Shown here piece by piece: positions 1 to 64,000 of a stretch of DNA of 64,000 bases; the stretch's first letter is position 1; every line of letters starts with the position of its first letter. The DNA lies in assembly GCA_025558075.1 (NCBI GenBank), contig JAHLKF010000018.1:248001-312000 (forward strand). Reading direction: 5' to 3'. The notes beneath the pieces were generated by a model. That model was given only the letters and a program-made list of their open reading frames with translations. It did no database searches and had not been told where the DNA came from. Origin of the DNA: Gaertneriomyces semiglobifer (taxonomy: Eukaryota > Chytridiomycota > Chytridiomycetes > Spizellomycetales > Spizellomycetaceae). Position numbers and translations under genes: made by a program.

Positions 1-1082
1 TCCAAATCCATCGTGGGACTCGTCACCATCTCGCTCACCAACACCCCTCCTCCCATATGAGTATGATTCTCTCGACTATCTGCAGAGACAGCGGCAGTGG
101 CGTCACCCACATCCGCGTCGTGATGTGATATGAGGTCATACGAATCCGTTTCGCTATCCACATCCTCTGTCGTTGTAACATTTATCGAAGAGGAAACCGA
201 GGATGCTGATGATGATGGGACTCTCATCCTCATCCCAACATCCTCACCACGTTTCGTATTGCATTTGTCTGTCTCGTGCGTTTGGTCCAGTCGACACATC
301 AAGGAACTTTCTGCCCTCCGCAACCTAGGACTCATTTTCCGCTTTCCAATATCATTACTCCCACTATCATTACTCCCACTATCGGTACTCCCACCACCAC
401 CCCATTGAAGAACTCCAAACACGCCAACACCCAGCACCACACACATACTCCCCAATACCACCGCTCGCTTCCCACTCCACTGTCGCATAACCCATCGTCC
501 CACACCATTATAACTCTTCGAAGTAGCACCAGCAGCACCAACAGTAGCACCAGTAGTAGTGGTTGTGGTTGTGGTACGGTGGTGCGTACGTTTCCAGATA
601 CGTAACGCCACCACAACGACCACACCCAAAACCGTCACACTTCCTCCCCACTTCACCGCCTTTGCAGCATTTCCCCCCTTTGTTGTATTTCCACCTTTTC
701 CATTCTCGTAACTCTTGTCGGCATGTGCGGATGATGTTGATGTTGGGTTCAGGATATCATCTCCACTGAGAGAACTCACAGCACGTCGTAATCGGCCTTC
801 ATATGGTCGACTCACTACCTCATTATTATAACTATCATTGTTAGAATTGTCGCGATTGTTGTTGTTGTTGTGGCTGTGATTGTTGTCTGGGTTGTTTGGA
901 AAGAGTGTAGACGGCCGTCGCGGAGTGGGATACGCTCGTGCAATACCAACAGTCGTAGTATTCGTATTCGTATTCGTAGGAGTAGAAGTAGGAGGAGTAG
1001 GAGTAAGAGTGTCGGTTTGTTGAGGTGGACGCACACCCATCACCTCTTGATGGTGATGTTTCTTCTTCTTCGATGAAGGCAT
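1..1082 (-). CDS. Unrecognised two-TM, low-complexity protein (partial, 3' end off window)
   Basis: An open frame runs without a stop from an ATG at 1082-1080 to the left edge: 360 codons. The N-terminus begins MPSSKKKKHHHQ, followed by Pro/Thr/Asn-rich low complexity to about residue 90. Two hydrophobic segments lie at about residues 147-162 (Val/Leu-rich, followed by RIWKR) and 206-226 (between KRAVVLG and VLQW), separated by a Thr/Ala-rich linker. The rest is Ser/Thr/Asp-rich and acidic. Nothing resembles a family I know. The two segments suggest a membrane hairpin with both tails on the same side. A second in-frame ATG at codon 15 is an alternative start. That the frame stays open through strongly biased repeats with ordinary hydrophilic sequence between them supports coding. 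The function is unknown. Confidence 0.6.
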   Translation of the reverse strand, partial: MPSSKKKKHHHQEVMGVRPPQQTDTLTPTPPTSTPTNTNTNTTTVGIARAYPTPRRPSTLFPNNPDNNHSHNNNNNRDNSNNDSYNNEVVSRPYEGRLRRAVSSLSGDDILNPTSTSSAHADKSYENGKGGNTTKGGNAAKAVKWGGSVTVLGVVVVVALRIWKRTHHRTTTTTTTTGATVGAAGATSKSYNGVGRWVMRQWSGKRAVVLGSMCVVLGVGVFGVLQWGGGGSTDSGSNDSGSNDIGKRKMSPRLRRAESSLMCRLDQTHETDKCNTKRGEDVGMRMRVPSSSASSVSSSINVTTTEDVDSETDSYDLISHHDADVGDATAAVSADSRENHTHMGGGVLVSEMVTSPTMDL

Positions 1083-2100
1083 GCGAGTAGTTTCAATGGT
1101 TTAATGGTTCAATGGTTCGAGAGCGAAGAGCAAGGAGAGCAAGGAGAGCAAGGAGCGCAAAGAGATGGAGGCTAACAGCAGCTAGGTGGGGCGACGTATT
1201 CGTCGTTGATGGTCGAGTCGGTATGGGTGCGGTACGGGTATCACACACACGTTCTTCCTACGCTCCACCCCCAGGTCAACTCTAAATCCAGATCAATAAC
1301 CCTTCCCTCCCGGTTTTAATTCCCAGATCCCCCCCCCCAAACAAAAAAGAAAAAAAAAATCAACGACAATCGGTCTTGTCTGTCTCTATCCCTGTCGGTG
1401 TGTTTGTGTTTGTGTGTCGATACCGCTTCCTCTCGATCTACACACACTCAAACCATCCCCACCTTCTTGCTTTCGACCTTTTTTTCAATTCCAAAACACA
1501 ACACACACAACCATTTCCAACCACACACTCACAGAACGCGGGAGACGCACTATACCCCACTAACAACCAAAAAAGACCCTCCCTTTAGATAAAACCCGTT
1601 CCAAAACGTCGAGTGTGGGAACGCCACCAGTAAAATCCAACCCGTCGACTGTCAAAACCCTGTCGAAAACCCTGCGTACAAACGTAATTCCCTGTGTGGT
1701 GTTGGTGTTGGTGCTGGTGTTGGTGTTGGTGTTGGTGTACTTATAATATATATATATATCCTTGGTTGGAAGTATTTGCATATAACTTGTGTGCATGTGT
1801 AGCACACAGACCACCGTCCGTACCTGCCAACATTTAACAAAAACTCCGCCCAAAAAGAATTTCGGTAAGCGCGTCGTAACAAACACCTTGCAACCGCGTT
1901 CTGAACTTCTTCGCCTGCAACTCCTAACGTACTAACAACGTAAGAATGTACAGAAGAACCACACAGCACAGCACAAATGCACAGAGCAAAACCATCAGAG
2001 AAATGTCAAAGACTATTAAAAGAGTCGATATAAAATCCATCATACATAAAAAAAGAAACCCAACAACCCAACACCACAAAAACACAACCACATAAACAAT
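1083..2100. other. Intergenic region with microsatellites
   Basis: This stretch lies between the start of the partial gene and the stop of the PDR transporter. It holds an imperfect GAGCAAGGA tandem at about 1120-1165, C-rich and A-rich runs at 1328-1358, CA-rich sequence, a (GGTGTT)n array at about 1698-1738 and a short TA run at 1745-1760. Short ORFs here follow the repeats and look spurious. I see no further gene. Confidence 0.6.
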
Positions 2101-5100
2101 CTAATTCTTCTTCTTCTTCTCCTCCTTCTTATTCGTTTTGGGCACCCTCACCCACCAATAAATAAACACCGCCATCCCCGCATTAAACACAATATACACC
2201 CACAACAGCCCAAAATTCCTCCACCTCCGTCCATAATCACTGCTCACCGCCTTCAAAAACACATTCGTATCTCCAATCGGACACAACTGACACTCGCTCG
2301 TCGCAGACGGGTTTCCGACATACCCGCCCATCGCACTCGTGTAGGGCTCCAAATACTCTAAACACGTCTGTCCACTCACGGGGTTCATCACCAAAAACTC
2401 AATGTCGGAACAGACAACATTCGTGTTGGCAACACCCGTGGCTAACATCCCATCAATCAAATACGTAAACGGACTCACACGGTACATCCAGATCCAGAAA
2501 CGGGGTAAAACATCAGGTCCAGCCAATACACCACAGAAAATCAGACACAGCGAGAAGGCCAGTTGCGCGAGGTTTCCTGCGGTTTCGGCACTGTCCATCC
2601 CCGCAATACACATGTCCGTGAACGTCGATGTGAACAAGAGGAACGCCCAAATAAACAGGAACATGAGGAACCCGCGCTCCGCTACCGCGTCGGTCTCGAT
2701 CGCGTTACGGTACATCCCAATAGGGTAGTACCAACACACGTACATCAGAATCGCCATCAACGTCTGCCACGGGATCTCCACAATAATGTTGCTCAGCATA
2801 AACGCTTTCCATGAATAAGTCTTGCTAGGGCGTTCACGGACTTCGTACAAGGACCGTTGGATCACAAAGTGGGGCATGATCTGCTGCACCAATTGTCCAA
2901 ACACTGTCAACATCAAGAAGAGCGAGAACATTTGGTTCTGCAACCCCTGTTGTGAATTCGCCGCTTTGAAGAACGAGAAGCCGATGAACAGTGCCGTGGC
3001 GACACACAAGGCGGTTTTCGAGAAAATGTAGACCGGACTACGCCAGTATTGCTGGAACACCCGCTTGGTGACTTCGACCATTTGTTCGCCCAACGGCGCC
3101 GCAAACTCGTCATAGGCGTGTTGCGCAATGTCGCCCTCGGACCGCTTGATCGCCACGACTGGGAGCTCCTCCTTCATCCTCGCCAACTCGTTCCTCACAC
3201 CCTGGAACTCGGGCGAATCCTTCCACGTCTGGTGCCAATCGATCTCCGTGTGTGACCCAGGCGCAGCTCCAATGACTTCCAACATCCATTCGGCAGGATT
3301 AGCGCCAGGAGGACACGGGAACGCCCCGTTCCGCTCAAAGTAACTCGTCAACACCTCCGAGTTCTTTCCAATATCCCCGAAATAAACTGTCCGTCCACCT
3401 TTAGCCAGGAACAACAACCGCTCAAACCGCTGGAACAACATGGCAGACGGCTGATGGATCGTGCACAAAATTGCTTGTCCGTTCTTGGTCAGCTTTTCCA
3501 TCAGATCGCAAATCGCCCAGGACGTCTGCGAGTCCAGACCCGATGTCGGTTCGTCGAGGAACAGCAACAACTGGGGTTTGGCTGCAAGTTCGACACCAAT
3601 GGTCAGACGCTTGCGTTGCTCAACGTTCAGACCTTCACCGGGAACACCCACAACGGCATCCGCATAGTCTTCCATGTCGAGGAGCTTGATGACTTCATCG
3701 ACATATGCAATCTTTTCATCGCGCGAAATATGGCGCGGTTGACGCATCAGCGCCGAAAACGTGAGCGCTTCACGTACCGTAGAGGTCTCGAGGTGAAGAT
3801 CTTGTTGTTGGACGTACCCCGTTTTGCGTTGGAAGGACGTGTCGCGCTGTTGACCGTCGACCAGCATTTCTCCCGTGACAACACCCATGGTCACACGTGT
3901 CGCAAGGACATCAAGAAGCGTCGTTTTACCGGCACCACTGACACCCATCAAAGCCGTCAACGTTCCAGGCTTCACCCATCCATCTACATGATCCAAAATC
4001 CGTCGATGTTCTCCTTTAATAGTAATGTCATAGCACACGTCTTGCCAGTGGAACACGGCCGTCTGCTTCTGAATCACAGCAGCAACATCCACCTCCTTTT
4101 TCCCGCCCAAAGCGTGACGGGCCACACCCCCGTTTCCAACACCCCCCATTTCCACATCATCTCCCTTTTTGTTTCCGTTCCCGTTCCCAAGGGTCGTGAG
4201 GGATGCAGGCAAGTGTCCACGACGGAAAAGCAGCACTTCTCCTTTGGACTTTTTGGCAGAAATGAACTCGGTGGTCAAGAGATGCAGGAATCCGAATCCA
4301 AACATGAATCCAACCATGATTCCGATATTGCGCCATTTGTGAGCGTGCGTATACTCGTACGCAAGCTGAATGTAGCGATCGCCATCCACATAGTTGGTGC
4401 CGGGAATAGATCCCACCGTCATACAGACCGTGTTGTCGGCGGCAACTCCTTCATAGCCGGGACCAAAGGGGATGTAGGTAGAACAAGGGAAAACACGGTT
4501 GTGGAACTCGTTGACCATCAAGGACTCGAACCCGTACGCAATGGGATCCAAGTAGTTGATCCACCTGGACCACCCAAGCATGTCCCTGGTAGGAATAGCG
4601 AACCCGGTATACAGCACCAACCCCAAAATCAAGACCGCAGCAGGGGCAAGCGCCTGGTGTAAACTCCTAGAACTACTGGCAATGGTCCGGAACATCATAC
4701 TCATCGCAAGCGTCAGTACAAAACTCGTCAGCACAAAGAAAAAGAATGGGCCCGGTTCGCGACGCAGGTTGGTCATAAAGTACAATGTAATGTTGAAGAT
4801 GATGGCGTTGAGGATCTTGTACGGCATGTCGGTCAACATGGACGCGACGGCTTCCGCAGAAGGATGGTACAAGGCATAACGTGTGTGTTTCTCGACAATG
4901 GGACGTTGAGCGTACAAGGTCAAAATCTCAAGGGCACTTCCAAAGGCGTTCATCAAAATGGCAAAGAACAAGAGCGCGCCACGTGAATAGAAACTCGACG
5001 TGTTTTCGGGGAGGTTGTAGAACACACTTCCGATGATCAGGGACATGATAAAGTTACCGAAAAGTTGGGTCAAAGTCAGGGACGGGTCACCTCTGAGACG

Positions 5101-6886
5101 CTGGAACCCTCTCCAGAGACAGAGTTTAACTTGCTGGGTATACGACAGGGTATACGGGGAAGAGACACTTTGGTGTTTGGCTTGCTGCATACGACGCGAG
5201 TGCTGGAACTTGGCAAGAGCATCGCCACCGATGGCAAACTCTTTGTCGTAGGCCTCAATCTCTTGAATGAGACGTTTGTATTGCTCCGAGCTCTTCCACA
5301 CCTTGACAAATTCGTCAGGCGTGCGGGGAACCTTGTCTTCATAGCCAGCGCGGGCAATCCGCTCTTTCGCCGAGGTCAAGGACGTCAAGAAATCGGCCGT
5401 CGTCTGACGGTCAGGGCAGTGGAATCCGACATCGATCCAAAACTGCTTGGCTTCCTCACATCCACCAAAGTAAATCTGACGACCCTCGTACAGGACAGTG
5501 ACCTTGTCGAACAAGTCGTAGGCAGACTGCGGGGCTTGGTAGATGGCGACGCAAGCGGTGGCGCCCAACATGTCCGTCGACAGCTGGAGGGTTTTACAAA
5601 ACTCGATGGCGTTGGCGGAATCCAGACCACGCGTCGAGTTATCCCAACACTGCAACGGGGCGTTGCTCAGGGCGGCTTCGGCAATGGAAACACGCTTCCG
5701 CTCACCACCCGACACACCACGGATAAAGTCGTTTCCGACACGCGTGTTGATGGTGTGGGAGATACCAAACATGGCCATCACGACATCCCGCATGTGGTCG
5801 GCGTACTCGTGGCGAGTGAGCCCACCGGGGATCCGCCGCGGGGACCGAGCGTAGGCGGCAAAGGAAAGCGTGTCACCCACGGACAACATGGGAAAATGCA
5901 CATCGACCTCGGCAGTGTAAATGGCTTCACCGCGGAAATCCGAGTGCATCTGCTTGGCCGAGATCCCTTGGTAGTTGATGTACGATTTCTCGTCGACGTA
6001 GAAACCGTGGGTTTCACCAGCAATGGTCTTGAGAAAGGTGGAGCACCCACTTCCGGGTGGACCAAGGACGACGAGCATTTCTCCGGCCCGAACGAGACCG
6101 TCAAAGTCGCGCAGGATCTGGATTTTCTTGGGTTTTCCGAGTCCCACGAGGGATTTAGCAGTGGCCCACACGTCGGTGAGCACGCCGCCCACGGTTTTTT
6201 GGTAGTCGGTCTCGTTGTTGTAACCATAGGCGTTCAGGTTGCGAAAGGCGACTCCGGCGGTGCGGTCGGGGTAAGCTTCCGCATGACGGGAGCGGAGCTT
6301 GACGAGCGACTTTGTCCAAGCGCGGGCGGAAAAGTTGGCCGAGGCGGGGTCGAGTTTGCTGTCTTGTTCGGGATCAAACGGGTTGGCAGAGGATGCGACC
6401 GACGTTCCTGATCGCCCGGACCGTCCTGATGCCAGTGACAAGTGCGAACGCTGCGTCATGCGTCTATCGGGAAGAATCGGGAGAGGAATGGGCGAGGCAT
6501 GTTAACATTTTTACATTTTCCCATGCATTCTTCACGCATCTCGCAATAACATTTCGCATTTCCTACCTGGCAAGTTTGCGAACTTCCTCTTCTCTAGCAG
6601 TCTCATCGGCGACATAATGAACGTGGCCAGTCCCACTCAACCTCGGCTGCGACTCGTATCTCGGAGGAGCAGGCGGCGGCGGGGCTAATGCGTCCTTGTT
6701 CTTCAACGCATCCTTTTCGTTATCGCCGACATGAATCTCATGCGTTATATCTTGTTGGTGTTGATGTGAGAGGTGTGCAGTGCGATCATCGCTGGCCTGA
6801 CCGACGGACGGACCCAAAGCAGCGCCTTGAGAGTGCAAGTGATCGTCAATGTTGGTAGGAGCGGTGGGTATGGGAGCCGTAGCCAT
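2101..6886 (-). CDS. PDR-type full-size ABC transporter (ABCG), 1560 aa, two exons
   Basis: Exon 1 is 6886-6567, the intron 6566-6464 (GTAGGA...TAG, with a GTTAAC branch-like site), and exon 2 6463-2101. The join gives [15 protein letters not shown], the usual fungal PDR N-terminal stretch. The order is NBD1-TMD1-NBD2-TMD2. Walker A1 is GPPGSGCS (residues 241-248) with the Lys replaced by Cys, as in fungal PDR proteins. The first signature is VSGGERKR. Walker A2 is GVSGAGKTT, the second signature is the degenerate LNVEQRKR, and Walker B2 runs into [13 protein letters not shown] Lys/Glu-rich tail closes the protein. Length and asymmetry of the two sites match plasma-membrane drug or lipid exporters of the Pdr5/Cdr1 class. 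The substrate cannot be told. A start at the exon 2 ATG (6459) is possible but would lose the conserved N-terminal segment. Confidence 0.95.
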
Positions 6887-7331
6887 CTAATTGTATGTGT
6901 ATCAGAATGTAATCGTTCAGGGAAGAACAGTATATAATAGTAGGGTTGATATGTGGGATGTCAAGGACTCCAATGCCAACGATGCAATGGCAATTGCAAT
7001 GGGCAATGGGGCAATGCTGAGAGTTTAAAAGGTGTGAGAGCGGGGAGCAGCCCTTTAAATAGTTTTTTTTTTTGTGTGTGGCAAGATCCTCTGTCTCTCT
7101 TGGCTCTTGTCTATTCTATTATTATGAGATTACTAGTCTATCTATCTATTCTAATAACTATTAACTAACTTACTATGGGGCACAATTCCAACCATGTCAC
7201 TGTTAAATGGGGGGGGGCCGGGAATGCCGATGAGACGGGGCGGGGGGAATTGAATTTTGGGAATTTAAAAGTTATTAGTTAGTAGCACGCCACGGGTTGA
7301 GATTATCCTTGGTTGAATTTATTATTTATTG

Positions 7332-7367
<36 letters not shown>

Positions 7368-7821
7368 TTAATGTTCTCTCTCTCTCTCGGTCGGCCCCGC
7401 CCCCCCTTTGCATTTATTTAGATCTTCTTGTGTGGGTGTGGCTATGAATAGTAAGTATTTGTGGATGACAAAGGACCAAGCTTCGTTATGATATTATAAT
7501 TCTGTGGTAGTAAATCATGGTTACTGGCGCCATTGGGTTGGCATGTGCGCCGCGCGATATTACCCGCGGGAAGGGCAGTGTGTCCGTGCTTAAATTTAAA
7601 TTTAAAAACATCCCCCGGTTCGGAGCGGTCAAAAAGAGTGTGTTTCCGTCCACGTGAATTACAAATGTGAATGTCATGTGGGTTCATGTGACTTTCCACT
7701 CCTGTTGGCATGGGGATAGGTAGGTGCCGTTGTAAGGATTGGGTCAAATCGATGATTGACTTGCGAGATGCAGGTGTGTGTAAAGTGTGTTGAGAAAAGT
7801 GGGGAATAAAGTTGACACGAG
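6887..7821. other. Divergent promoter region
   Basis: This is the region between the divergent PDR transporter and RNA-binding protein genes. An AT-rich TATATAATAG lies at about 6931-6940, about 45 bp upstream of the PDR ATG in that gene's orientation. It also holds a T10 run near 7060, C-rich and G-rich runs, a (GT)n microsatellite at about 7331-7363, TC repeats, and an E-box CACGTG at about 7651-7656. I see no additional gene. Confidence 0.5.
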
Positions 7822-8554
7822 ATGGGTGATAGGCAAGGTTACTACGATCAAGGAGGGTACAGTAGTGGTGGGGGTGGTGGTTACGGTGGTGGAGGAGGTT
7901 ATAACAGTGGCGGGTACAGCAGTGGCGGTGGTGGGTACGGCCAGCAACAACAACAGCAGCAAGGCTACGGTGGTGGTGGTCAAGGATATGGTGGATCATC
8001 ATACTCCCAACAACAACCGCCATCAGGAGGATCATCAGGTTACGGACGAGGAGGAGGAGGAGGAGGACATCATGCATCTCGAGGTGGTATAGGTGGAAGC
8101 GGATATGATCCATCAGGAGGAGCATCAGGAGGGAAACAGAAATCGTCCGATACAGTCTACGTGACTGGATTACCACGTTCCATCACGGAACAGAAACTCA
8201 TTGAGCTCTTTGGCAGTATCGGAATCATCAAGGTATAGAGATATGGGTGTATAAATATGTCTTTGCGAAATGTTTTAACCGTAAGTTATATATAAACAGA
8301 CGGACAGAAAAACGAACCAGCCCAAAGTGTGGATCTACTATGATAAACAATCGGGACAGCCCAAGGGAGACGCAACAGTCACTTATGACGACCCGTATTC
8401 GTGCGATGGGGCAATCAACTGGTTCGATGGGAAGGAATATGAAGGGAGCGTGTTGCATGTGGAAAGGGCAGAAGTCAAGGCGCCTCCGCCAGGTGGGTGG
8501 AAGACTGGACGAGGGGGACGAGGTGGTGGTGGTGGTGGTGGACGACGGTATTAA
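7822..8554 (+). CDS. FUS/TAF15-like Gly-rich RRM RNA-binding protein, 221 aa, two exons
   Basis: Exon 1 is 7822-8232, the intron 8233-8299 (67 bp), and exon 2 8300-8554. Residues 1-105 are a Gly/Tyr/Ser/Gln low-complexity domain with GYGGGG and Q7 runs, of the type that drives condensate formation in FUS and TAF15. An RRM follows, from DTVYVTGLPRSITEQKL through PKVWIYYDKQSGQPKGDATV to the GSVLHVERAE strand. The join sits inside the RRM at GIIK|TDRK, and the spliced sequence follows the FET-family RRM closely, including the long loop between helix 1 and strand 2. The C-terminus is a short RGG/Gly tail. The RanBP2 zinc finger that follows the RRM in animal FET proteins is absent. Role: nuclear RNA binding, probably transcription or splicing. 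That is family knowledge, not shown here. Confidence 0.88.
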
Positions 8555-9700
8555 ATTGTATTGTATCTTCGATGAGGGGGTGTGAATCTTGATCTTGAGC
8601 GAGTGAAGCGCGTCCACGTGAAGAATTCATGTGATGCCGAGTGATACCACGTGCAGTGATGATGTCATCACCAAGAAATAATATAACTCCGCCCGAACAA
8701 TTTTGCGTGATAATAATAATACTCTGACTGTCGACTGTCAGCGAATTGAAGGAGCCAATTCTTCTCGTCTGGTCATGGTCAGGATCAGGAGCAGCCTGCA
8801 AGCACTGCATGTCAAATGATAGCATCTGTCGAATAATAACGCCATCAGGGCCCATCATCATCATCATCTGCTATCAAAGCCATTGTGCGACTTCAGTTCA
8901 TCCCGCCAACGAAGGCGGCTTCTTTTGTTAAATTCCCCGAGAAACAGCCTTCTATTTTTATTGCATGTGCACACACTGCACACCATCCTGCTCAACTTTT
9001 CATTAGCTGACGTTGCAAGCTCCGCCCAACGCCTCCTCCCCTCCTTCCACCCCACCCTCGCGGGCGTCAAACGGCCAAAGGGATCTAACCAAAAAAAAAA
9101 AAAGGGAAGGCAGTCCTGCACATGCACATTGTAGAACAATCTTGCGCCGGCATCACACCCCACATTTCTTCCATCCATTCCATTCCATTTGTTTGCTGCT
9201 TTGCCATTTCACACCCACACCTGCAATCGATCGTTCAGATTCCGTCTCCTCGACAATCATTCATCGCGCGTAGTTGTTGTTGTTGTTGTGTGGGCGGAAC
9301 AATCTTGAAAAAATCTGCACGTCTGACGTAGCGTGAATTGGAATTATTCTTTTTTACTTTGTGCGTCCAACGTTGCGCCTTGCGCTTGCAATTGCGAAGG
9401 GGGGGGCGAGCGACTCAGTGGGCTTTTTGGATCTTGGGAGACTGGATCTTTTTATTATACCTACACACCCCACGCACATCGTAGAGTGGGGTATATATTG
9501 AGAGAGATATAAACGACGCTTTCTGTGAGAGTGTGGTATGTAATCGAGTATCCCTGTTTCTGTGCTGTGCAAGTCAGTCCACTCATCCATCTCTCGAACC
9601 CGGATCTCAGAAGTTTTCATCAGTTCGCAAAGTGGCAAATAACACTTTTGTGGGATTAACACACACACACACACACAATACACAGTAAACGCAGGGAAGA
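8555..9700. other. Intergenic region
   Basis: This is the region between the RNA-binding protein and GH9 genes. It holds two CACGTG E-boxes (about 8612 and 8648), a near-palindrome GTGATGATGTCATCAC containing a CRE-like TGATGTCA (about 8655-8670), poly-A and poly-T runs, and CA repeats just before the GH9 ATG. Short ORFs on both strands have no recognisable content. Confidence 0.5.
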
Positions 9701-11738
9701 ATGAGAGGGACCCAGTTTACGGCAGTGTCCCTGCTGGTGTTGTGTTGTGCGAGTTTGGTGGATGTGGCGACGGCGCAGGGAACGACTACAGTACCTGCGA
9801 ATGCTCTCACGCCCGATGGACCGGTTGTGGATAGTGCCAAGTACGAGGCACCAAAGGAAGCTAAATATGATTACGTGGATGTAAGTAGTGTGAACTCTCA
9901 CCGCCATCCCTCTGTCGTCCACCATCGCCGGTCATCCGCCGTCCTATGTCGTCTATCCGCTCTCACCACACATTCAACTTACACATGTCCCTTTTTGTTA
10001 GGTTTTGCACAAGTCATATCTGTTTTACTGGGCACAACGGTCTGGCGCCCTTCCCTACAAGCGTCTCGCATGGCGTGGCGATTCCTGTCTCGACTGCAAG
10101 GGTGCGTATGGCGAAGACCTCTCTGGCGCGTGGTACGAAGCCGCCAATACCATGAAATGGGGCGGCCCTTTGGGGTTCACCGTCACCCAACTCGCATGGA
10201 ATGTGTATGAATACGCAGACACCCTCAAACAGATCGGGGAGTACGGGGAAGCCGTGAGCTGGGTGCGTCATGGGGCCGAGTACCTCTTGAACGTGTACAC
10301 TGAAGAAGGCGGAGAGGGACGGTTGGTGGGGAACTTTGGAGTGAGTGCGGCCATGGTCAATGGTAAAGAGGAAGATGTTGATTTCGGATACTTTGGACCG
10401 CCCGAAGAGTGGCCTGCGTGGCGGCCGTTTGGGGTGGACCGACAAGCGTGGTACTGTCGAGCAGGTGGGGCGCAGAACCAGTCGTGTAGTGATATCGCTG
10501 GAGATTATGCGAGTGCGCTTGCTGCGGCTGCGGTGGTGATGAAACCTGTTGATGAAGGGTTTGCCAAACGGTGTCTGGATATGGCGGAACGGATCTTTGC
10601 GTTTGGGAATCAGCATAAAGGGTCGTACATGGACCCGGGGTTTAATGAGTTTGGGTGGAAGACGTATCGCGAGTGGTACCCGTCCTCGGGGTTCACGGAT
10701 GAGCTCGCCTGGGCCTCCACATGGCTCTACATCGCAACCCAAAGCCCCGACTATCTTGCCATTGCGACACAGTACACATCCGCATCAGCGGGCACCAGCG
10801 AGTACAGTTGGGCAGACAAGGGCATGGCCGCGACGATCCTGATGCACCGGGTTGCTCTACAAACGAAAAACGCCCAGTTGGCCCAGACCTACCAAACCAC
10901 GATCGAAGGATACTTTGCTCAATGGTTACCCGGGGGCGCCATCAAACGTACCCCACGTGGTCTCGCCTACCAGTATTTCTGGGGGTCACTCCGTTACGCG
11001 GCCAACACGGCCCACCTCGCCCTCGTCTACGCCAAAACCGACGGCGTCGCCCCCACTCTCCGCACACAATTGGAAACCTTTGCAACACAGCAGATTAATT
11101 ATATGTTGGGTGATTGTGGCCGGTCCTGGGTGGTTGGGTTTGGCAACAAGTCACCGTTGTTGCCGTACCATAAGTCTTCGTATAATGCGTACATCCACTA
11201 CCCCATGCGTGGACAGGATAATGGCGCACAGGGCAACGATTTCTTGAACAGTAACACCCCCAATCGGTTTATTCTTTACGGGGCGTTAGTCGGTGGTCCG
11301 GCCGACGACGATCGGTATGTGGATTCACGACAGAGTTATGAGTATACCGAAGTCACGCAGGATTATAATGCGGGATTTACGGGAGCCGTGACGGGGTTGA
11401 TTGAGATGTATGCCAAGCGGGGGACCAAATTTGCGAGGGCGAGTGATTGTATGTTGGATTTGGGGTGGGAGTATGTCAAGCAGCATGCGACGAATGTGAC
11501 GGAGAAGGATCGGGAGTGGATTAAGCAGGGGGATTGTTATCATGGGTGTGGAGAGTGTGATGAGGCTGTTTTGGAGGAGGTGAGAGAGAGGAATGGGAGT
11601 ACGAATGGGAATGGGAAGGGAAGTAGTAAGCCGGGGAAGGATGGGAAGGAGAGTGAGGAGAGTGCGGGAAGGGTTGTGAGTGTGTGGAGCTTTGGAGTGG
11701 GGCTTGCGGTGGTTGCGGCGGTTGGACTCTTGATGTGA
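9701..11738 (+). CDS. Secreted or membrane-anchored GH9-family protein with altered catalytic Asp motif, 638 aa
   Basis: Exon 1 is 9701-9880, the intron 9881-10001 (121 bp), and exon 2 10002-11738. Residues 1-25 are a signal peptide ending ATAQ. The GH9 (alpha/alpha)6-barrel domain follows, opening YDYVDVLHKSYLFYWAQRSG, with WRGDSC, the AWNVYEY helix, GALVGGP and DYNAGF. The catalytic acid appears conserved as Glu510 (YTEVTQDYNAG). At the site of the GH9 DAGD motif, which carries the catalytic base (Asp58, helped by Asp55, in Thermobifida Cel9A), the sequence reads EAAN (Glu106, Asn109). After a Gly/Ser/Lys-rich linker the C-terminus is a hydrophobic segment (VWSFGVGLAVVAAVG), so it is a TM or GPI anchor signal. 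The fold assignment is firm. Hydrolytic activity is doubtful, and a carbohydrate-binding or otherwise altered role at the cell surface is possible. Confidence 0.92.
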
Positions 11739-12597
11739 GATGAAGTGTTGCAGGTTGGGATATTTTACTTGCATGATAGCTTTTCATGCACAGTGGGGAT
11801 ACTTTTTCTTTTATTATTCTCTTTTTTTGCTAGCATTGACTCTATTGTCTGATTATGATTTTAGTTGGAATACATTTATTATTACTCTTCTTACACGGTG
11901 TTCGGGAATGTACAATGATCGTACGGGGATGATAATCTCTCTATCTACCCGATTGGATTCCCCCCTTACGAACCCCGATGGGAGAGCACACTCCACTGCT
12001 ACTCTATATCTACCTCCCATCCACACACACGCTCTCCCACTGTTCAATTCAATTCACCTCCAAATCGCACTTGGCACTCGCATCTCAGCCCAAATCCGAC
12101 ACTAATAACACGCGGATCGAAAGGAACGAATTCACCAATACTCCGATCGCATGCCACACACACTTTACGCGTTATGGCTTAATGTGACTGTGCCGTTCGT
12201 GGAATGGCTGAGTTTGCGGTTGCTTTGTGTGTTACGGGAGTTTAGCAGCTGTGTGGGTTATATGAGTGTGTAAGTGGGTGGGTGGGTATATATGAGGGAG
12301 TAGATGTCAGTTGAGATAGTGGCAAGAGAGAGAGAGAGGGAGAGAGAGAGAGAGAGAGAAGTAGTAGTGAGAGGTGTCAGTGTCAGTGTCAGTTGGTTGG
12401 AGTAGTGAGTGAGTGAGCGAGAGAGAGTGTGTGTGTGTGCGTGGCAAGAGAGAGGCAAGAAAGTAGAAGAGAGAGAGAGAGAGTGGCAAGAGAGTATAGG
12501 AGAGAGAGCGTGGCAAAACGGAGAGGAGAGAAGGAGGCGAGCGAGCGAGACGCAAAGGAGAGCCATAGAGTAGAAGAGCGACACGAGAATTAACATC
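11739..12597. other. Intergenic region with purine-rich (GA)n tract
   Basis: This is the region between the GH9 gene and the ABCA transporter. From about 12318 to 12555 the plus strand is almost pure purine: long (GA)n blocks, GTCAGT repeats and GAGTGAGTGAGCGAGCGAG. The tract runs up to 45 bp before the ABCA start, so it probably forms part of its promoter or 5' UTR. There is no gene. Confidence 0.5.
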
Positions 12598-15500
12598 ATG
12601 GCGGCAAAGTCTGGGTCAGTGCCCCAACTGGGTGCTCGCTCTGCCTCTGCGCTTTCAGAGATGGGGTATAACCCTGACGAAGATGTGTTGGAGGAAAAGG
12701 GCTTTTTTAGGAGTTGTTGGGATCAGTTGTGGATTATGTTGAAGAGGAATGCTATCTTGCAGGTAACAACAAAAACCAATGCGCACTGAAAAAGACAGAG
12801 AGAGATAGCTGACACTGTGTGTTGTCATTTTTAGATACGGTATACGAAATCGACACTTTCCCAAACCGTCATTGCACCATTGCTGTTCATGCTGCTCCTC
12901 TTCATTCTTCAAAAAGCCGATCACAACAATCAGAACAAGACCGTGCTTGATCCCCCGTCTGCACCCCTCTTTGGCGTCCCAGACTGTATTCCTGGAGAAT
13001 CAGGCTCCTGCATCAACTTTATGTACGTCGCCGCCTCTCCGACCGACGGCGGCCGGACCGAACAGATTCTGAGAGCGTTTGCGGATAAGAACGCCAAACG
13101 CACAGGAGTGACGTGGCCAATGGAGCAACCGATGACCAGCCTCCAAACCAAGGTGGAACGGAAAATGGGCATGGTCCCCGTCCCCGATCAGGACTTTATC
13201 TACGCCCACACGCTGGTGCATCCGAATGTCACCAATTGGGCAGTGACGTTTACGATCACCGACACCCCGATTCTGAATGTCGCGTATCAGGTGTGGTATA
13301 ATGCCTCGCGGATTGGGAATGGGACGGATGTGTTTGGACGCGAGTTGGTGTCGGTGATGCGCGGGTTGGATGAGGCCATTATTGGGGTGCTGAATGGGGC
13401 GACTGTCAGTGCGAATGTGGATGTGACGCTCAAGGATTGGCCGACGATCCCGCCGCGTCAAGTGTCCGATTCCATTGTGCAGAATCTGGGACCCGTGTTC
13501 TTCTTTTGCTCGGAGATGGTCATTTTTATTAATATCCTGAACCAAATCGTCAGTGAGAAAGAAGCCAAGTTGCGACACTCTATGCAAATGATGGGTCTCC
13601 GAACGGGGATCTATTGGTTATCGTGGTTCATTTCTACCATGTGGCTTGTCGCCATTAATTCCCTTGTGACGGGGATCTGGGGATTGATCTTTGGGTTCTC
13701 GGCCTTTAAGAACACGAATTTCGGAGTGGTGATTGTCACCTTCTTTTTGTTCGGGCTCGGAATGCTGAGTCTTGCGTTCCTGATCACCACATTCGTCCGA
13801 CGCGCCCGCACCGCGATCCTAATCGGAATCTTCATCTTCATCATCGGCCTCCTCTTTGAGAGTTTCGTGTTCTCGTCGGCGTACGTAGGATACATCTGGT
13901 GGGACCAAGGCACGGCCCCCGCCGCCTACAAAGTCCTCATGTTCCTCCCGTTCTTCAATTTCGGAAAGATCTTTTTGGATTTCACGACATTGACCACTGG
14001 GCGGTTGGATTCCCTGACCAGTACGTTTATCCCTGGCCCTGGGTTTCCCTGGAGCCAGTTGTATGAAAAGATCCCGAGTGATCTTACACCCATTTATTCG
14101 AACGGAAACGTGCCGGATATTCCTGTCCCTGTTGAATCGTGGTACCTTTTGTTAATGAATATCGCCCTGTACGGTGTGTTGACGCTCTACTTTGACGCTG
14201 TGATCCCGGACGAGTTTGGAATGTGTTACCCCTTCTACTTCTTCTTGGTGCCCAAGTACTGGGGCATCGGCGGGTCACAGACGACAGGCGAAAAGGAATG
14301 GATTGCTGCAGAACGCGCAAAAGGGGTTGTGGATTCGGGAGAAGTCAAAAACGCCGATGTGCAAGCCGAAAAAGAGAAAGCGTTTGATGACCGATCCTCC
14401 CCTGCGCCTGCCATCCGCATCTTGAATCTCCGGAAAGTCTATCAGAACGGGTGGTTCAAGAGCAAGAAGGATAAGGTTGCCGTTAAGGGATTGAATTTTG
14501 CGTTTGAGACGGGCAAGTTGTATTCGTTGCTTGGACAGAATGGGGCGGGAAAAAGTACGAGTATGAATATTTTGAGTGGGTTGACACCCGCGAGTGATGG
14601 GGATGCGAGAATGTTTGGGTTGAGTATCAAGACGGGTTTACCGAGGATTAGGAGGTTTTTGGGAGTGTGTCCGCAACATGATTTGTTGTTTGGGGATTTG
14701 ACCGCTGAAGAACATATTCGGTTGTATGCTGGGTTGAAGGGTGTGAGGGCGGATAAAGTCGATGGTGAGTTTTTTGACGCAGTCCCCCTTTTTTCTTTCT
14801 GCAAGTCACCAGGGAAATTCGTATTTCTGTTCGCAAAACGAGCATAACTTTTATATTAAACTGTTTCTTTTTCGTTTGTGTAGAATTGGTAGAAGACCGT
14901 CTCACAGCCGTCCGTCTCCACCGCGTCCGCAAGCATCTCACCTCCACCTACTCCGGCGGCATGAAACGTCGTCTCAGTCTCATCATTTCCACACTAGGCA
15001 ACCCCCGCATCGTCTTCCTCGACGAACCCACCACCGGAATGGACCCCGTCAACCGTCGTCACGTCTGGCACTTTATCGAAAAATTCAAACGCGGCCGTGT
15101 CATCGTTCTCACAACCCACAGTATGGAAGAAGCCGACGTCCTCGGTGACCGCGTCATCGTCATGGCCCACGGCCGCGTTCGTGCAACAGGAACCAGTGTC
15201 GGTTTGAAAGCCCGCTACGGAGGCGGATACCGCGTATCCATTATCACTCCACCCACAGAAACCGACGCTACCACAACCCACATTTCCAATACGTATCCAC
15301 GTGCAGTTCTTGAAGATGATGCGGCCGGCGCGTTGTTATATACCTTCCCCAAAGATGCGGAACAGGACGTGCCGAGACTCGTGAGAGAGTTGGAACTGAG
15401 GGGGGGAGCGTGGGGGATTGGGTTGACTACCCTTGAAGAGGTGTTTTTGAGGGTGGTGAGGGAAGCGAATCCTGGAGGGTATAGTGGTTATGAACGTCCC

Positions 15501-15620
15501 GGCGGCGCGGCGGGACAGACGGAGAGAGGGGATGGGAGAATTGATGGTCAGGAAATGGAGAGTGTGAGACGGAGGACGTTGCAGAGGAGTTTGAGTAGGG
15601 GGAGGATGCAGGATGAATGA
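12598..15620 (+). CDS. ABCA-type half-size ABC transporter, 943 aa, three exons
   Basis: Exons are 12598-12762, 12835-14764 and 14884-15620, and both introns preserve phase. One TM helix lies near residues 68-85 ([14 protein letters not shown]), followed by a roughly 200-residue extracytoplasmic loop. A cluster of five or six helices at about 285-520 includes [20 protein letters not shown], the ABC2-type region typical of ABCA. The single NBD has Walker [10 protein letters not shown] (about 622), signature [10 protein letters not shown] (about 721), Walker [14 protein letters not shown] (about 741) and the H-loop TTHSMEEAD. The tail is Arg/Ser-rich. It must dimerise to act. ABCA proteins move lipids in animals. 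Half-size forms occur in plants, protists and some early-diverging fungi but not in most yeasts, which is a clue to the lineage. The 5' exon is only 55 codons but encodes the expected cytosolic N-terminus. Confidence 0.92.
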
Positions 15621-16138
15621 CCGGGAAACTTTAACAACCACCGCTGAACACTTTTTTTTTTTGATTGTTTTGGTAGTTTAGATTAATGAATACTGGCTTG
15701 TGTTTTATATGGATAGTCGGTCTTTCTTGCGTGTGCGCTGCGTTTGGTTCCCCCGTGGTGTCTACGTATTTTGTGGTGTCGTTTTTGGATTGACGGATGA
15801 GGTGTTCGGGTCCGCACAACATATACTCTTTATGTTCTGTTTTTTTTGTGGAAGAAAACTCCCTTGAACATACTTTTTCCTTTATTTGGCGTGAGAAACT
15901 TTATTTCTGGTGTACTATTTGTGCATATTCCGTTCTATGTTAATTTTCGTTCTAACTCCCTTTATCACCATCCGTGATGATCACCAAAAGTCTGTCTGCA
16001 TTTCCAGAAGAACCCAAACCAGAGATAACACGTAAGTAAAAGACCAAGGCGGGCTTAGTCCAAGAGTCCGACTTTGGGAGAACATTGTAATCGTACCGTA
16101 CATCATACCATGGCGGACATACACATATACATATACGA

Positions 16139-16233
16139 TACTTGATCCAGTGAATGGCTTTTGATCACCACATATATGCCGACACGATCTCCCCTCCCCT
16201 AAAAAAATAGTAAAAGTAAGAGTAAGAGCAAGA
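16139..16233 (+). repeat. Dispersed direct repeat, copy 1
   Basis: This is an imperfect copy of 16797-16889. The shared blocks, in order, are TACTTGATC, GTGAAT.GCTTTTG, CATATATGC, ACACGATC, CCCTCCCCTAAAAA and GTAAGAGTAAGAGCAAGA. The two copies lie in the same orientation 560 bp apart. Only copy 2 runs on into a long hexanucleotide array. Confidence 0.6.
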
Positions 16234-16796
16234 CCCCGCTGACCCAGCGGTCACAATATCGCACACTCTTTAGAACCCGAGAGATCTCGGAACCAAAAGA
16301 CCTGTTTTTGCGCGTTGGTAGTAGCCGATTCTGCTCCGCAATAGATGTACCCGCTGGGAGGCGGGTCGTGCCATCGGCGGTTCGCTCTGTCAGTGCGAAA
16401 CGATTGTGCTAACTTTAAAGGTGTGGTTGGTCCGCAGGACGCATTGTTAGTGAATTAAATGGAGGAGGACGAACAGTGCGACTTACCTCGCAAAGTTCTT
16501 GAAGTTCTTCGGTATTGTAGCGTGGACACGAGGCTGAGCACGCATTGAAACGGGGTTATACCCGCTTTGTGAATAAGGGCACACTTTTTGATATTGGCCT
16601 TTAGTATGCGTGGGTCTCCGCTTCCCAGCTACATGTACATTGAATGAATGGACAGCAAAAGCAAGTAAAGTCATGATGAGAAAATGAAAAATAATTTGCT
16701 GGTAAATCGAACACAATCGCTGTGCGTCGACTTAAGGGTTCGCTTACGCTTGCGGCCTCCTGCCTGTACATCCCCATCCCCGTCCCTGTCAACGTT

Positions 16797-16889
16797 ACTT
16801 GATCGAGTGAATAGCTTTTGGTCCGACATATATGCATACACGATCCCCCCTCCCCTAAAAAGTAGTAAGAGTAAGAGCAAGAGCAAGAG
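16797..16889 (+). repeat. Dispersed direct repeat, copy 2
   Basis: This is the second copy of the element at 16139-16233. Its 3' end (AAGAGTAAGAGCAAGAGC) continues directly into the (AGAGCM)n array, which suggests that the array grew from the short AAGAG-rich tail of this element. Confidence 0.6.
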
Positions 16890-17039
16890 TAAGAGCAAGA
16901 GCGAGAGCCAGAGCAAGAGCCAGAGCAAGAGCCAGAGCTAGAGCAACGGCCAGAGCAAGGGCCAGAGCTAGAGCAACGGCCAGAGCAAGGGCCAGAGCAA
17001 GGGCCAGAGCACGAGCAAGAGCAAGAGCAAGAGCAAGAG

Positions 17040-17070
<31 letters not shown>

Positions 17071-17085
17071 AAGAGCAAGAGCCAA
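16858..17085 (+). repeat. (AGAGCA/AGAGCC)n hexanucleotide array
   Basis: About 38 tandem six-base units alternate AGAGCA, AGAGCC and AGAGTA, with a higher-order block (AGAGCTAGAGCAACGGCC) repeated near 16935-16985. The strand is purine-rich with no T except in a few variant units. No gene uses it. Confidence 0.85.
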
Positions 17086-17276
17086 CAATATACTGCTCGT
17101 TTCGGCCGTTGGCGTACGATGACAATCAGCAGTTGTGAGTCGCGGGAGCAAGGCCGCCCGCCGCGGTCGTTGGATCGTCTATCTAGGGTTCGTCAAATGG
17201 AATGTGAACAAACAAGAAGTAGAAATCGATACTCTTTCCGTGGTGCGCACAAGATTGAACGGGTCATGCGGTGTGA

Positions 17277-17812
17277 TCAATGGGATACTCCAACATGGAA
17301 CTCGTTCCAGATGGACTGGTAAGGAAGCTCGATTTGGTTCTCGTTTGTCGTATTGGTGCAGTTGGATGGGATGAGGACTATTAGTGCGAGGTTGTGGGTT
17401 CTACGCGAGACAGGCTGGTCGAGCGAAGAGGTCGAGGAGTCGAACGTTACGTTTGTGCACAACAGGCGTATAGAATGTCGCATCTCGCTCGGTTGGAGCG
17501 AAGAAGAGGAGGAGTCGTAGGTTACGTTTGAATTCGATATACCTGATTTTTGGATGAACGCGAACAACGTTTGTCGTAGACGAGTGCTTTTCGGGTAGTT
17601 AAGGATTCCAATCATCTCGGGCATGTCGTAGTCAGACACAGAAACCGTGGCGGAGAGCTCCAGTATGAAGTTGCTAGTACGCAATACGTCTTCTATCAGC
17701 TGTCAAAAGCGAATGGGCGATACCTTCTCGTGAGACGGACATTTGTTCCACGCTGCTGGTAACGCACTGACAGGGTCAACCATCCAGGAAAGCAGATGTG
17801 AAAAGTTCACTT
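17277..17812 (-). pseudogene. Possible broken or spliced gene remnant, no recognised family
   Basis: On the minus strand an acceptor-like TTCTTGTAG at 17821-17813 opens a frame with protein-like composition (NFSHLLSWMVDPVSALPAAW). It meets a TGA in CGCTTTTGACAG at about 17705 and then continues in the same frame for 135 codons to a stop at 17277. The TGA lies in a 24-nt stretch that begins GTATCG and ends GACAG and is a multiple of three. It is either a nonsense mutation or an unusually short intron. A second possible intron begins at AAATCAG|GTATAT. An imperfect internal repeat encodes NVTYDSSSSSL and NVTFDSSTSSL. Two good donor sites (GTAAGTAT, GTAAGCAC) upstream at about 17960-18030 hint at further exons. 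The family is not recognised. Confidence 0.3.
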
Positions 17813-18100
17813 CTACAAGAAAGCAATGAAAACAAACGATGTGTGAGAAGCAGCGAATACAATGCAAGGCCTACTGGGAATCCAACCTGAAGCGATGCAA
17901 AATTTGGATGATGCTTCCCACAAGGCGTCCCCAGCGTTAGTTGGTGCGAGGACACTGAGATACTTACGTTGCATGCTTGGATCTGCATCGGACCTCCAAA
18001 GTCACGCGAAAATCACGGGTGGTGCTTACCTCATATTATGGCTGCTATTAGCAGGTATTGCCCATTGCTCTCCGCTTTACTCGTATAAGTGTGAAAATGA

Positions 18101-18316
18101 CCTTCGTATGGCAGGTCGCGACGCGTCTGTTCCAATGCCCTGCGACGAAGGGTAATCTTGCGAATGTTTCCTATGTAAAGCAAAGACGCCGCCATAGCCG
18201 AGTGGTCTAGACCTGGGCATCTTGAGCGCTGTAAGGCCGGGAACGCAAGTTCGATTCCGGGGAGGTGCACTTTGCAATGATAGATGCCATGGGCTCGGTA
18301 CTTTTGTTATTTTTCG
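18101..18316 (+). repeat. Pol III-like repeat (tRNA-related SINE-like), copy A
   Basis: This is a unit of about 215 bp, also present at 23346-23563 and 23594-23790 (both minus). It contains an A box TAGCCGAGTGG (18195-18205), a B box AGTTCGATTCC (18250-18260) and a downstream T-run (TACTTTTGTTATTTTT, from 18301) fit to end Pol III transcription. The tRNA fold is not closed: neither the acceptor nor the T stem pairs, and the palindrome GGTCTAGACC replaces a normal D arm. So this is not a working tRNA gene. About 90 bp upstream of the A box is conserved between copies, so the mobile unit is larger than the tRNA-like part. Confidence 0.65.
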
Positions 18317-18520
18317 ATTGCCCATATTGAACTATATTGTTTTCTCTGTAAAGAGGCATGGTTGACCTATGTGTGTATGAACGGTGACAGCGTGTTCCCG
18401 CATGATCACTCACTGATGTCTTAAATGAGGCTGTCGAGGTTTGCTCGAAGGTCGATCGACGTTAAACAGCCAATGTTTCTTTAATAAGGTGCACAAGATG
18501 ACAACTTCAGCGAGTAAAGC

Positions 18521-18574
18521 CGAGGTGCACTTGCTGTGATAGATAGACTGGGCTCGGTACTTTTGTTGTTTCTT
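18521..18574 (+). repeat. Pol III-like repeat, 3' fragment (copy D)
   Basis: The segment from GAGGTGCACTT to GGGCTCGGTACTTTTGTTGTTT matches only the last 55 bp or so of copies A-C, downstream of the B box. It is a 3' fragment, as expected of 5'-truncated retroposed copies. Confidence 0.55.
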
Positions 18575-19066
18575 TGTGTGATTCCTAACACAAAGGACAT
18601 TAGCTGACCAGTGAATGGGCATCTCTAGTGATAACTGAACCAGTGTGGGCTGTATTGAATGTGGCTTCCCCGCTGCTGACGAGAGTACGGCAAGGGTTTG
18701 TACAATCGGGTGTCTTTAAGATCACTACTAGAGCAAGAAGATACTCACGCACGGAAACGCCACGGGAAGCAGCAATGTTTGTTCCTCAGCACCCAATGCG
18801 TATGCTTCGTAATGGCTGGTCATTCCTTGTCACCTACTGTTGAGATAGGGTGCTGGCTTCCGACCTTTCTGAATGCATGCGTTCAATGCTCCTGGTCGTG
18901 ACTCAGGGCGTTCTTGGTTGAATCTATCCTGCACACACACATTCATCGACTTTCGCTGCAGCTTAGCATGACGACAGCGACGAGCATCAACAGGACAATG
19001 ATGGGGCGTACACTCCGATGGTCATTGTTCCGGAGAATATGTCGCCTCAACAACTGGTCCGTCTCA

Positions 19067-19075
19067 CATAAAAGG
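19067..19075 (+). promoter_or_regulatory. TATA-like box of the C2H2 gene
   Basis: CATAAAAGG lies about 80 bp upstream of the ATG at 19155. Its form and distance are close to those of the TATAAAAGG upstream of the T1-domain gene. Confidence 0.4.
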
Positions 19076-19154
19076 GGCGACGGGATTTTCCCAGGCACGA
19101 CGAGACCAGGACGGACAGCATTTACGAGATCACAACCTCATACATTCCATACCT

Positions 19155-19826
19155 ATGTTCTATCAACAAAGCTCCCCACAAGTTGCCATGCAATTGGCAA
19201 AGCCTCAACGTCCCCGCCGGTTCCTCTGTGAAGTCTGTCCCCGAGCATACACGACACGCCGCGGCCTGCGACGGCACTGCGGGTCCGCCGGCCACACTTT
19301 TGAAGGCCAGCCTGTACAATCACCCAAAAGGGTCAAGGATCAGAAAGCCAGAAGCAGTCCTACCAACCCGACACAAAACCCCGACACTGATTCTCCGGTG
19401 GCAAAACGGCGCAAGCTCAACGACCCCGCCAACCAAGAAGTACCGCAATGGCCGCCAAACGCCAGACTCCTCAAGCGGTACCCGCAAACCTACGAGTCCA
19501 TGCCGAGGGTGCCTGGAACCTACCGCCCGGTCACCTTCTTGGAGGCCCTCAACTCCAGTTCGGTGGAGCTCGCTGCGGCGCTCTACTACGATCTCCCGAT
19601 CTTGCGGCTCCAGGATCCGCAGGTAGACTTTGCGGCAATCTACCTGGAGGCCTTCGTCAAGCGTGCCATTGACGACCGTAGACGGGCACTACGGGACGAG
19701 GAGATTACCCGTGCCGCATGGGCCCAGTGCCGCGCTGGGAATGCCGGCGCCAAGAGAAAGCGGCCGGAAGGCGATGTCCACGTCGAAGTGGAGGACGAGC
19801 ATCGGATTCCTGATATTGCCGCGTAG
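19155..19826 (+). CDS. Single C2H2 zinc-finger protein, 223 aa
   Basis: This is an intronless frame with noticeably higher GC than its surroundings, which supports coding. One C2H2 finger sits near the N-terminus (FLCEVCPRAYTTRRGLRRHC...H, residues 24-47). A basic, proline-rich segment with a likely nuclear localisation signal (KRRKLND, about 85) follows. The C-terminal half is helical (VTFLEALNSSSVELAAALYYDLPILRL) and ends in a Lys/Arg-rich then acidic tail (KRKRPEGDVHVEVEDEH). It is probably a nuclear DNA- or RNA-binding protein. I do not recognise a specific orthologue. Confidence 0.7.
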   Translation: MFYQQSSPQVAMQLAKPQRPRRFLCEVCPRAYTTRRGLRRHCGSAGHTFEGQPVQSPKRVKDQKARSSPTNPTQNPDTDSPVAKRRKLNDPANQEVPQWPPNARLLKRYPQTYESMPRVPGTYRPVTFLEALNSSSVELAAALYYDLPILRLQDPQVDFAAIYLEAFVKRAIDDRRRALRDEEITRAAWAQCRAGNAGAKRKRPEGDVHVEVEDEHRIPDIAA

Positions 19827-20204
19827 CTTGGGGCCGGCCGCCTTGCACCACCAACGCCGCACGGCATCAATCACCAACGCGGCGTCCTGTACGTGTTCCT
19901 CCCGTCGGCATGAAGAAAAAGGACAAGGAGTTACGTTGAATGGTTTTTTTAAGTAGAGATGTGGACCCTCTGTGATCTGTACCAGGACTATTACGCTTAT
20001 TATTCTGTTATTTTATTGTCAATAAGGTTTTCAACAACACGTATATGGGCCGAGGCACAAAGCTGTAATTACTTTTTTTAGTCTACCGAGGCGGACTGTG
20101 TTGAAGACACATCCGTTTCCTGAGAAAGACCAACGATGACGATGAGATGCAACGGAATATGAGAGAGAAAGAGAGAGAGAGTATGGATTGCGTGGACACA
20201 CACG

Positions 20205-20579
20205 TTAGTCGTCGCTGCTTGGTGATGCCGAATAACAAATAATCTCATCAAAGGCACTTGTGACTAACGAGAGCACTTGTTTGTACCTTATCAGAATCGA
20301 GAAAGCTTCGGGCTTCTCACGTGCAATGTCGCCATAACTAGCGCCGTCCAACTTCCTCGTTCGAAATGAAAAAATACGGACTGACATCCCCACTCCCAAG
20401 TTCAGAGTCGGAGAAGAGACCTGAAGCGTATCTGAGCAGAGAGAACGACTTTTGATCTTTTGACAGTCCTTCGATGGGTATGCACGGACACCGCTACAAA
20501 TCAGTGCTATCAACGCCGCAGTTCTTTCTTCGACCGCGACGACGAATATCCAAGTGGTTAACTTGCCGTTGTGGTTCAT
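20205..20579 (-). CDS. Hypothetical protein, 124 aa (weak)
   Basis: The frame starts at an ATG at 20579-20577 (MNHNGKLTTWIFVVAVEE) and ends just inside a low-complexity GA region. The amino-acid mix is ordinary, with a hydrophobic stretch near the N-terminus (WIFVVAVEERTAALIALI) that could be a TM segment. No homology is recognised, and no clear TATA box or polyadenylation signal is seen. It could be chance. Confidence 0.25.
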   Translation of the reverse strand: MNHNGKLTTWIFVVAVEERTAALIALICSGVRAYPSKDCQKIKSRSLCSDTLQVSSPTLNLGVGMSVRIFSFRTRKLDGASYGDIAREKPEAFSILIRYKQVLSLVTSAFDEIICYSASPSSDD

Positions 20580-20971
20580 GATTGGAAAGTCCCATTTCCT
20601 CACGGAATATGAGCTTGTTCAAAGAAATGGATTCAAACTGCACCAAAGGCACAGCGGCCAGGCATGGCATTTTTTTTGGGTCGAGTGGTAAATGATCCTT
20701 CGGTGTCGCAATTCCTTTTCACCAAAGGATGCTAGAGTTTTCCAGTGCTACGATCAACACCCCTGTTGGAACTATTAGCTCCATATCCCGCGTAGTGCCA
20801 GCAGTGCCCAAAAGTTTTGATACAATAACCAGGAAAACACATAAATGGATCAATTCATTACTCTCTATCGCCGAGCATAGCAGCTTGTTGCACTCGTCGA
20901 TGAAAGGGCATGTCAGTCGTTATTGATAAGAAGCCGTCGGTGGGAAAACATCAATCGCGGACACCAACAGG

Positions 20972-20980
20972 TATAAAAGG
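20972..20980 (+). promoter_or_regulatory. TATA box of the T1-domain gene
   Basis: A consensus TATAAAAGG lies 69 bp upstream of the ATG at 21049, on the coding strand. Confidence 0.65.
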
Positions 20981-21048
20981 CCAGCTGCCTCACTGACAAG
21001 GCGGAAGCAGAACAAGTGCAAGTTTCGCAGTGGGCGCTAGTAGTTACG

Positions 21049-21723
21049 ATGAGTTTCTCCGGTATTACCAAGGATCTAGTGACGTTCAACGTTGGTGGGA
21101 AACTCTTCACCACATCTCGATCCAACATCAACCTTTACCCCGAGTCACTACTGGCAAACCTCATTGCCCAGATTTCCACCGGCGATCCGAAGCAAGAGAT
21201 CTTCATTGATCGGGATCCAGAAACATTTGCGGTCATTCTACAATACCTTCGAACTGGAGTCGTTGATATCACCGGGCACACGGTTTCACCAGCTGGTCTG
21301 GCTGCCGATGGAGCTTTTTACCATCTGCCGGAGGTCGTCGCTGAGGCCAAGAAGCTTTTGGCGAGAGCATCTAAACCTCTATATTACCTCTATTCCTGTT
21401 CACAGACCGACGGATGTTGGATGAACCACCCAAGGCGGACGCGGACCTCGATAATTCGAGAGATGCAGCGGGTGACAGCCGTGGATGAACCAGGTACACT
21501 ATTGAACCCTCAGGAAGCCGGTCTAGGTTCACGTCTTGGAAATTGGCGGCTTGTAGGCAAGTCGACTGGTCTGTCGTTCTTCGACAGTCAGTTGACCGGG
21601 TTGTTGTCGACTTTAAACGCCGATGGCGAGGAATGGGCAATCCAGGACGTACGGGTGCAAGAAAATTCAGCACTTTATGAATACGGAGAGTTTGTGATGT
21701 ATTGCCTAGTGAGGCGCCGGTGA
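21049..21723 (+). CDS. T1/BTB (KCTD-like) domain protein, 224 aa
   Basis: This is an intronless gene. Residues about 8-105 form a potassium-channel tetramerisation (T1) type BTB fold: LVTFNVGGKLFTTSRSN, then DRDPETFAVILQYLRTG, then a helix with AGLAADGAFYHLPEVV. There are no TM segments, so it is a soluble KCTD-like protein and not a channel. The C-terminal 110 residues (LLNPQEAGLGSRLGNWRLV) are not recognised. Animal KCTD proteins act as Cul3 adaptors or oligomeric scaffolds, and the role here is not known. The ATG at 21049 has a TATA box upstream and no in-frame ATG before it. Confidence 0.82.
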   Translation: MSFSGITKDLVTFNVGGKLFTTSRSNINLYPESLLANLIAQISTGDPKQEIFIDRDPETFAVILQYLRTGVVDITGHTVSPAGLAADGAFYHLPEVVAEAKKLLARASKPLYYLYSCSQTDGCWMNHPRRTRTSIIREMQRVTAVDEPGTLLNPQEAGLGSRLGNWRLVGKSTGLSFFDSQLTGLLSTLNADGEEWAIQDVRVQENSALYEYGEFVMYCLVRRR

Positions 21724-22526
21724 TGGAGTGCGTGGTAGGATGGAAATTTAGAACTCTGTGGTCTACGAAAGTTTGAGTGAAAAGGAAATCCATGTTCGTA
21801 GTGTCGCAGCAGTCAGTGAACAGCAGGTTCCGATTTTGATTTCCTTTGTTATTCTTCGTTACCTCTATAAGTGATGAGCCCATCGACTGCATGATTGTCC
21901 TTACCCAGCCTTCCGCATGTTGTGCATGCTTTCCCTTTCAGTGGCGCCATTATGCTCAGTAGACGTTATTTCCACACACGAACGCTTATAACACCAGGCA
22001 CCTTCCACCCAAACAGTGTGGTTGCTGAGCCCTCATTCTCTCCTGTCCGTTCAAAAGCGGTCAACGGCTGCGGCAAAAGCAGGCCAACAATGAAGTGACA
22101 TTCTGGCTGTGTACTGAAGATAAGATCTACGACGGTTCAAATCTGCGAATTAGACCATGGTGTGGGAAGTCGCTTCCATTGGTAGTAGAGTCCACCGTCA
22201 TCCGAAGTTCCTGTAGTTCAGTCAGAGAATGCAAAGGTGTGGTGAGAAAATGCGATTGTAATAGTCGGGGTAAGCGTACCATCCCGCCTGGAACGTAAGC
22301 ATCAAGGTGCACCTCCCGTGAACCCTTGCATTACGTTAACCGCTTATATATGCTCGGTGGTAATCCGGTGGTTCGGTGACTGGGGGCCGTAATGTCAAGT
22401 CATTACCATGTAAAGGTACTACATACACAGTATACAGCTGTGTTTGATTGTTGGATCTTCATCATCTTGAGACTGCCGCTATTTGAATTCAATATTGGGG
22501 CATTGGAGAGACAAAAACAAAAGAAG
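21724..22526. other. Intergenic region with a tRNA-like 5' half
   Basis: No gene is seen. At 22207-22232 the plus strand reads GTTCCTGTAGTTCAGTCAG, very like the first 20 bases of the tRNA-Val at 22598-22527, but no anticodon arm or B box follows. Confidence 0.45.
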
Positions 22527-22598
22527 TGTTCCCGCTCGGGTTTGAACCGAGGACCTTCTGCGTGTAAAGCAGATATTATGCCACTAAACTACAGGAAC
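22527..22598 (-). tRNA. tRNA-Val(UAC)
   Basis: The minus strand folds as a full cloverleaf. The acceptor is GTTCCTG with CGGGAAC, the A box region TAGTTTAGTGG, the anticodon stem TCTGC with GCAGA around the loop TTTACAC (anticodon TAC), and the T arm CTCGG-TTCAAAC-CCGAG. The discriminator is A at 22527. It has no intron. Confidence 0.93.
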
Positions 22599-23262
22599 TT
22601 TGATGAACAGCAAGCCTGTACATCTTGAATGAAGTGCTGCTTGCATGATTCTAACGGTGATCGTTAGTTATCATTACTTACTGTGATACCTCTAGTACTA
22701 GCCCTAGCAGTGATGAGTGACGTGAACGTCATGCAGCGAGATCATACGAGCTGAGCCATGGCATGCAATTATCAAGGCTTTGGGGCGGTGACTAGTACTA
22801 GTGTCTGTTAAATAGAACTCAAATACTCTGCTCTCAAACCTTCGTCAATGGCGCCCTCTTTTAGTACTTTCAAACTTTATCAACCTAGTTTAATATTCAT
22901 GGCAGTATCCGACGCATGTCCCAGATTCCGCGAGCAAGTCCTGCAACGATTCCAAGGCTCTTTGTCTTTTCAATTGTGCGCCCTTTGGAGCGTTGTATGA
23001 AGCTCCTTGTCGCCAGTGCGGAGTGCACTGGTACATTGTTATGCAATACCTCAGGTTTACTGTCGCTTGACTACAGCGAAAGATGGTTCTCACGAGAGTT
23101 TTCGCTGATGGGAACGTGGAAAGTGAGGCTCGACTATGCCCAACATTCACTACGAAATGCTACTCAGAGTCACAATCAGTCGGTCATTACAACCAGAAGA
23201 ATCCTACGCAGACCCGTCTAAGCTAGATTACACTTATTGGCGAACAATCAAGTGTTGACAGG

Positions 23263-23263
<1 letters not shown>

Positions 23264-23304
<41 letters not shown>
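23264..23304. repeat. (TA)20 microsatellite
   Basis: About 20 uninterrupted TA units lie 40 bp before the 3' end of repeat copy B. SINE-like elements often land in or seed such tracts. Confidence 0.9.
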
Positions 23305-23309
<5 letters not shown>

Positions 23310-23345
23310 AGCAGTCAGGTAGTCCTCTGAGGCAGTATAGTTCAT

Positions 23346-23563
23346 CAAAAAAATAACAAAAGTACCGAGCCCAGGGCATCTATCATTGCAAAGTGCACCT
23401 CCCCGGAATCGAACTTGCGTTCGCCCGGCCTTACAGCGCTCAAGATGCCCAGGTCTAGACCGCTCGGCTATGGCGGCGTCTTTGTTTTACATAGGAAACA
23501 TTGGCAAGATACCCTTCATCGCAGGGCATTGGAACAAACGCGTCCCGACATGCCATGCGAAGG
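23346..23563 (-). repeat. Pol III-like repeat, copy B
   Basis: This is a full copy in the minus orientation. The A box is TAGCCGAGCGG, the B box AGTTCGATTCC, and the 3' end GGGCTCGGTACTTTTGTTATTTTTTT. It is about 90 percent identical by eye to copy A, including the sequence upstream of the A box (GACGCGTTTGTTCCAATGCC). Confidence 0.65.
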
Positions 23564-23593
23564 CCATCCCTGAACAGCAAACGTAATCACTCC

Positions 23594-23790
23594 AAAAAAT
23601 AACAAAAGTACCGAGCCCAGGGCATCCATCATCGCAAAGTGCACCTCCCCGGAATCGAACTTGCGTTCGCCCGGCCTTACAGCGCTCAAGATGCCCAGGT
23701 CTAGACCGCTCGGCTATGGCGACGTCTTTGTTTTACATAGGAAACATTTGCAAGGTGACCCTTCGTCGCAGGGCACCGGAACAAACGCGT
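23594..23790 (-). repeat. Pol III-like repeat, copy C
   Basis: This is a head-to-tail neighbour of copy B, 30 bp away in the same orientation. The A and B boxes and the TACTTTTGTTATTTTTT end are conserved. The 5' flank diverges beyond ACGCGTTTGTTCCGGTGCC. Confidence 0.65.
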
Positions 23791-24028
23791 TGCGTGCAAT
23801 TCATGTCGCGCTGGTCCGGACGCTTCGGACGCGTAGTTTCCCACGCGTGTGTGCAGATTACGACAACGTTTAACACGCGGACGGAGCACTCAACGGGACT
23901 CATCGTTCCTGATACGGTTAGATTGCTGTACAGCTGTGCCATTGTTTTGCAATCTATTTGGTGGCCCAGTTGCTGCTGTTGTTCATTTATCCTTGAATTT
24001 TAGATGACGAATGGCGCCATCGCATCGG

Positions 24029-24058
24029 CCAATGGGCTGTCCTCTCGGATATAAAAGG
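24029..24058 (+). promoter_or_regulatory. Orphan CCAAT plus TATAAAAGG promoter-like element
   Basis: CCAAT (24029-24033) and TATAAAAGG (24050-24058) lie in the correct order, followed by a pyrimidine-rich stretch like that after the TATA box of the gene at 25785. No convincing ORF follows, only a minisatellite (24110-24245) and AATAAA at 24439-24444. It may drive a noncoding RNA or be part of a solo LTR. Confidence 0.45.
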
Positions 24059-24109
24059 GCCCCCCGTTCGTCGCTTCCCTCCCCTCAGTTTTCCTTCAGT
24101 TCGCCTCCC

Positions 24110-24245
24110 TCGACATCTTCGACTTCGACTACAACAACCTCGACTGCTGGACTTCGACTTCAACAACCTCGACTGCTGGACTTCGACTACAACAACCTCG
24201 CCTACAACAACCTCGACTACTGGACTTCGACTACGACAACCTCGA
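24110..24245 (+). repeat. Minisatellite, GGACTTCGACTACAACAACCTCGACTGCT-like units
   Basis: There are about five imperfect units of about 28 bp built from CTTCGACT, ACAACAACCTCGACT and GCTGGA. They lie in the predicted transcribed part downstream of the orphan promoter. Confidence 0.7.
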
Positions 24246-25013
24246 CACCAAGATGCTGTGAAACTCAAGGCAAAACGGTCCGTGAAACCCTGGGCGGCTG
24301 GTGAAAGAATGCTTCGTGCATACCTTTCATTAGCAATAACACTTGGAGTTGTGAGGAGTTGTGTTACATATATAATATATTATGTGCTTTATAAACATTA
24401 GACTTTGCTTTTTTTGTGTTGAATAATAATAAGTGTTGAATAAATATTATGAGTGTTATCATTACTTGAGTTCAAAATTATAATTTAGACCGCTATGAAA
24501 GCGTCCTGGCGCCAGATCTTTATGACTATTTATACTGATGCCTCAACTGAGGTTGTCAAGACTTTGCTCGCTCAACTCGACATTTGAATGTTGAGGCAGG
24601 TGCCGGCATCAACTATTGAATCACATTTGGCGCATGCGAAAATGCGCTCTCAATCGTGTGCACCGGTTCTTCTCGTTCCTTAGTGTCGACAATGTCGTGT
24701 TTGTCAAGCACTCCAACTGATGAGAAACTGGACGAGCGCCCTATTGCATGACAAGAGAACTTTGAACTGCTGCACTACGGCATAGCAATTAGCGCAGCGC
24801 CCGCTACTTCGGAACCTGGTGCCCAGCGGGCAGAAGATTTTACGAACAGGGGGCGAAGAGAAGTGAGCACAGGTGTGCCCCGACTTAAGATTGGATTCCA
24901 GATATGTTCTTGCTACGTGGATTTAGAATTTATGAAGAAAGCGAAGACGGGCGGTGTGGATTTTAAAGATTTTATTGTACTATATACAACCACAACCCGT
25001 CCATGGGTATAAT

Positions 25014-25785
25014 TTATTTACAACTGGGTATATGGCCTGAGAAGCGGCCCCACCGCCAGTAACCACTTTTTTTTAATTTTATATATTCAATTAGGGTGTA
25101 CTGGCGGATGGCCGGGTGGATGGAGAACCAGTCCACCAGCATCAGGTCAGGGACCTCCTCAGCCCCCACCTCCTCCGTCTTGACCGCCGAAGCAGTCTTG
25201 ACGGGGGTATACGGAGGTGGAGGCGTTGGAGGTGTGACCTGAATGCATGGCGTGGAGGTGTCTGCCGCCCGCTACACAAACAAGAAAAGAAAGAGTGAAT
25301 ATGGGACAGGGATAGAGATACATGTTAATGACAGATGCTTACGGGAAGAAGAGGAGCTGTGTCCGCCTTGCCACCGGCCGTCCGGCGGAACTTGAGCTTG
25401 TCCGCTCGATCCGGCCGGTCCTCCTCCTCCTCCGACCACTCCTCAGGCTGGGTATAAGTTTTTGGCTTCGTGATGAAGCCGGGTATAATGGACGGGTTGT
25501 GGTGCTTGGGTCTGGCGACCCTTCTGGTAAGGGGAGGTAGAACGAAGATGTATGAGTAAGAGTGGGAGCGGAACCATGAACTGCAGTTGGATAGCATACC
25601 TCTGGGTCGCCGCACCCTCCATCATCCCTCCCCTCACTGGGATCCACCCCTGGTGGTCCCAAACCTCCTCAGTGGTGCTCTGGAAGCGAAAAGCGCGTTG
25701 GTCCAGTTGGGTGTTGCAGGTGTGTAGACATCGACTAATATACCTTTGTTGTGGTGCTTTGAATTGTTCTTTTTAATGCTGGCAT
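25014..25785 (-). CDS. Unrecognised four-exon gene, 186 aa
   Basis: Exons are 25785-25744, 25679-25600, 25523-25343 and 25271-25014, with three introns of 64, 76 and 71 bp. Each begins GTATAT, GTATGC or GTAAGC and ends CAG or TAG, and all phases agree. The start MPALKRTIQSTTTK lies 38 bp after a TATAAAAAGG box (25832-25823), and AATAAA (24976-24971) follows the stop by about 38 bp. The protein has a conserved-looking core (TTEEVWDHQGWIPVRGG, HNPSIIPGFITKPKTYTQ), an acidic stretch (EEWSEEEEDRPDRADKLKF), a proline-rich linker (TPPTPPPPYTP) and a C-terminus DWFSIHPAIRQYTLIEYI. No family is recognised, and no TM segment or signal peptide is seen. Aligned promoter, splice and polyadenylation signals are the main evidence that it is real. 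Confidence 0.6.
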
Positions 25786-25822
25786 TTTGTGGAGAGAAGG
25801 GAGAGGGAGGGGAAATCGCTCG

Positions 25823-25832
25823 CCTTTTTATA
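25823..25832 (-). promoter_or_regulatory. TATA box of the four-exon gene
   Basis: TATAAAAAGG on the minus strand lies 38 bp upstream of the ATG at 25785 and is followed by a pyrimidine-rich tract (TTTCCCCTCCCTCTCCC) typical of fungal start regions. Confidence 0.6.
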
Positions 25833-27031
25833 TTCGAGGAGGCCTCTTTTGCGGGGGACGCCTCCTCTGCCCATCCGATGACGAGGACATTACCGTCACA
25901 GTCCCTCAGCAAAGTGGCAATCGCTGATACCACCACTAGTGGATGAATAGGTGGAGAATCAGCACTGAACGGAGTCTAGCGGCTGTGACGACCGCCTTGT
26001 CACTTTCGCGAAGAACTTCTCGGAGAAAACCGCCCATTCCTCATTCACGATCCATTGTTAGATACGAGGCGCGCTGTGCCCATCGCTTGCTCCGACTGGT
26101 AGAATGGTTTTGGAGCTGCTGCAGGTCGAGAGAGAGCGTTATAAGGTTTGGGAAGGCGAGCTATTTGTTTGTTACTTCGATTTGAGCATAATTGTTTATC
26201 ACTGTGTCCGTCAAGTAACAGCACGAACAGGACAATTACTGGCCTCTGCTCGTATCGCCGGTGCATACTGTAGCCCATTCGTAACCCAAGATCGAGCTCA
26301 GCTCAATGGGTGGCGGAAGCTGAATGGAATGCGGTGTCATCGGAAGAATAAGCAAGAAACAAACAATATGATGGATGATCCCTCTTTCAGAAGCGTAAGC
26401 GCATAGCCCCGCTAACCCGTTCTCTCCTCCGCCATCCGCCGACGATGACGGGAATCCTGTCGTAGTCGAAAGTCCTTCGTTCCGTCGCAGTATGTCAATT
26501 CAAGTCGCGTCGCGGTTAAACCATCGTTAAACCATCGTTCAAAACTCCAGACGGAGAGCTGGATGTTCAGCTATGTCTTCTACCACCTCATTAGGGTGAA
26601 GACGGCTTTTCCGTTGTGCGCTCTCTAAGCTTGATGACCCTTCCATGTCGGACATCCGCCTAACTAGCACATGTTGATATATTCGGACGTATTCTACTGG
26701 GCCTGTGAACGTTTGGGAACCAACACCAGCATTATTCAATGTAGTAAGGACATTCATATGCTTTGTTGAAGGCCACCGCAGCACAGACACATAGGAGGTT
26801 CCACTGAAGTCGTCTGCTGTAATCACGGAAGCGCTACATAGCGATCTACGGGCAAGTTCAACATTGAAGTTGCAGATTATTGCTCCTCGATGGAAATCAT
26901 GCTCAGTTATACATCCTTCTCTGGACCAATTAGCTTGGACCGGGGTGAGAAAGAGTTTACTGAACACACGGGCTTAGGGTGTACGAATGTATTGCAGTGT
27001 ATTTACTTTTTATTGTAACACCTCACTTCTG
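25833..27031. other. Intergenic region, one doubtful ORF
   Basis: A minus-strand frame of 142 codons (26967-26539) has ordinary composition but no ATG before codon 75. It has no recognised content and no signals at either end. Otherwise nothing is seen. Confidence 0.4.
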
Positions 27032-27322
27032 TTATTCACAAGCTTCTGGCACCGATTCCGAGCTGCCCCATTCTTTCAAAACAAAAGCCCGCTCAGGCTC
27101 GTTTTTGGTCCATCTCAACATGCAAAAGGGGCTGTCGCCGGGGTGCACAGCTGCCATTTCCACATGTTGTACGATTTTCTCAAACCCCAGACACTCTTTC
27201 TGACATCCTGCGCAACGATAAGGATGATGGAGGACATGAACACGAAAGGTACTTGCGTTCGTGGCAACAGAGTTGCATATATCACATTGAAAGGGACCTT
27301 TAGCAAAGTCCCGCTCTGTCAT
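27032..27322 (-). CDS. C-terminal C2H2 fingers of the frameshifted zinc-finger gene
   Basis: This frame overlaps the end of the upstream zinc-finger ORF in another frame. It encodes two further fingers (FQCDICNSVATNASTFRVHVLHH and YRCAGCQKECLGFEKIVQHV...H) and ends 18 bp before an AATAAA signal (27014-27009). The paired arrangement is what fungal multi-C2H2 proteins carry after the conserved HLEAGC segment, so this is most likely the C-terminal half of the same protein. An ATG at 27322 is available if it is translated alone. No GT-AG intron that restores phase was found. Confidence 0.55.
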   Translation of the reverse strand: MTERDFAKGPFQCDICNSVATNASTFRVHVLHHPYRCAGCQKECLGFEKIVQHVEMAAVHPGDSPFCMLRWTKNEPERAFVLKEWGSSESVPEACE

Positions 27323-28304
27323 CCGGCACAATTCGCGGCGCAATCAGTGCGCCAAGCTTGTGCATCTGATCTTCCCAATGAAGAAGCCAAGCGTCAAGTC
27401 CGGCCATTGTCGCGCCGTTACATCCCGCTTCTAGATGCTGCGCGATAGCAGTCAGGAGACCCGTCTTCTTGCAGAAAGGACAGGCTACGTTGCGGAGGAC
27501 TTTGGGAATGGGTCCTGGTTCCGTTCTCGCACGTACTTTGCGAGACATGTCGATGTCTGGTGATCTTTCCCTCATGCCGTTATGGGAGCCCAGCGTCGTA
27601 CATTGTGTTTTCGCGAGCTTTGCGGCATTCGTTTCCGGCACCTTTGTCACAGATCCGTTGTTTTCATCGTTGTGTCGGGTGCTGACCATTTCATCCACAT
27701 CAAACTGGTGCATAAGCACCAGGTCTGTTTCCGATAGCGTCCTATTGTGTGTCAGGTAATCGCTCACATCAGGGTGGGCACTAGCAAGTATCGCTTCGTA
27801 TTCGGTCGCAGGGCGACTGGAATGCGCTGCCACTGGGTTTCCCCTGGACCTGGCAGCTAAGTACTCGGGTAGAACGTTTGATGGCTCATGTCCGGCTTTC
27901 CAGCAATGCTTTCGTAAACCCTCACTGTTCCAAGAGAAGAAGTGGCAACCACTGTTAGCACACAAGAAGGGTCGCTTATGCCTCGCTTTGTCTGCATGTC
28001 GCAAGAGCTCCGTCAGAGTGTGGAACCGTGAGGTGCAATCTTCGCACTGGAAGGAGCACTCTCGGGTTGCTCTGGGAAATATATGTCCACGCCTGTCACA
28101 ATGCCGTAGTAGAGACTCGCGGTTCCAAGCATAAAAGGTACAGGTGGCAGTAGCACAAGGCAAGGGCCTCTCGTGATTACAGATATCTGTGTGCCGCAAT
28201 AGGCCTTGCAAACTATCGTACGTCTGCGCACAGTCCCGACACCTGTATTCATCACTCGATAGATGAGCCCTGGGACGAGGCCGCCGAGAGTAACGATCAC
28301 CCAT
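27300..28304 (-). CDS. Fungal multi-C2H2 zinc-finger protein, N-terminal part, 334 aa before frameshift
   Basis: The start is taken at ATG 28304 (MGDRYSRRPRP). Fingers come in pairs: YRCRDCAQTYDSLQGLLRH and LPCATATCTFYAWNRESLLRHC, then FQCEDCTSRFHTLTELLRH and FLCANSGCHFFSWNSEGLRKHC. A middle linker holds a basic patch. A C2HC-like motif ACPFCKKTGLLTAIAQHLEAGC and a segment ending LIAPRIVPDD follow. This order (finger, HLESGxC, then a link, then a second finger pair) is characteristic of a fungus-specific C2H2 family. Here the frame stops at 27300, while the next finger pair continues in another frame from about 27322. The gene is either a recent pseudogene or carries a one-base error. Confidence 0.75.
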   Translation of the reverse strand: MGDRYSRRPRPRAHLSSDEYRCRDCAQTYDSLQGLLRHTDICNHERPLPCATATCTFYAWNRESLLRHCDRRGHIFPRATRECSFQCEDCTSRFHTLTELLRHADKARHKRPFLCANSGCHFFSWNSEGLRKHCWKAGHEPSNVLPEYLAARSRGNPVAAHSSRPATEYEAILASAHPDVSDYLTHNRTLSETDLVLMHQFDVDEMVSTRHNDENNGSVTKVPETNAAKLAKTQCTTLGSHNGMRERSPDIDMSRKVRARTEPGPIPKVLRNVACPFCKKTGLLTAIAQHLEAGCNGATMAGLDAWLLHWEDQMHKLGALIAPRIVPDDRAGLC

Positions 28305-29333
28305 CCCGCCTAGAGATTCTGGATAAGCCAACCTTCTGCAACTCGAAATAACGATATCAAGAGGCAGAAAACCCGTGAATGTGTTTCTATACCACCAACA
28401 AACGATTTGACACCTTATTCACAAGCTCATCTCTGCCCCTACAAACTACGAAACTACGTGTGGGAGGCTTTGCTTGATGATTTCTGCCCCGATGATAACT
28501 CACCGTTTTGCTGTCGAAAGGTGGTGTAAGCCTAATCATTCCAATCCGCTCTTGAGAACTGTGAACTATCAAAACCCTGAGTTCGGACACTTTTCCCAGG
28601 GCGCGTCGCGTGTCGCATTTGACCCTGTCAATTTGACAGCTTCTTTCGCACTCTCTCAAACGGCCAGTAAAGAGAATTTAACAGGGATTCAATGCTGCGA
28701 ACCTCGAATGCGCAATTTTGGTAAGCCGAATTTGTGGAGGTTCATTAATGGAACTCGAGACGTTCAGCCAGTCGGGACTTCGAACTGACTGTGAGCTACT
28801 AGTGCAATGGCCCCTCATAGCATGTAGAGAACTCTTACTTTTGGCAGGGGTGGAGAGCAGATGGTGTAGTAACACTACGGAAGGCAAGTTGAACCCGCAC
28901 AAGGTGGGCAGAAACAGAGCAGACATTACTATGTGTACTGTTCACAGAACGAGTCCTTGAGCGGATTGAAATAGAGGGCACCTAGAAAAGCGATCGCTAA
29001 CGCGGGCGACTTGTTCATCTCCTGCACTGAGGGTGGAATTATGGAGATAATTCCTAGGACGGCGTTATCGTTTGGTTACATGCACCTACTCGCAATACAT
29101 ATAAGCGAGAGGCTTTGCATGAAACAATGCCGTTTGGGCTCGAAACAAATGGCTCGACCGAAAGAAACCCGGTAAGTGATTCTCTACATGGCGCAATGCC
29201 TCAGATAGGGCAATTTACTCCGTGTGTGCAACCAAATAATATTATCCTTCTAACCCAAAGTAGCGTCTGAAATAAACACTTCCTGATATGTCCACTAATA
29301 AGAGTCCAAGTGATTCACCGCAACACTATTATG
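28305..29333. other. Intergenic region
   Basis: This is the region between the kinesin stop and the zinc-finger gene start, both on the minus strand. No gene or strong repeat is seen. Confidence 0.5.
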
Positions 29334-32300
29334 TCATTCATCCCCTTTTATATCCGATGCTTTCTTTTTGACCCGTGCACCTTCAGCACCCACAACCTTA
29401 CTCTGACTAGCAACGGTGTGAGAAGTTGCTAATCGCTCAAATACATCCGCTCCGCTCAGGTTTCGATTAGGATTGCTAGACCCCGGAGAATGATGTGCAG
29501 CATGCTTCGAGAATGACCCTGTTGAACCAGAGTGATGCAGAGCATCGTCATCTAATGGCGACGGTTTCGATAAACGCCCCGGTGAGGCGCCACCACCATT
29601 CAGGTAATCTCTCTTCTTCGGCGATAATGAAGGGGAGCGTGTAGTCACACTGGTGCGAGGAGAGTCACGACCGTACGTCCAGCTTGGGCTGCGCCTCTGA
29701 CTTAACGGTACATGGAGAGTCTGCTCCACAGAAGCAGACCTTGAGGTGGTAGAGCTGGATCGTTGACGTCCTCGTGGAGGCGTGGATGGCGTATTTCGAT
29801 TCTCCTTCATCTCATCCGTTGTGGTGTTAGGAGCACCAGCTGGCTTCCGCGCAGGCTCGTTGGTGGCCGTAAGGGTTTTGGCTAGCTCTGGTCCTGCTGG
29901 CACCACCCGCAAGAAACGCTTCATTCGTTCTCGTAAGGTGAGATTCACCGGTGGGGCAGTCTCTTCCGGCTTTTCTTCCAGCCGTTGCTGCGCGGCTGGT
30001 GCCGGCTGCGGGGACGGTCGTTCATCCGACCGCGTTGGCGATGGAGCAGCGACCCGCGTGATCTCATCCATCTCCATATCGGAATGTTCATCCGCTATGT
30101 TTGACGTCCGTTTGGTAACCCACGCGGCGTCTATTCGCGGTGGCTTTTCCCGATCATCACTGTTGGGAGACGTGTCAGCCGAGTGAAAGTCCACGACTTT
30201 CGGCGGCGAACGGTGCTGCGAGGGAAATGGTTCAGGTGGTGCATTTAAAAAGCGAGTCGGGCTATGTTCCGGGATGCTTTCAGGCGTTGGTTGTGAATCA
30301 TCCACCGCGCCCAAGCGCCTTCTTTCTTCAAATCTAGCTTGCTCGACTTTTCTGTCAGTCTCAGCCGTAGCTCTTCGCGCAATTTCTCGGTGCCGTTCTA
30401 GCGCTTTTCTTAACTGCGACACGGCCTTTTCTCGTTCAACTAGCTTGGCGCTGACCCCTTCCGCTTTGCATCGCCATTCTATCAAATCCTCGAGGCACAA
30501 TTCCGCGACGGCTTCCAATTCGTATGGATCCAGCGACCGCAGTAAATTCATCGCATTCTCCCAGCTGTTGTCTGTCGCGTTGACATTCAGATGTGAAGAC
30601 GAAGGGCTTGATGGTGACGACAATCCACTGGCCACCTGTTCTTCTTCACGTTCGGAATCGCCCAGACGAGCTCGCTTCAACACTTGAGCAGCACGGTCAA
30701 TCTTTACGTTGACCATCGCTATTTCATCGTCTAGAACTGCGAGACGCTCATCCATGTACTGCGGTTGTTCAGGGTCGTAAATTCCGGTGGCGGCTTCGTC
30801 AGCTCTAACACACCGCTCCCGCTCAGCCACCAATTCCTGTTGCTCACCGAGCAATCGCGTCCGGATGACCTTTAATTCGTCCAAAGTTTTCTGCGCTTGG
30901 CGACATTCAACGCAAGCAGCAAGCTCCTTATCCAGCATCTGTTTTTTGAACTGTGCCTTAACGTTGAAGGGAAGTGCATCTACATCATCTCCATCGATGT
31001 CGCCTTCGCCCGATTTGGGTAGCTTGGAGATACGCCGCACAACTCCGCGCGCACTGCCTGGGTGTCGCCCTGAATCTGGATTAGTGGTGACCTTCCATGC
31101 CGTCCCACTTCGACGTTTTGGAGACATGCTTCCGCTAGGTCCTTTAGATATACGTGACGGCGTAGTAGTACGTTTTAGGATAGTCATCACTGTCCGGCGG
31201 TTGTTCATGAGCTCAGGGCGTTGTTGTTGCCGCATGGCACGCTGTAAATGATAGTATGAGGGCGACGGCGCACAGCAATGGCAAGCTTATTCAACACATA
31301 CCTGTAGGTAGCGACTTTTCTCTTCTAATCTCTTGGCGAGCTCGTTAGCCTTCCTCTCCTTTCTCCGCAAGTTCGCAATCTCGCGTTGAGTGCTCATCTC
31401 CAATGCCCGGCTTTTCTCCCGTTCCTTTTTCAGTTCTCTCAGCATACGAGTCTTCTCGCCTTTCATGACCGCAATTGTATTCTTCAAACCCTTCATCAAA
31501 GCCTCATCGTGTCCACGGCGTTCATCGCGCGCTTTGGCAAGGTCAGCTGATTTGCGGCGATACTCTTCAATTTGACGCTCAAGTTGTTTCTTCTTCTCTT
31601 CAAAATGTTGCTTGATCGCTATACTGCCTTTCTTTTCTTCCTTCTTACCACCATCTTGCATTCTTTTGAGCGCTTGATCACGCTCTTGCTTGGACCGCAT
31701 CAGTTGACTTTGAAGGTTATCCAATTTGGCCTCATACGCATGCTTCATGGTCTCGTACTCGGCGTCACGATGTTGTATTCGCGACACAAGCTTCTCATGT
31801 TCGGCAATATCTGCTTGAATCTTGTTGATGAGCGAAAACATATCGGAAGAGTCGTCGTCCGGTGGTTCGCCAGGTTCTCCACCACCAGTCCCTCCAACAT
31901 TCCCTGCATCAGCAGATTCATCTAAACGAAGCGAGGACGGCTCCCAGACAAGCGAATTCTGTAAAATCGATTGGCAAAATGGTCAAATAGTCAGATCCTA
32001 CACTACGATATCGTCCTGTGGATCAAAAGGTACTCACACTTCGGGGTATACCAATAATTCTAACGTCATTCTTCATTGTATCCTCTTTGGGCAAGGTCTT
32101 AATCTCTCCAAGCACTTCTTCCAATTGAGGGTTCTCTTTAAGAGCAGTATGCAACCTTCTCTCATGTACTTCCTCCCCACTGGATTCCTCCCTTTCGACT
32201 TGGCTTAGTTGCTTCACAATCGGCCTTGCGGGTATACCAAACTCTTCATCCATATCCTTCTCCAAACCGATCTCTTCTTTGGTCCAGAGACCTTCGTCTC

Positions 32301-34436
32301 CACGGCGGCTCGGCGCGAGCACCGACCGGCCGTTGCGGCCTTTGCCACCAAGTTTTGCCACGACATCGTTATACCACTCCAATTTGTCCTCCACCTCTGT
32401 CAAACGGTAACGGAGATCAGAAATGGTTCGCACATACTGCTTGATAATAGCGTGACTCTCAATCGGAGAAGATGGTCGCGATGGGCGAGGCGACATCAGC
32501 GGTGTTTGAGGCGGGGAAGAGCTAGGAGATGACTTAGAAGACGACGCCTGTGGCTGTTGCCCTTGCGTAAGGTCCAAAGTACTGGTACTATCAGGTCCGT
32601 CACTAGCAGATGAGCGCGGACGTGTGCGCGGCGAGTCACGTTTATGACTCTGCTTCCTGTTCTCTTCCTCTCCCCAAACTTTGCGGATCTTTACTCCACT
32701 GGCAGAGCCTGTCTCCATAACAGTATCTGCTTTCCGCTTCTTGCTTGAGGCTGACGAGGACATGATCCGGCTTCGTTCAATGACTGCTCGGTCGCGCTCT
32801 ATAATGGTATCTGCCAACTCTCTCCCTAAATCTCGACAACGATCCTGCAAACGAAAGCATCGGAACCGTAAGCGTTCGTTTTCAAGTCGGAGCGCCTCCT
32901 TCTCTCGAGTAACCTCGCCGAGCTCATCCTCCAAGTCTCGCTCCCGTTGCAAACGCATTTGAATCTCTCGATCCTTTAATGCCCCAGAAACGAGCAATCG
33001 TTGATCAACGAGATACTCCCCGCCTCCACGATATGAAGTAGGTGTCGCAAAGCCTGTTCCGCTGTCTCCTTCGCATAATTGGGCCTTCATCTGCGCAACA
33101 GTTGCCCTAAGTATTCGGATTTCTCGTTCCATCGCGGCCGTATGGGCAGCGCTCCCGCCAGCCCATTCCTGGTTTATGACCACCTTGTTCTTGATGTTTC
33201 TTGCTCGATTAGCGTAATTAAGGGTATTCATCGTTTCGCCATAGTTGGTGTCACTTGGGCTAACACACGCCAACATCAGAGTTTGACTATTTCCACCCAA
33301 GCTGTCTTGCAACATGCGCGTCAGCTTGGAATCCCGATAGGGCACGTGGGCACCCTTACGAGTGTCATCGCCCAGGGCGGAGATCACATTGCCTAAAGCA
33401 AGCAGCCCCTGGTTAATGGAAATTCCCTCCTTTTTACGATCGCCCTCGGCATTCGTGCGCTTTAATCGCTCAGAGCCGGCCAAGTCGACAAAATGAAATT
33501 TGGAAACCAGATTTTGGTAAGAGCCATCAGGGTGTGTAGATGGTGTTTCTGGTCTACTATCATCATCGCGGACAGAAGGCACAGGCGTTTCATTTGGTGT
33601 CGGCGTGTTCGGTTTCGAGGTATCATTCTGCGGGGCGGCTGTCCACTTTTGCTGCTTCAGAGTGACACTGAAGATGGCATGACTTCGTGAGGAGGCGGCG
33701 TTCATGTCTGTTGAGCCCGTGGTTCTGCATAACGACCCTTTCTCGAGCAGTCTGAGAGGTACAAACATCAGAGGTAACGTAACACTCGGCAATGCAGCAT
33801 CAACACTCACGTGAGTAGCTCCTCTGGTGATGACACAGGTATGTCCTTGACGCCATGCCATACAATTTTGCCAGCATCCTCCCTAATTGACAAACCACCC
33901 CAACCTGTGGTATCCTTTGGTTTCGGGTTGAGCAAATCAACAATTTCCTCGTTATAGAGTTCCAAAAAAGAAACATATACTTCATATTTGAATCCTTCCG
34001 GGTTACTGAGAGCCTGGTCCCGTAAATGATCAAAAAGGTAATAAATGGCCCTAGGCACAAGACCGTGATCTTCAGGTTCCGCTGTGTCTAGCCCCGTGCC
34101 CATTGAGTAAGTCTTCCCTGAACCTGTCTGTCCGTAAGCCAAGACGGTTGCATTAAAACCCTCCAAAAATCTATCCACAAGAGGCTGCACGCATTCTTCG
34201 TAGACAGCAGCCTGCGTTGAGTTCGTATTAAAGACATGATCAAATGTGAATGACTTTTGAGCTGGATGCGCCAGCGATAGTGTTGAGCTAAACAGGTCGT
34301 TGTTCCCAACGGAGGGTCCGATGCAGAGCTGCGGCGTCCCATCAATGTAACTGATACATTCTTGTGCGCTGGACAGCACCTCTTTAGGGCTCAGCGGTCG
34401 TACTCTCACTGCAACCTTTACTGAAGTAGAAGCCAT
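29334..34436 (-). CDS. Kinesin-4 (KIF4/KIF21-like) motor protein, 1634 aa, four exons
   Basis: Exons are 34436-33811, 33751-32038, 31958-31302 and 31241-29334, with introns of 59, 79 and 60 bp. All phases are consistent. The N-terminal motor starts [14 protein letters not shown], with P-loop GQTGSGKT (102-109), switch I NAASSRSH (about 226-233), switch II VDLAGSE (about 297-303) and [16 protein letters not shown]. An insertion of about 45 residues rich in Pro/Thr/Asp (246-290) sits between switch I and switch II. The neck and stalk hold long coiled coils (exon 3 is almost entirely charged heptads), then a Ser/Pro-rich basic tail. The [12 protein letters not shown] motif and overall order fit kinesin-4, whose members regulate microtubule length and the spindle midzone. 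The tail has CVECRQAQ but not the full cysteine-rich motif of KIF4, so the subtype is uncertain. Confidence 0.93.
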
Positions 34437-35504
34437 GGATGGCCGTTGAACACCAAAAGTTCAAATGTCTGGCGCGAGGCGATGTCCTGGTGTCGGCACG
34501 TGTCGTTCTGCTGTACGCTCTACTGCTGCTGTTTAGCTCTTACAGTTCATGATCAACGGGTTCTCTTCGTTCAATTGGCGCTTGTCTAGGTTCGCGTGAC
34601 AGTGCACTTTCCACAAACCAGAGGTAACGGAGCTTCAGGCAGTTACCGCGACAGCCAGGCCTAAATGCTTCGCTGTAAACCCGAAATTAGGCCGAATGAA
34701 AAAAGGCGCCCGACGCAGCAAACAATCCCCAGTTACACGGAAAGAAGGCAGGTAGACGGAGCAGCACACTGGTGGCCCGCCTCTGCTCAATACAGGTGTA
34801 AATAAAGCCAAAGTTGAGGGAAAAATTCCTGGATAGCAGCGTTTGTCGCGGCCTTCACTGTCCGAATCACGTGACGTAAGGTCTGACAGCGAGTCGTTGA
34901 ATGGGCAGTGAATGAATGGAATGAAGAACGATGGCCAGTGTCAGGCGGTGGGATTCACTGCTTTGACGTACACGGCAAGGTTGAACAACTCGCTGCCTGT
35001 TGGAGGGATGGCGAGAGAATGTTTCTGCGACCTGGCTTCATCGCCAGTGGTTCAGCGTTCGGATGGTGTCCTTGCCAATTGTGGAATGAGACAACAACCC
35101 GGGCGCTGAGCAATGAATACCGTGTCTCGAAGGTTCATACATTGCGGGTTTCCTAAATTACACAGCGGTTTGGCCATACCCAGATGAACGTAACGAAGGG
35201 CAGCTGCAACTAGCACCATGCAGAATAGACATCCACGTTCTCCAAAGGGCGCATATACATATTCGAATCATGATCAACCTTGATATCATGTGCAGTGCGA
35301 TTCTGATCGGGCAATGTCAACACACAGCTCAAACATCCATCAATATCAGAGTGCCATCAAGAAAGTATCGCACTCTTTATAATTACTGTCTTTATTTGCC
35401 TCGTTGTGAGATGTCCGAACCCTCACTGCTTACATAATTACATGTCCGAACGCCGAAATTGCGACGCGTCATGTCCCTTTGCGTGAAATGAGCTATTGCA
35501 GGGA
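34437..35504. other. Intergenic region
   Basis: This is the divergent region between the kinesin gene and the small two-exon gene at 35505. Short ORFs near 34900-35150 show no recognisable content. No repeats of note are seen. Confidence 0.45.
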
Positions 35505-36106
35505 ATGGATGGACCTGTGAATCCGGAACAGCACTCCGACGAGCTCATCCTACCCTTTCCGGAGAAGAAGACGAAGAGGCAGCTTGACCGTGTCAAGCGA
35601 CGACAGAAACTGAAAGAGGTGAGTACTTGGCGTCCTCGTACTCACCCTGCAAATGCGAGGGAGCAAAGGCCTGTCCCAGCCCCCTGGCTTCCTGGCCTTG
35701 GCCCCTCTGTCCCAGACGAGGCACTTGGTCCGCTGGTTAGGCGACCTGTCCCACTTAGCCTTCCCGGCCGTTGTGACCAAAGGATTATGATTAGATGTCG
35801 CGCAGGTTTTGCTTCCATAGTGTTAACCACTGATGTTAACACTGTCATCTTTTTTAGAGACGGCAGTGGGATGGGGCCATGCTTCGGAAGGCGAAGGCGG
35901 AAAACCAAAACGACGTCCTGAAAGCGCTTTTGGAAACCCAGGCAGGGTTTGCCAATTTCAGTTGGTTTGCCCCATCGCAGACGACGCTAGTAAAATCCGT
36001 CTGCCGTGAATTGGAGTACACCTCCATTTACGGGAACTTGAATAGTCCCGTAGGAATCCTTCTAGATCTTAGTATCGTTAGAAATATGCACATCAGTTGC
36101 ACCTAA
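35505..36106 (+). CDS. Unrecognised small basic protein, 120 aa, two exons
   Basis: Exon 1 is 35505-35618, the intron 35619-35857 (239 bp, donor GAG|GTGAGT, branch-like TGTTAAC, acceptor TTTTTTAG), and exon 2 35858-36106. Phase is kept. The protein starts MDGPVNPEQHSDELILPF and passes through a strongly basic helix spanning the join (KKTKRQLDRVKRRQKLKE|RRQ). The helix continues AMLRKAKAENQNDVLKALLETQ and a less charged C-terminus follows. The basic-then-amphipathic helix recalls DNA-binding leucine-zipper proteins, but the bZIP asparagine signature is absent, so no family is assigned. A strong hairpin follows the stop by 10 bp. Confidence 0.45.
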
Positions 36107-36116
36107 TATTATAGAC

Positions 36117-36157
36117 CACACGTACTTTGAAGACTCAACGTCCTCAAAGTACGTGTG
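36117..36157 (+). terminator. 3' UTR hairpin, 14-bp perfect stem
   Basis: CACACGTACTTTGA pairs perfectly with TCAAAGTACGTGTG. The stem extends past one A-C mismatch by GAC/GTC around the five-base loop TCAAC. It begins 10 bp after the stop of the gene at 35505-36106, so it would lie in its 3' UTR. It could be an RNA stability or 3'-end element. The type label is approximate. Confidence 0.6.
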
Positions 36158-36777
36158 CTCTGCCTTGAATCGTGATTCCCATAGGGTAGCCAGCCTCCTG
36201 CGTCATCGCCCATCCTTGGTCTCCCATCCGATGAAATCGTGGCGCTTGATTCGATACTGCTTGGTCCGGTTGGCTTCAGACGAAGTCCATCCAGATCCAG
36301 GAGTCCGTCCCATCCATCCATCCATCCCACCACACCGCAAAACTGCCTTTTAATTACTTCCCTGTAAAGCCACTTTTCCGTCAATTTAGGGACTGCTCCA
36401 CGGAGCCGAGGGGTGACTGCAGTGCGATCGGTTCACGCCTTGCTGCTGCCCTTTTGCACGTACTTACCCGCGGTTGCATGCCATCGGGACATGAATGATG
36501 CCCGCCCGCCAGACCCAATTCATCAATGAATTCATTCGATCCGATGGATGCGCCCTTTCGCGGGCCACCCACACCCACGATTCCTCCCGCGTTGCCTTAA
36601 TTCGTTGGTTTGGCCCTGACCGGGAATCTAGACTCTCGCTACTTTCCTCCCAAAACCTTTTCGGGCACTATAATATTTCTGAATGGCCGTACCCTCATTT
36701 CCTACTCGTAAAATCGAACTACCATATTCCAAAACCCTCATAAAACCTTCAATTAGCAGCCGTGATCTAGTTCCACA
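36158..36777. other. Intergenic region
   Basis: No gene or strong signal was found between the hairpin and the His-rich protein gene. Confidence 0.4.
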
Positions 36778-38068
36778 ATGTTTTCTCCCGTATCGGACGG
36801 TGAGCTCGACACCAGAGCGTCCTGCGCAGATACCGTGTCTACTGGTGTGAAGCCATCAGCGTTAGAGCCTCGACACATGTCGCTTTCCACCCACTTTTCG
36901 TCGTATCTGCCGTGCTCATCTGCGTACGACCTCTCGCGTAACAACTCGTCGCAGCAGTACACCTACCAAATCCATGCGCAGCACCACCATCACCACGCTC
37001 AATGCCACCACCATCGCCCGATGCACATGTCTATTCCCCCGCCATGCATGAAGTCGAGCATCAACCTTAAACCAAACGCCTGCCATCTGCCCATCCCATC
37101 ACCTCTGCCAACACCGAATGCCTCTGCCGAAGGATCGCCAGACCAGTCGCCATGTCGATCTCCTCACAGCGTCGGCAGCGGTGTGCATCCCGCCTTCAAC
37201 TATTTGCAGTCAGTATTAAAGGTGCAGGAGAATAATCGCAAAAGGCTCGTTTCCCTACGCGACACCAAGGTGAAGACGCCCGAGGGTCATAAAGAAGCCT
37301 GTGAGGAGCTGAAAAGGTGGTGCGCGGATGTGAGAGCTTATAACACAGAGTTAACTGCGGACTTGGATTTGACCCTCAGAGTAAGTGCAATGGCGGTTAG
37401 AGCGTACGAGAGCAGTAAACCTGACGGCTGCCCCTTGCCCAGACTATCACAGACAAAGCTCTGAATCCAGGCTATGATGTCGATGCTGCGCTTGAAGTTC
37501 TCTATGTTGTTGGGCGATTTCAACATATCATGTCTCCGTTGGCAGCCGGTTCGTGTCAAAATTACCACTTCACATCACTCGCCCATACTGACCCATCGCA
37601 ACCTCTTTAGACAACGTCCTAGTCTACACCAATTGCCTGCACAACCATAAAATCTTCAATCAACGCCTTGATCGTGCGCAGTATAACTATGGCTCTCGGG
37701 AGCATACCATTCCTGCCGATCTATATAACCTCCCAACTTCCGCAGGGATGGTGAAGCTAGAGCTTCCAAGCTCGCCAGAGCTGACATCCGCGACAGATGA
37801 GGCAGAAAGCGAAGAGGAATTGCTTGAATTCAAGGCGGAAGATACGCAAATGGCCGAAGCAGCTTCTGGATGCTTTGAACCACAGGCCCCAAATATTCCG
37901 CACGGCATCGGTACTCACGACGTGCGCGTGGCGACTGATGATCAAACAAAAATTCTGGAGTACCTAGCTAGTACAGTAGACGCCATTACGGATATTGGGC
38001 TAGGCGACGGCATTGATGACCTTTGGAAGGAGACTTTTGTTGGTCTGGGACCCGGTCCTGAATCGTGA
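36778..38068 (+). CDS. His-rich protein of unknown family, 388 aa, three exons
   Basis: Exons are 36778-37380, 37443-37548 and 37611-38068. Both introns are 62 bp with GTAAGT or GTTCGT donors and CAG or TAG acceptors, and phase is kept. The N-terminal 130 residues are Ser/Pro-rich and disordered, with a His cluster (QIHAQHHHHHAQCHHHRPMHM region). A helical core of about residues 138-275 runs FNYLQSVLKVQENNRKRLVSL ... CEELKRWCADVRAYNTEL ... ALEVLYVVGRFQHIM. An acidic C-terminus (TDEAESEEELLEFKAED) follows. I do not recognise the core. The His cluster could bind metal. The start has a G-rich upstream context and no earlier in-frame ATG. Confidence 0.7.
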
Positions 38069-38583
38069 GGTGGTCTCACAAGGCAACAAAGCCGAGTGTG
38101 CCCCCGAAAAGGATATTTTGGCGTAGCAATTATGTGAATAGCTATTGGTGGCGTAAAGCGGTGCGTTTTTGTCACCGAATGTGTGTGTGTGTGTATCCAT
38201 TGTATGTGTAGCTAGCAAAGGGCGAAAGTAGGCCCCGACGTAGTTTTGGTTTACTACTTGGTTTATTATGTGCTTTTAATAACGTGTGAATCTTGGACCT
38301 GTTCTATGTGAACATTGAATACAGCAAATACAGCAACTGCTGCATGTACAGTGTGAAGTTCGAGACTTTTGCGAAGGTGTCAAAAACGCGTTGCGTCGAT
38401 TGACAACTGATTTGACAGCTCAACACATGCACCACGCAGCTACTTTAAAACCCACAGCGAGAGTCATTGCTAGTCCATAATGGTCGTCCCGGGATTCTAC
38501 ATGAAGGCAAATTGATAGAGTTAAGGACCGCGGTGTGTTACGATAGTTCTAGAAGCAGGGTAAGAGAGCGGTACGGCGGCGGC
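38069..38583. other. Intergenic region and possible 5' exon of the KH gene
   Basis: A (TG)n tract lies at about 38180-38195. The frame of the KH gene stays open upstream of its first ATG to 38467, so a short upstream exon cannot be excluded. An out-of-frame ATG at 38480 would give a short upstream ORF. Confidence 0.4.
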
Positions 38584-40218
38584 ATGGCGATCGACGATAT
38601 TTTACCGGTTAGAGTTGAAGCTCTCGACGTACAATTGCTTCAAAGGATGATGCCTAATGTAGGTCCTACTGACTACGCTGGTCAAATGGTTGGGACCTTC
38701 CCGTCGGCCACTGCGAATTTGGCGGATGCTTCAAGGCCCGGCATGCATCCAAGTACCTCTGTGAAATCAACAACTTCTACCTCAACGTCAGTTACGGGCT
38801 CATCCGCAGGAACCGTTTCTCGCAATCGGTCCCGCGTGCACAAATGCCTTCGCATTCCCAACCAAGCGGCTATTGGACGCTTGATTGGCAAGAAAGGAGT
38901 CACCATCAATGCCATTCAGCAGGATACCAACGCTACCGTTCGCATCGACCGCGAATCAATGCTATGCGTTGTGGTGGGTAATGCCGATCAGTGTGAGGCC
39001 GCAAAGAAGCTTGTTCAGAATGTGTTTGTGGATGACTACGACAGACGTGCCCTGCCAGGACGATATGCGAAAATCTTGAGCGCGGAACTTTCCGAATCAG
39101 CCGTGCGTTTTGTGGAAGATCAATGTCCTCGCAGACATACTGGCAATACGCTCTTGGCATGTACACTTGGAATTGATGAGCATTTGGTCAAAACTGATGA
39201 TATGGACCCCGAGGGCTGTGTCCAAATATTTCCATGGCGGACAAAATCTGTGATATTGAATCAAGTTACCAACAATCTTTACTCCTTTGCTACAAGAGCC
39301 GAAGCGCCGGAACCTTACGTCTCTATCGCACGGTTCAGCATCTCCATCGGCAAACAGCTGTTCTATCCGGGCTCAGCAGATAAGCATCCCTTTTGCGACC
39401 GATGTGAAGGATTGTTCAACACCTCCATTCCGGACAATTGTGTGAGTAATCTTGAGAAACGTTGCGATGGACTGGGCTACACAAAGGTGGAATGGAAGAA
39501 AGTAACAGTGTGGGGCGAACGCACCATGAAGATGTACTTGACTGACCACTTGACGAGACTTGGAGTATTTCTGAAACTTGGTGTTAACATGAAGACCGGT
39601 AAGTATGCGGTCATTGCACTGATGGTCTAATGTTTGCTTGTTTTAATGCCTCTTCTAGAGCCGCCTAGCATCACACTGAAATCCTACCAATCGGCTCGAA
39701 AGACATCTAGTATTATTACCTTTCTCAACGCACACCCCACACCAGACTTCAGAATTCGAATCCGTAGAGCCAATTCTTGTCCCGTCAATCAGATTCCCAC
39801 CGAAATTCGTCAATTGGTGTCGGACCTCCGATACGATAAGGAAAGCCAGACCATCATCGTTCCATCAGGGAGGTTCACCGTTGCCACGTTCCGTTACATT
39901 AGGAAACTTCCCCGACAAAAGAGAGATCCGAGTTCCACAACGAGGGTCAGCATTTCCCATGTGGTTCAGCAAGATTTTGGGAGAGCCAAGTCTGAGAAAA
40001 CTTTCTGGGAGGTGCGGCTGTCGAGCATGAAGATTGCGAGATTCTTGTGTCGAGAACAAACCCTGGAATGGCAAGCCCTGCGGAACTGCGTCGACGAAGC
40101 CCGTCGTATAGTTGACGGACTCAAGTTTACTAGCCAACATCAAACATCACTCCACGAGACACCTTTGAGCAATGACGATAATAGCTTAGGAATCATCAAG
40201 CTCCTAGACAGAGTATAG
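38584..40218 (+). CDS. KH-domain RNA-binding protein, 524 aa, two exons
   Basis: Exon 1 is 38584-39598, the intron 39599-39658 (60 bp), and exon 2 39659-40218. A type I KH domain at about residues 80-145 reads HKCLRIPNQAAIGRLIGKKGVTINAIQ, with GKKG as the GxxG loop and ATVRIDRESMLCVVVGN after it. The remaining 380 residues include a possible Cys cluster (CDRCEGLF...C...C), and I do not recognise them. The domain predicts single-stranded RNA or DNA binding. I chose the ATG at 38584 because it is the first in frame. The stop overlaps, tail to tail, the end of a weak minus-strand ORF. Confidence 0.8.
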
Positions 40219-40521
40219 TTGGATCCCGTTACCTGCTACTATATGTTTTCTCGCTCGTTTGCTTTCGCGACTAAGCTGCTTCTGTCCTAAAATGTACACT
40301 TCCATCCTCTGCCGCAGACAATGGAACGTTCCTCGTTGCGTCTCAATACTAAAAGGCACAGTCGAACCGGCAGAATGATTGAATGTAGACATAGTCTTGA
40401 GAAAGGATTGGTTAAGCCCCAAAGCAAGCGTGCCTAGGCGCTGGCCAGATGAGAACGGCGTCTTATACGACGTATGGCCACAATCATTCTCGTCCACTCC
40501 TACCTCAATCCCATGTAGCAT
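40204..40521 (-). CDS. Hypothetical protein, 105 aa (weak)
   Basis: This ATG-started frame (MLHGIEVGVDENDCGH) is preceded at once by an in-frame TAA and overlaps the KH gene stop by 15 bp on the other strand. The composition is protein-like (FSSGQRLGTLALGLNQSFL) but no family is recognised. An upstream minus-strand frame (40851 down) with a good donor GTGAGT could be a 5' exon, but no join preserves phase. Confidence 0.25.
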   Translation of the reverse strand: MLHGIEVGVDENDCGHTSYKTPFSSGQRLGTLALGLNQSFLKTMSTFNHSAGSTVPFSIETQRGTFHCLRQRMEVYILGQKQLSRESKRARKHIVAGNGIQLYSV

Positions 40522-40968
40522 TTACCAAGGACATTGATGGACGACAATCTGACAAGTGGATCGTCTCCATAGCAACTCACTCTTGTCACTAATGACGCTG
40601 GGAAAAAGGGGCAAAAAGAAGGTGGCAAATGGGTATAAACGGCGGCCGTACGTGGTTTTCCCCCGTTTCTCCCTACGTATCCGGCACTGAATAGAGTAGC
40701 AAAAAGTAGGACTCAATAAATATACCCACTCACCCACCCACACCAGAGGTAAGTCATCGACTGAGTCGATGCCGTTAGTTGTAGCCGCGCTCGCGTGTAG
40801 GAGCTTAGAGCTGTTAGAGCTGAAACCTGAGTAGAAGGCAGCACTGTTCACCCTCCCAAATCTGCAAAAGTCCGCCAGCTCTTGCCCTGCCTCTCTTGCA
40901 TGCTGTGCCTGCTAACCTGACTGCTAACATGCCGAATTCTATAGGGACGCGGAGACAGGCCCACCCTT

Positions 40969-41587
40969 TCAGCGAACTCGAGGACAACAACGTGTATGAA
41001 GGCTTCGGTGAGGCCCTGTGGATACTATGTCCCCATGCGGGGGAATCGGAGGTCCACTTGGTGATGCGATACGGTTAGCGGTGTGGATCCCGTAACCAAA
41101 TTGGAAGCTTCCAGCACCGACAATGGCCATTTCAGTCGTGCTCGAAGAGTTTGGCTCACACAGCTTGCACCAAAGCAGGTCCTGCTGCCTCGTCCACTCT
41201 TCGGCGAGTTTGTGGCGTATAGCCGGTGTCTCCGCTACATGATCCATGCGCTTTAGGACTGGTTGATTGGCATTAAAAGCAATGAGAGACACATAACGCT
41301 CCGCGGATTGCCCATTTCACGACGCCACAAATGACCGTCCTTAGGAGGATGAATTGAACCCCAGACAACCACCATCACAAGATACAGTGACCTGAACTGC
41401 CTTATATCTGTACTCAAAACGATGGGATACGCCCAATGAGCGCTCAAAGGCTGCCACTGTCAACGCTTCATTTGCCACATTTCTTACCGCCCAATGCCGA
41501 GATCTAGAGCAGCCAGCGAAATCACATACTACCCATTTGAAGGCCTTTTTGAGTAGGAATGGAACCCCTCCACGGAATGGTTCGCAT
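40969..41587 (-). CDS. Possible three-exon gene, 150 aa, unknown family
   Basis: The proposed exons are 41587-41530, 41450-41386 and 41298-40969, with introns of 79 bp (A|GTATGT...GGCAG) and 87 bp (ACT|GTATCT...GGAG), all in phase. The spliced product runs MRTIPWRGSIPTQKG, then FERSLGVSHRFEYRYKAV, then RYVSLIAFNANQPVLK, then EEWTRQQDLLWCKLCEP. The last exon has good composition. The first two rest on splice logic alone. Its start lies 141 bp downstream of the SUMO-ligase stop on the same strand. Confidence 0.33.
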
Positions 41588-41727
41588 CAAGTGCTGGCCC
41601 TAGGGCGCTTCATTTTAGAGAGATCACGAGGAATATCTAAAGATGCCTATTCGGGCATCGTTGATAGCAGGGTTTCGTTATGTTTGATTACATGACATTT
41701 TGGGATCTTGATATGTACAATTGAGTT

Positions 41728-44455
41728 TTATTGGCGCGCACCTGGCCCGCGTCGAAATTCATGCCCTCCCCACTCTTCCGGAGCAGGTCTCTTTGCACCA
41801 CTTCCATTCACACCATTTGCTGCTGCTAATAGTCTCTGCTCTTCTCGTATTTTGGCGAGCGCATTGTACCAGTCGGCGTTACCAAATATCGTGGGTCGGC
41901 CTTGCTTGCGTAACTCGGCGTCTACTAACAATGTTTCGTGTTGAGTCGGGCGGGAAAATTGCGGAGTTGGGGTCGTCTGTGGAGGTATGTGAGGTGACGA
42001 GCGAGCCTGTGTAATGGGCCGTAACGAAGATGTGAAAACAGGGGCAGCATTGCTAAGGGTGTTGTTTGTGGGGGTCGCGCTTGTGTTTGATATGCCATCG
42101 GCAACTTGGGTGCCGTTGTTGGTGGGAGGTTGGTCTGATTCGCTTTCACGCCTTTTGATTGCAGGTGACATCATCTTGGGTGGTTGGAATGGCGTGAAGG
42201 ACGCTCTAACAGGAAGGTTATCCGGTAATGGTGCGGGCGCAGGTGGAGTAGGTGCCTCATCATCACTTAGCGTCAGGTCAATGATGTCGGTCTCTTGTGA
42301 GTGCACGCCGTTTTCAGTCGGCCCACCATCCTGTGTCGGGGGCTCCGTATGCCTTGTTGATGACTCCTCGTCTTCTGAATCAAGAACAATCGCATCCAGG
42401 GACGATTCGCTACGTTGCCGTTTCACTGCCTTAGCGGGCGAGGTGGATTTGGGTGGATTGGTCGCTGAGTAGTCTTTGCGCGCCGGTAGGTGCCACGTAA
42501 AATCCGGTCGCACCAATACTTCCTCGGTGTCTTCTGGTGCGCTCGCCAAGATGTCCATCACATACCTACCGGCACGTGTGAGCACCTGCTGTGCAAAAGA
42601 TAAAACAAAAGCCGCACTTACCCATCCACAATAAGCCCTTCCCAGGTGATCATTCTCGAGCAAATTGGGCAACTCCACGTTGGCACTGTATCGTTTAATA
42701 TGAGAAATGTTTCCAAGTCAAAACACTGTATGTGCGTGCAAGAAGTGTGCCGACTAGGAAGCTTCATTCGTAAGAACGACGTCGGATCGCGGAGTGGAAC
42801 TGGGGTATCAGAGGTAGCAATTACATCGTCCGAGTCTTCCATAGCCTGTTGGCGTCCTGAGTAAAACCTGTCGTTAGCACCAATACATTACGGACATCCG
42901 GTCCACCACTTACTTTGCTCCAAAACTTGGTCTTTAGTTAGCATCCTCTCCGTCCGTATTCGTGCAACAACATCTTCAATCCGATATCGTTTCACAATGC
43001 ACGCCTGCATTAGGTATTTCCTCGGTTGTAACCGTTGCGATTTGCCATCTTTAGCGTTTATTTTAGATGGCAACTGACCGACCCGGAGTTCAATATGTTG
43101 AGGTTGTACCTTCTTCAAACTGCAGAAGCGCGTAATGTTGGCCGGTTGTCCCGTCCAAGGCTTACCCTTCAAGCCAATGAATTTCTGTAGTATGTGGCAT
43201 CAGCTAACAGAACCTGAGACGGTACGCGAGTGAGTCTTCACCTTCGACTCTGTCTTCTCTTTGTTGACCCAAAGCTCGCATGGTTGTGGCCACTCCGGCG
43301 ATATTGAATCACAATGAGGCTCCATGGGACCAACAAAAACCAAGATCTGATGCTCGTCCCTTGTGTCCTTTTGTTGGAGGCGCTGCTGATATGTAACAGG
43401 GATTGTTACCAGGAGTACAAAGCCTGATCCAGGTTGAACACCGGTGAGATCGATGATCTTGAAAGGCTTGAGATTTTCTTCAATTTCCCAAAAGGGAGAC
43501 GGGCTAAACCGAGTAGCAAGATGCGCGGGCGGCTGGAAAGGAGGGATCTGGGGTATGGCACCGTATGCGGCTGATGGATGCGCACCATACGAAGATGCCG
43601 CCGGTGAGGTATACCCATTATATCGGCCCCTAGGGTAACAACAGTTAGAATCGTCGATAACGCGATGCAAGCGCTCAGTGCATGTTCGCACATCCTTGCG
43701 CTACTTCGGCGTAATAGGTCTCGTAATAGAAGCAAAGCACAGAATACAACAAGCTCAACCCAGGACATGGCGTCGCGCAATCGACCACCACCATATCCAG
43801 TTCAATTAGCGCAGATACGCAACACCTACTCAGGGGGGTTACACCATCCAGCAATGGCCTTGTGCATCTTGTTCACTCTCTGCTGTGTCCCAAGATCTGT
43901 AGGGCGTGTCCATGCGATATCCAAGTAGGCCTCGATCTTTCTTTTCAACTCTGGTTTATTACCCGACTTTGGGGTGTTGATAATGTCCAGAAGTTCTTTC
44001 AGCCGTGGGATCGTGAGCCGTGATAGATTCTCGCGAATATACTACAGGCAGAAGCGCCGCATTAGTGATCTCATCATCGCCATCGTCTAGTCAACGCAAT
44101 CGCATGTACGCTCCAGGCTGACCCTCATCGGCATGCCAGCAGAACGATTTCAACAAACATATCACCATCGTACGTTCCCAGCGTTGCGTTGCGATCGCAG
44201 GCGGCTACCGAAGCGCTCCTTCAACGCATATGCATTATAAAGGGCTCAGAGCACCTTCAAGGTAGGCTCTTCTGACCAGCACGTAGAGTATAGAATCGGC
44301 GGTGCCTGTTATACCAATATATTCATTTGAGAATCGACATTGTCCATTTTGGCGTGTTTCCATCTGCTCCCTCATAACCATCTCCACGATCGTAACTGGC
44401 GCCACTTCCGGTCACGTACCTTGTAAACCTCTGTGAGGTTATTCGACGAGGCCAT
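41728..44455 (-). CDS. Siz/PIAS-type SUMO E3 ligase, 659 aa, six exons
   Basis: Exons are 44455-44420, 44041-43830, 43629-43242, 43184-42914, 42856-42622 and 42565-41728, and the phases agree at every join. Domains in order are SAP (spanning exons 1-2: LTEVYK|YIRENLSRLTIPRLKELL), PINIT (SPFWEIEENLKPFKI ... CELWVNKEKTESK|KFIGLKGKPW) and SP-RING. The SP-RING reads SFLRMKLPSRHTSCTHIQC, WSCPICSR and LIVDG|YVMDIL, with the Cys-His-Cys-Cys-Cys ligands present. A SUMO-interacting motif (TDIIDLTLSDDE) and a Pro-rich tail follow. The protein would promote SUMO transfer on chromatin, with SAP binding AT-rich DNA. Intron 1 is long (378 bp). An earlier in-frame ATG at 44554 is possible. AATAAA overlaps the stop codon (CAATAAAAC). 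Confidence 0.88.
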
Positions 44456-45784
44456 ATCTCGCGTACTTCCCAGGGTTGACAGCGACAGCGCGAGTTGCTC
44501 AATTTGGAGACCGACGTGAGTCACGTGGACTGCGTTGTTTTTGTCCGACGGCACGCAGCCCCGTCGGCGGGCGGCATGTACCAGTAGCGGTTAGAGCGAG
44601 ATATGAGCAGGGCAACAGCGACCGCTTCCCAGCTCTCGAGCTCGGCAGGAACTGCGCTCGTTCACAAAGCTCTACTATGTGATACTGTCAGCACCGTCCA
44701 AACCTTGCCACCTTTGCGCGACGTTGTCAAAATAGGGAAAACGCTATGGTCGCTTCAGCCAACGCTGCTGAACCGGTTCGCATGAATGTGTCGCAGAAGC
44801 TCGCTGCTGCTTCCGATCGTTCCTGCGGGCGCTTGGTCCTGGCGATTGGCGAAAGAGTAATTGAAGGACCAAAAGCTCGTCCCGAAAATCTGCCAAACTT
44901 GGACCTCGGCGCGACTTGTAAGGGTTAGGGTTAATGTAATTTAGCGTGTATGACATAAACAGGATTACATAACTCCGACGCTGTAAGAACGCTGTTGAGT
45001 GAGGACGGCGATGCTGCATGGTTCAATTAAATTTTGTGCGAAGGTGTTGGTTACTCCACTGCGGTCATGCATGTCATGTAACGCTTAAGGCTTTGCAACG
45101 AATGTCCCAGCGAATCCACAAAATTATAGATTCTAATTTATTGACTGGCATGGTGGTTTTGGGTTGAGAATGAACATGTCAATAGTTGCTGGCGATTCCA
45201 TTGTCTTATTACAACTAATAAAACACATCCCTTTTCATTTGTATCTGGCCAAGACGAAGTTATGTACACATGGTGGAACTGGTAGGGACAAGAGAAACGC
45301 TCCAAAATGGAGCCAGCTGCCAAGGCATTCCGCCTGGGTCTAACAAAACTTAAATAATGGAAGAAATGCACGGCACACCTTGAAGAGTATCCATCTTGGT
45401 ACTGTGCTGCTACGAGGAGGATTTCACGTGTCCAGCCGAGGATTACATTCACGGACTATCTGATGCTGGCGCAAGCTCTTAGTGTCTCTCAAGCCATTCT
45501 TTCGTACCGTAGTACGTATTGCAGAAGTTGACTTCCTGAGAATTATATGCTCTGGATCGAATCGGGGTTAAGGGCCGTGCAGCAACAGTCGGCAGAAACC
45601 CTAACCCTTGGATGGCTGTGGAGTTGATAAGTCGCGCGACGCTTCACTTACGGTTCAGATCTGGCGTTTTCCGCGCGTTGTTTCTTCAACAGTGACACAG
45701 CGGGAGAAGGCAGGGCTAACGAACAGAAAGGGAACGAGACGTGGGCTCTTGGGGATTACACACGCCAGAGACAGAGAGAGGTAG
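44456..45784. other. Divergent region between SUMO ligase and PKS
   Basis: This region likely holds both promoters. It contains two telomere-like motifs, AGGGTTAGGGTTA at 44921-44933 and AAACCCTAACCCTT at 45596-45609, and one weak ORF at 45138-45452. Confidence 0.5.
45138..45452 (-). CDS. Hypothetical protein, 104 aa (weak)
   Basis: This frame starts at an ATG (MNVILGWTREILLVAAQY). It stays open with or without a 45-bp in-frame GT-AG segment (AAG|GTGTGC...CCCAG). The stop TAA is part of AATAAA, as in the SUMO-ligase gene. No family is recognised. It may be chance. Confidence 0.28.
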   Translation of the reverse strand: MNVILGWTREILLVAAQYQDGYSSRCAVHFFHYLSFVRPRRNALAAGSILERFSCPYQFHHVYITSSWPDTNEKGCVLLVVIRQWNRQQLLTCSFSTQNHHASQ

Positions 45785-48700
45785 ATGGACGTCGCGCTCG
45801 TCGGCATTGGATTAAGGCTGCCTGGCGGCTGCTCCGACAAGGATGCCTTCTTCCGTTTCTTGGAAGCAAAGGTACATATACTGACCAAAAACCACCCGTA
45901 TTACCTTGAGTTATTGACTGACTACCTCATTTTTAGGGTGACGCCATGCGACCACCGCCGGAGGACCGTTGGAACCATGCAAAGTTCTATAGCCGTAAGT
46001 GGTCGCATCGTGCTGTGCTGGCGTTTCTATGCTCTAACGCGCTCACCACAATGTTGTAGCGGACCGCGAATGCCCGGGAAAGTCCGTTGCGCCGCTTGGT
46101 GGGTGGCTCACCGACATCCACATGTTTGATCCACTCGAGTTCGGCGTGTCCCAGCACGAAGCCAATGCTTCCGATCCCAGCTTGCGCTTATGCCTAGAAG
46201 TGGCCCACGCTGTTCGTACTAAACCCAGAATTTTGCAAATTGTGATAATGTCTGTCTAACGTTTGTTTCGTCTTTGCTCAGGCCCTCCGCGACTCGGGCA
46301 TAGCCTACACCGGAACGAATATGGGCGTCTACGTCGGCCAGCTCCTTTTTTCGCTCTCCGAAGTGGCGCACGACATTCACTCCATTAAGAGCCATTGGGG
46401 TTACGGCAAGACAATTGCGCTCAGAGCCAACCGCATCTCCTACACGTTCGACTTGACGGGCCCCTCCATGGTTATCGATACAGCGTGCTCCGCCTCTGGA
46501 ACCGCAATGCACGTCGCTCTTAATGCGATTGCCGCCGGCGAGATCGATCATGCGCTTGTAATTGGAGCAAGCACCAATGTTAACCCCGAGGGCAACCTCG
46601 GCTTTTCCAAAATGCACATCCTCTCGCCAGAAGGCTCGAGCAAATCATTTGACGCAGCGGCCGATGGATATGCCAGGTATTTACTTTGTGCATTTGACCA
46701 GTGGTGCTGCCGCTGTTGGTCCACGCTGGTGGAGGTTCTAATTAGGACCTTGTCTCTTCACTTTTAACAAGATCGGAAGGTTTCACCGCCGTTGTTATCA
46801 AAAAGTTGGAAAAAGCCGAGCGTGATGGGGATCGCATTTATTGTGTTATTGCAGGGTCTAGCATCAGTGCGAACGGCAGAGGCCGTAGCATGACCATGCC
46901 CGAACCTGAAGCGCAGAAGCGTCTTGTTTTGGACGCGTACCGCAGAGCCAGAAGGGATCCAGGTGACGCTTTCTATGTGGAACTTCATTCAACAGGAACC
47001 CCGGTCGGCGACCCCGCGGAGGCGAACGCCATCGGCGAGGTGTTTACTCAATATAAGCCCCGACATGAACGCGGGAGTGGTTATCTACGGTACGTTATGT
47101 CCATACAGGTGTTGAGGGAAGGAATGCTACTTACTTTCTTTATCGCTGTTTTAAGGGTTGGAAGTGTTAAAAGCAACATCGGGCACACGGAGGGTTCCAG
47201 CTTTCTTGCCAGCCTCATCAAAGTCGCTCTAATATTGTATCGGAAGCAACTCGTCCCCAACATCCGATTCGTCAATCCGAACCCTGCCATTCGCTTCGAT
47301 GATTTCAAATTGCGGGTTCAAACTGAAAATGAGCAGCTCGAACCGCACATGGCAGCTGCAGATGGCCGATACGTAGCATCCATATCCTCATATGGGATTG
47401 GCGGTGCCAACTGTCACGCCGTGGTAACCAGTTACGCGCCCAATGCAAACGACGCTCAACAGGACACTGCTGTTGAGGAGGAAGATATCTCGTTGCCGTT
47501 GTTGTTCGTTATCGGTACCCGATCCCAGAAATCCTTGCGTGAATTGACGCAACGCGTGATCCAAGCGTATGGTAACTGTGAAAGTCCCAAGACATTGCGC
47601 CTCCTTGCATACCAACTTTGCCGCCAGGCTCGAAATTACCCTCACAAGTCCCTGGCAGTTGCCCATGATTTAGCCACAGCCAAGTTCGTCGATCAACCTC
47701 TCGTACCTCCTGTTCGATCGGACATCAAGTATCGGCATGCGAATGGAATCCACACGTCAGTATGCCTGGTATTTGGGGGGCAGGGTCCCCAACACAATAA
47801 CATGGGGCGCCAGCTTTTCTCGATGTACCCCGCCTTCCGAAACTCGATCAGGCAATCTGACCGATACTTCATCCTTCACAATAACAGCGCGTTAGATATC
47901 AATGGATCTTTCACAGCCATGACTGGTCTTTTCGAAACCGTATCTGATGCAAATTGTGGAGAGCCAAAGATTGTGTTGCCTTCGAATGGGGTTTGGCCTG
48001 TCCAGTTCGTGGTTCTCTCGTTGGTCTTTTATCAAATTGCAATGGTTGATCTTGTGAAAAGCTTGGGTTTACGTATCGACGTCGTCATCGGGCATAGGTA
48101 GGCGTTATAGCACGATTGAAACGTTTCCGAGTGATTAATCACCGCGACGCCTGCTAATGCACATCTTTTCCAAAACAAAAGCCTGGGCGAAATTGCCATG
48201 GGGTACGCCAGTGGCCATCTTACGCACGAGATGGCAATCAAAATAGCGATTGCGCGTGCAGCGGCCATGAAGCATGTAGAGAACAATGGTGCCATGGCAG
48301 CTTTGGCTTGCAGCAGCCTGAAGGCCCAGCGCTGTCTTCAAGCGATACCGATGGCTGCTACGGACCGCTTATTTGTTGCCGCAAGCAACTCGCCCAGGGC
48401 CGTCACAGTGGCCGGGGCTCCCGCAACGGTCGACAACTTTGTGGCGGATGTAAAATCTCAGGGCGTGCAGGCTAAAAGGCTCCGCGTGACCTGTGCCTTC
48501 CACACCGAGTTGATGAGCCCCGCTCGCCCGAGTTTCTTAGCCCATCTAGAACGGTTTTCGTCTGATTCTGCTGCTGAAGGATCGAACCTTGGTTGGAGTA
48601 GGCTGCCTGATCAGGAGAGGGTGCCTGTCATATCAACCGTAACTGGAAGTTGGTTGGATCGATCTTTCGATGCGGTAATGTAACGATGCTTTGTTCAGTT

Positions 48701-51700
48701 TCTCCGCTGTGCAAAATTGAGCTGACCTTGTTAACGAACAAACTCATCAGGAATACTGCTGGGATAATATTCGAAAACCGGTGTTATTCCGAGAGTCTAT
48801 TGAATTCTGTTTGCGAGAACACGGAAACAACGTGGTGTTTGTTGAAGTTTCTCCACATCCTGTGTTGAAGGGGTACGTTGAGGAATGCGGGGCTGAGGTG
48901 TGCGTCCCTTTGGGACGGCGCCCGTCCTCTAAGCAGACAGAGGTTGCGGATGGCGTATGTTTGGAGGCGAAAACTCTTTGCGAGGGCTTTGGGAAGATTT
49001 TGGCCTTCTCGAACTATGACCATAATGTGGTCAACCTTCGGCAGCTGTATTGCCTTCCGGACCTCCTGGCGGCGGAAGACATACCGCATCCCGAGTATCC
49101 CTATCAAAAGATACCTTGCGTGCCACCAGAAGACCCCACGGCCCGTTTTCATCGATTGGGGGTTTCAAACTCTTGGCGGGACTTCCGTCTGAATGCGTTG
49201 ACACACCCGTGGCTTGACATGTACCGCATAGCTGGCGTACGACTGATACCAACTGCCGGGTAAGTTTGCGTGCACATTTTGGGGCCCTGTTGATCAGCAC
49301 AACTCATTCGAATGGGTGGCGCAGGTATATAGCGGGCTTGCTGATGTCGGGAGTGCATACAATCTCAGATTTCAGTGTGCTGGAACCACTCATCATTCCG
49401 GACGAGCAAGCCGTGCCTAAATACGTCCACCTCGCTTTGAAGGGAGATGGCTGGGAGCTAATGAGCAATGGAGTCGCTCCGGATGCGCCCGCCGACTGCG
49501 ATCAGAATGGAATCATCTTCCGCACCGTTCATGCGAGAGGCACCTATTCTAGTGCTACAGACTTGAGTGTGGAGACGGAACTGAACGGTTCTTCGCTGTT
49601 GCTCCCGAAACCTGAGGACACCAAGGGCGACAAACTGCGATTGCTAGGCAGCGAGTATTATGGACTTTTCCCCAGTATATATCATTTCCAGGGCAAACAC
49701 TCGAAACCCATCGAATGGATTGAGTATAACAGCTTTACACAAGCATTTACTGCTAGTATTGCGCCCTTCCTCGATTTCTCCAACAATACTCCTGTTGAAG
49801 ATGTCGAGGAGCAGGTCATCGTTCGCGGTACGTTGTTTTGTCCCTTCAATCTTGCGTGACCCGCTCAATGACGACCCCTATTTTGTTATTAGCTTTGGAG
49901 GCGGTTCTACAAAGTGGATTCATAGCTCAATTGGATGGTGAAACTAAAAAACTGTTTTTCCCTCGGGTCCTGATCCCTAAGGGCTGCTTGCAGATCTGCG
50001 TCAATATTGCGTCTGCCGAACGCCACTTGTTGCGCGAACGGTTGGTTCTACACGGGCGCTTGGCGGAGTGGTGTGGAGATGGGTTTTCCGTAAATTGCGT
50101 GTTGATGGAGGAAGCCACTAACCGCACCTTGGTCGAGCTGAAGGGCGTCCGCTATTCACCCGTCAGTGCGGCTCATACGCAGTTTAGCTCAATTGTCTCA
50201 GCCCATAGCTTGTCGTGGCAAGGCACTGAGGATGATGCAGAGCTTTCCACGGTACCGGGCATTATCCCCATCCATCAAGATGCAACAGGCCGATTTCAAA
50301 GTTCCGATGAACAAATGGATCCGAGTAACATGATTCCTTTCGAAGAGCATGACAAGGCCGCCAGCGCCAAACCTGCGATCATGCTTTTTGAAAAGGAGAC
50401 CATGCCTCCGGCAGAGCAGCAAGAATTCGCGAGGTCATACCTGAAGCAGCGAGGCGGATTGATCGAGCCATACATTAAAGTGGGCAGTGGTTCAGAACTT
50501 CTGGTCCCTCGATTGACTCCCGGGATCAAGGAGGAGATTCTTGGATCACGCGGATTCCCAGGTGCAACATTTATCATTGCGGGTGGGCGCCCTTGCATGG
50601 CCAATCATCTTGCATGGGAACTTGCTCAGTTGGGATCCAAAAAGATTGTCCTTTGCAATCGGGAAGAAGCTGTGACATTAGCGGGTCATTTCTCCGCCGC
50701 CGCGCTGCGACCAAGGCTCAAGGCGCTTGGTTGTACGCTCGATGTTATGTCGGACCTTTCAACGCTAAACGAGTTTCAGAGTTCAACGTTGGCTGGTGAG
50801 GGCGCCTGCGGAGTGATATTGTTGTCGGAACTCGCCTCTTGCTGCGAGCATCTTGACACCGAGTCTTCATCCGTTTGCGAAGAACCTATGTATTTGCCGC
50901 ATCAATTGGAGACATTGGGATGGCCCATTGTGGAGATGCGTTTCGTGCAAAGTAGCGACAGGTCAGTAATCGGTTATAGCTGATGCGTTTAACTGAACCG
51001 CATTGAAACGTTTTCTTTGTCAGCTTGTTCTTTTCGATGGCGAATGACGCTGCTGATCGAAGCGTAGTGTACATGACGGAAGGCCTCGCTTGCTCTCTGT
51101 GCGAGACGGTAAATCGAACACGGTCGCAACCAATGAGCATTCGGGCTCTGTGCAAGTTTTTGGTTAACTTCATGCCAAATTGCCATCAAACTTGCGTCAT
51201 TACCTCAGGAGGAACAGAAGATATCAAAACCGTACACGGTCTTTTCGCTCAAGGACAAGGTGCCGCCACTGACGCGGAAAATGAATTGAAGCAAGCAATT
51301 TTGTCGACCTGTGCTGAGTGTTTAGGTATTCCGGAAACATCGTTGTCGGAGTCTTCGCCATTGGTATCCTGCGGACTGGACTCGCTGGCAGGTATGGAGA
51401 CAACCGGTTTATAATATCCCTTGCTGGGAAATTTACTCATTTTGTTCATTATGTTCATTATGTTCCGCAAAGCCTCTCGACTTAGCTGGCTTTTAGAGAT
51501 GAAGCACAATCTCCTCGTGCCGCAAATCCAACTTCTGGACCACATAACCGTTGAGGATTTGTGCAAGATACGCACGGAGAATGAAGAAGGTTCCTCTGGT
51601 CTGAAATTGCAGCATTCAGGCTCAAATTGCATACAACCGGCAGTCAACGACGCCGTCGCGCGGTGTGGGCAACACACTGCCCCTGCATGTCCGTTTGAGG

Positions 51701-53048
51701 AGTCTATTTGGATGGCGCAGGAAATGGAAAACAACACGGCGTATCAGGAGGCGTACTTATTTACAATCGCGACCAAGGCTTCCGAACTAGATTCACGAAA
51801 GCTAGCTGCTGCAGTTCGGTCAATGTGTGATCGACATGGGTCCCTCCGCACCACCCTGGTATGGGATGACGATGAGGAATATCTGACGCAAATCACGCAC
51901 GCGAGCAGCGAGTTCCAGTTGGACATTGTCGACTTATCGGATACCCCGAACGGCGAAGGGAAAGCGAGACAGGCGTGCCTGAACACCAACTCGGAGGTGC
52001 TGTTCGAATTGGAGTCTCTACCCATTGCGAAGGGCACCCTTTATCGAGTATCCGTGGAGAAATGGCTCCTGCACCTCGTCATCCACCATGTGGCCATCGA
52101 CCACGTGTCGTTAGATATCATGTTCAAAGACATTGCTCGGTTGTATGCCGACCAGCCTCTGCCAGCTTTAGACTACCAGTACGGGGATTTCTCCGTCGAC
52201 GAGAGTTCGCACAGCGAGTCGCTCGAGTTTTGGAAGAAGCATTTGCGGGGAAGCCGCCCGTTGATTATGAGTCTTCCTGGTCCTGCAGGTAACCGTACAC
52301 AGTGTTCATTGGCCCAGAGGTTCGGTGGCGCGCTTAACATGCTGTTAATCAAACAGGTACTCCCAATGTTTCCTCGAACCACTTGCGCGTGAACATCCCA
52401 ACCGCGTCTTTTGCACGCTTTGAACAAGAATGCCAAAAGCATCGCATGACAAAGTTTGCCGGGTATTTCACTGCATTTAATGTGTTGCTGCACCAACTGA
52501 GTGAATCCGCGCAAGGAGATTTTGTGGTTGGATCGCCATTTTCCCGGAGGACCTTGGCCGAGTTCGAGAACACGGTCGGGTACTTTGTCAACATGCTGCC
52601 GGTGCGCGTGTACGTTCAACCGGAGATGACGTTTCTCGACCATGTCGCTGATTTACGCGACATCCTCGCCGGTATCATGTTGCATTCAGCCGTGCCTTTC
52701 CAGATGATTGTGGACCGTGCTCGCGATCCCGACGCTGACCGAAGCCTGTTTCGCCATGTGTTTGTGTTTTCGGGCGATCGATCTGCGGACTTTGTTCAGG
52801 ACATGGAAATGGCGTTCGAGGCCTCTGTGCGCTTCGAGTGCCTTCCTCCACCGGATGGCAAGTTTCCGTTTCTCCTTCACTTGGACATTGCGTTAGGAAC
52901 GATCACCGCCGAGTTCGACCCGGCGCTGTTTTCGCCCGCGCGCGTGGCGGACCTCACCGACCGCTTCGTCCAGCTGGTTGCTCTAGTGGGCGACGACTGG
53001 AACACGCCAATTGGTGGCCTTTCCAGCCGCGGCGCTGTTGGTCGCTAA
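45785..53048 (+). CDS. Polyketide synthase with terminal condensation domain (KS-AT-DH*-KR*-ACP-C), 2133 aa, 13 exons
   Basis: Exons are 45785-45871, 45937-45994, 46060-46211, 46282-46676, 46772-47089, 47156-48097, 48182-48674, 48751-49259, 49325-49827, 49893-50961, 51024-51391, 51473-52288 and 52357-53048. All twelve introns (62-95 bp) keep phase. KS has the triad DTACSAS (Cys168), ELHSTGTPVGD and SNIGHTEG. AT has GHS|LGE (Ser651, split by an intron) and CAFHTELMS, close to the malonyl-type HAFH. The DH motif HxxxGxxxxP reads YRIAGVRLIP (Tyr973 in place of His), and the helix Asp is Glu (LEAVLQ). A short KR-like fold has a poor nucleotide motif (AGGRPCMA). ACP has GLDSLAAS (Ser1629). The C domain has HHVAIDH (His1836, His1837, Asp1841). 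No ER, methyltransferase, A domain or reductase follows; the stop after C is clean. It is probably a non-reducing or partner-dependent synthase whose C domain passes the chain on. Confidence 0.93.
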
Positions 53049-53805
53049 TGGGTCACTTTTTGCTCTCGGCCGACAAAAAGCTCGCGCCAACGGCACCCGG
53101 GGATTTCGCAACCTTGGAGGTCCCCACATATTTTTGAAGTAGAATGCATCCGGAATGCCCCGCCCGGATGAAAGCGCATTATATAGCAAATTAACAAATT
53201 ACATAGAGCATTCGGCCAATTCCCATTGGCCGACCATAGATAGATGGATATAGATGGGACGTATAGTTAGAGTCATTCTAGACATAGTGGTGCCTCTTTG
53301 TTTATTTCTTTTCCAGCGAGTCTGGTGCATTAAAAAATGGGGCCTCACGTGCCTCATTCATGGACAGTATGACCGATATGGAACCTGCATAGGCAAACCC
53401 AAACTGTTCCTTGTGTGAACTCATAACGCTTCATGTGGTAGGCCCCACATGAGGTTCATCGATATTCGCGACCTCAGCACATAACAAACCTATGTGCCTG
53501 CTAAGAGGTATACAGCACCATAGATTTCCCCGCCTTCTATCATCCTTCATCTTAGTAGCGAGCACACCTACCATTCCGCATTTCCATAGATGCCCTCCTG
53601 TTCACGTTCACTTTACTAGTAGTAACTAGCAACAAGGGCAACAAGGGCGATAACACTACGCGCCCTGGGGGCATGTAACCCTAACCCCACCGACTCCGAC
53701 GCAACTGCCGCGAACAAGGCCTGGATCTGGAAAATGGAAATGGAAATGGAAACAGCGCTTGGAGGAGCTCTCAAGTGAATCGTAAGGAAGAAAGGAAGGA
53801 AGGAC
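53049..53805. other. Intergenic region with two hairpins
   Basis: This is the PKS 3' flank and beta-lactamase-like gene promoter. TCATGTGG pairs with CCACATGA (53431-53452) and GCACATA with TATGTGC (53477-53497). A CACGTG lies near 53347, and telomere-like TAACCCTAACCCC is at 53676-53688. No gene is present. Confidence 0.5.
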
Positions 53806-55706
53806 ATGGTTGTCGTCCGCCTCGTCGCCTCGCGAGGCACGGCACTCCGTTTGCAACGGGGCTTCTGCCGCCGGTTGCTGCTGAGGGCCGCCTCCGGCAC
53901 TGCAACAACAAGCAACTCATTGGCCTCTCGGATAGACAGGTGCGCCAAGGAAGTTGCAATCATTTCATACACTGACTGACGATGGTTCAGGATGCGCTCA
54001 GATTTTGGAGCCCCCGGATGTGCGGTGGCCGTGGTTAAGGGCAACGGTGACGTGGTCTTCTCCGGCGGATGGGGTTCTCTCGGAGTCGCTCGGCCGTATG
54101 CATCTTCGCCCGTCACAGACCGCACTCCTTTTGCCATTGGATCCATTGCAAAGACTTTCACAGCGCTGGGTGCGTTTGCAGTCGACGGAGTCTTACTGCT
54201 GTTCGTTCGTTCACATTATTCCTTCAGCGATAGCGACCCTGGTGCAGCAAGGGAAATTGTCGTGGCAAGACCGCGTACGCGATCACCTTCCCTCCTTTGT
54301 CCTTCCAGACCCGCTGGCCAACGAGCACACCACGGTGGAGGACATCCTGTGCCATAGAACGGGAATGCCTGGACACGATATGCTTTTGTAAGCACGACTC
54401 CCCACAGCTCATTTTTGCATTGGCCCGACCTCACCCTATTCATATTTCCAGATTTCACAACAAAAACCTGACCAGAGCCGAGTGTGTTGAGCGACTTCGA
54501 CTTTTAGACTCTACAGCCCCATTTCGCACCACCTTTCAATACAACAACCTTATGTGGGTATTCAAATCAACTTGTCGGTTTGGGTGAAGCACTCGCTGTG
54601 TGACCAATTCGGATGAAGTCTGCGTATTACGTGACCCGGAACAAATCCACGCGCGCTAGCTCGGTCGTACTCGATACTGATTATGACTATGAATGCATTT
54701 TTATTCTAGGTACGTAGCAGCAACGGAACTGGTCAGCAAGGTATCCGGTAAAGACTTCTATGACTACCTCAACGAAACTGTCTACGTCCCATTAGGGATG
54801 GGTGATTCATCACCTGTACTCCACAATACAGAAATCGCTGCTCGTCCGCATGCAGCTGGGACCGACAATGGCTTGATTGAACGCGCATTTCCCGACGCGC
54901 AAAACATTGGTGGAGCGGGCATGCTCTACTCGAACGCCCTGGACATGGCGAGATATATGGCGACGCTGCTTAATGGTGGGACTTGCCCAAGCTCGCGGCA
55001 CACCATTGTGGAGCCTTCCGTCCTTGACACACTGTTCAGGCCCAGGATCCCGGTCACGCCAGATCCGGCGGAGTATCACGAGTATGGCCGCTTGCTTTAC
55101 GGTTTGGGCTGGATGGTTAATCATTTCCACGGGCGGCATATGGTGTCCCACGGTGGAAACATTGCCGGCTATTCTGCATGGCTAGGCCTTTTGCCGCAAG
55201 ATGACCTAGGGGTTGTCGTCCTTACAAACAGGGAAGTATGCTTCCTCAACGAAGCGGCTGGGTTGACGCTCATGGAGGAGTTCCTTACTGCCGACACTCC
55301 ACGGGTTGATTGGTCTGCTAGGTACCTGAAGACTCATAACGAGCTGCAAGAGCAAATACTGCCGTGGAAACCCAGCAGCGACGCTTGTGCAGGCTTGCCT
55401 ACTGCTTCTGCTCTATCGTGCGAAGGCACTTATGTCCACAAAGCGTACGGCACGGTCGTTATTACATCCTCCGAAAGTGCTGTTTCGGACAAGTCTAAGA
55501 GGAACCTTCTCGTTAAGATCAATGGCTGTGAGTATAAGGCCCATGTGACGGAGGAGGATGATGCCTTCAAGGTGAATATGCTGGATTACGGCTTTGCCGT
55601 ACCTGGCCAATTCCATCGGACGGAAAACTCAAAGGATGCCCCTACATCTGCCATCTCCCTATTATTAAATCCGGCAGTTGGACCTTATGTTTTCACTCGG
55701 ACGTAG
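53806..55706 (+). CDS. Beta-lactamase-fold serine hydrolase or acyltransferase (LACTB/LovD class), 523 aa, five exons
   Basis: Exons are 53806-53939, 53991-54169, 54228-54387, 54452-54553 and 54710-55706, with introns of 51, 58, 64 and 156 bp, all in phase. The SxxK motif is SIAK (Ser96, Lys99) in FAIGSIAKTFTAL, the YxN motif YNN (Tyr188), and the third motif HGGNIAGYS. The C-terminal 170 residues form an extra domain, as in many class C-like hydrolases. The first 30 residues are Arg-rich with no acid (VVVRLVASRGTALRLQRGF) and look like a mitochondrial presequence, as in animal LACTB. Genomic position next to a PKS suggests instead a LovD-like acyl transfer or product-release role. The two readings conflict and the sequence cannot settle it. 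Confidence 0.88.
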
Positions 55707-56227
55707 AATGAACCTCTTGTTGTCAGGCGGTTACACATCTTTTTTCCTTTTAGGCACGTTGGCGGAATGCTTTTGCCGCCAGATAGTTTTCCATAGCTCA
55801 TATTAGACAGTGCACCAACGGTGCTGTTTATCTAGATATACGTAACATCCATAGTAGGTTAGCTCGAATGCTAATTCTAATAAGATTATCGAAGTTCCAC
55901 AAAGGTTCTGTGCCCAAGTACTTCGAGTGTTCATCATTGTATTGAGAACTGTTACGATCAATGCGACCGGCCGGCGTGCCACATTTGTATGCGTACATGT
56001 GCAGTCATGATATGTATAATAATAACTGTGTTGACAAATATTTTCCTAGGGCGCTAGCCTAATTCTAGTACTGAGGTCCTATCCTTTCTATCTAAATTGC
56101 GCCTCATGAGGTTCTACGATATATTACTTTTTTCTTCTACATTCTGTGCAAAATACGTTGCGCGAAGTTGCAACTTATACTGCCTTGTTTCCTTCCTCAA
56201 CTGACTGATGCTTTAACAATGAGGCTT
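55707..56227. other. Convergent 3' region
   Basis: The stops of the beta-lactamase-like gene and the NRPS face each other across 521 bp of AT-rich sequence. No gene is seen. Confidence 0.5.
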
Positions 56228-59200
56228 TCACGGTTTCTGTTGATGCGACTTTGACGCGTGCAAGAGGTGGAAGTTGCGCAACTTGACGGCAAACTCTTCG
56301 GCAAACTCGCGGTTCTGTGGAATATTCAACCCTTCGTCATGATCCAACACGGATATTTTCTCAGGCGAGTATGATAGAGCAACATCGAAACTCTTCCGGT
56401 GCCGGGGATCCTGCTGGCTGCCAATGTACAACACTGGGGTCTTGTGCGGCGCTGACTGCCGCGCAGGAGTTGACTTGCTCGCTACTTTTGTGGGACCAAT
56501 CAAAATGGCGTATTTCCACAAGGACGCCATGTTCCTTTCTGCTACCATTTTTTCCAGGTACTCGACAACAGCTGCACCCTGCCCGACACCCAGCAGACCG
56601 TCCACTGGCCCTGTTTTTGCCAGTTCATAGAGAACGGCCTGGGCGGCGCTGTAAAGACTCTTGGCATTATCGCCCTTCTTGCTGATCCACGTCCGCAAGC
56701 TTCCAGATTGGTCTGAAACGAAGCGGACATAAGTATTAGGTCAATGCATCAGAAATTCTGCTCGCGCAGCGAAGAATAACTCACCGCTCAATTGAGTAAC
56801 TACCGGTGCATCCATGAAAATCAAGTTAACTCCACGGTAAGCCTCAGCCAATCCAGATAGTTGCGCTTCGAGACATGCAGCGTTCTCGTAGGCATCGTGC
56901 AAACATAAAATCTTTGGTGCCGAAATACCTGCGTCTTCATCTTTCGCATCTACTTCGAATGATATTTTCTTGGTCGTAGGAGCCAATTCCCATCCGTCAG
57001 CACATGCACGTTTCGCTTGGTCTATCAAGACCTGGATCTTATCCGCCACCATTTTTGCGAATGAAGACGTTCGGGGGATGATGTGACCCTCGTCGTGAAC
57101 GAGCGAATCTTGCAGCTCTTTGCTGTAGCGGCTCGCAATGTTCTTGCTCATACGATGGAATTGGTCTTTCGGGCTCGTAATCAACAGTGAAGGAACCGGG
57201 TATGGTCCCGCCCGCCTCTTGAAGTAGGTCGAAAGCGGCATCTGGATGGCCGGAGCAAGCAGGACGCTGAACTGCCACATTCGAGGAATCTTTCCTCCGT
57301 GCGCCAAGCGATCCATGTACTCGACAACGCCTCCACCTTGGCAATAGCCTAGCAAGCCGTGGACACCACCAACTGCTTTGATCTTGCGCAGAACGGCATC
57401 GGCGGATTTTCGTAGAGTTGCTTCGGTCCAATTGAGCGACGGGGTCCACATGTAATAAGGCGCCTGGTAGACATCCATACCATCTGCAGATAGGGATGAG
57501 CAAGAGTTAGGGATTGCAATAAGTGGCATGCAATTGAAAGTGGTGAAACTTACCGGATGTCTTGCATTTCAAAGGTGCATCCATGTAGACAAACTCGACT
57601 TTGCTTCCGAGTGCATCTTCCATCTTCGACAGTTGCGAATGGAGAATAAAGGCACTTTCGGTCTGCCCATGGAGACAGAGAATTCGTGTAATGCCGCTAT
57701 TATCCTTGGGTGTCCGCATGTTACCGACAGTGGTCGCCCCTCCCATTTGCGTCAGCAAAACAGCGTGGTCGGAAATGGAGGGCCTTTTCAATAAGTCGGC
57801 GTATTTCATTACGAGACCTATTTTCTTATACCGCTCAAGAAGTTGAACCGCCAACAATGAATCGCCGCCTGCGTCGAAGAAAGAGTCTTCAACACTGATC
57901 GTAGAAGGCTCTCTGCGCAAAACAGTGCTCCAAATGTTCAGCAGTTCCTGTTCTTTTTCATTTCGCGCATGGCAAATCTCAACTTCGACTGGGATTTGCA
58001 AAAGCTTCTGCTTGTCCAGTTTCCGATGGGCATTCATGGGCATCTTCTCCAAACACACGATAGCCGATGGTACACTGTAATGGGGTAGGGTTTGTCGTAA
58101 AGCCTCTTTCAGGGCTCTCGCGTCCAAGCTGGACGGGGTGACAAACGACACTAGCATTTCATCACGCACAATGGTCGCAGCCTCTTTTACTCCCAAGCAC
58201 TTTTCCAGAGCCACATTTATCTCCTGTAATTCCAAGCGATACCCCTTGTATTTCACGAGCTCATCCACTCTGCCGATGAACTTGAGGTTCCCACTCGGAA
58301 CCCATTGTACCCAATCGCCTGTGCGATACATTTTCGCACCCTCCTCCCCTGAAAACGGGTCGGGCAAAAATTTCTCTGCCGTGAGTTCCGGGCGCTTGAT
58401 GTAGCCTTTTCCAACCCCTAATCCTCCTACGTATAGTTCACCGACTTCTCCCGCGCGGACTGGAACCAGGAGCCTATCAAGGACATAGCAGTTCACGTTT
58501 CTCAATGGCATACCAATGTTTATTTCATCGGGAGACAGCAGTCCAACGGTGGTGAGGACCGCGCATTCTGACGGTCCATAGCCGTTGTAGAGCTTGACGC
58601 CGTGCTTCATCCATCGTTGCACCAGGAGGGGTGACACGTCTTCACCCACAGCGAAAACGATTTTCAAGTTAGGATGCTCAAGCGGATCAAGGTGCTGAAG
58701 ACCGGTCGGAGTTATCATTATCGTGTCCACTTCCTTCAGCATTTGACCATCATCGTCCCGGAGTACTAGCGTTGCTCCGGTGGTCAAAGCCAGGAAGATT
58801 TCCAGTTGTGCGCCATCGAATGGAATGGCCATGAACTGGCTCATCTTCCTTCCAGGGCCCATGTCGAATCGCGCAACCATGTCGGACAAAGTATTGGCGA
58901 AGCCTAGGTGCGAGTTCAAGACACCTTTGGGAATTCCGGTCGAACCAGAGGTGAAAACCATATTGATGGTGTCCGATAGCACGGCCTGGTCCGTAACCTG
59001 CGAGTCCGCTGCGACTGCTGGCAATGGCGAATCTAAGCAGAAAGCGTGCGAAAGTTGGCGCAGTTTGAGCACCCTTTCGTGAACACGTTTTGAACCACAG
59101 ACCACTATGTCGCAATCGGCCTGTTCCAGTATATTGCGAATCCTATCATCGGGAACGCTTGCATCAACCGGCACATATGCCGCCCCGGTTTTAAGAATAC

Positions 59201-62200
59201 CGAGTATCCCGACGACCATGTCGATCGATCGCGTAGTCAGCAAAGCAACGTGAAGATTTGGTCGAACTGCACCCGTAGATGTAAGTGCCGACGCCAATTC
59301 ACTCGATCGGCGATCGAGATCTCGGTAACTGATTGACTGTGTGCCCTGCGTCACCGCAAGCGTCTCTGGGTACCGTTGTGCAACGACCGCGAAAAGCCGG
59401 TGAGCGAGTTCAAATTCCTCGACCTGCGGCGATGGCGAGCATTGTGGCACCAGTGCTGCCGGTCCGTCCTCGTACGCGGAAGACATGTCAGCGATACTTA
59501 TCTCATCCGGAGCATGCACCAAGGCATGGAAAATGGCACTAAGCTTGGTGAACATGCCTTCAATGAATGTGCCATCATAAGCATTATTATTGAAGAGCGC
59601 CCACAGCTGCAAACCTGTGGGGCTTTCTGCTGCGGTGATCGACAAGGGATACTCGGTCATTCCCTTCGACGTCAGATGTTGAATGGAAAATGGTAAGCTT
59701 TCACCGTCGCCAGCAGTGGGAAAGTTTTCTAGCACGACCAAGGTGTGGAATAGAGGCTGCGTCGGCGGTACTTTTGCCCATTTGTGAATTGCCGTTAGCG
59801 GAACGTTTGAATGCTCGAGGCAGTCAGCATGGAAGCGGTGAAGCGCCCGGAGTAGCTGAAATATCCCAGTCAACAACTCGCAAGCAAGAGGCTTTTATTT
59901 TGCTGGCACGAATGCTTACCTCGACAACAGTCATGGAATTGTTCATCTTGACCGGAACAGGAAGCGTGGTCATGAGCAGTCCTACAATTCTAAAATGAAA
60001 ATCTTTTAGTCATTTCGTTGCGGGCTTTTGGTAATGGAAATATGCGACGCGTACTTCTCAACACCTGAAACCCCAGAATCCCGTCCCGAAAGGGTTGTTC
60101 CGAACATAACTTCGTTGCTTCGCAGGTAATGCCTCAAGAGCAGGGCCCATGCCGCGCGAAGCAGGGTAGACAAGGTAATTCCTCGTTTGCTGCACGCGGA
60201 GACAAGGGCCTTCTTTCCCATGTCGATGACAAAAGGCACAATCTCATGCTGGGGTTCTTCTTCGACCCCTTGCCGGTACTGAGAGAAGGCCTCAGACGGA
60301 CCAACCTGTGAGATGGCACGAGACCAGAACAGCTGTGACTTTTCCTCATTCCTGGTGGCTAGGACGTATTCGACGTGTGATCGTAACGACGGAGGAGAAT
60401 CTTGAGAAAGGTTCCCCGTGTACGCCTTGAACAGGTCGTTGACCACGATTTGCTCCGACCAGCCATCCAGTAGTGAATGATGGTAAACCAGATGAAGCCA
60501 GAAATGTGACTCTGCAAACAAGGAAGATGCGCGTCAGGAACGGAAAGAAAACAGAGGTGATCACTGAACATACCGTCATGCGCATAAATGCGTAAGCGTA
60601 TCAGTGTTTTGGCATCCAGCTCGAAGCCCTCACGGCGTTCATCTTCCATAATCTGCTCATAGTCCACAGCCCCTGGTAGACGGCTGGAAGCTAGGTCGTC
60701 AGCGTCCCACGTCACCACTTGATGAATGCCGCTTTCTGTCGGCACGAAAACAGTGCGAAGGGCGTCGTGCTTCTGAACGACTGCCTTCCATGCTGCCTGC
60801 AGCCGTGGAATGTCGACTTGTCCTTTGATATCCCACATATGTTGCACCACGTATGCCGTTTTGTCCTTGATCATGGCAGTTGCGAGGCCTTCCTGCAACG
60901 CTGTTAGAGGGAACATGTCCGATGGCGTGAGGCCGCGACTGAGCACGGTATCTTCGATCACTTTTCGTAGGTCAAGCGCCATCTCAAACCGCGGAATGCG
61001 CCTGATATGATCGGGGGACGAGGTAACTAATTTAAGAGCCAGATCTTCCAGCAAAGGAGCGTTGAAGACGTCCTTGGTTGTAACCGCATATCCCGCCTTT
61101 TGACACTCGGACACCACGCGAATGGCGGAAATACTATCCCCGCCGAGCTCGAAAAACGATGAGTGCTTGCCGATGAGGGCGACGTCTTTGTTTAGTACTT
61201 TCGCCCAAACCGCTTGTAAACGGATCTCATCCTGCGTTGAAGGTGCTTCTGACGAGCTGCAGATGGTGAATACTGGATGGGACTTGTCGACCTTTCAAAA
61301 AAAACGTAACGTTTAGAACATGAAGGATCCAAAATACTCAATAACGTGGGTCATACCTTTCCATTCGGCGTCATGGGAAAGCTGGGCAATGCTTGCAAAA
61401 CTGAAGGGACCATGTAATATGGTAAGCGTTCTTTTAGGACCAATCGAACGGCGCCACAATCGACGTCCTCAGGACATACAAAGGCTGAGAGAACATTGTC
61501 CCGAACCATTGCCACGGCTGCCTTAACAGAGTGGCAGGATTCTAAGACCGATACGATTTCTCCAAGCTCGATGCGATATCCTTTCAGTTTTACTTGATCG
61601 TCTACTCTGCCGATGAACTCAATTTCTTCCTCTTCATTCCATCGAACCATATCGCCCGTTCGATACATGCGGCCACCTTCAACAAACGGATCCGGCAAAA
61701 ATTTGGTCTCGTTGAGGTCCTCTCGTCCAACATAGCCTTTTGAGACTCCCACACCTCCGATGTACAATTCCCCGCAATCTGCCGGTGTCAGAAGCTCATC
61801 CAAAACATAGCAGTGTACGTTGTTTAGGGCTCTGCCGATGGTTACGGGTTTGTCAGGCTGGAGGATACTCATTGTCGTGAGCACTGTGCACTCGGTGGGA
61901 CCGTACCCATTGAGAAGCCTGCAACGTTCGCCCCAGCGCTGAACGAGTGACGGAGGCACCGCCTCTCCCACTACGCAAACCGTTCGCAAATTCGGGTAAT
62001 CGATAGGATCCAGTTGCTGCAGGCCGGTTGGAGTAATGACAAGAGCATGTACGGTTTTAAGCATCTCCAGACCCTCTTCCCGCAACACTAAAGTCGCTCC
62101 GTTCGTGAGAGCAGCAAATATTTCCCATATTGCGCCATCGAAAGATACGGCCATGAATTGGCCTATCCGCACACGCGGCGCGCACCCCATCTTCACCATT

Positions 62201-64000
62201 GGATCTTGCAAAAGGTTGGCAATCCCTCCGTGGGTGAGCATGACACCTTTGGGTGTTCCCGTAGAACCAGATGTGAAGATAATGCTGAACGTATCCTCTG
62301 CAGAGGGGCGGCGAATATCCGACGGCGTTGTGCTCTCCATTAGCTGCTCAACAAAGTGAACGGGTCTGCCTATCAAGATGTCCTCTGGTAGCACTAGGGA
62401 TGCCGCCTTTGAAGTCAGTATGGATCCACATCTGCCCTCTTCAAGCATTGTCTTGATTCTCTCTGAGGGCAGACCAGCATCCATCGGTGCATATGCGGCA
62501 CCTGCCTTGAGGATGCCAAGGACGCCAATCACCATCTCGATGGATCTTGTCACAATGAGGGCAACATGCTTGTTATGTTTGACCGTATCCGCAAGGGACG
62601 ACGCGACCGCATCTGCGTAACGGTTAAGCTCGTCGTAAGTGACTGAGCGTCCGGCCATTTCGACCGCTTTATCCCGTGGACGAGATCTTGCGCATGCTTC
62701 AAACAGTTCGTGGGCCAACAATACTCCTCCAGGCGCCGCAGGTTTGGGAGCCACCTCAATAGGTATTTTTGCTTTTTCCCACCGTTGACTTAGGGTTGCA
62801 ATCGAGGTATGCAACTCGGCCGCGCATACCGCTGTCATAACGGTATCCATTTGAGCGAGTACGCGTTGAACATCGCCCAGGGTGTAAAAGCTTGAATCAT
62901 AACAAAGTGCTATGTGTAGATGACTGCGGTCATCAGTAATTGCCAGTGACATCGGATACTCGGTCATCCCCGTCCCATCCACATGCTTCATCATGAATTT
63001 GGAGCTGCCTTTTGCTGGAGGGAAATTTTCAAAGACAAGCATTGAATGGAAGAGTGGAACATCAGGACTCCAGCCAATCGCACGGGATATATCCGGCAAA
63101 CCCACATGCTCATGCAGAGAGCATTCTGCGTGGAACTGTTGTAGTGTTGAGAGAATTTCGGCCAAAGTGGCGGTATTCTCCAACTTCACGGGGACAGGGA
63201 CGGTGTTCATGAGGAGTCCGACGATCCTGAAGACAAGCGCGGTCAGATGACGGGCAACGTCGAAACGGAAAAACAATAACTCACCCTTCGGTTGCAGTGC
63301 CCCCATTATCTCTCCCTGAAATGACCGAACCAAAAACAACATCTTTGCGACGAAGATAATGCCTCAGCACCAAAGCCCATGCTACCCGTAATATGGATGA
63401 CACGGTGACGTTCCACTTCCCGCAAATCTTGTGCACTTGCTCAGATGAGACCTCCAACATGTAGTGGTGCACAGTAGGCGAGACAACACCGTTTTTCTTT
63501 TCACCATTACCAGGTATCGGCACCGATGGTGCTATTGAAGAAAGGGCGTCACTCCAGAAAGAGGACGCGCTAAATCCGTCGCAAGACAGTATCCTCTCTA
63601 CATGTTGTCGGAACTGCGGCCTTGTTGCGTTGTTCGAACCAGATGGCGCAACATTTTCGTATGATTGAATCCAGTCGGCCAGGAGCAGCGCCTCACTCCA
63701 GCCATCAACAATACCATGATGATAAACCAAGTGCAAGACATGCCGGTGTTCTACAAAGAGAGATTAGCTATCCCAGCAAGCGTGGGCGAAAATAGAGACC
63801 CTCGGCACTTACGCGAACTGATCAGCAAGCGGAAGCGAATCAGTGGTGTCATGAAGTCGAACCCTTTCTCGCGTTCTTCTTCGAAATTCTCCTTACGCCA
63901 GTCTCCGGTCTTTACTTCCCAAACGTTGCCGGTGTCTCGTAGGACGACTTGATATAGCCCGGCATCAATGTTGACAAAAACGGTCCTCAAGGCCGAATGT
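56228..64000 (-). CDS. Nonribosomal peptide synthetase ending in tandem FSH1 hydrolase domains (partial, 5' end off window)
   Basis: Exons within the window are 64000-63813, 63750-63285, 63226-61357, 61291-60574, 60511-60055, 59989-59920, 59855-57554, 57483-56785 and 56712-56228: 2417 codons, all in phase. The order is C (partial; HSALRT, HHGIVDGWSE), A1 (FTSGSTGTPKG, NGYGPTE, YRTGD, NGKVD), T1 (FFELGGDSISA), C2 (PLTALQEGL, HHSLLDGWSE), A2 (FTSGSTGIPKG, NGYGPSE, YRTGD, RKLDKQK) and T2 (FFDAGGDSLLA). Two alpha/beta-hydrolase domains of the FSH1 type follow. FSH-1 (about 57690-56960) opens ILCLHGQTES, with GYCQGG for the nucleophile motif and HDEGHIIP for the His. FSH-2 (about 56930-56260) opens ILCLHDAYEN, with GVGQGA and HDEGLNIP. 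Conventional TE or reductase domains are absent. It would make at least a dipeptide. Confidence 0.92.

What the first reader, a model, noticed from the sequence alone, without database searches (positions are those of the whole stretch)
56228..57700. Tandem FSH1 domains at the NRPS C-terminus: one with a Cys nucleophile, one dead
FSH1-family hydrolases carry GxSxG (usually GFSQGA) with Asp and His. In the first domain the Ser is Cys (GYCQGG), while HDEGH and a candidate Asp (SPKDQ) remain, so a Cys-His-Asp triad is possible. In the second the nucleophile is Gly (GVGQGA) and the His is Leu (HDEGLNIP), so it cannot be a normal hydrolase. Tandem thioesterases occur in some lipopeptide NRPSs, but an FSH1 pair with this split of active and pseudo-active domains is not one I know.
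Basis: partly seen in the sequence, partly recalled or inferred. Interest (0 to 1): 0.85.

Follow-up and report, generated by a model that had tools for sequence, protein, structure and literature searches.

The report
Twin release domains on chytrid peptide synthetase
A giant enzyme that probably makes a ten-unit peptide in a swimming-spore fungus ends in two copies of a hydrolase fold, one with an unusual cysteine active site and one that has lost its active site, a variant of a little-studied way fungi may release such peptides.

Summary
The minus-strand gene ending at 56228 is modelled as a 30-exon, 10,999-residue NRPS (10 A domains). After its last carrier domain come two full-length FSH1 (PF03959) domains, 90.4 and 65.9 bits against a cut-off of 21. 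The fusion is firm by sequence: A, T and the start of FSH1-1 share one open frame, and both splice joins are well formed. FSH1-1 reads GYCQGG with Asp and His kept (possible Cys-His-Asp triad). FSH1-2 reads GVGQGA, has Leu for His and lost the HG glycine. All 12 other FSH1 sequences aligned here have Ser.

It is not wholly unprecedented. Two Chytridiales NRPSs (Chytriomyces, Zopfochytrium) end in one Ser-type FSH1, and an FSH1-ended NRPS is in print for Batrachochytrium. The four NRPS-fused domains compared form one supported clade; the pair here probably arose by duplication within it. Best reading: FSH1-1 replaces the missing thioesterase through a Cys acyl-enzyme, and FSH1-2 is a structural pseudoenzyme. 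New are the duplication, the Cys and the dead partner. Activity, transcripts, product and species are untested or unknown.

The parts
57554..59855 (-). NRPS exon: end of last C domain, A domain, T domain and first ~47 residues of FSH1 domain 1
   Evidence: gene model; Pfam AMP-binding 209.8 bits, PP-binding 39.6 bits; one open frame
57484..57553 (-). intron inside FSH1 domain 1, 70 nt
   Evidence: GTAAGT, CTAAC, CAG
56785..57483 (-). exon: rest of FSH1 domain 1 (Cys nucleophile, Asp, His), ~29-residue linker, start of FSH1 domain 2
57332..57349 (-). nucleophile elbow GYCQGG of domain 1
   Evidence: aligned with GxSxG
57083..57097 (-). His motif HDEGH of domain 1
   Evidence: read; aligned
56713..56784 (-). 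intron inside FSH1 domain 2, 72 nt
   Evidence: GTGAGT...CAG
56228..56712 (-). last exon: rest of FSH1 domain 2 (GVGQGA, HDEGL) and stop codon
59856..64000 (-). upstream exons of the same NRPS inside the window (64000-63813, 63750-63285, 63226-61357, 61291-60574, 60511-60055, 59989-59920); the modelled gene continues to contig position C18:339185
45785..53048 (+). neighbouring PKS (model, 11 exons): KS, AT, ACP and a C-terminal condensation domain, no A domain found
53992..55706 (+). PF00144 beta-lactamase-family gene, 482 residues (model, 5 exons), possible trans-acting partner
   Evidence: 170.4 bits

Best explanation
The pair is the chain-release unit of a ten-module NRPS. FSH1 domain 1 stands where a thioesterase or terminal condensation domain normally stands and would take the finished peptide from the last carrier domain onto its Cys by transthioesterification, helped by the His and Asp of a Cys-His-Asp triad. 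A Cys acyl-enzyme is more prone to attack by an internal hydroxyl or amine than a Ser oxoester, so cyclising release is favoured over plain hydrolysis (inferred by analogy with ObiF1). FSH1 domain 2 arose by duplication, lost nucleophile, His and the HG glycine (oxyanion role recalled), and is kept as a folded non-catalytic partner. Shown by sequence: fusion, domain order, residues, shared ancestry with FSH1 domains of two other chytrid NRPSs, no PF00975 match in this synthetase. Inferred: activity of domain 1, cyclisation, role of domain 2.
For: Position: the last T domain is followed by FSH1-1 and FSH1-2, with no PF00975 or further C domain matched after it. Two other chytrid NRPSs (P0010 Chytriomyces and P0071 Zopfochytrium, four A stretches each, both Chytridiales) end in one FSH1, with GFSQGA and an intact His. 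The four NRPS-fused FSH1 domains form one clade apart from the 10 stand-alone ones, support 97/96; dom1+dom2 are sisters at 94/91. The genome search with PF00975 gave one partial match, on C4, 29.7 bits (exon-wise search, a lower bound). Domain 1 keeps the elbow glycines, Asp, His and HG glycine. Coding score per codon of both domains (0.145, 0.151) lies inside the range of 253 upstream windows (0.073-0.244), so neither looks like decaying sequence (those windows are also what the score was trained on). Chemistry precedent: ObiF1's GXCXG thioesterase, whose Cys-to-Ser form gave only the hydrolysis product (PMC6668435, passages); SulM also uses Cys (PMC11298585, passages).
Against: No activity, transcript or product data. 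In the two chytrid relatives the Asp column holds Ala and His (GSKAE, GSPHE), against Asp in the 10 stand-alone proteins, so the acid is not conserved in the NRPS-fused clade. The exon-only structure model of domain 1 is poor (mean pLDDT 52) and cannot show a triad. ObiF1 and SulM are thioesterase domains with small products, not FSH1. The dom1+dom2 branch is just under the tool's strong-support mark and dom2 is a long branch. An FSH hydrolase of the fusarin cluster is reported as not essential for biosynthesis (PMC10512364, passage), so FSH1 proteins near assembly lines need not do the release.
Confidence: 0.6

Rival explanations
1. Both FSH1 domains are catalytically idle. Release is done in trans, for example by the adjacent PF00144 enzyme, the stand-alone canonical FSH1 on C20, or the PF00975-like protein on C4.
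For: Domain 2 lacks its catalytic residues and domain 1 has a substituted nucleophile; a PF00144 gene with GSIAK (SxxK, motif recalled) sits beside the NRPS; a stand-alone FSH1 with GFSQGA and HDGGH exists on C20. LovG, likened to an FSH1 protein in PMC10512364 (passage), releases dihydromonacolin L as a separate thioesterase (title cited there).
Against: Domain 1 keeps His, Asp, elbow and HG glycines while its sister lost nucleophile, His and HG glycine; Cys is a workable nucleophile in ObiF1 and SulM.
Confidence: 0.2
2. Domain 1 is an editing (type II-like) hydrolase that clears stalled chains, and the final peptide leaves by uncatalysed cyclisation or another enzyme.
For: ObiF1's triad is likened to that of RifR, a type II thioesterase (PMC6668435 passage); LovG is named among fungal TEIIs in PMC12571304 (passage).
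Against: Editing enzymes are usually separate proteins (recalled); this one is fused at the exit of the line, as in three other chytrid NRPSs (one from print; two).
Confidence: 0.13
3. Gene-model artefact: the FSH1 exons belong to a separate gene or to a read-through.
For: No transcripts were available; exon edges are predicted.
Against: A 795-residue frame runs through A and T into FSH1-1 with no stop; intron 1 lies inside domain 1; a like fusion is annotated in two other chytrids.
Confidence: 0.02

Closest known systems
NRPS BDEG_03514.1 of Batrachochytrium dendrobatidis, T-C-T-A-T-FSH1 (Bushley and Turgeon 2010, PMC2823734, passages)
   Same: FSH1-like domain directly after the last carrier domain of a chytrid NRPS
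   Different: one FSH1 and a short synthetase; its sequence was not seen here, so its nucleophile is unknown to me
Chytriomyces cf. hyalinus BJ741DRAFT_566300 (P0010) and Zopfochytrium polystomum DFJ73DRAFT_251708 (P0071)
   Same: NRPS ending in an FSH1 of the same clade
   Different: four A stretches, one FSH1 each, Ser (GFSQGA) and His kept, no Asp at the GxxD column
Tandem thioesterases of Pseudomonas lipopeptide NRPSs and lysobactin synthetase (PMC3656897, two passages)
   Same: two release domains in tandem at the NRPS C-terminus
   Different: thioesterase-type domains (PF00975, recalled), not FSH1; here the second domain has no active site
Cys-type thioesterases ObiF1 and SulM (PMC6668435, PMC11298585; passages)
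   Same: Cys-His-Asp, GxCxG elbow (ObiF1), chain release from an NRPS
   Different: bacterial thioesterase domains forming four-membered rings of small products; here an FSH1 domain and probably a ten-residue chain
Yeast FSH1 (PDB 1ycd) and LovG of Aspergillus terreus
   Same: fold family; 1ycd is matched by domain 2 (E 0.0012) and by a profile of stand-alone FSH1 proteins; LovG releases a polyketide (title cited)
   Different: stand-alone; 1ycd has Ser (alignment); domain 1 alone did not find 1ycd; LovG's sequence was not seen

Membership tests
FSH1 (PF03959) | profile match above the curated cut-off over the full domain | tested here: met
   90.4 and 65.9 bits, cut-off 21, profile 5-210 and 4-210 of 211
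FSH1 (PF03959) | Ser nucleophile in GxSxG | tested here: not met
   Cys in domain 1, Gly in domain 2; Ser in 12 of 12 other sequences aligned. They are homologues of FSH1, not FSH1 serine hydrolases
FSH1 (PF03959) | catalytic His, domain 1 | tested here: met
   HDEGHIIP; His in 12 of 12 others
FSH1 (PF03959) | catalytic His, domain 2 | tested here: not met
   HDEGLNIP
FSH1 (PF03959) | Asp of the GxxD turn | tested here: met
   Asp in both domains; Asp in 10 of 12 others, absent in P0010 and P0071
type I NRPS thioesterase (PF00975) | profile match | tested here: not met
   no PF00975 hit; none in this gene in the genome scan
type I NRPS thioesterase (PF00975) | C-terminal position after the last carrier domain | tested here: met
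type I NRPS thioesterase (PF00975) | releases or cyclises the peptide | not testable with these tools
   needs biochemistry
tandem thioesterase of lipopeptide NRPSs | two thioesterase domains, each with an active site (that both bear one is recalled) | tested here: not met
   domain 2 lacks nucleophile and His; neither matches PF00975
Cys thioesterases (ObiF1, SulM) | Cys nucleophile in GxCxG with His and Asp available | tested here: met
   domain 1, by sequence only
Cys thioesterases (ObiF1, SulM) | triad geometry | tested here: inconclusive
   partial model, mean pLDDT 52
chytrid NRPS-FSH1 fusions | FSH1 of one clade fused after the last T domain | tested here: met
   clade of the 4 NRPS-fused domains compared, 97/96; the Batrachochytrium protein was not available

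The most novel reading that the evidence does not exclude
Chytrids use a further, independently recruited kind of NRPS terminator built on FSH1 instead of the TE or terminal C domain; in this lineage it was duplicated and split into a Cys-dependent cyclase and a pseudoenzyme partner that shapes the active site or holds the peptide, giving a cyclic decapeptide, perhaps acylated by the neighbouring PKS-C protein.
Probability: 0.3. Interest if true: 0.75.

Novelty: new variant of a known kind. Interest (0 to 1): 0.56.

Why it matters
How early-diverging fungi end their peptide assembly lines seems little studied: in an open-licence library, the searches for FSH1 or DUF341 with NRPS led me to one short passage on an FSH1-ended NRPS; of the 19 papers listed I opened two. 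If domain 1 works, FSH1 joins the known release folds, and a natural Ser-type set (Chytriomyces, Zopfochytrium) beside a Cys-type, pseudoenzyme-partnered one makes the question of what Ser versus Cys does to hydrolysis versus cyclisation directly testable inside one family.

Tried and rejected
Species: nine requests for the 18S family in the own genome gave no answer. The source is only placed as a flagellated fungus, probably a chytrid: IFT46 is present, a PDR_CDR transporter (fungal, recalled) is in the window, and the top NRPS hit is from Chytriomyces, phylum Chytridiomycota. Passages of the Synchytrium genome paper (PMC6572847) did not settle identity.

Protein searches: the 453-residue query found nine FSH1 proteins, none an NRPS; the FSH1 region of the 1174-residue query found nothing at E 0.001 among 7588 candidates, so the published Batrachochytrium protein was not recovered; the 2856-residue query gave the two chytrid relatives (4807 of 7990 scored candidates passed, 120 listed, 2 of these 120 carry PF03959; the other 4687 were not seen).

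Structure: a model of the exon that holds most of domain 1 was poor, so no fold search was made. So the frequency of Cys in FSH1 at large was not measured.

Considered and rejected: separate gene; dom2 from the stand-alone C20 FSH1 (p-AU 0.005). Grouping dom1 with the two other chytrid domains without dom2 is not rejected (p-AU 0.068). Substrate codes of the ten A domains were looked at but not used for a product guess. PMC5635595, listed, has FSH1 only as a gene of a polyketide cluster (passages).

Full report
What is there. The window is contig C18:248001-312000 of a 20.86 Mb genome in 66 contigs. On the minus strand a large NRPS ends at 56228. A simple dynamic-programming gene model of my own, on the window plus 28 kb beyond it, gives 30 exons from C18:339185 to 304228 and 10,999 residues; exon sizes recur from module to module, which supports the model. 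Motif counts (motifs recalled) give 10 A domains, 11 T domains, and 10 C-type motifs, of which one, in module 6, looks like an E domain; the protein starts A-T-T without a C domain (one YRTGD hit falls inside the E region and is not counted). The condensation search of the genome shows the matching exon series. No transcript was seen, so exon edges are predictions.

The pair. Pfam finds PF03959 twice after the last carrier domain. Apart, domain 1 scores 90.4 bits and domain 2 65.9 bits against a cut-off of 21, both over nearly the whole profile. The end of the last C domain, A, T and the beginning of domain 1 share one open frame of 795 residues. Against PDB sequences, domain 2 finds yeast FSH1 weakly (1ycd, E 0.0012) and domain 1 finds no FSH1 entry. 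Column by column in the alignment of 14 sequences: nucleophile Cys in domain 1, Gly in domain 2, Ser in 12 of 12 others; HG glycine present in domain 1, Asp in domain 2, Gly in 12 of 12; His in domain 1, Leu in domain 2, His in 12 of 12; Asp in both domains and in 10 of 12, the two exceptions being the NRPS-fused chytrid domains. The 12 are P0001-P0009, the two chytrid NRPS domains and the stand-alone FSH1 on C20. Yeast FSH1 also has Ser (alignment). Twelve sequences are a small sample of a large family, so I do not claim that Cys is unique in FSH1.

Is domain 2 just decaying? Its frame is open, its profile match spans the domain, and its coding score (0.151 per codon) is like that of domain 1 (0.145) and within 253 upstream windows (0.073-0.244, median 0.170), which also served as training data. 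It is the longest end branch in the tree (1.89 against 1.03 for domain 1). That fits a fold under constraint with a relaxed active site, but without orthologues selection was not measured.

Relatives. The third protein search put a Chytriomyces NRPS with PF03959 first and lists a Zopfochytrium NRPS with PF03959: 2 of the 120 rows shown, out of 4807 that passed. Both organisms are Chytridiales. Both proteins have four A stretches and one C-terminal FSH1 with GFSQGA and an intact His. At the Asp column they hold Ala and His, which counts against a fixed triad in the clade. Bushley and Turgeon 2010 describe Batrachochytrium BDEG_03514.1 as T-C-T-A-T followed by a domain similar to FSH1 (passage); I could not obtain that sequence (one search found nothing). 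Searches for FSH1 or DUF341 with NRPS, tandem thioesterases and chytrid or early-diverging fungal NRPSs showed me no tandem or Cys FSH1 on an NRPS; only open-licence papers are held, and most listed papers were seen as listings only.

Ancestry. A maximum-likelihood tree of 14 rows joins the four NRPS-fused domains (97/96) and, inside, dom1 with dom2 (94/91, just under the tool's strong mark). Placing dom2 with the stand-alone C20 FSH1 is rejected (p-AU 0.005); placing dom1 with the other two chytrids without dom2 is not (p-AU 0.068). So FSH1 was probably recruited once to these chytrid NRPSs and duplicated later in this lineage; an older duplication with loss elsewhere is not excluded. Domains 1 and 2 are 34% identical over 197 columns; domain 1 is 29 and 32% identical to the Chytriomyces and Zopfochytrium domains.

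Mechanism. No PF00975 thioesterase was matched in this NRPS, and the genome scan, which searches exon by exon and is a lower bound, found a single partial PF00975 match elsewhere. By position the FSH1 pair is therefore the likely release unit. ObiF1 and SulM show that Cys can serve in NRPS thioesterases; in ObiF1 the Cys-to-Ser form gave only the hydrolysis product, and the authors relate Cys to energy-neutral acyl transfer followed by ring closure (passages). From this I infer a Cys acyl-enzyme and a bias to cyclisation. The exon model (mean pLDDT 52) places the Cys (residue 47) between a strand (42-46) and a helix (48-61), as a nucleophile elbow should be, but is too weak for geometry. The role of domain 2 (scaffold, substrate holding, stabilising domain 1) is conjecture. 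Against the reading, an FSH hydrolase of the fusarin cluster is reported as dispensable (passage).

Neighbours. A PKS on the plus strand (45785-53048, model) ends in a C domain without an A domain, and the NRPS starts without a C domain, so the PKS could hand an acyl chain to module 1; this is inference. A PF00144 gene follows (53992-55706). Its product is the main rival for release in trans.

Organism. IFT46, PDR_CDR and the top chytrid NRPS hit point to a zoosporic fungus; the species is unknown because the 18S search never ran.

Verdict.

Noticed in passing
45785-53048 +: PKS with KS, AT, ACP and a C-terminal condensation domain but no A domain; the two stretches tested between AT and ACP (49218-49856, 49799-50980) have no Pfam match. 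It complements the NRPS that starts A-T-T without C.
   Followed up: partly
53992-55706 +: PF00144 beta-lactamase-family gene with SxxK (GSIAK) between the PKS and the NRPS; the acyltransferase LovD is of this family (recalled).
   Followed up: partly
L007 (C18:330001-340000), start of the NRPS: The modelled NRPS begins A-T-T: two carrier motifs in tandem after the first A domain.
   Followed up: no
L009-L011 (C16, about 380876-398611 minus): Second large NRPS near an MFS_1 transporter gene (C16:375850-377265, 44.7 bits); no PF03959 match on C16. What it makes was not studied.
   Followed up: partly
P0010 and P0071 C-termini: The two other chytrid NRPS FSH1 domains keep Ser and His but have Ala and His at the Asp column (GSKAE, GSPHE).
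   Followed up: partly
G000 C23:146134-146864 and C6:928593-929464: Matches to IFT46 at two separate places in one genome.
   Followed up: no
10002-11735 + and 2104-6501 -: Glycosyl hydrolase family 9 gene and a PDR-type ABC transporter in the window.
   Followed up: no
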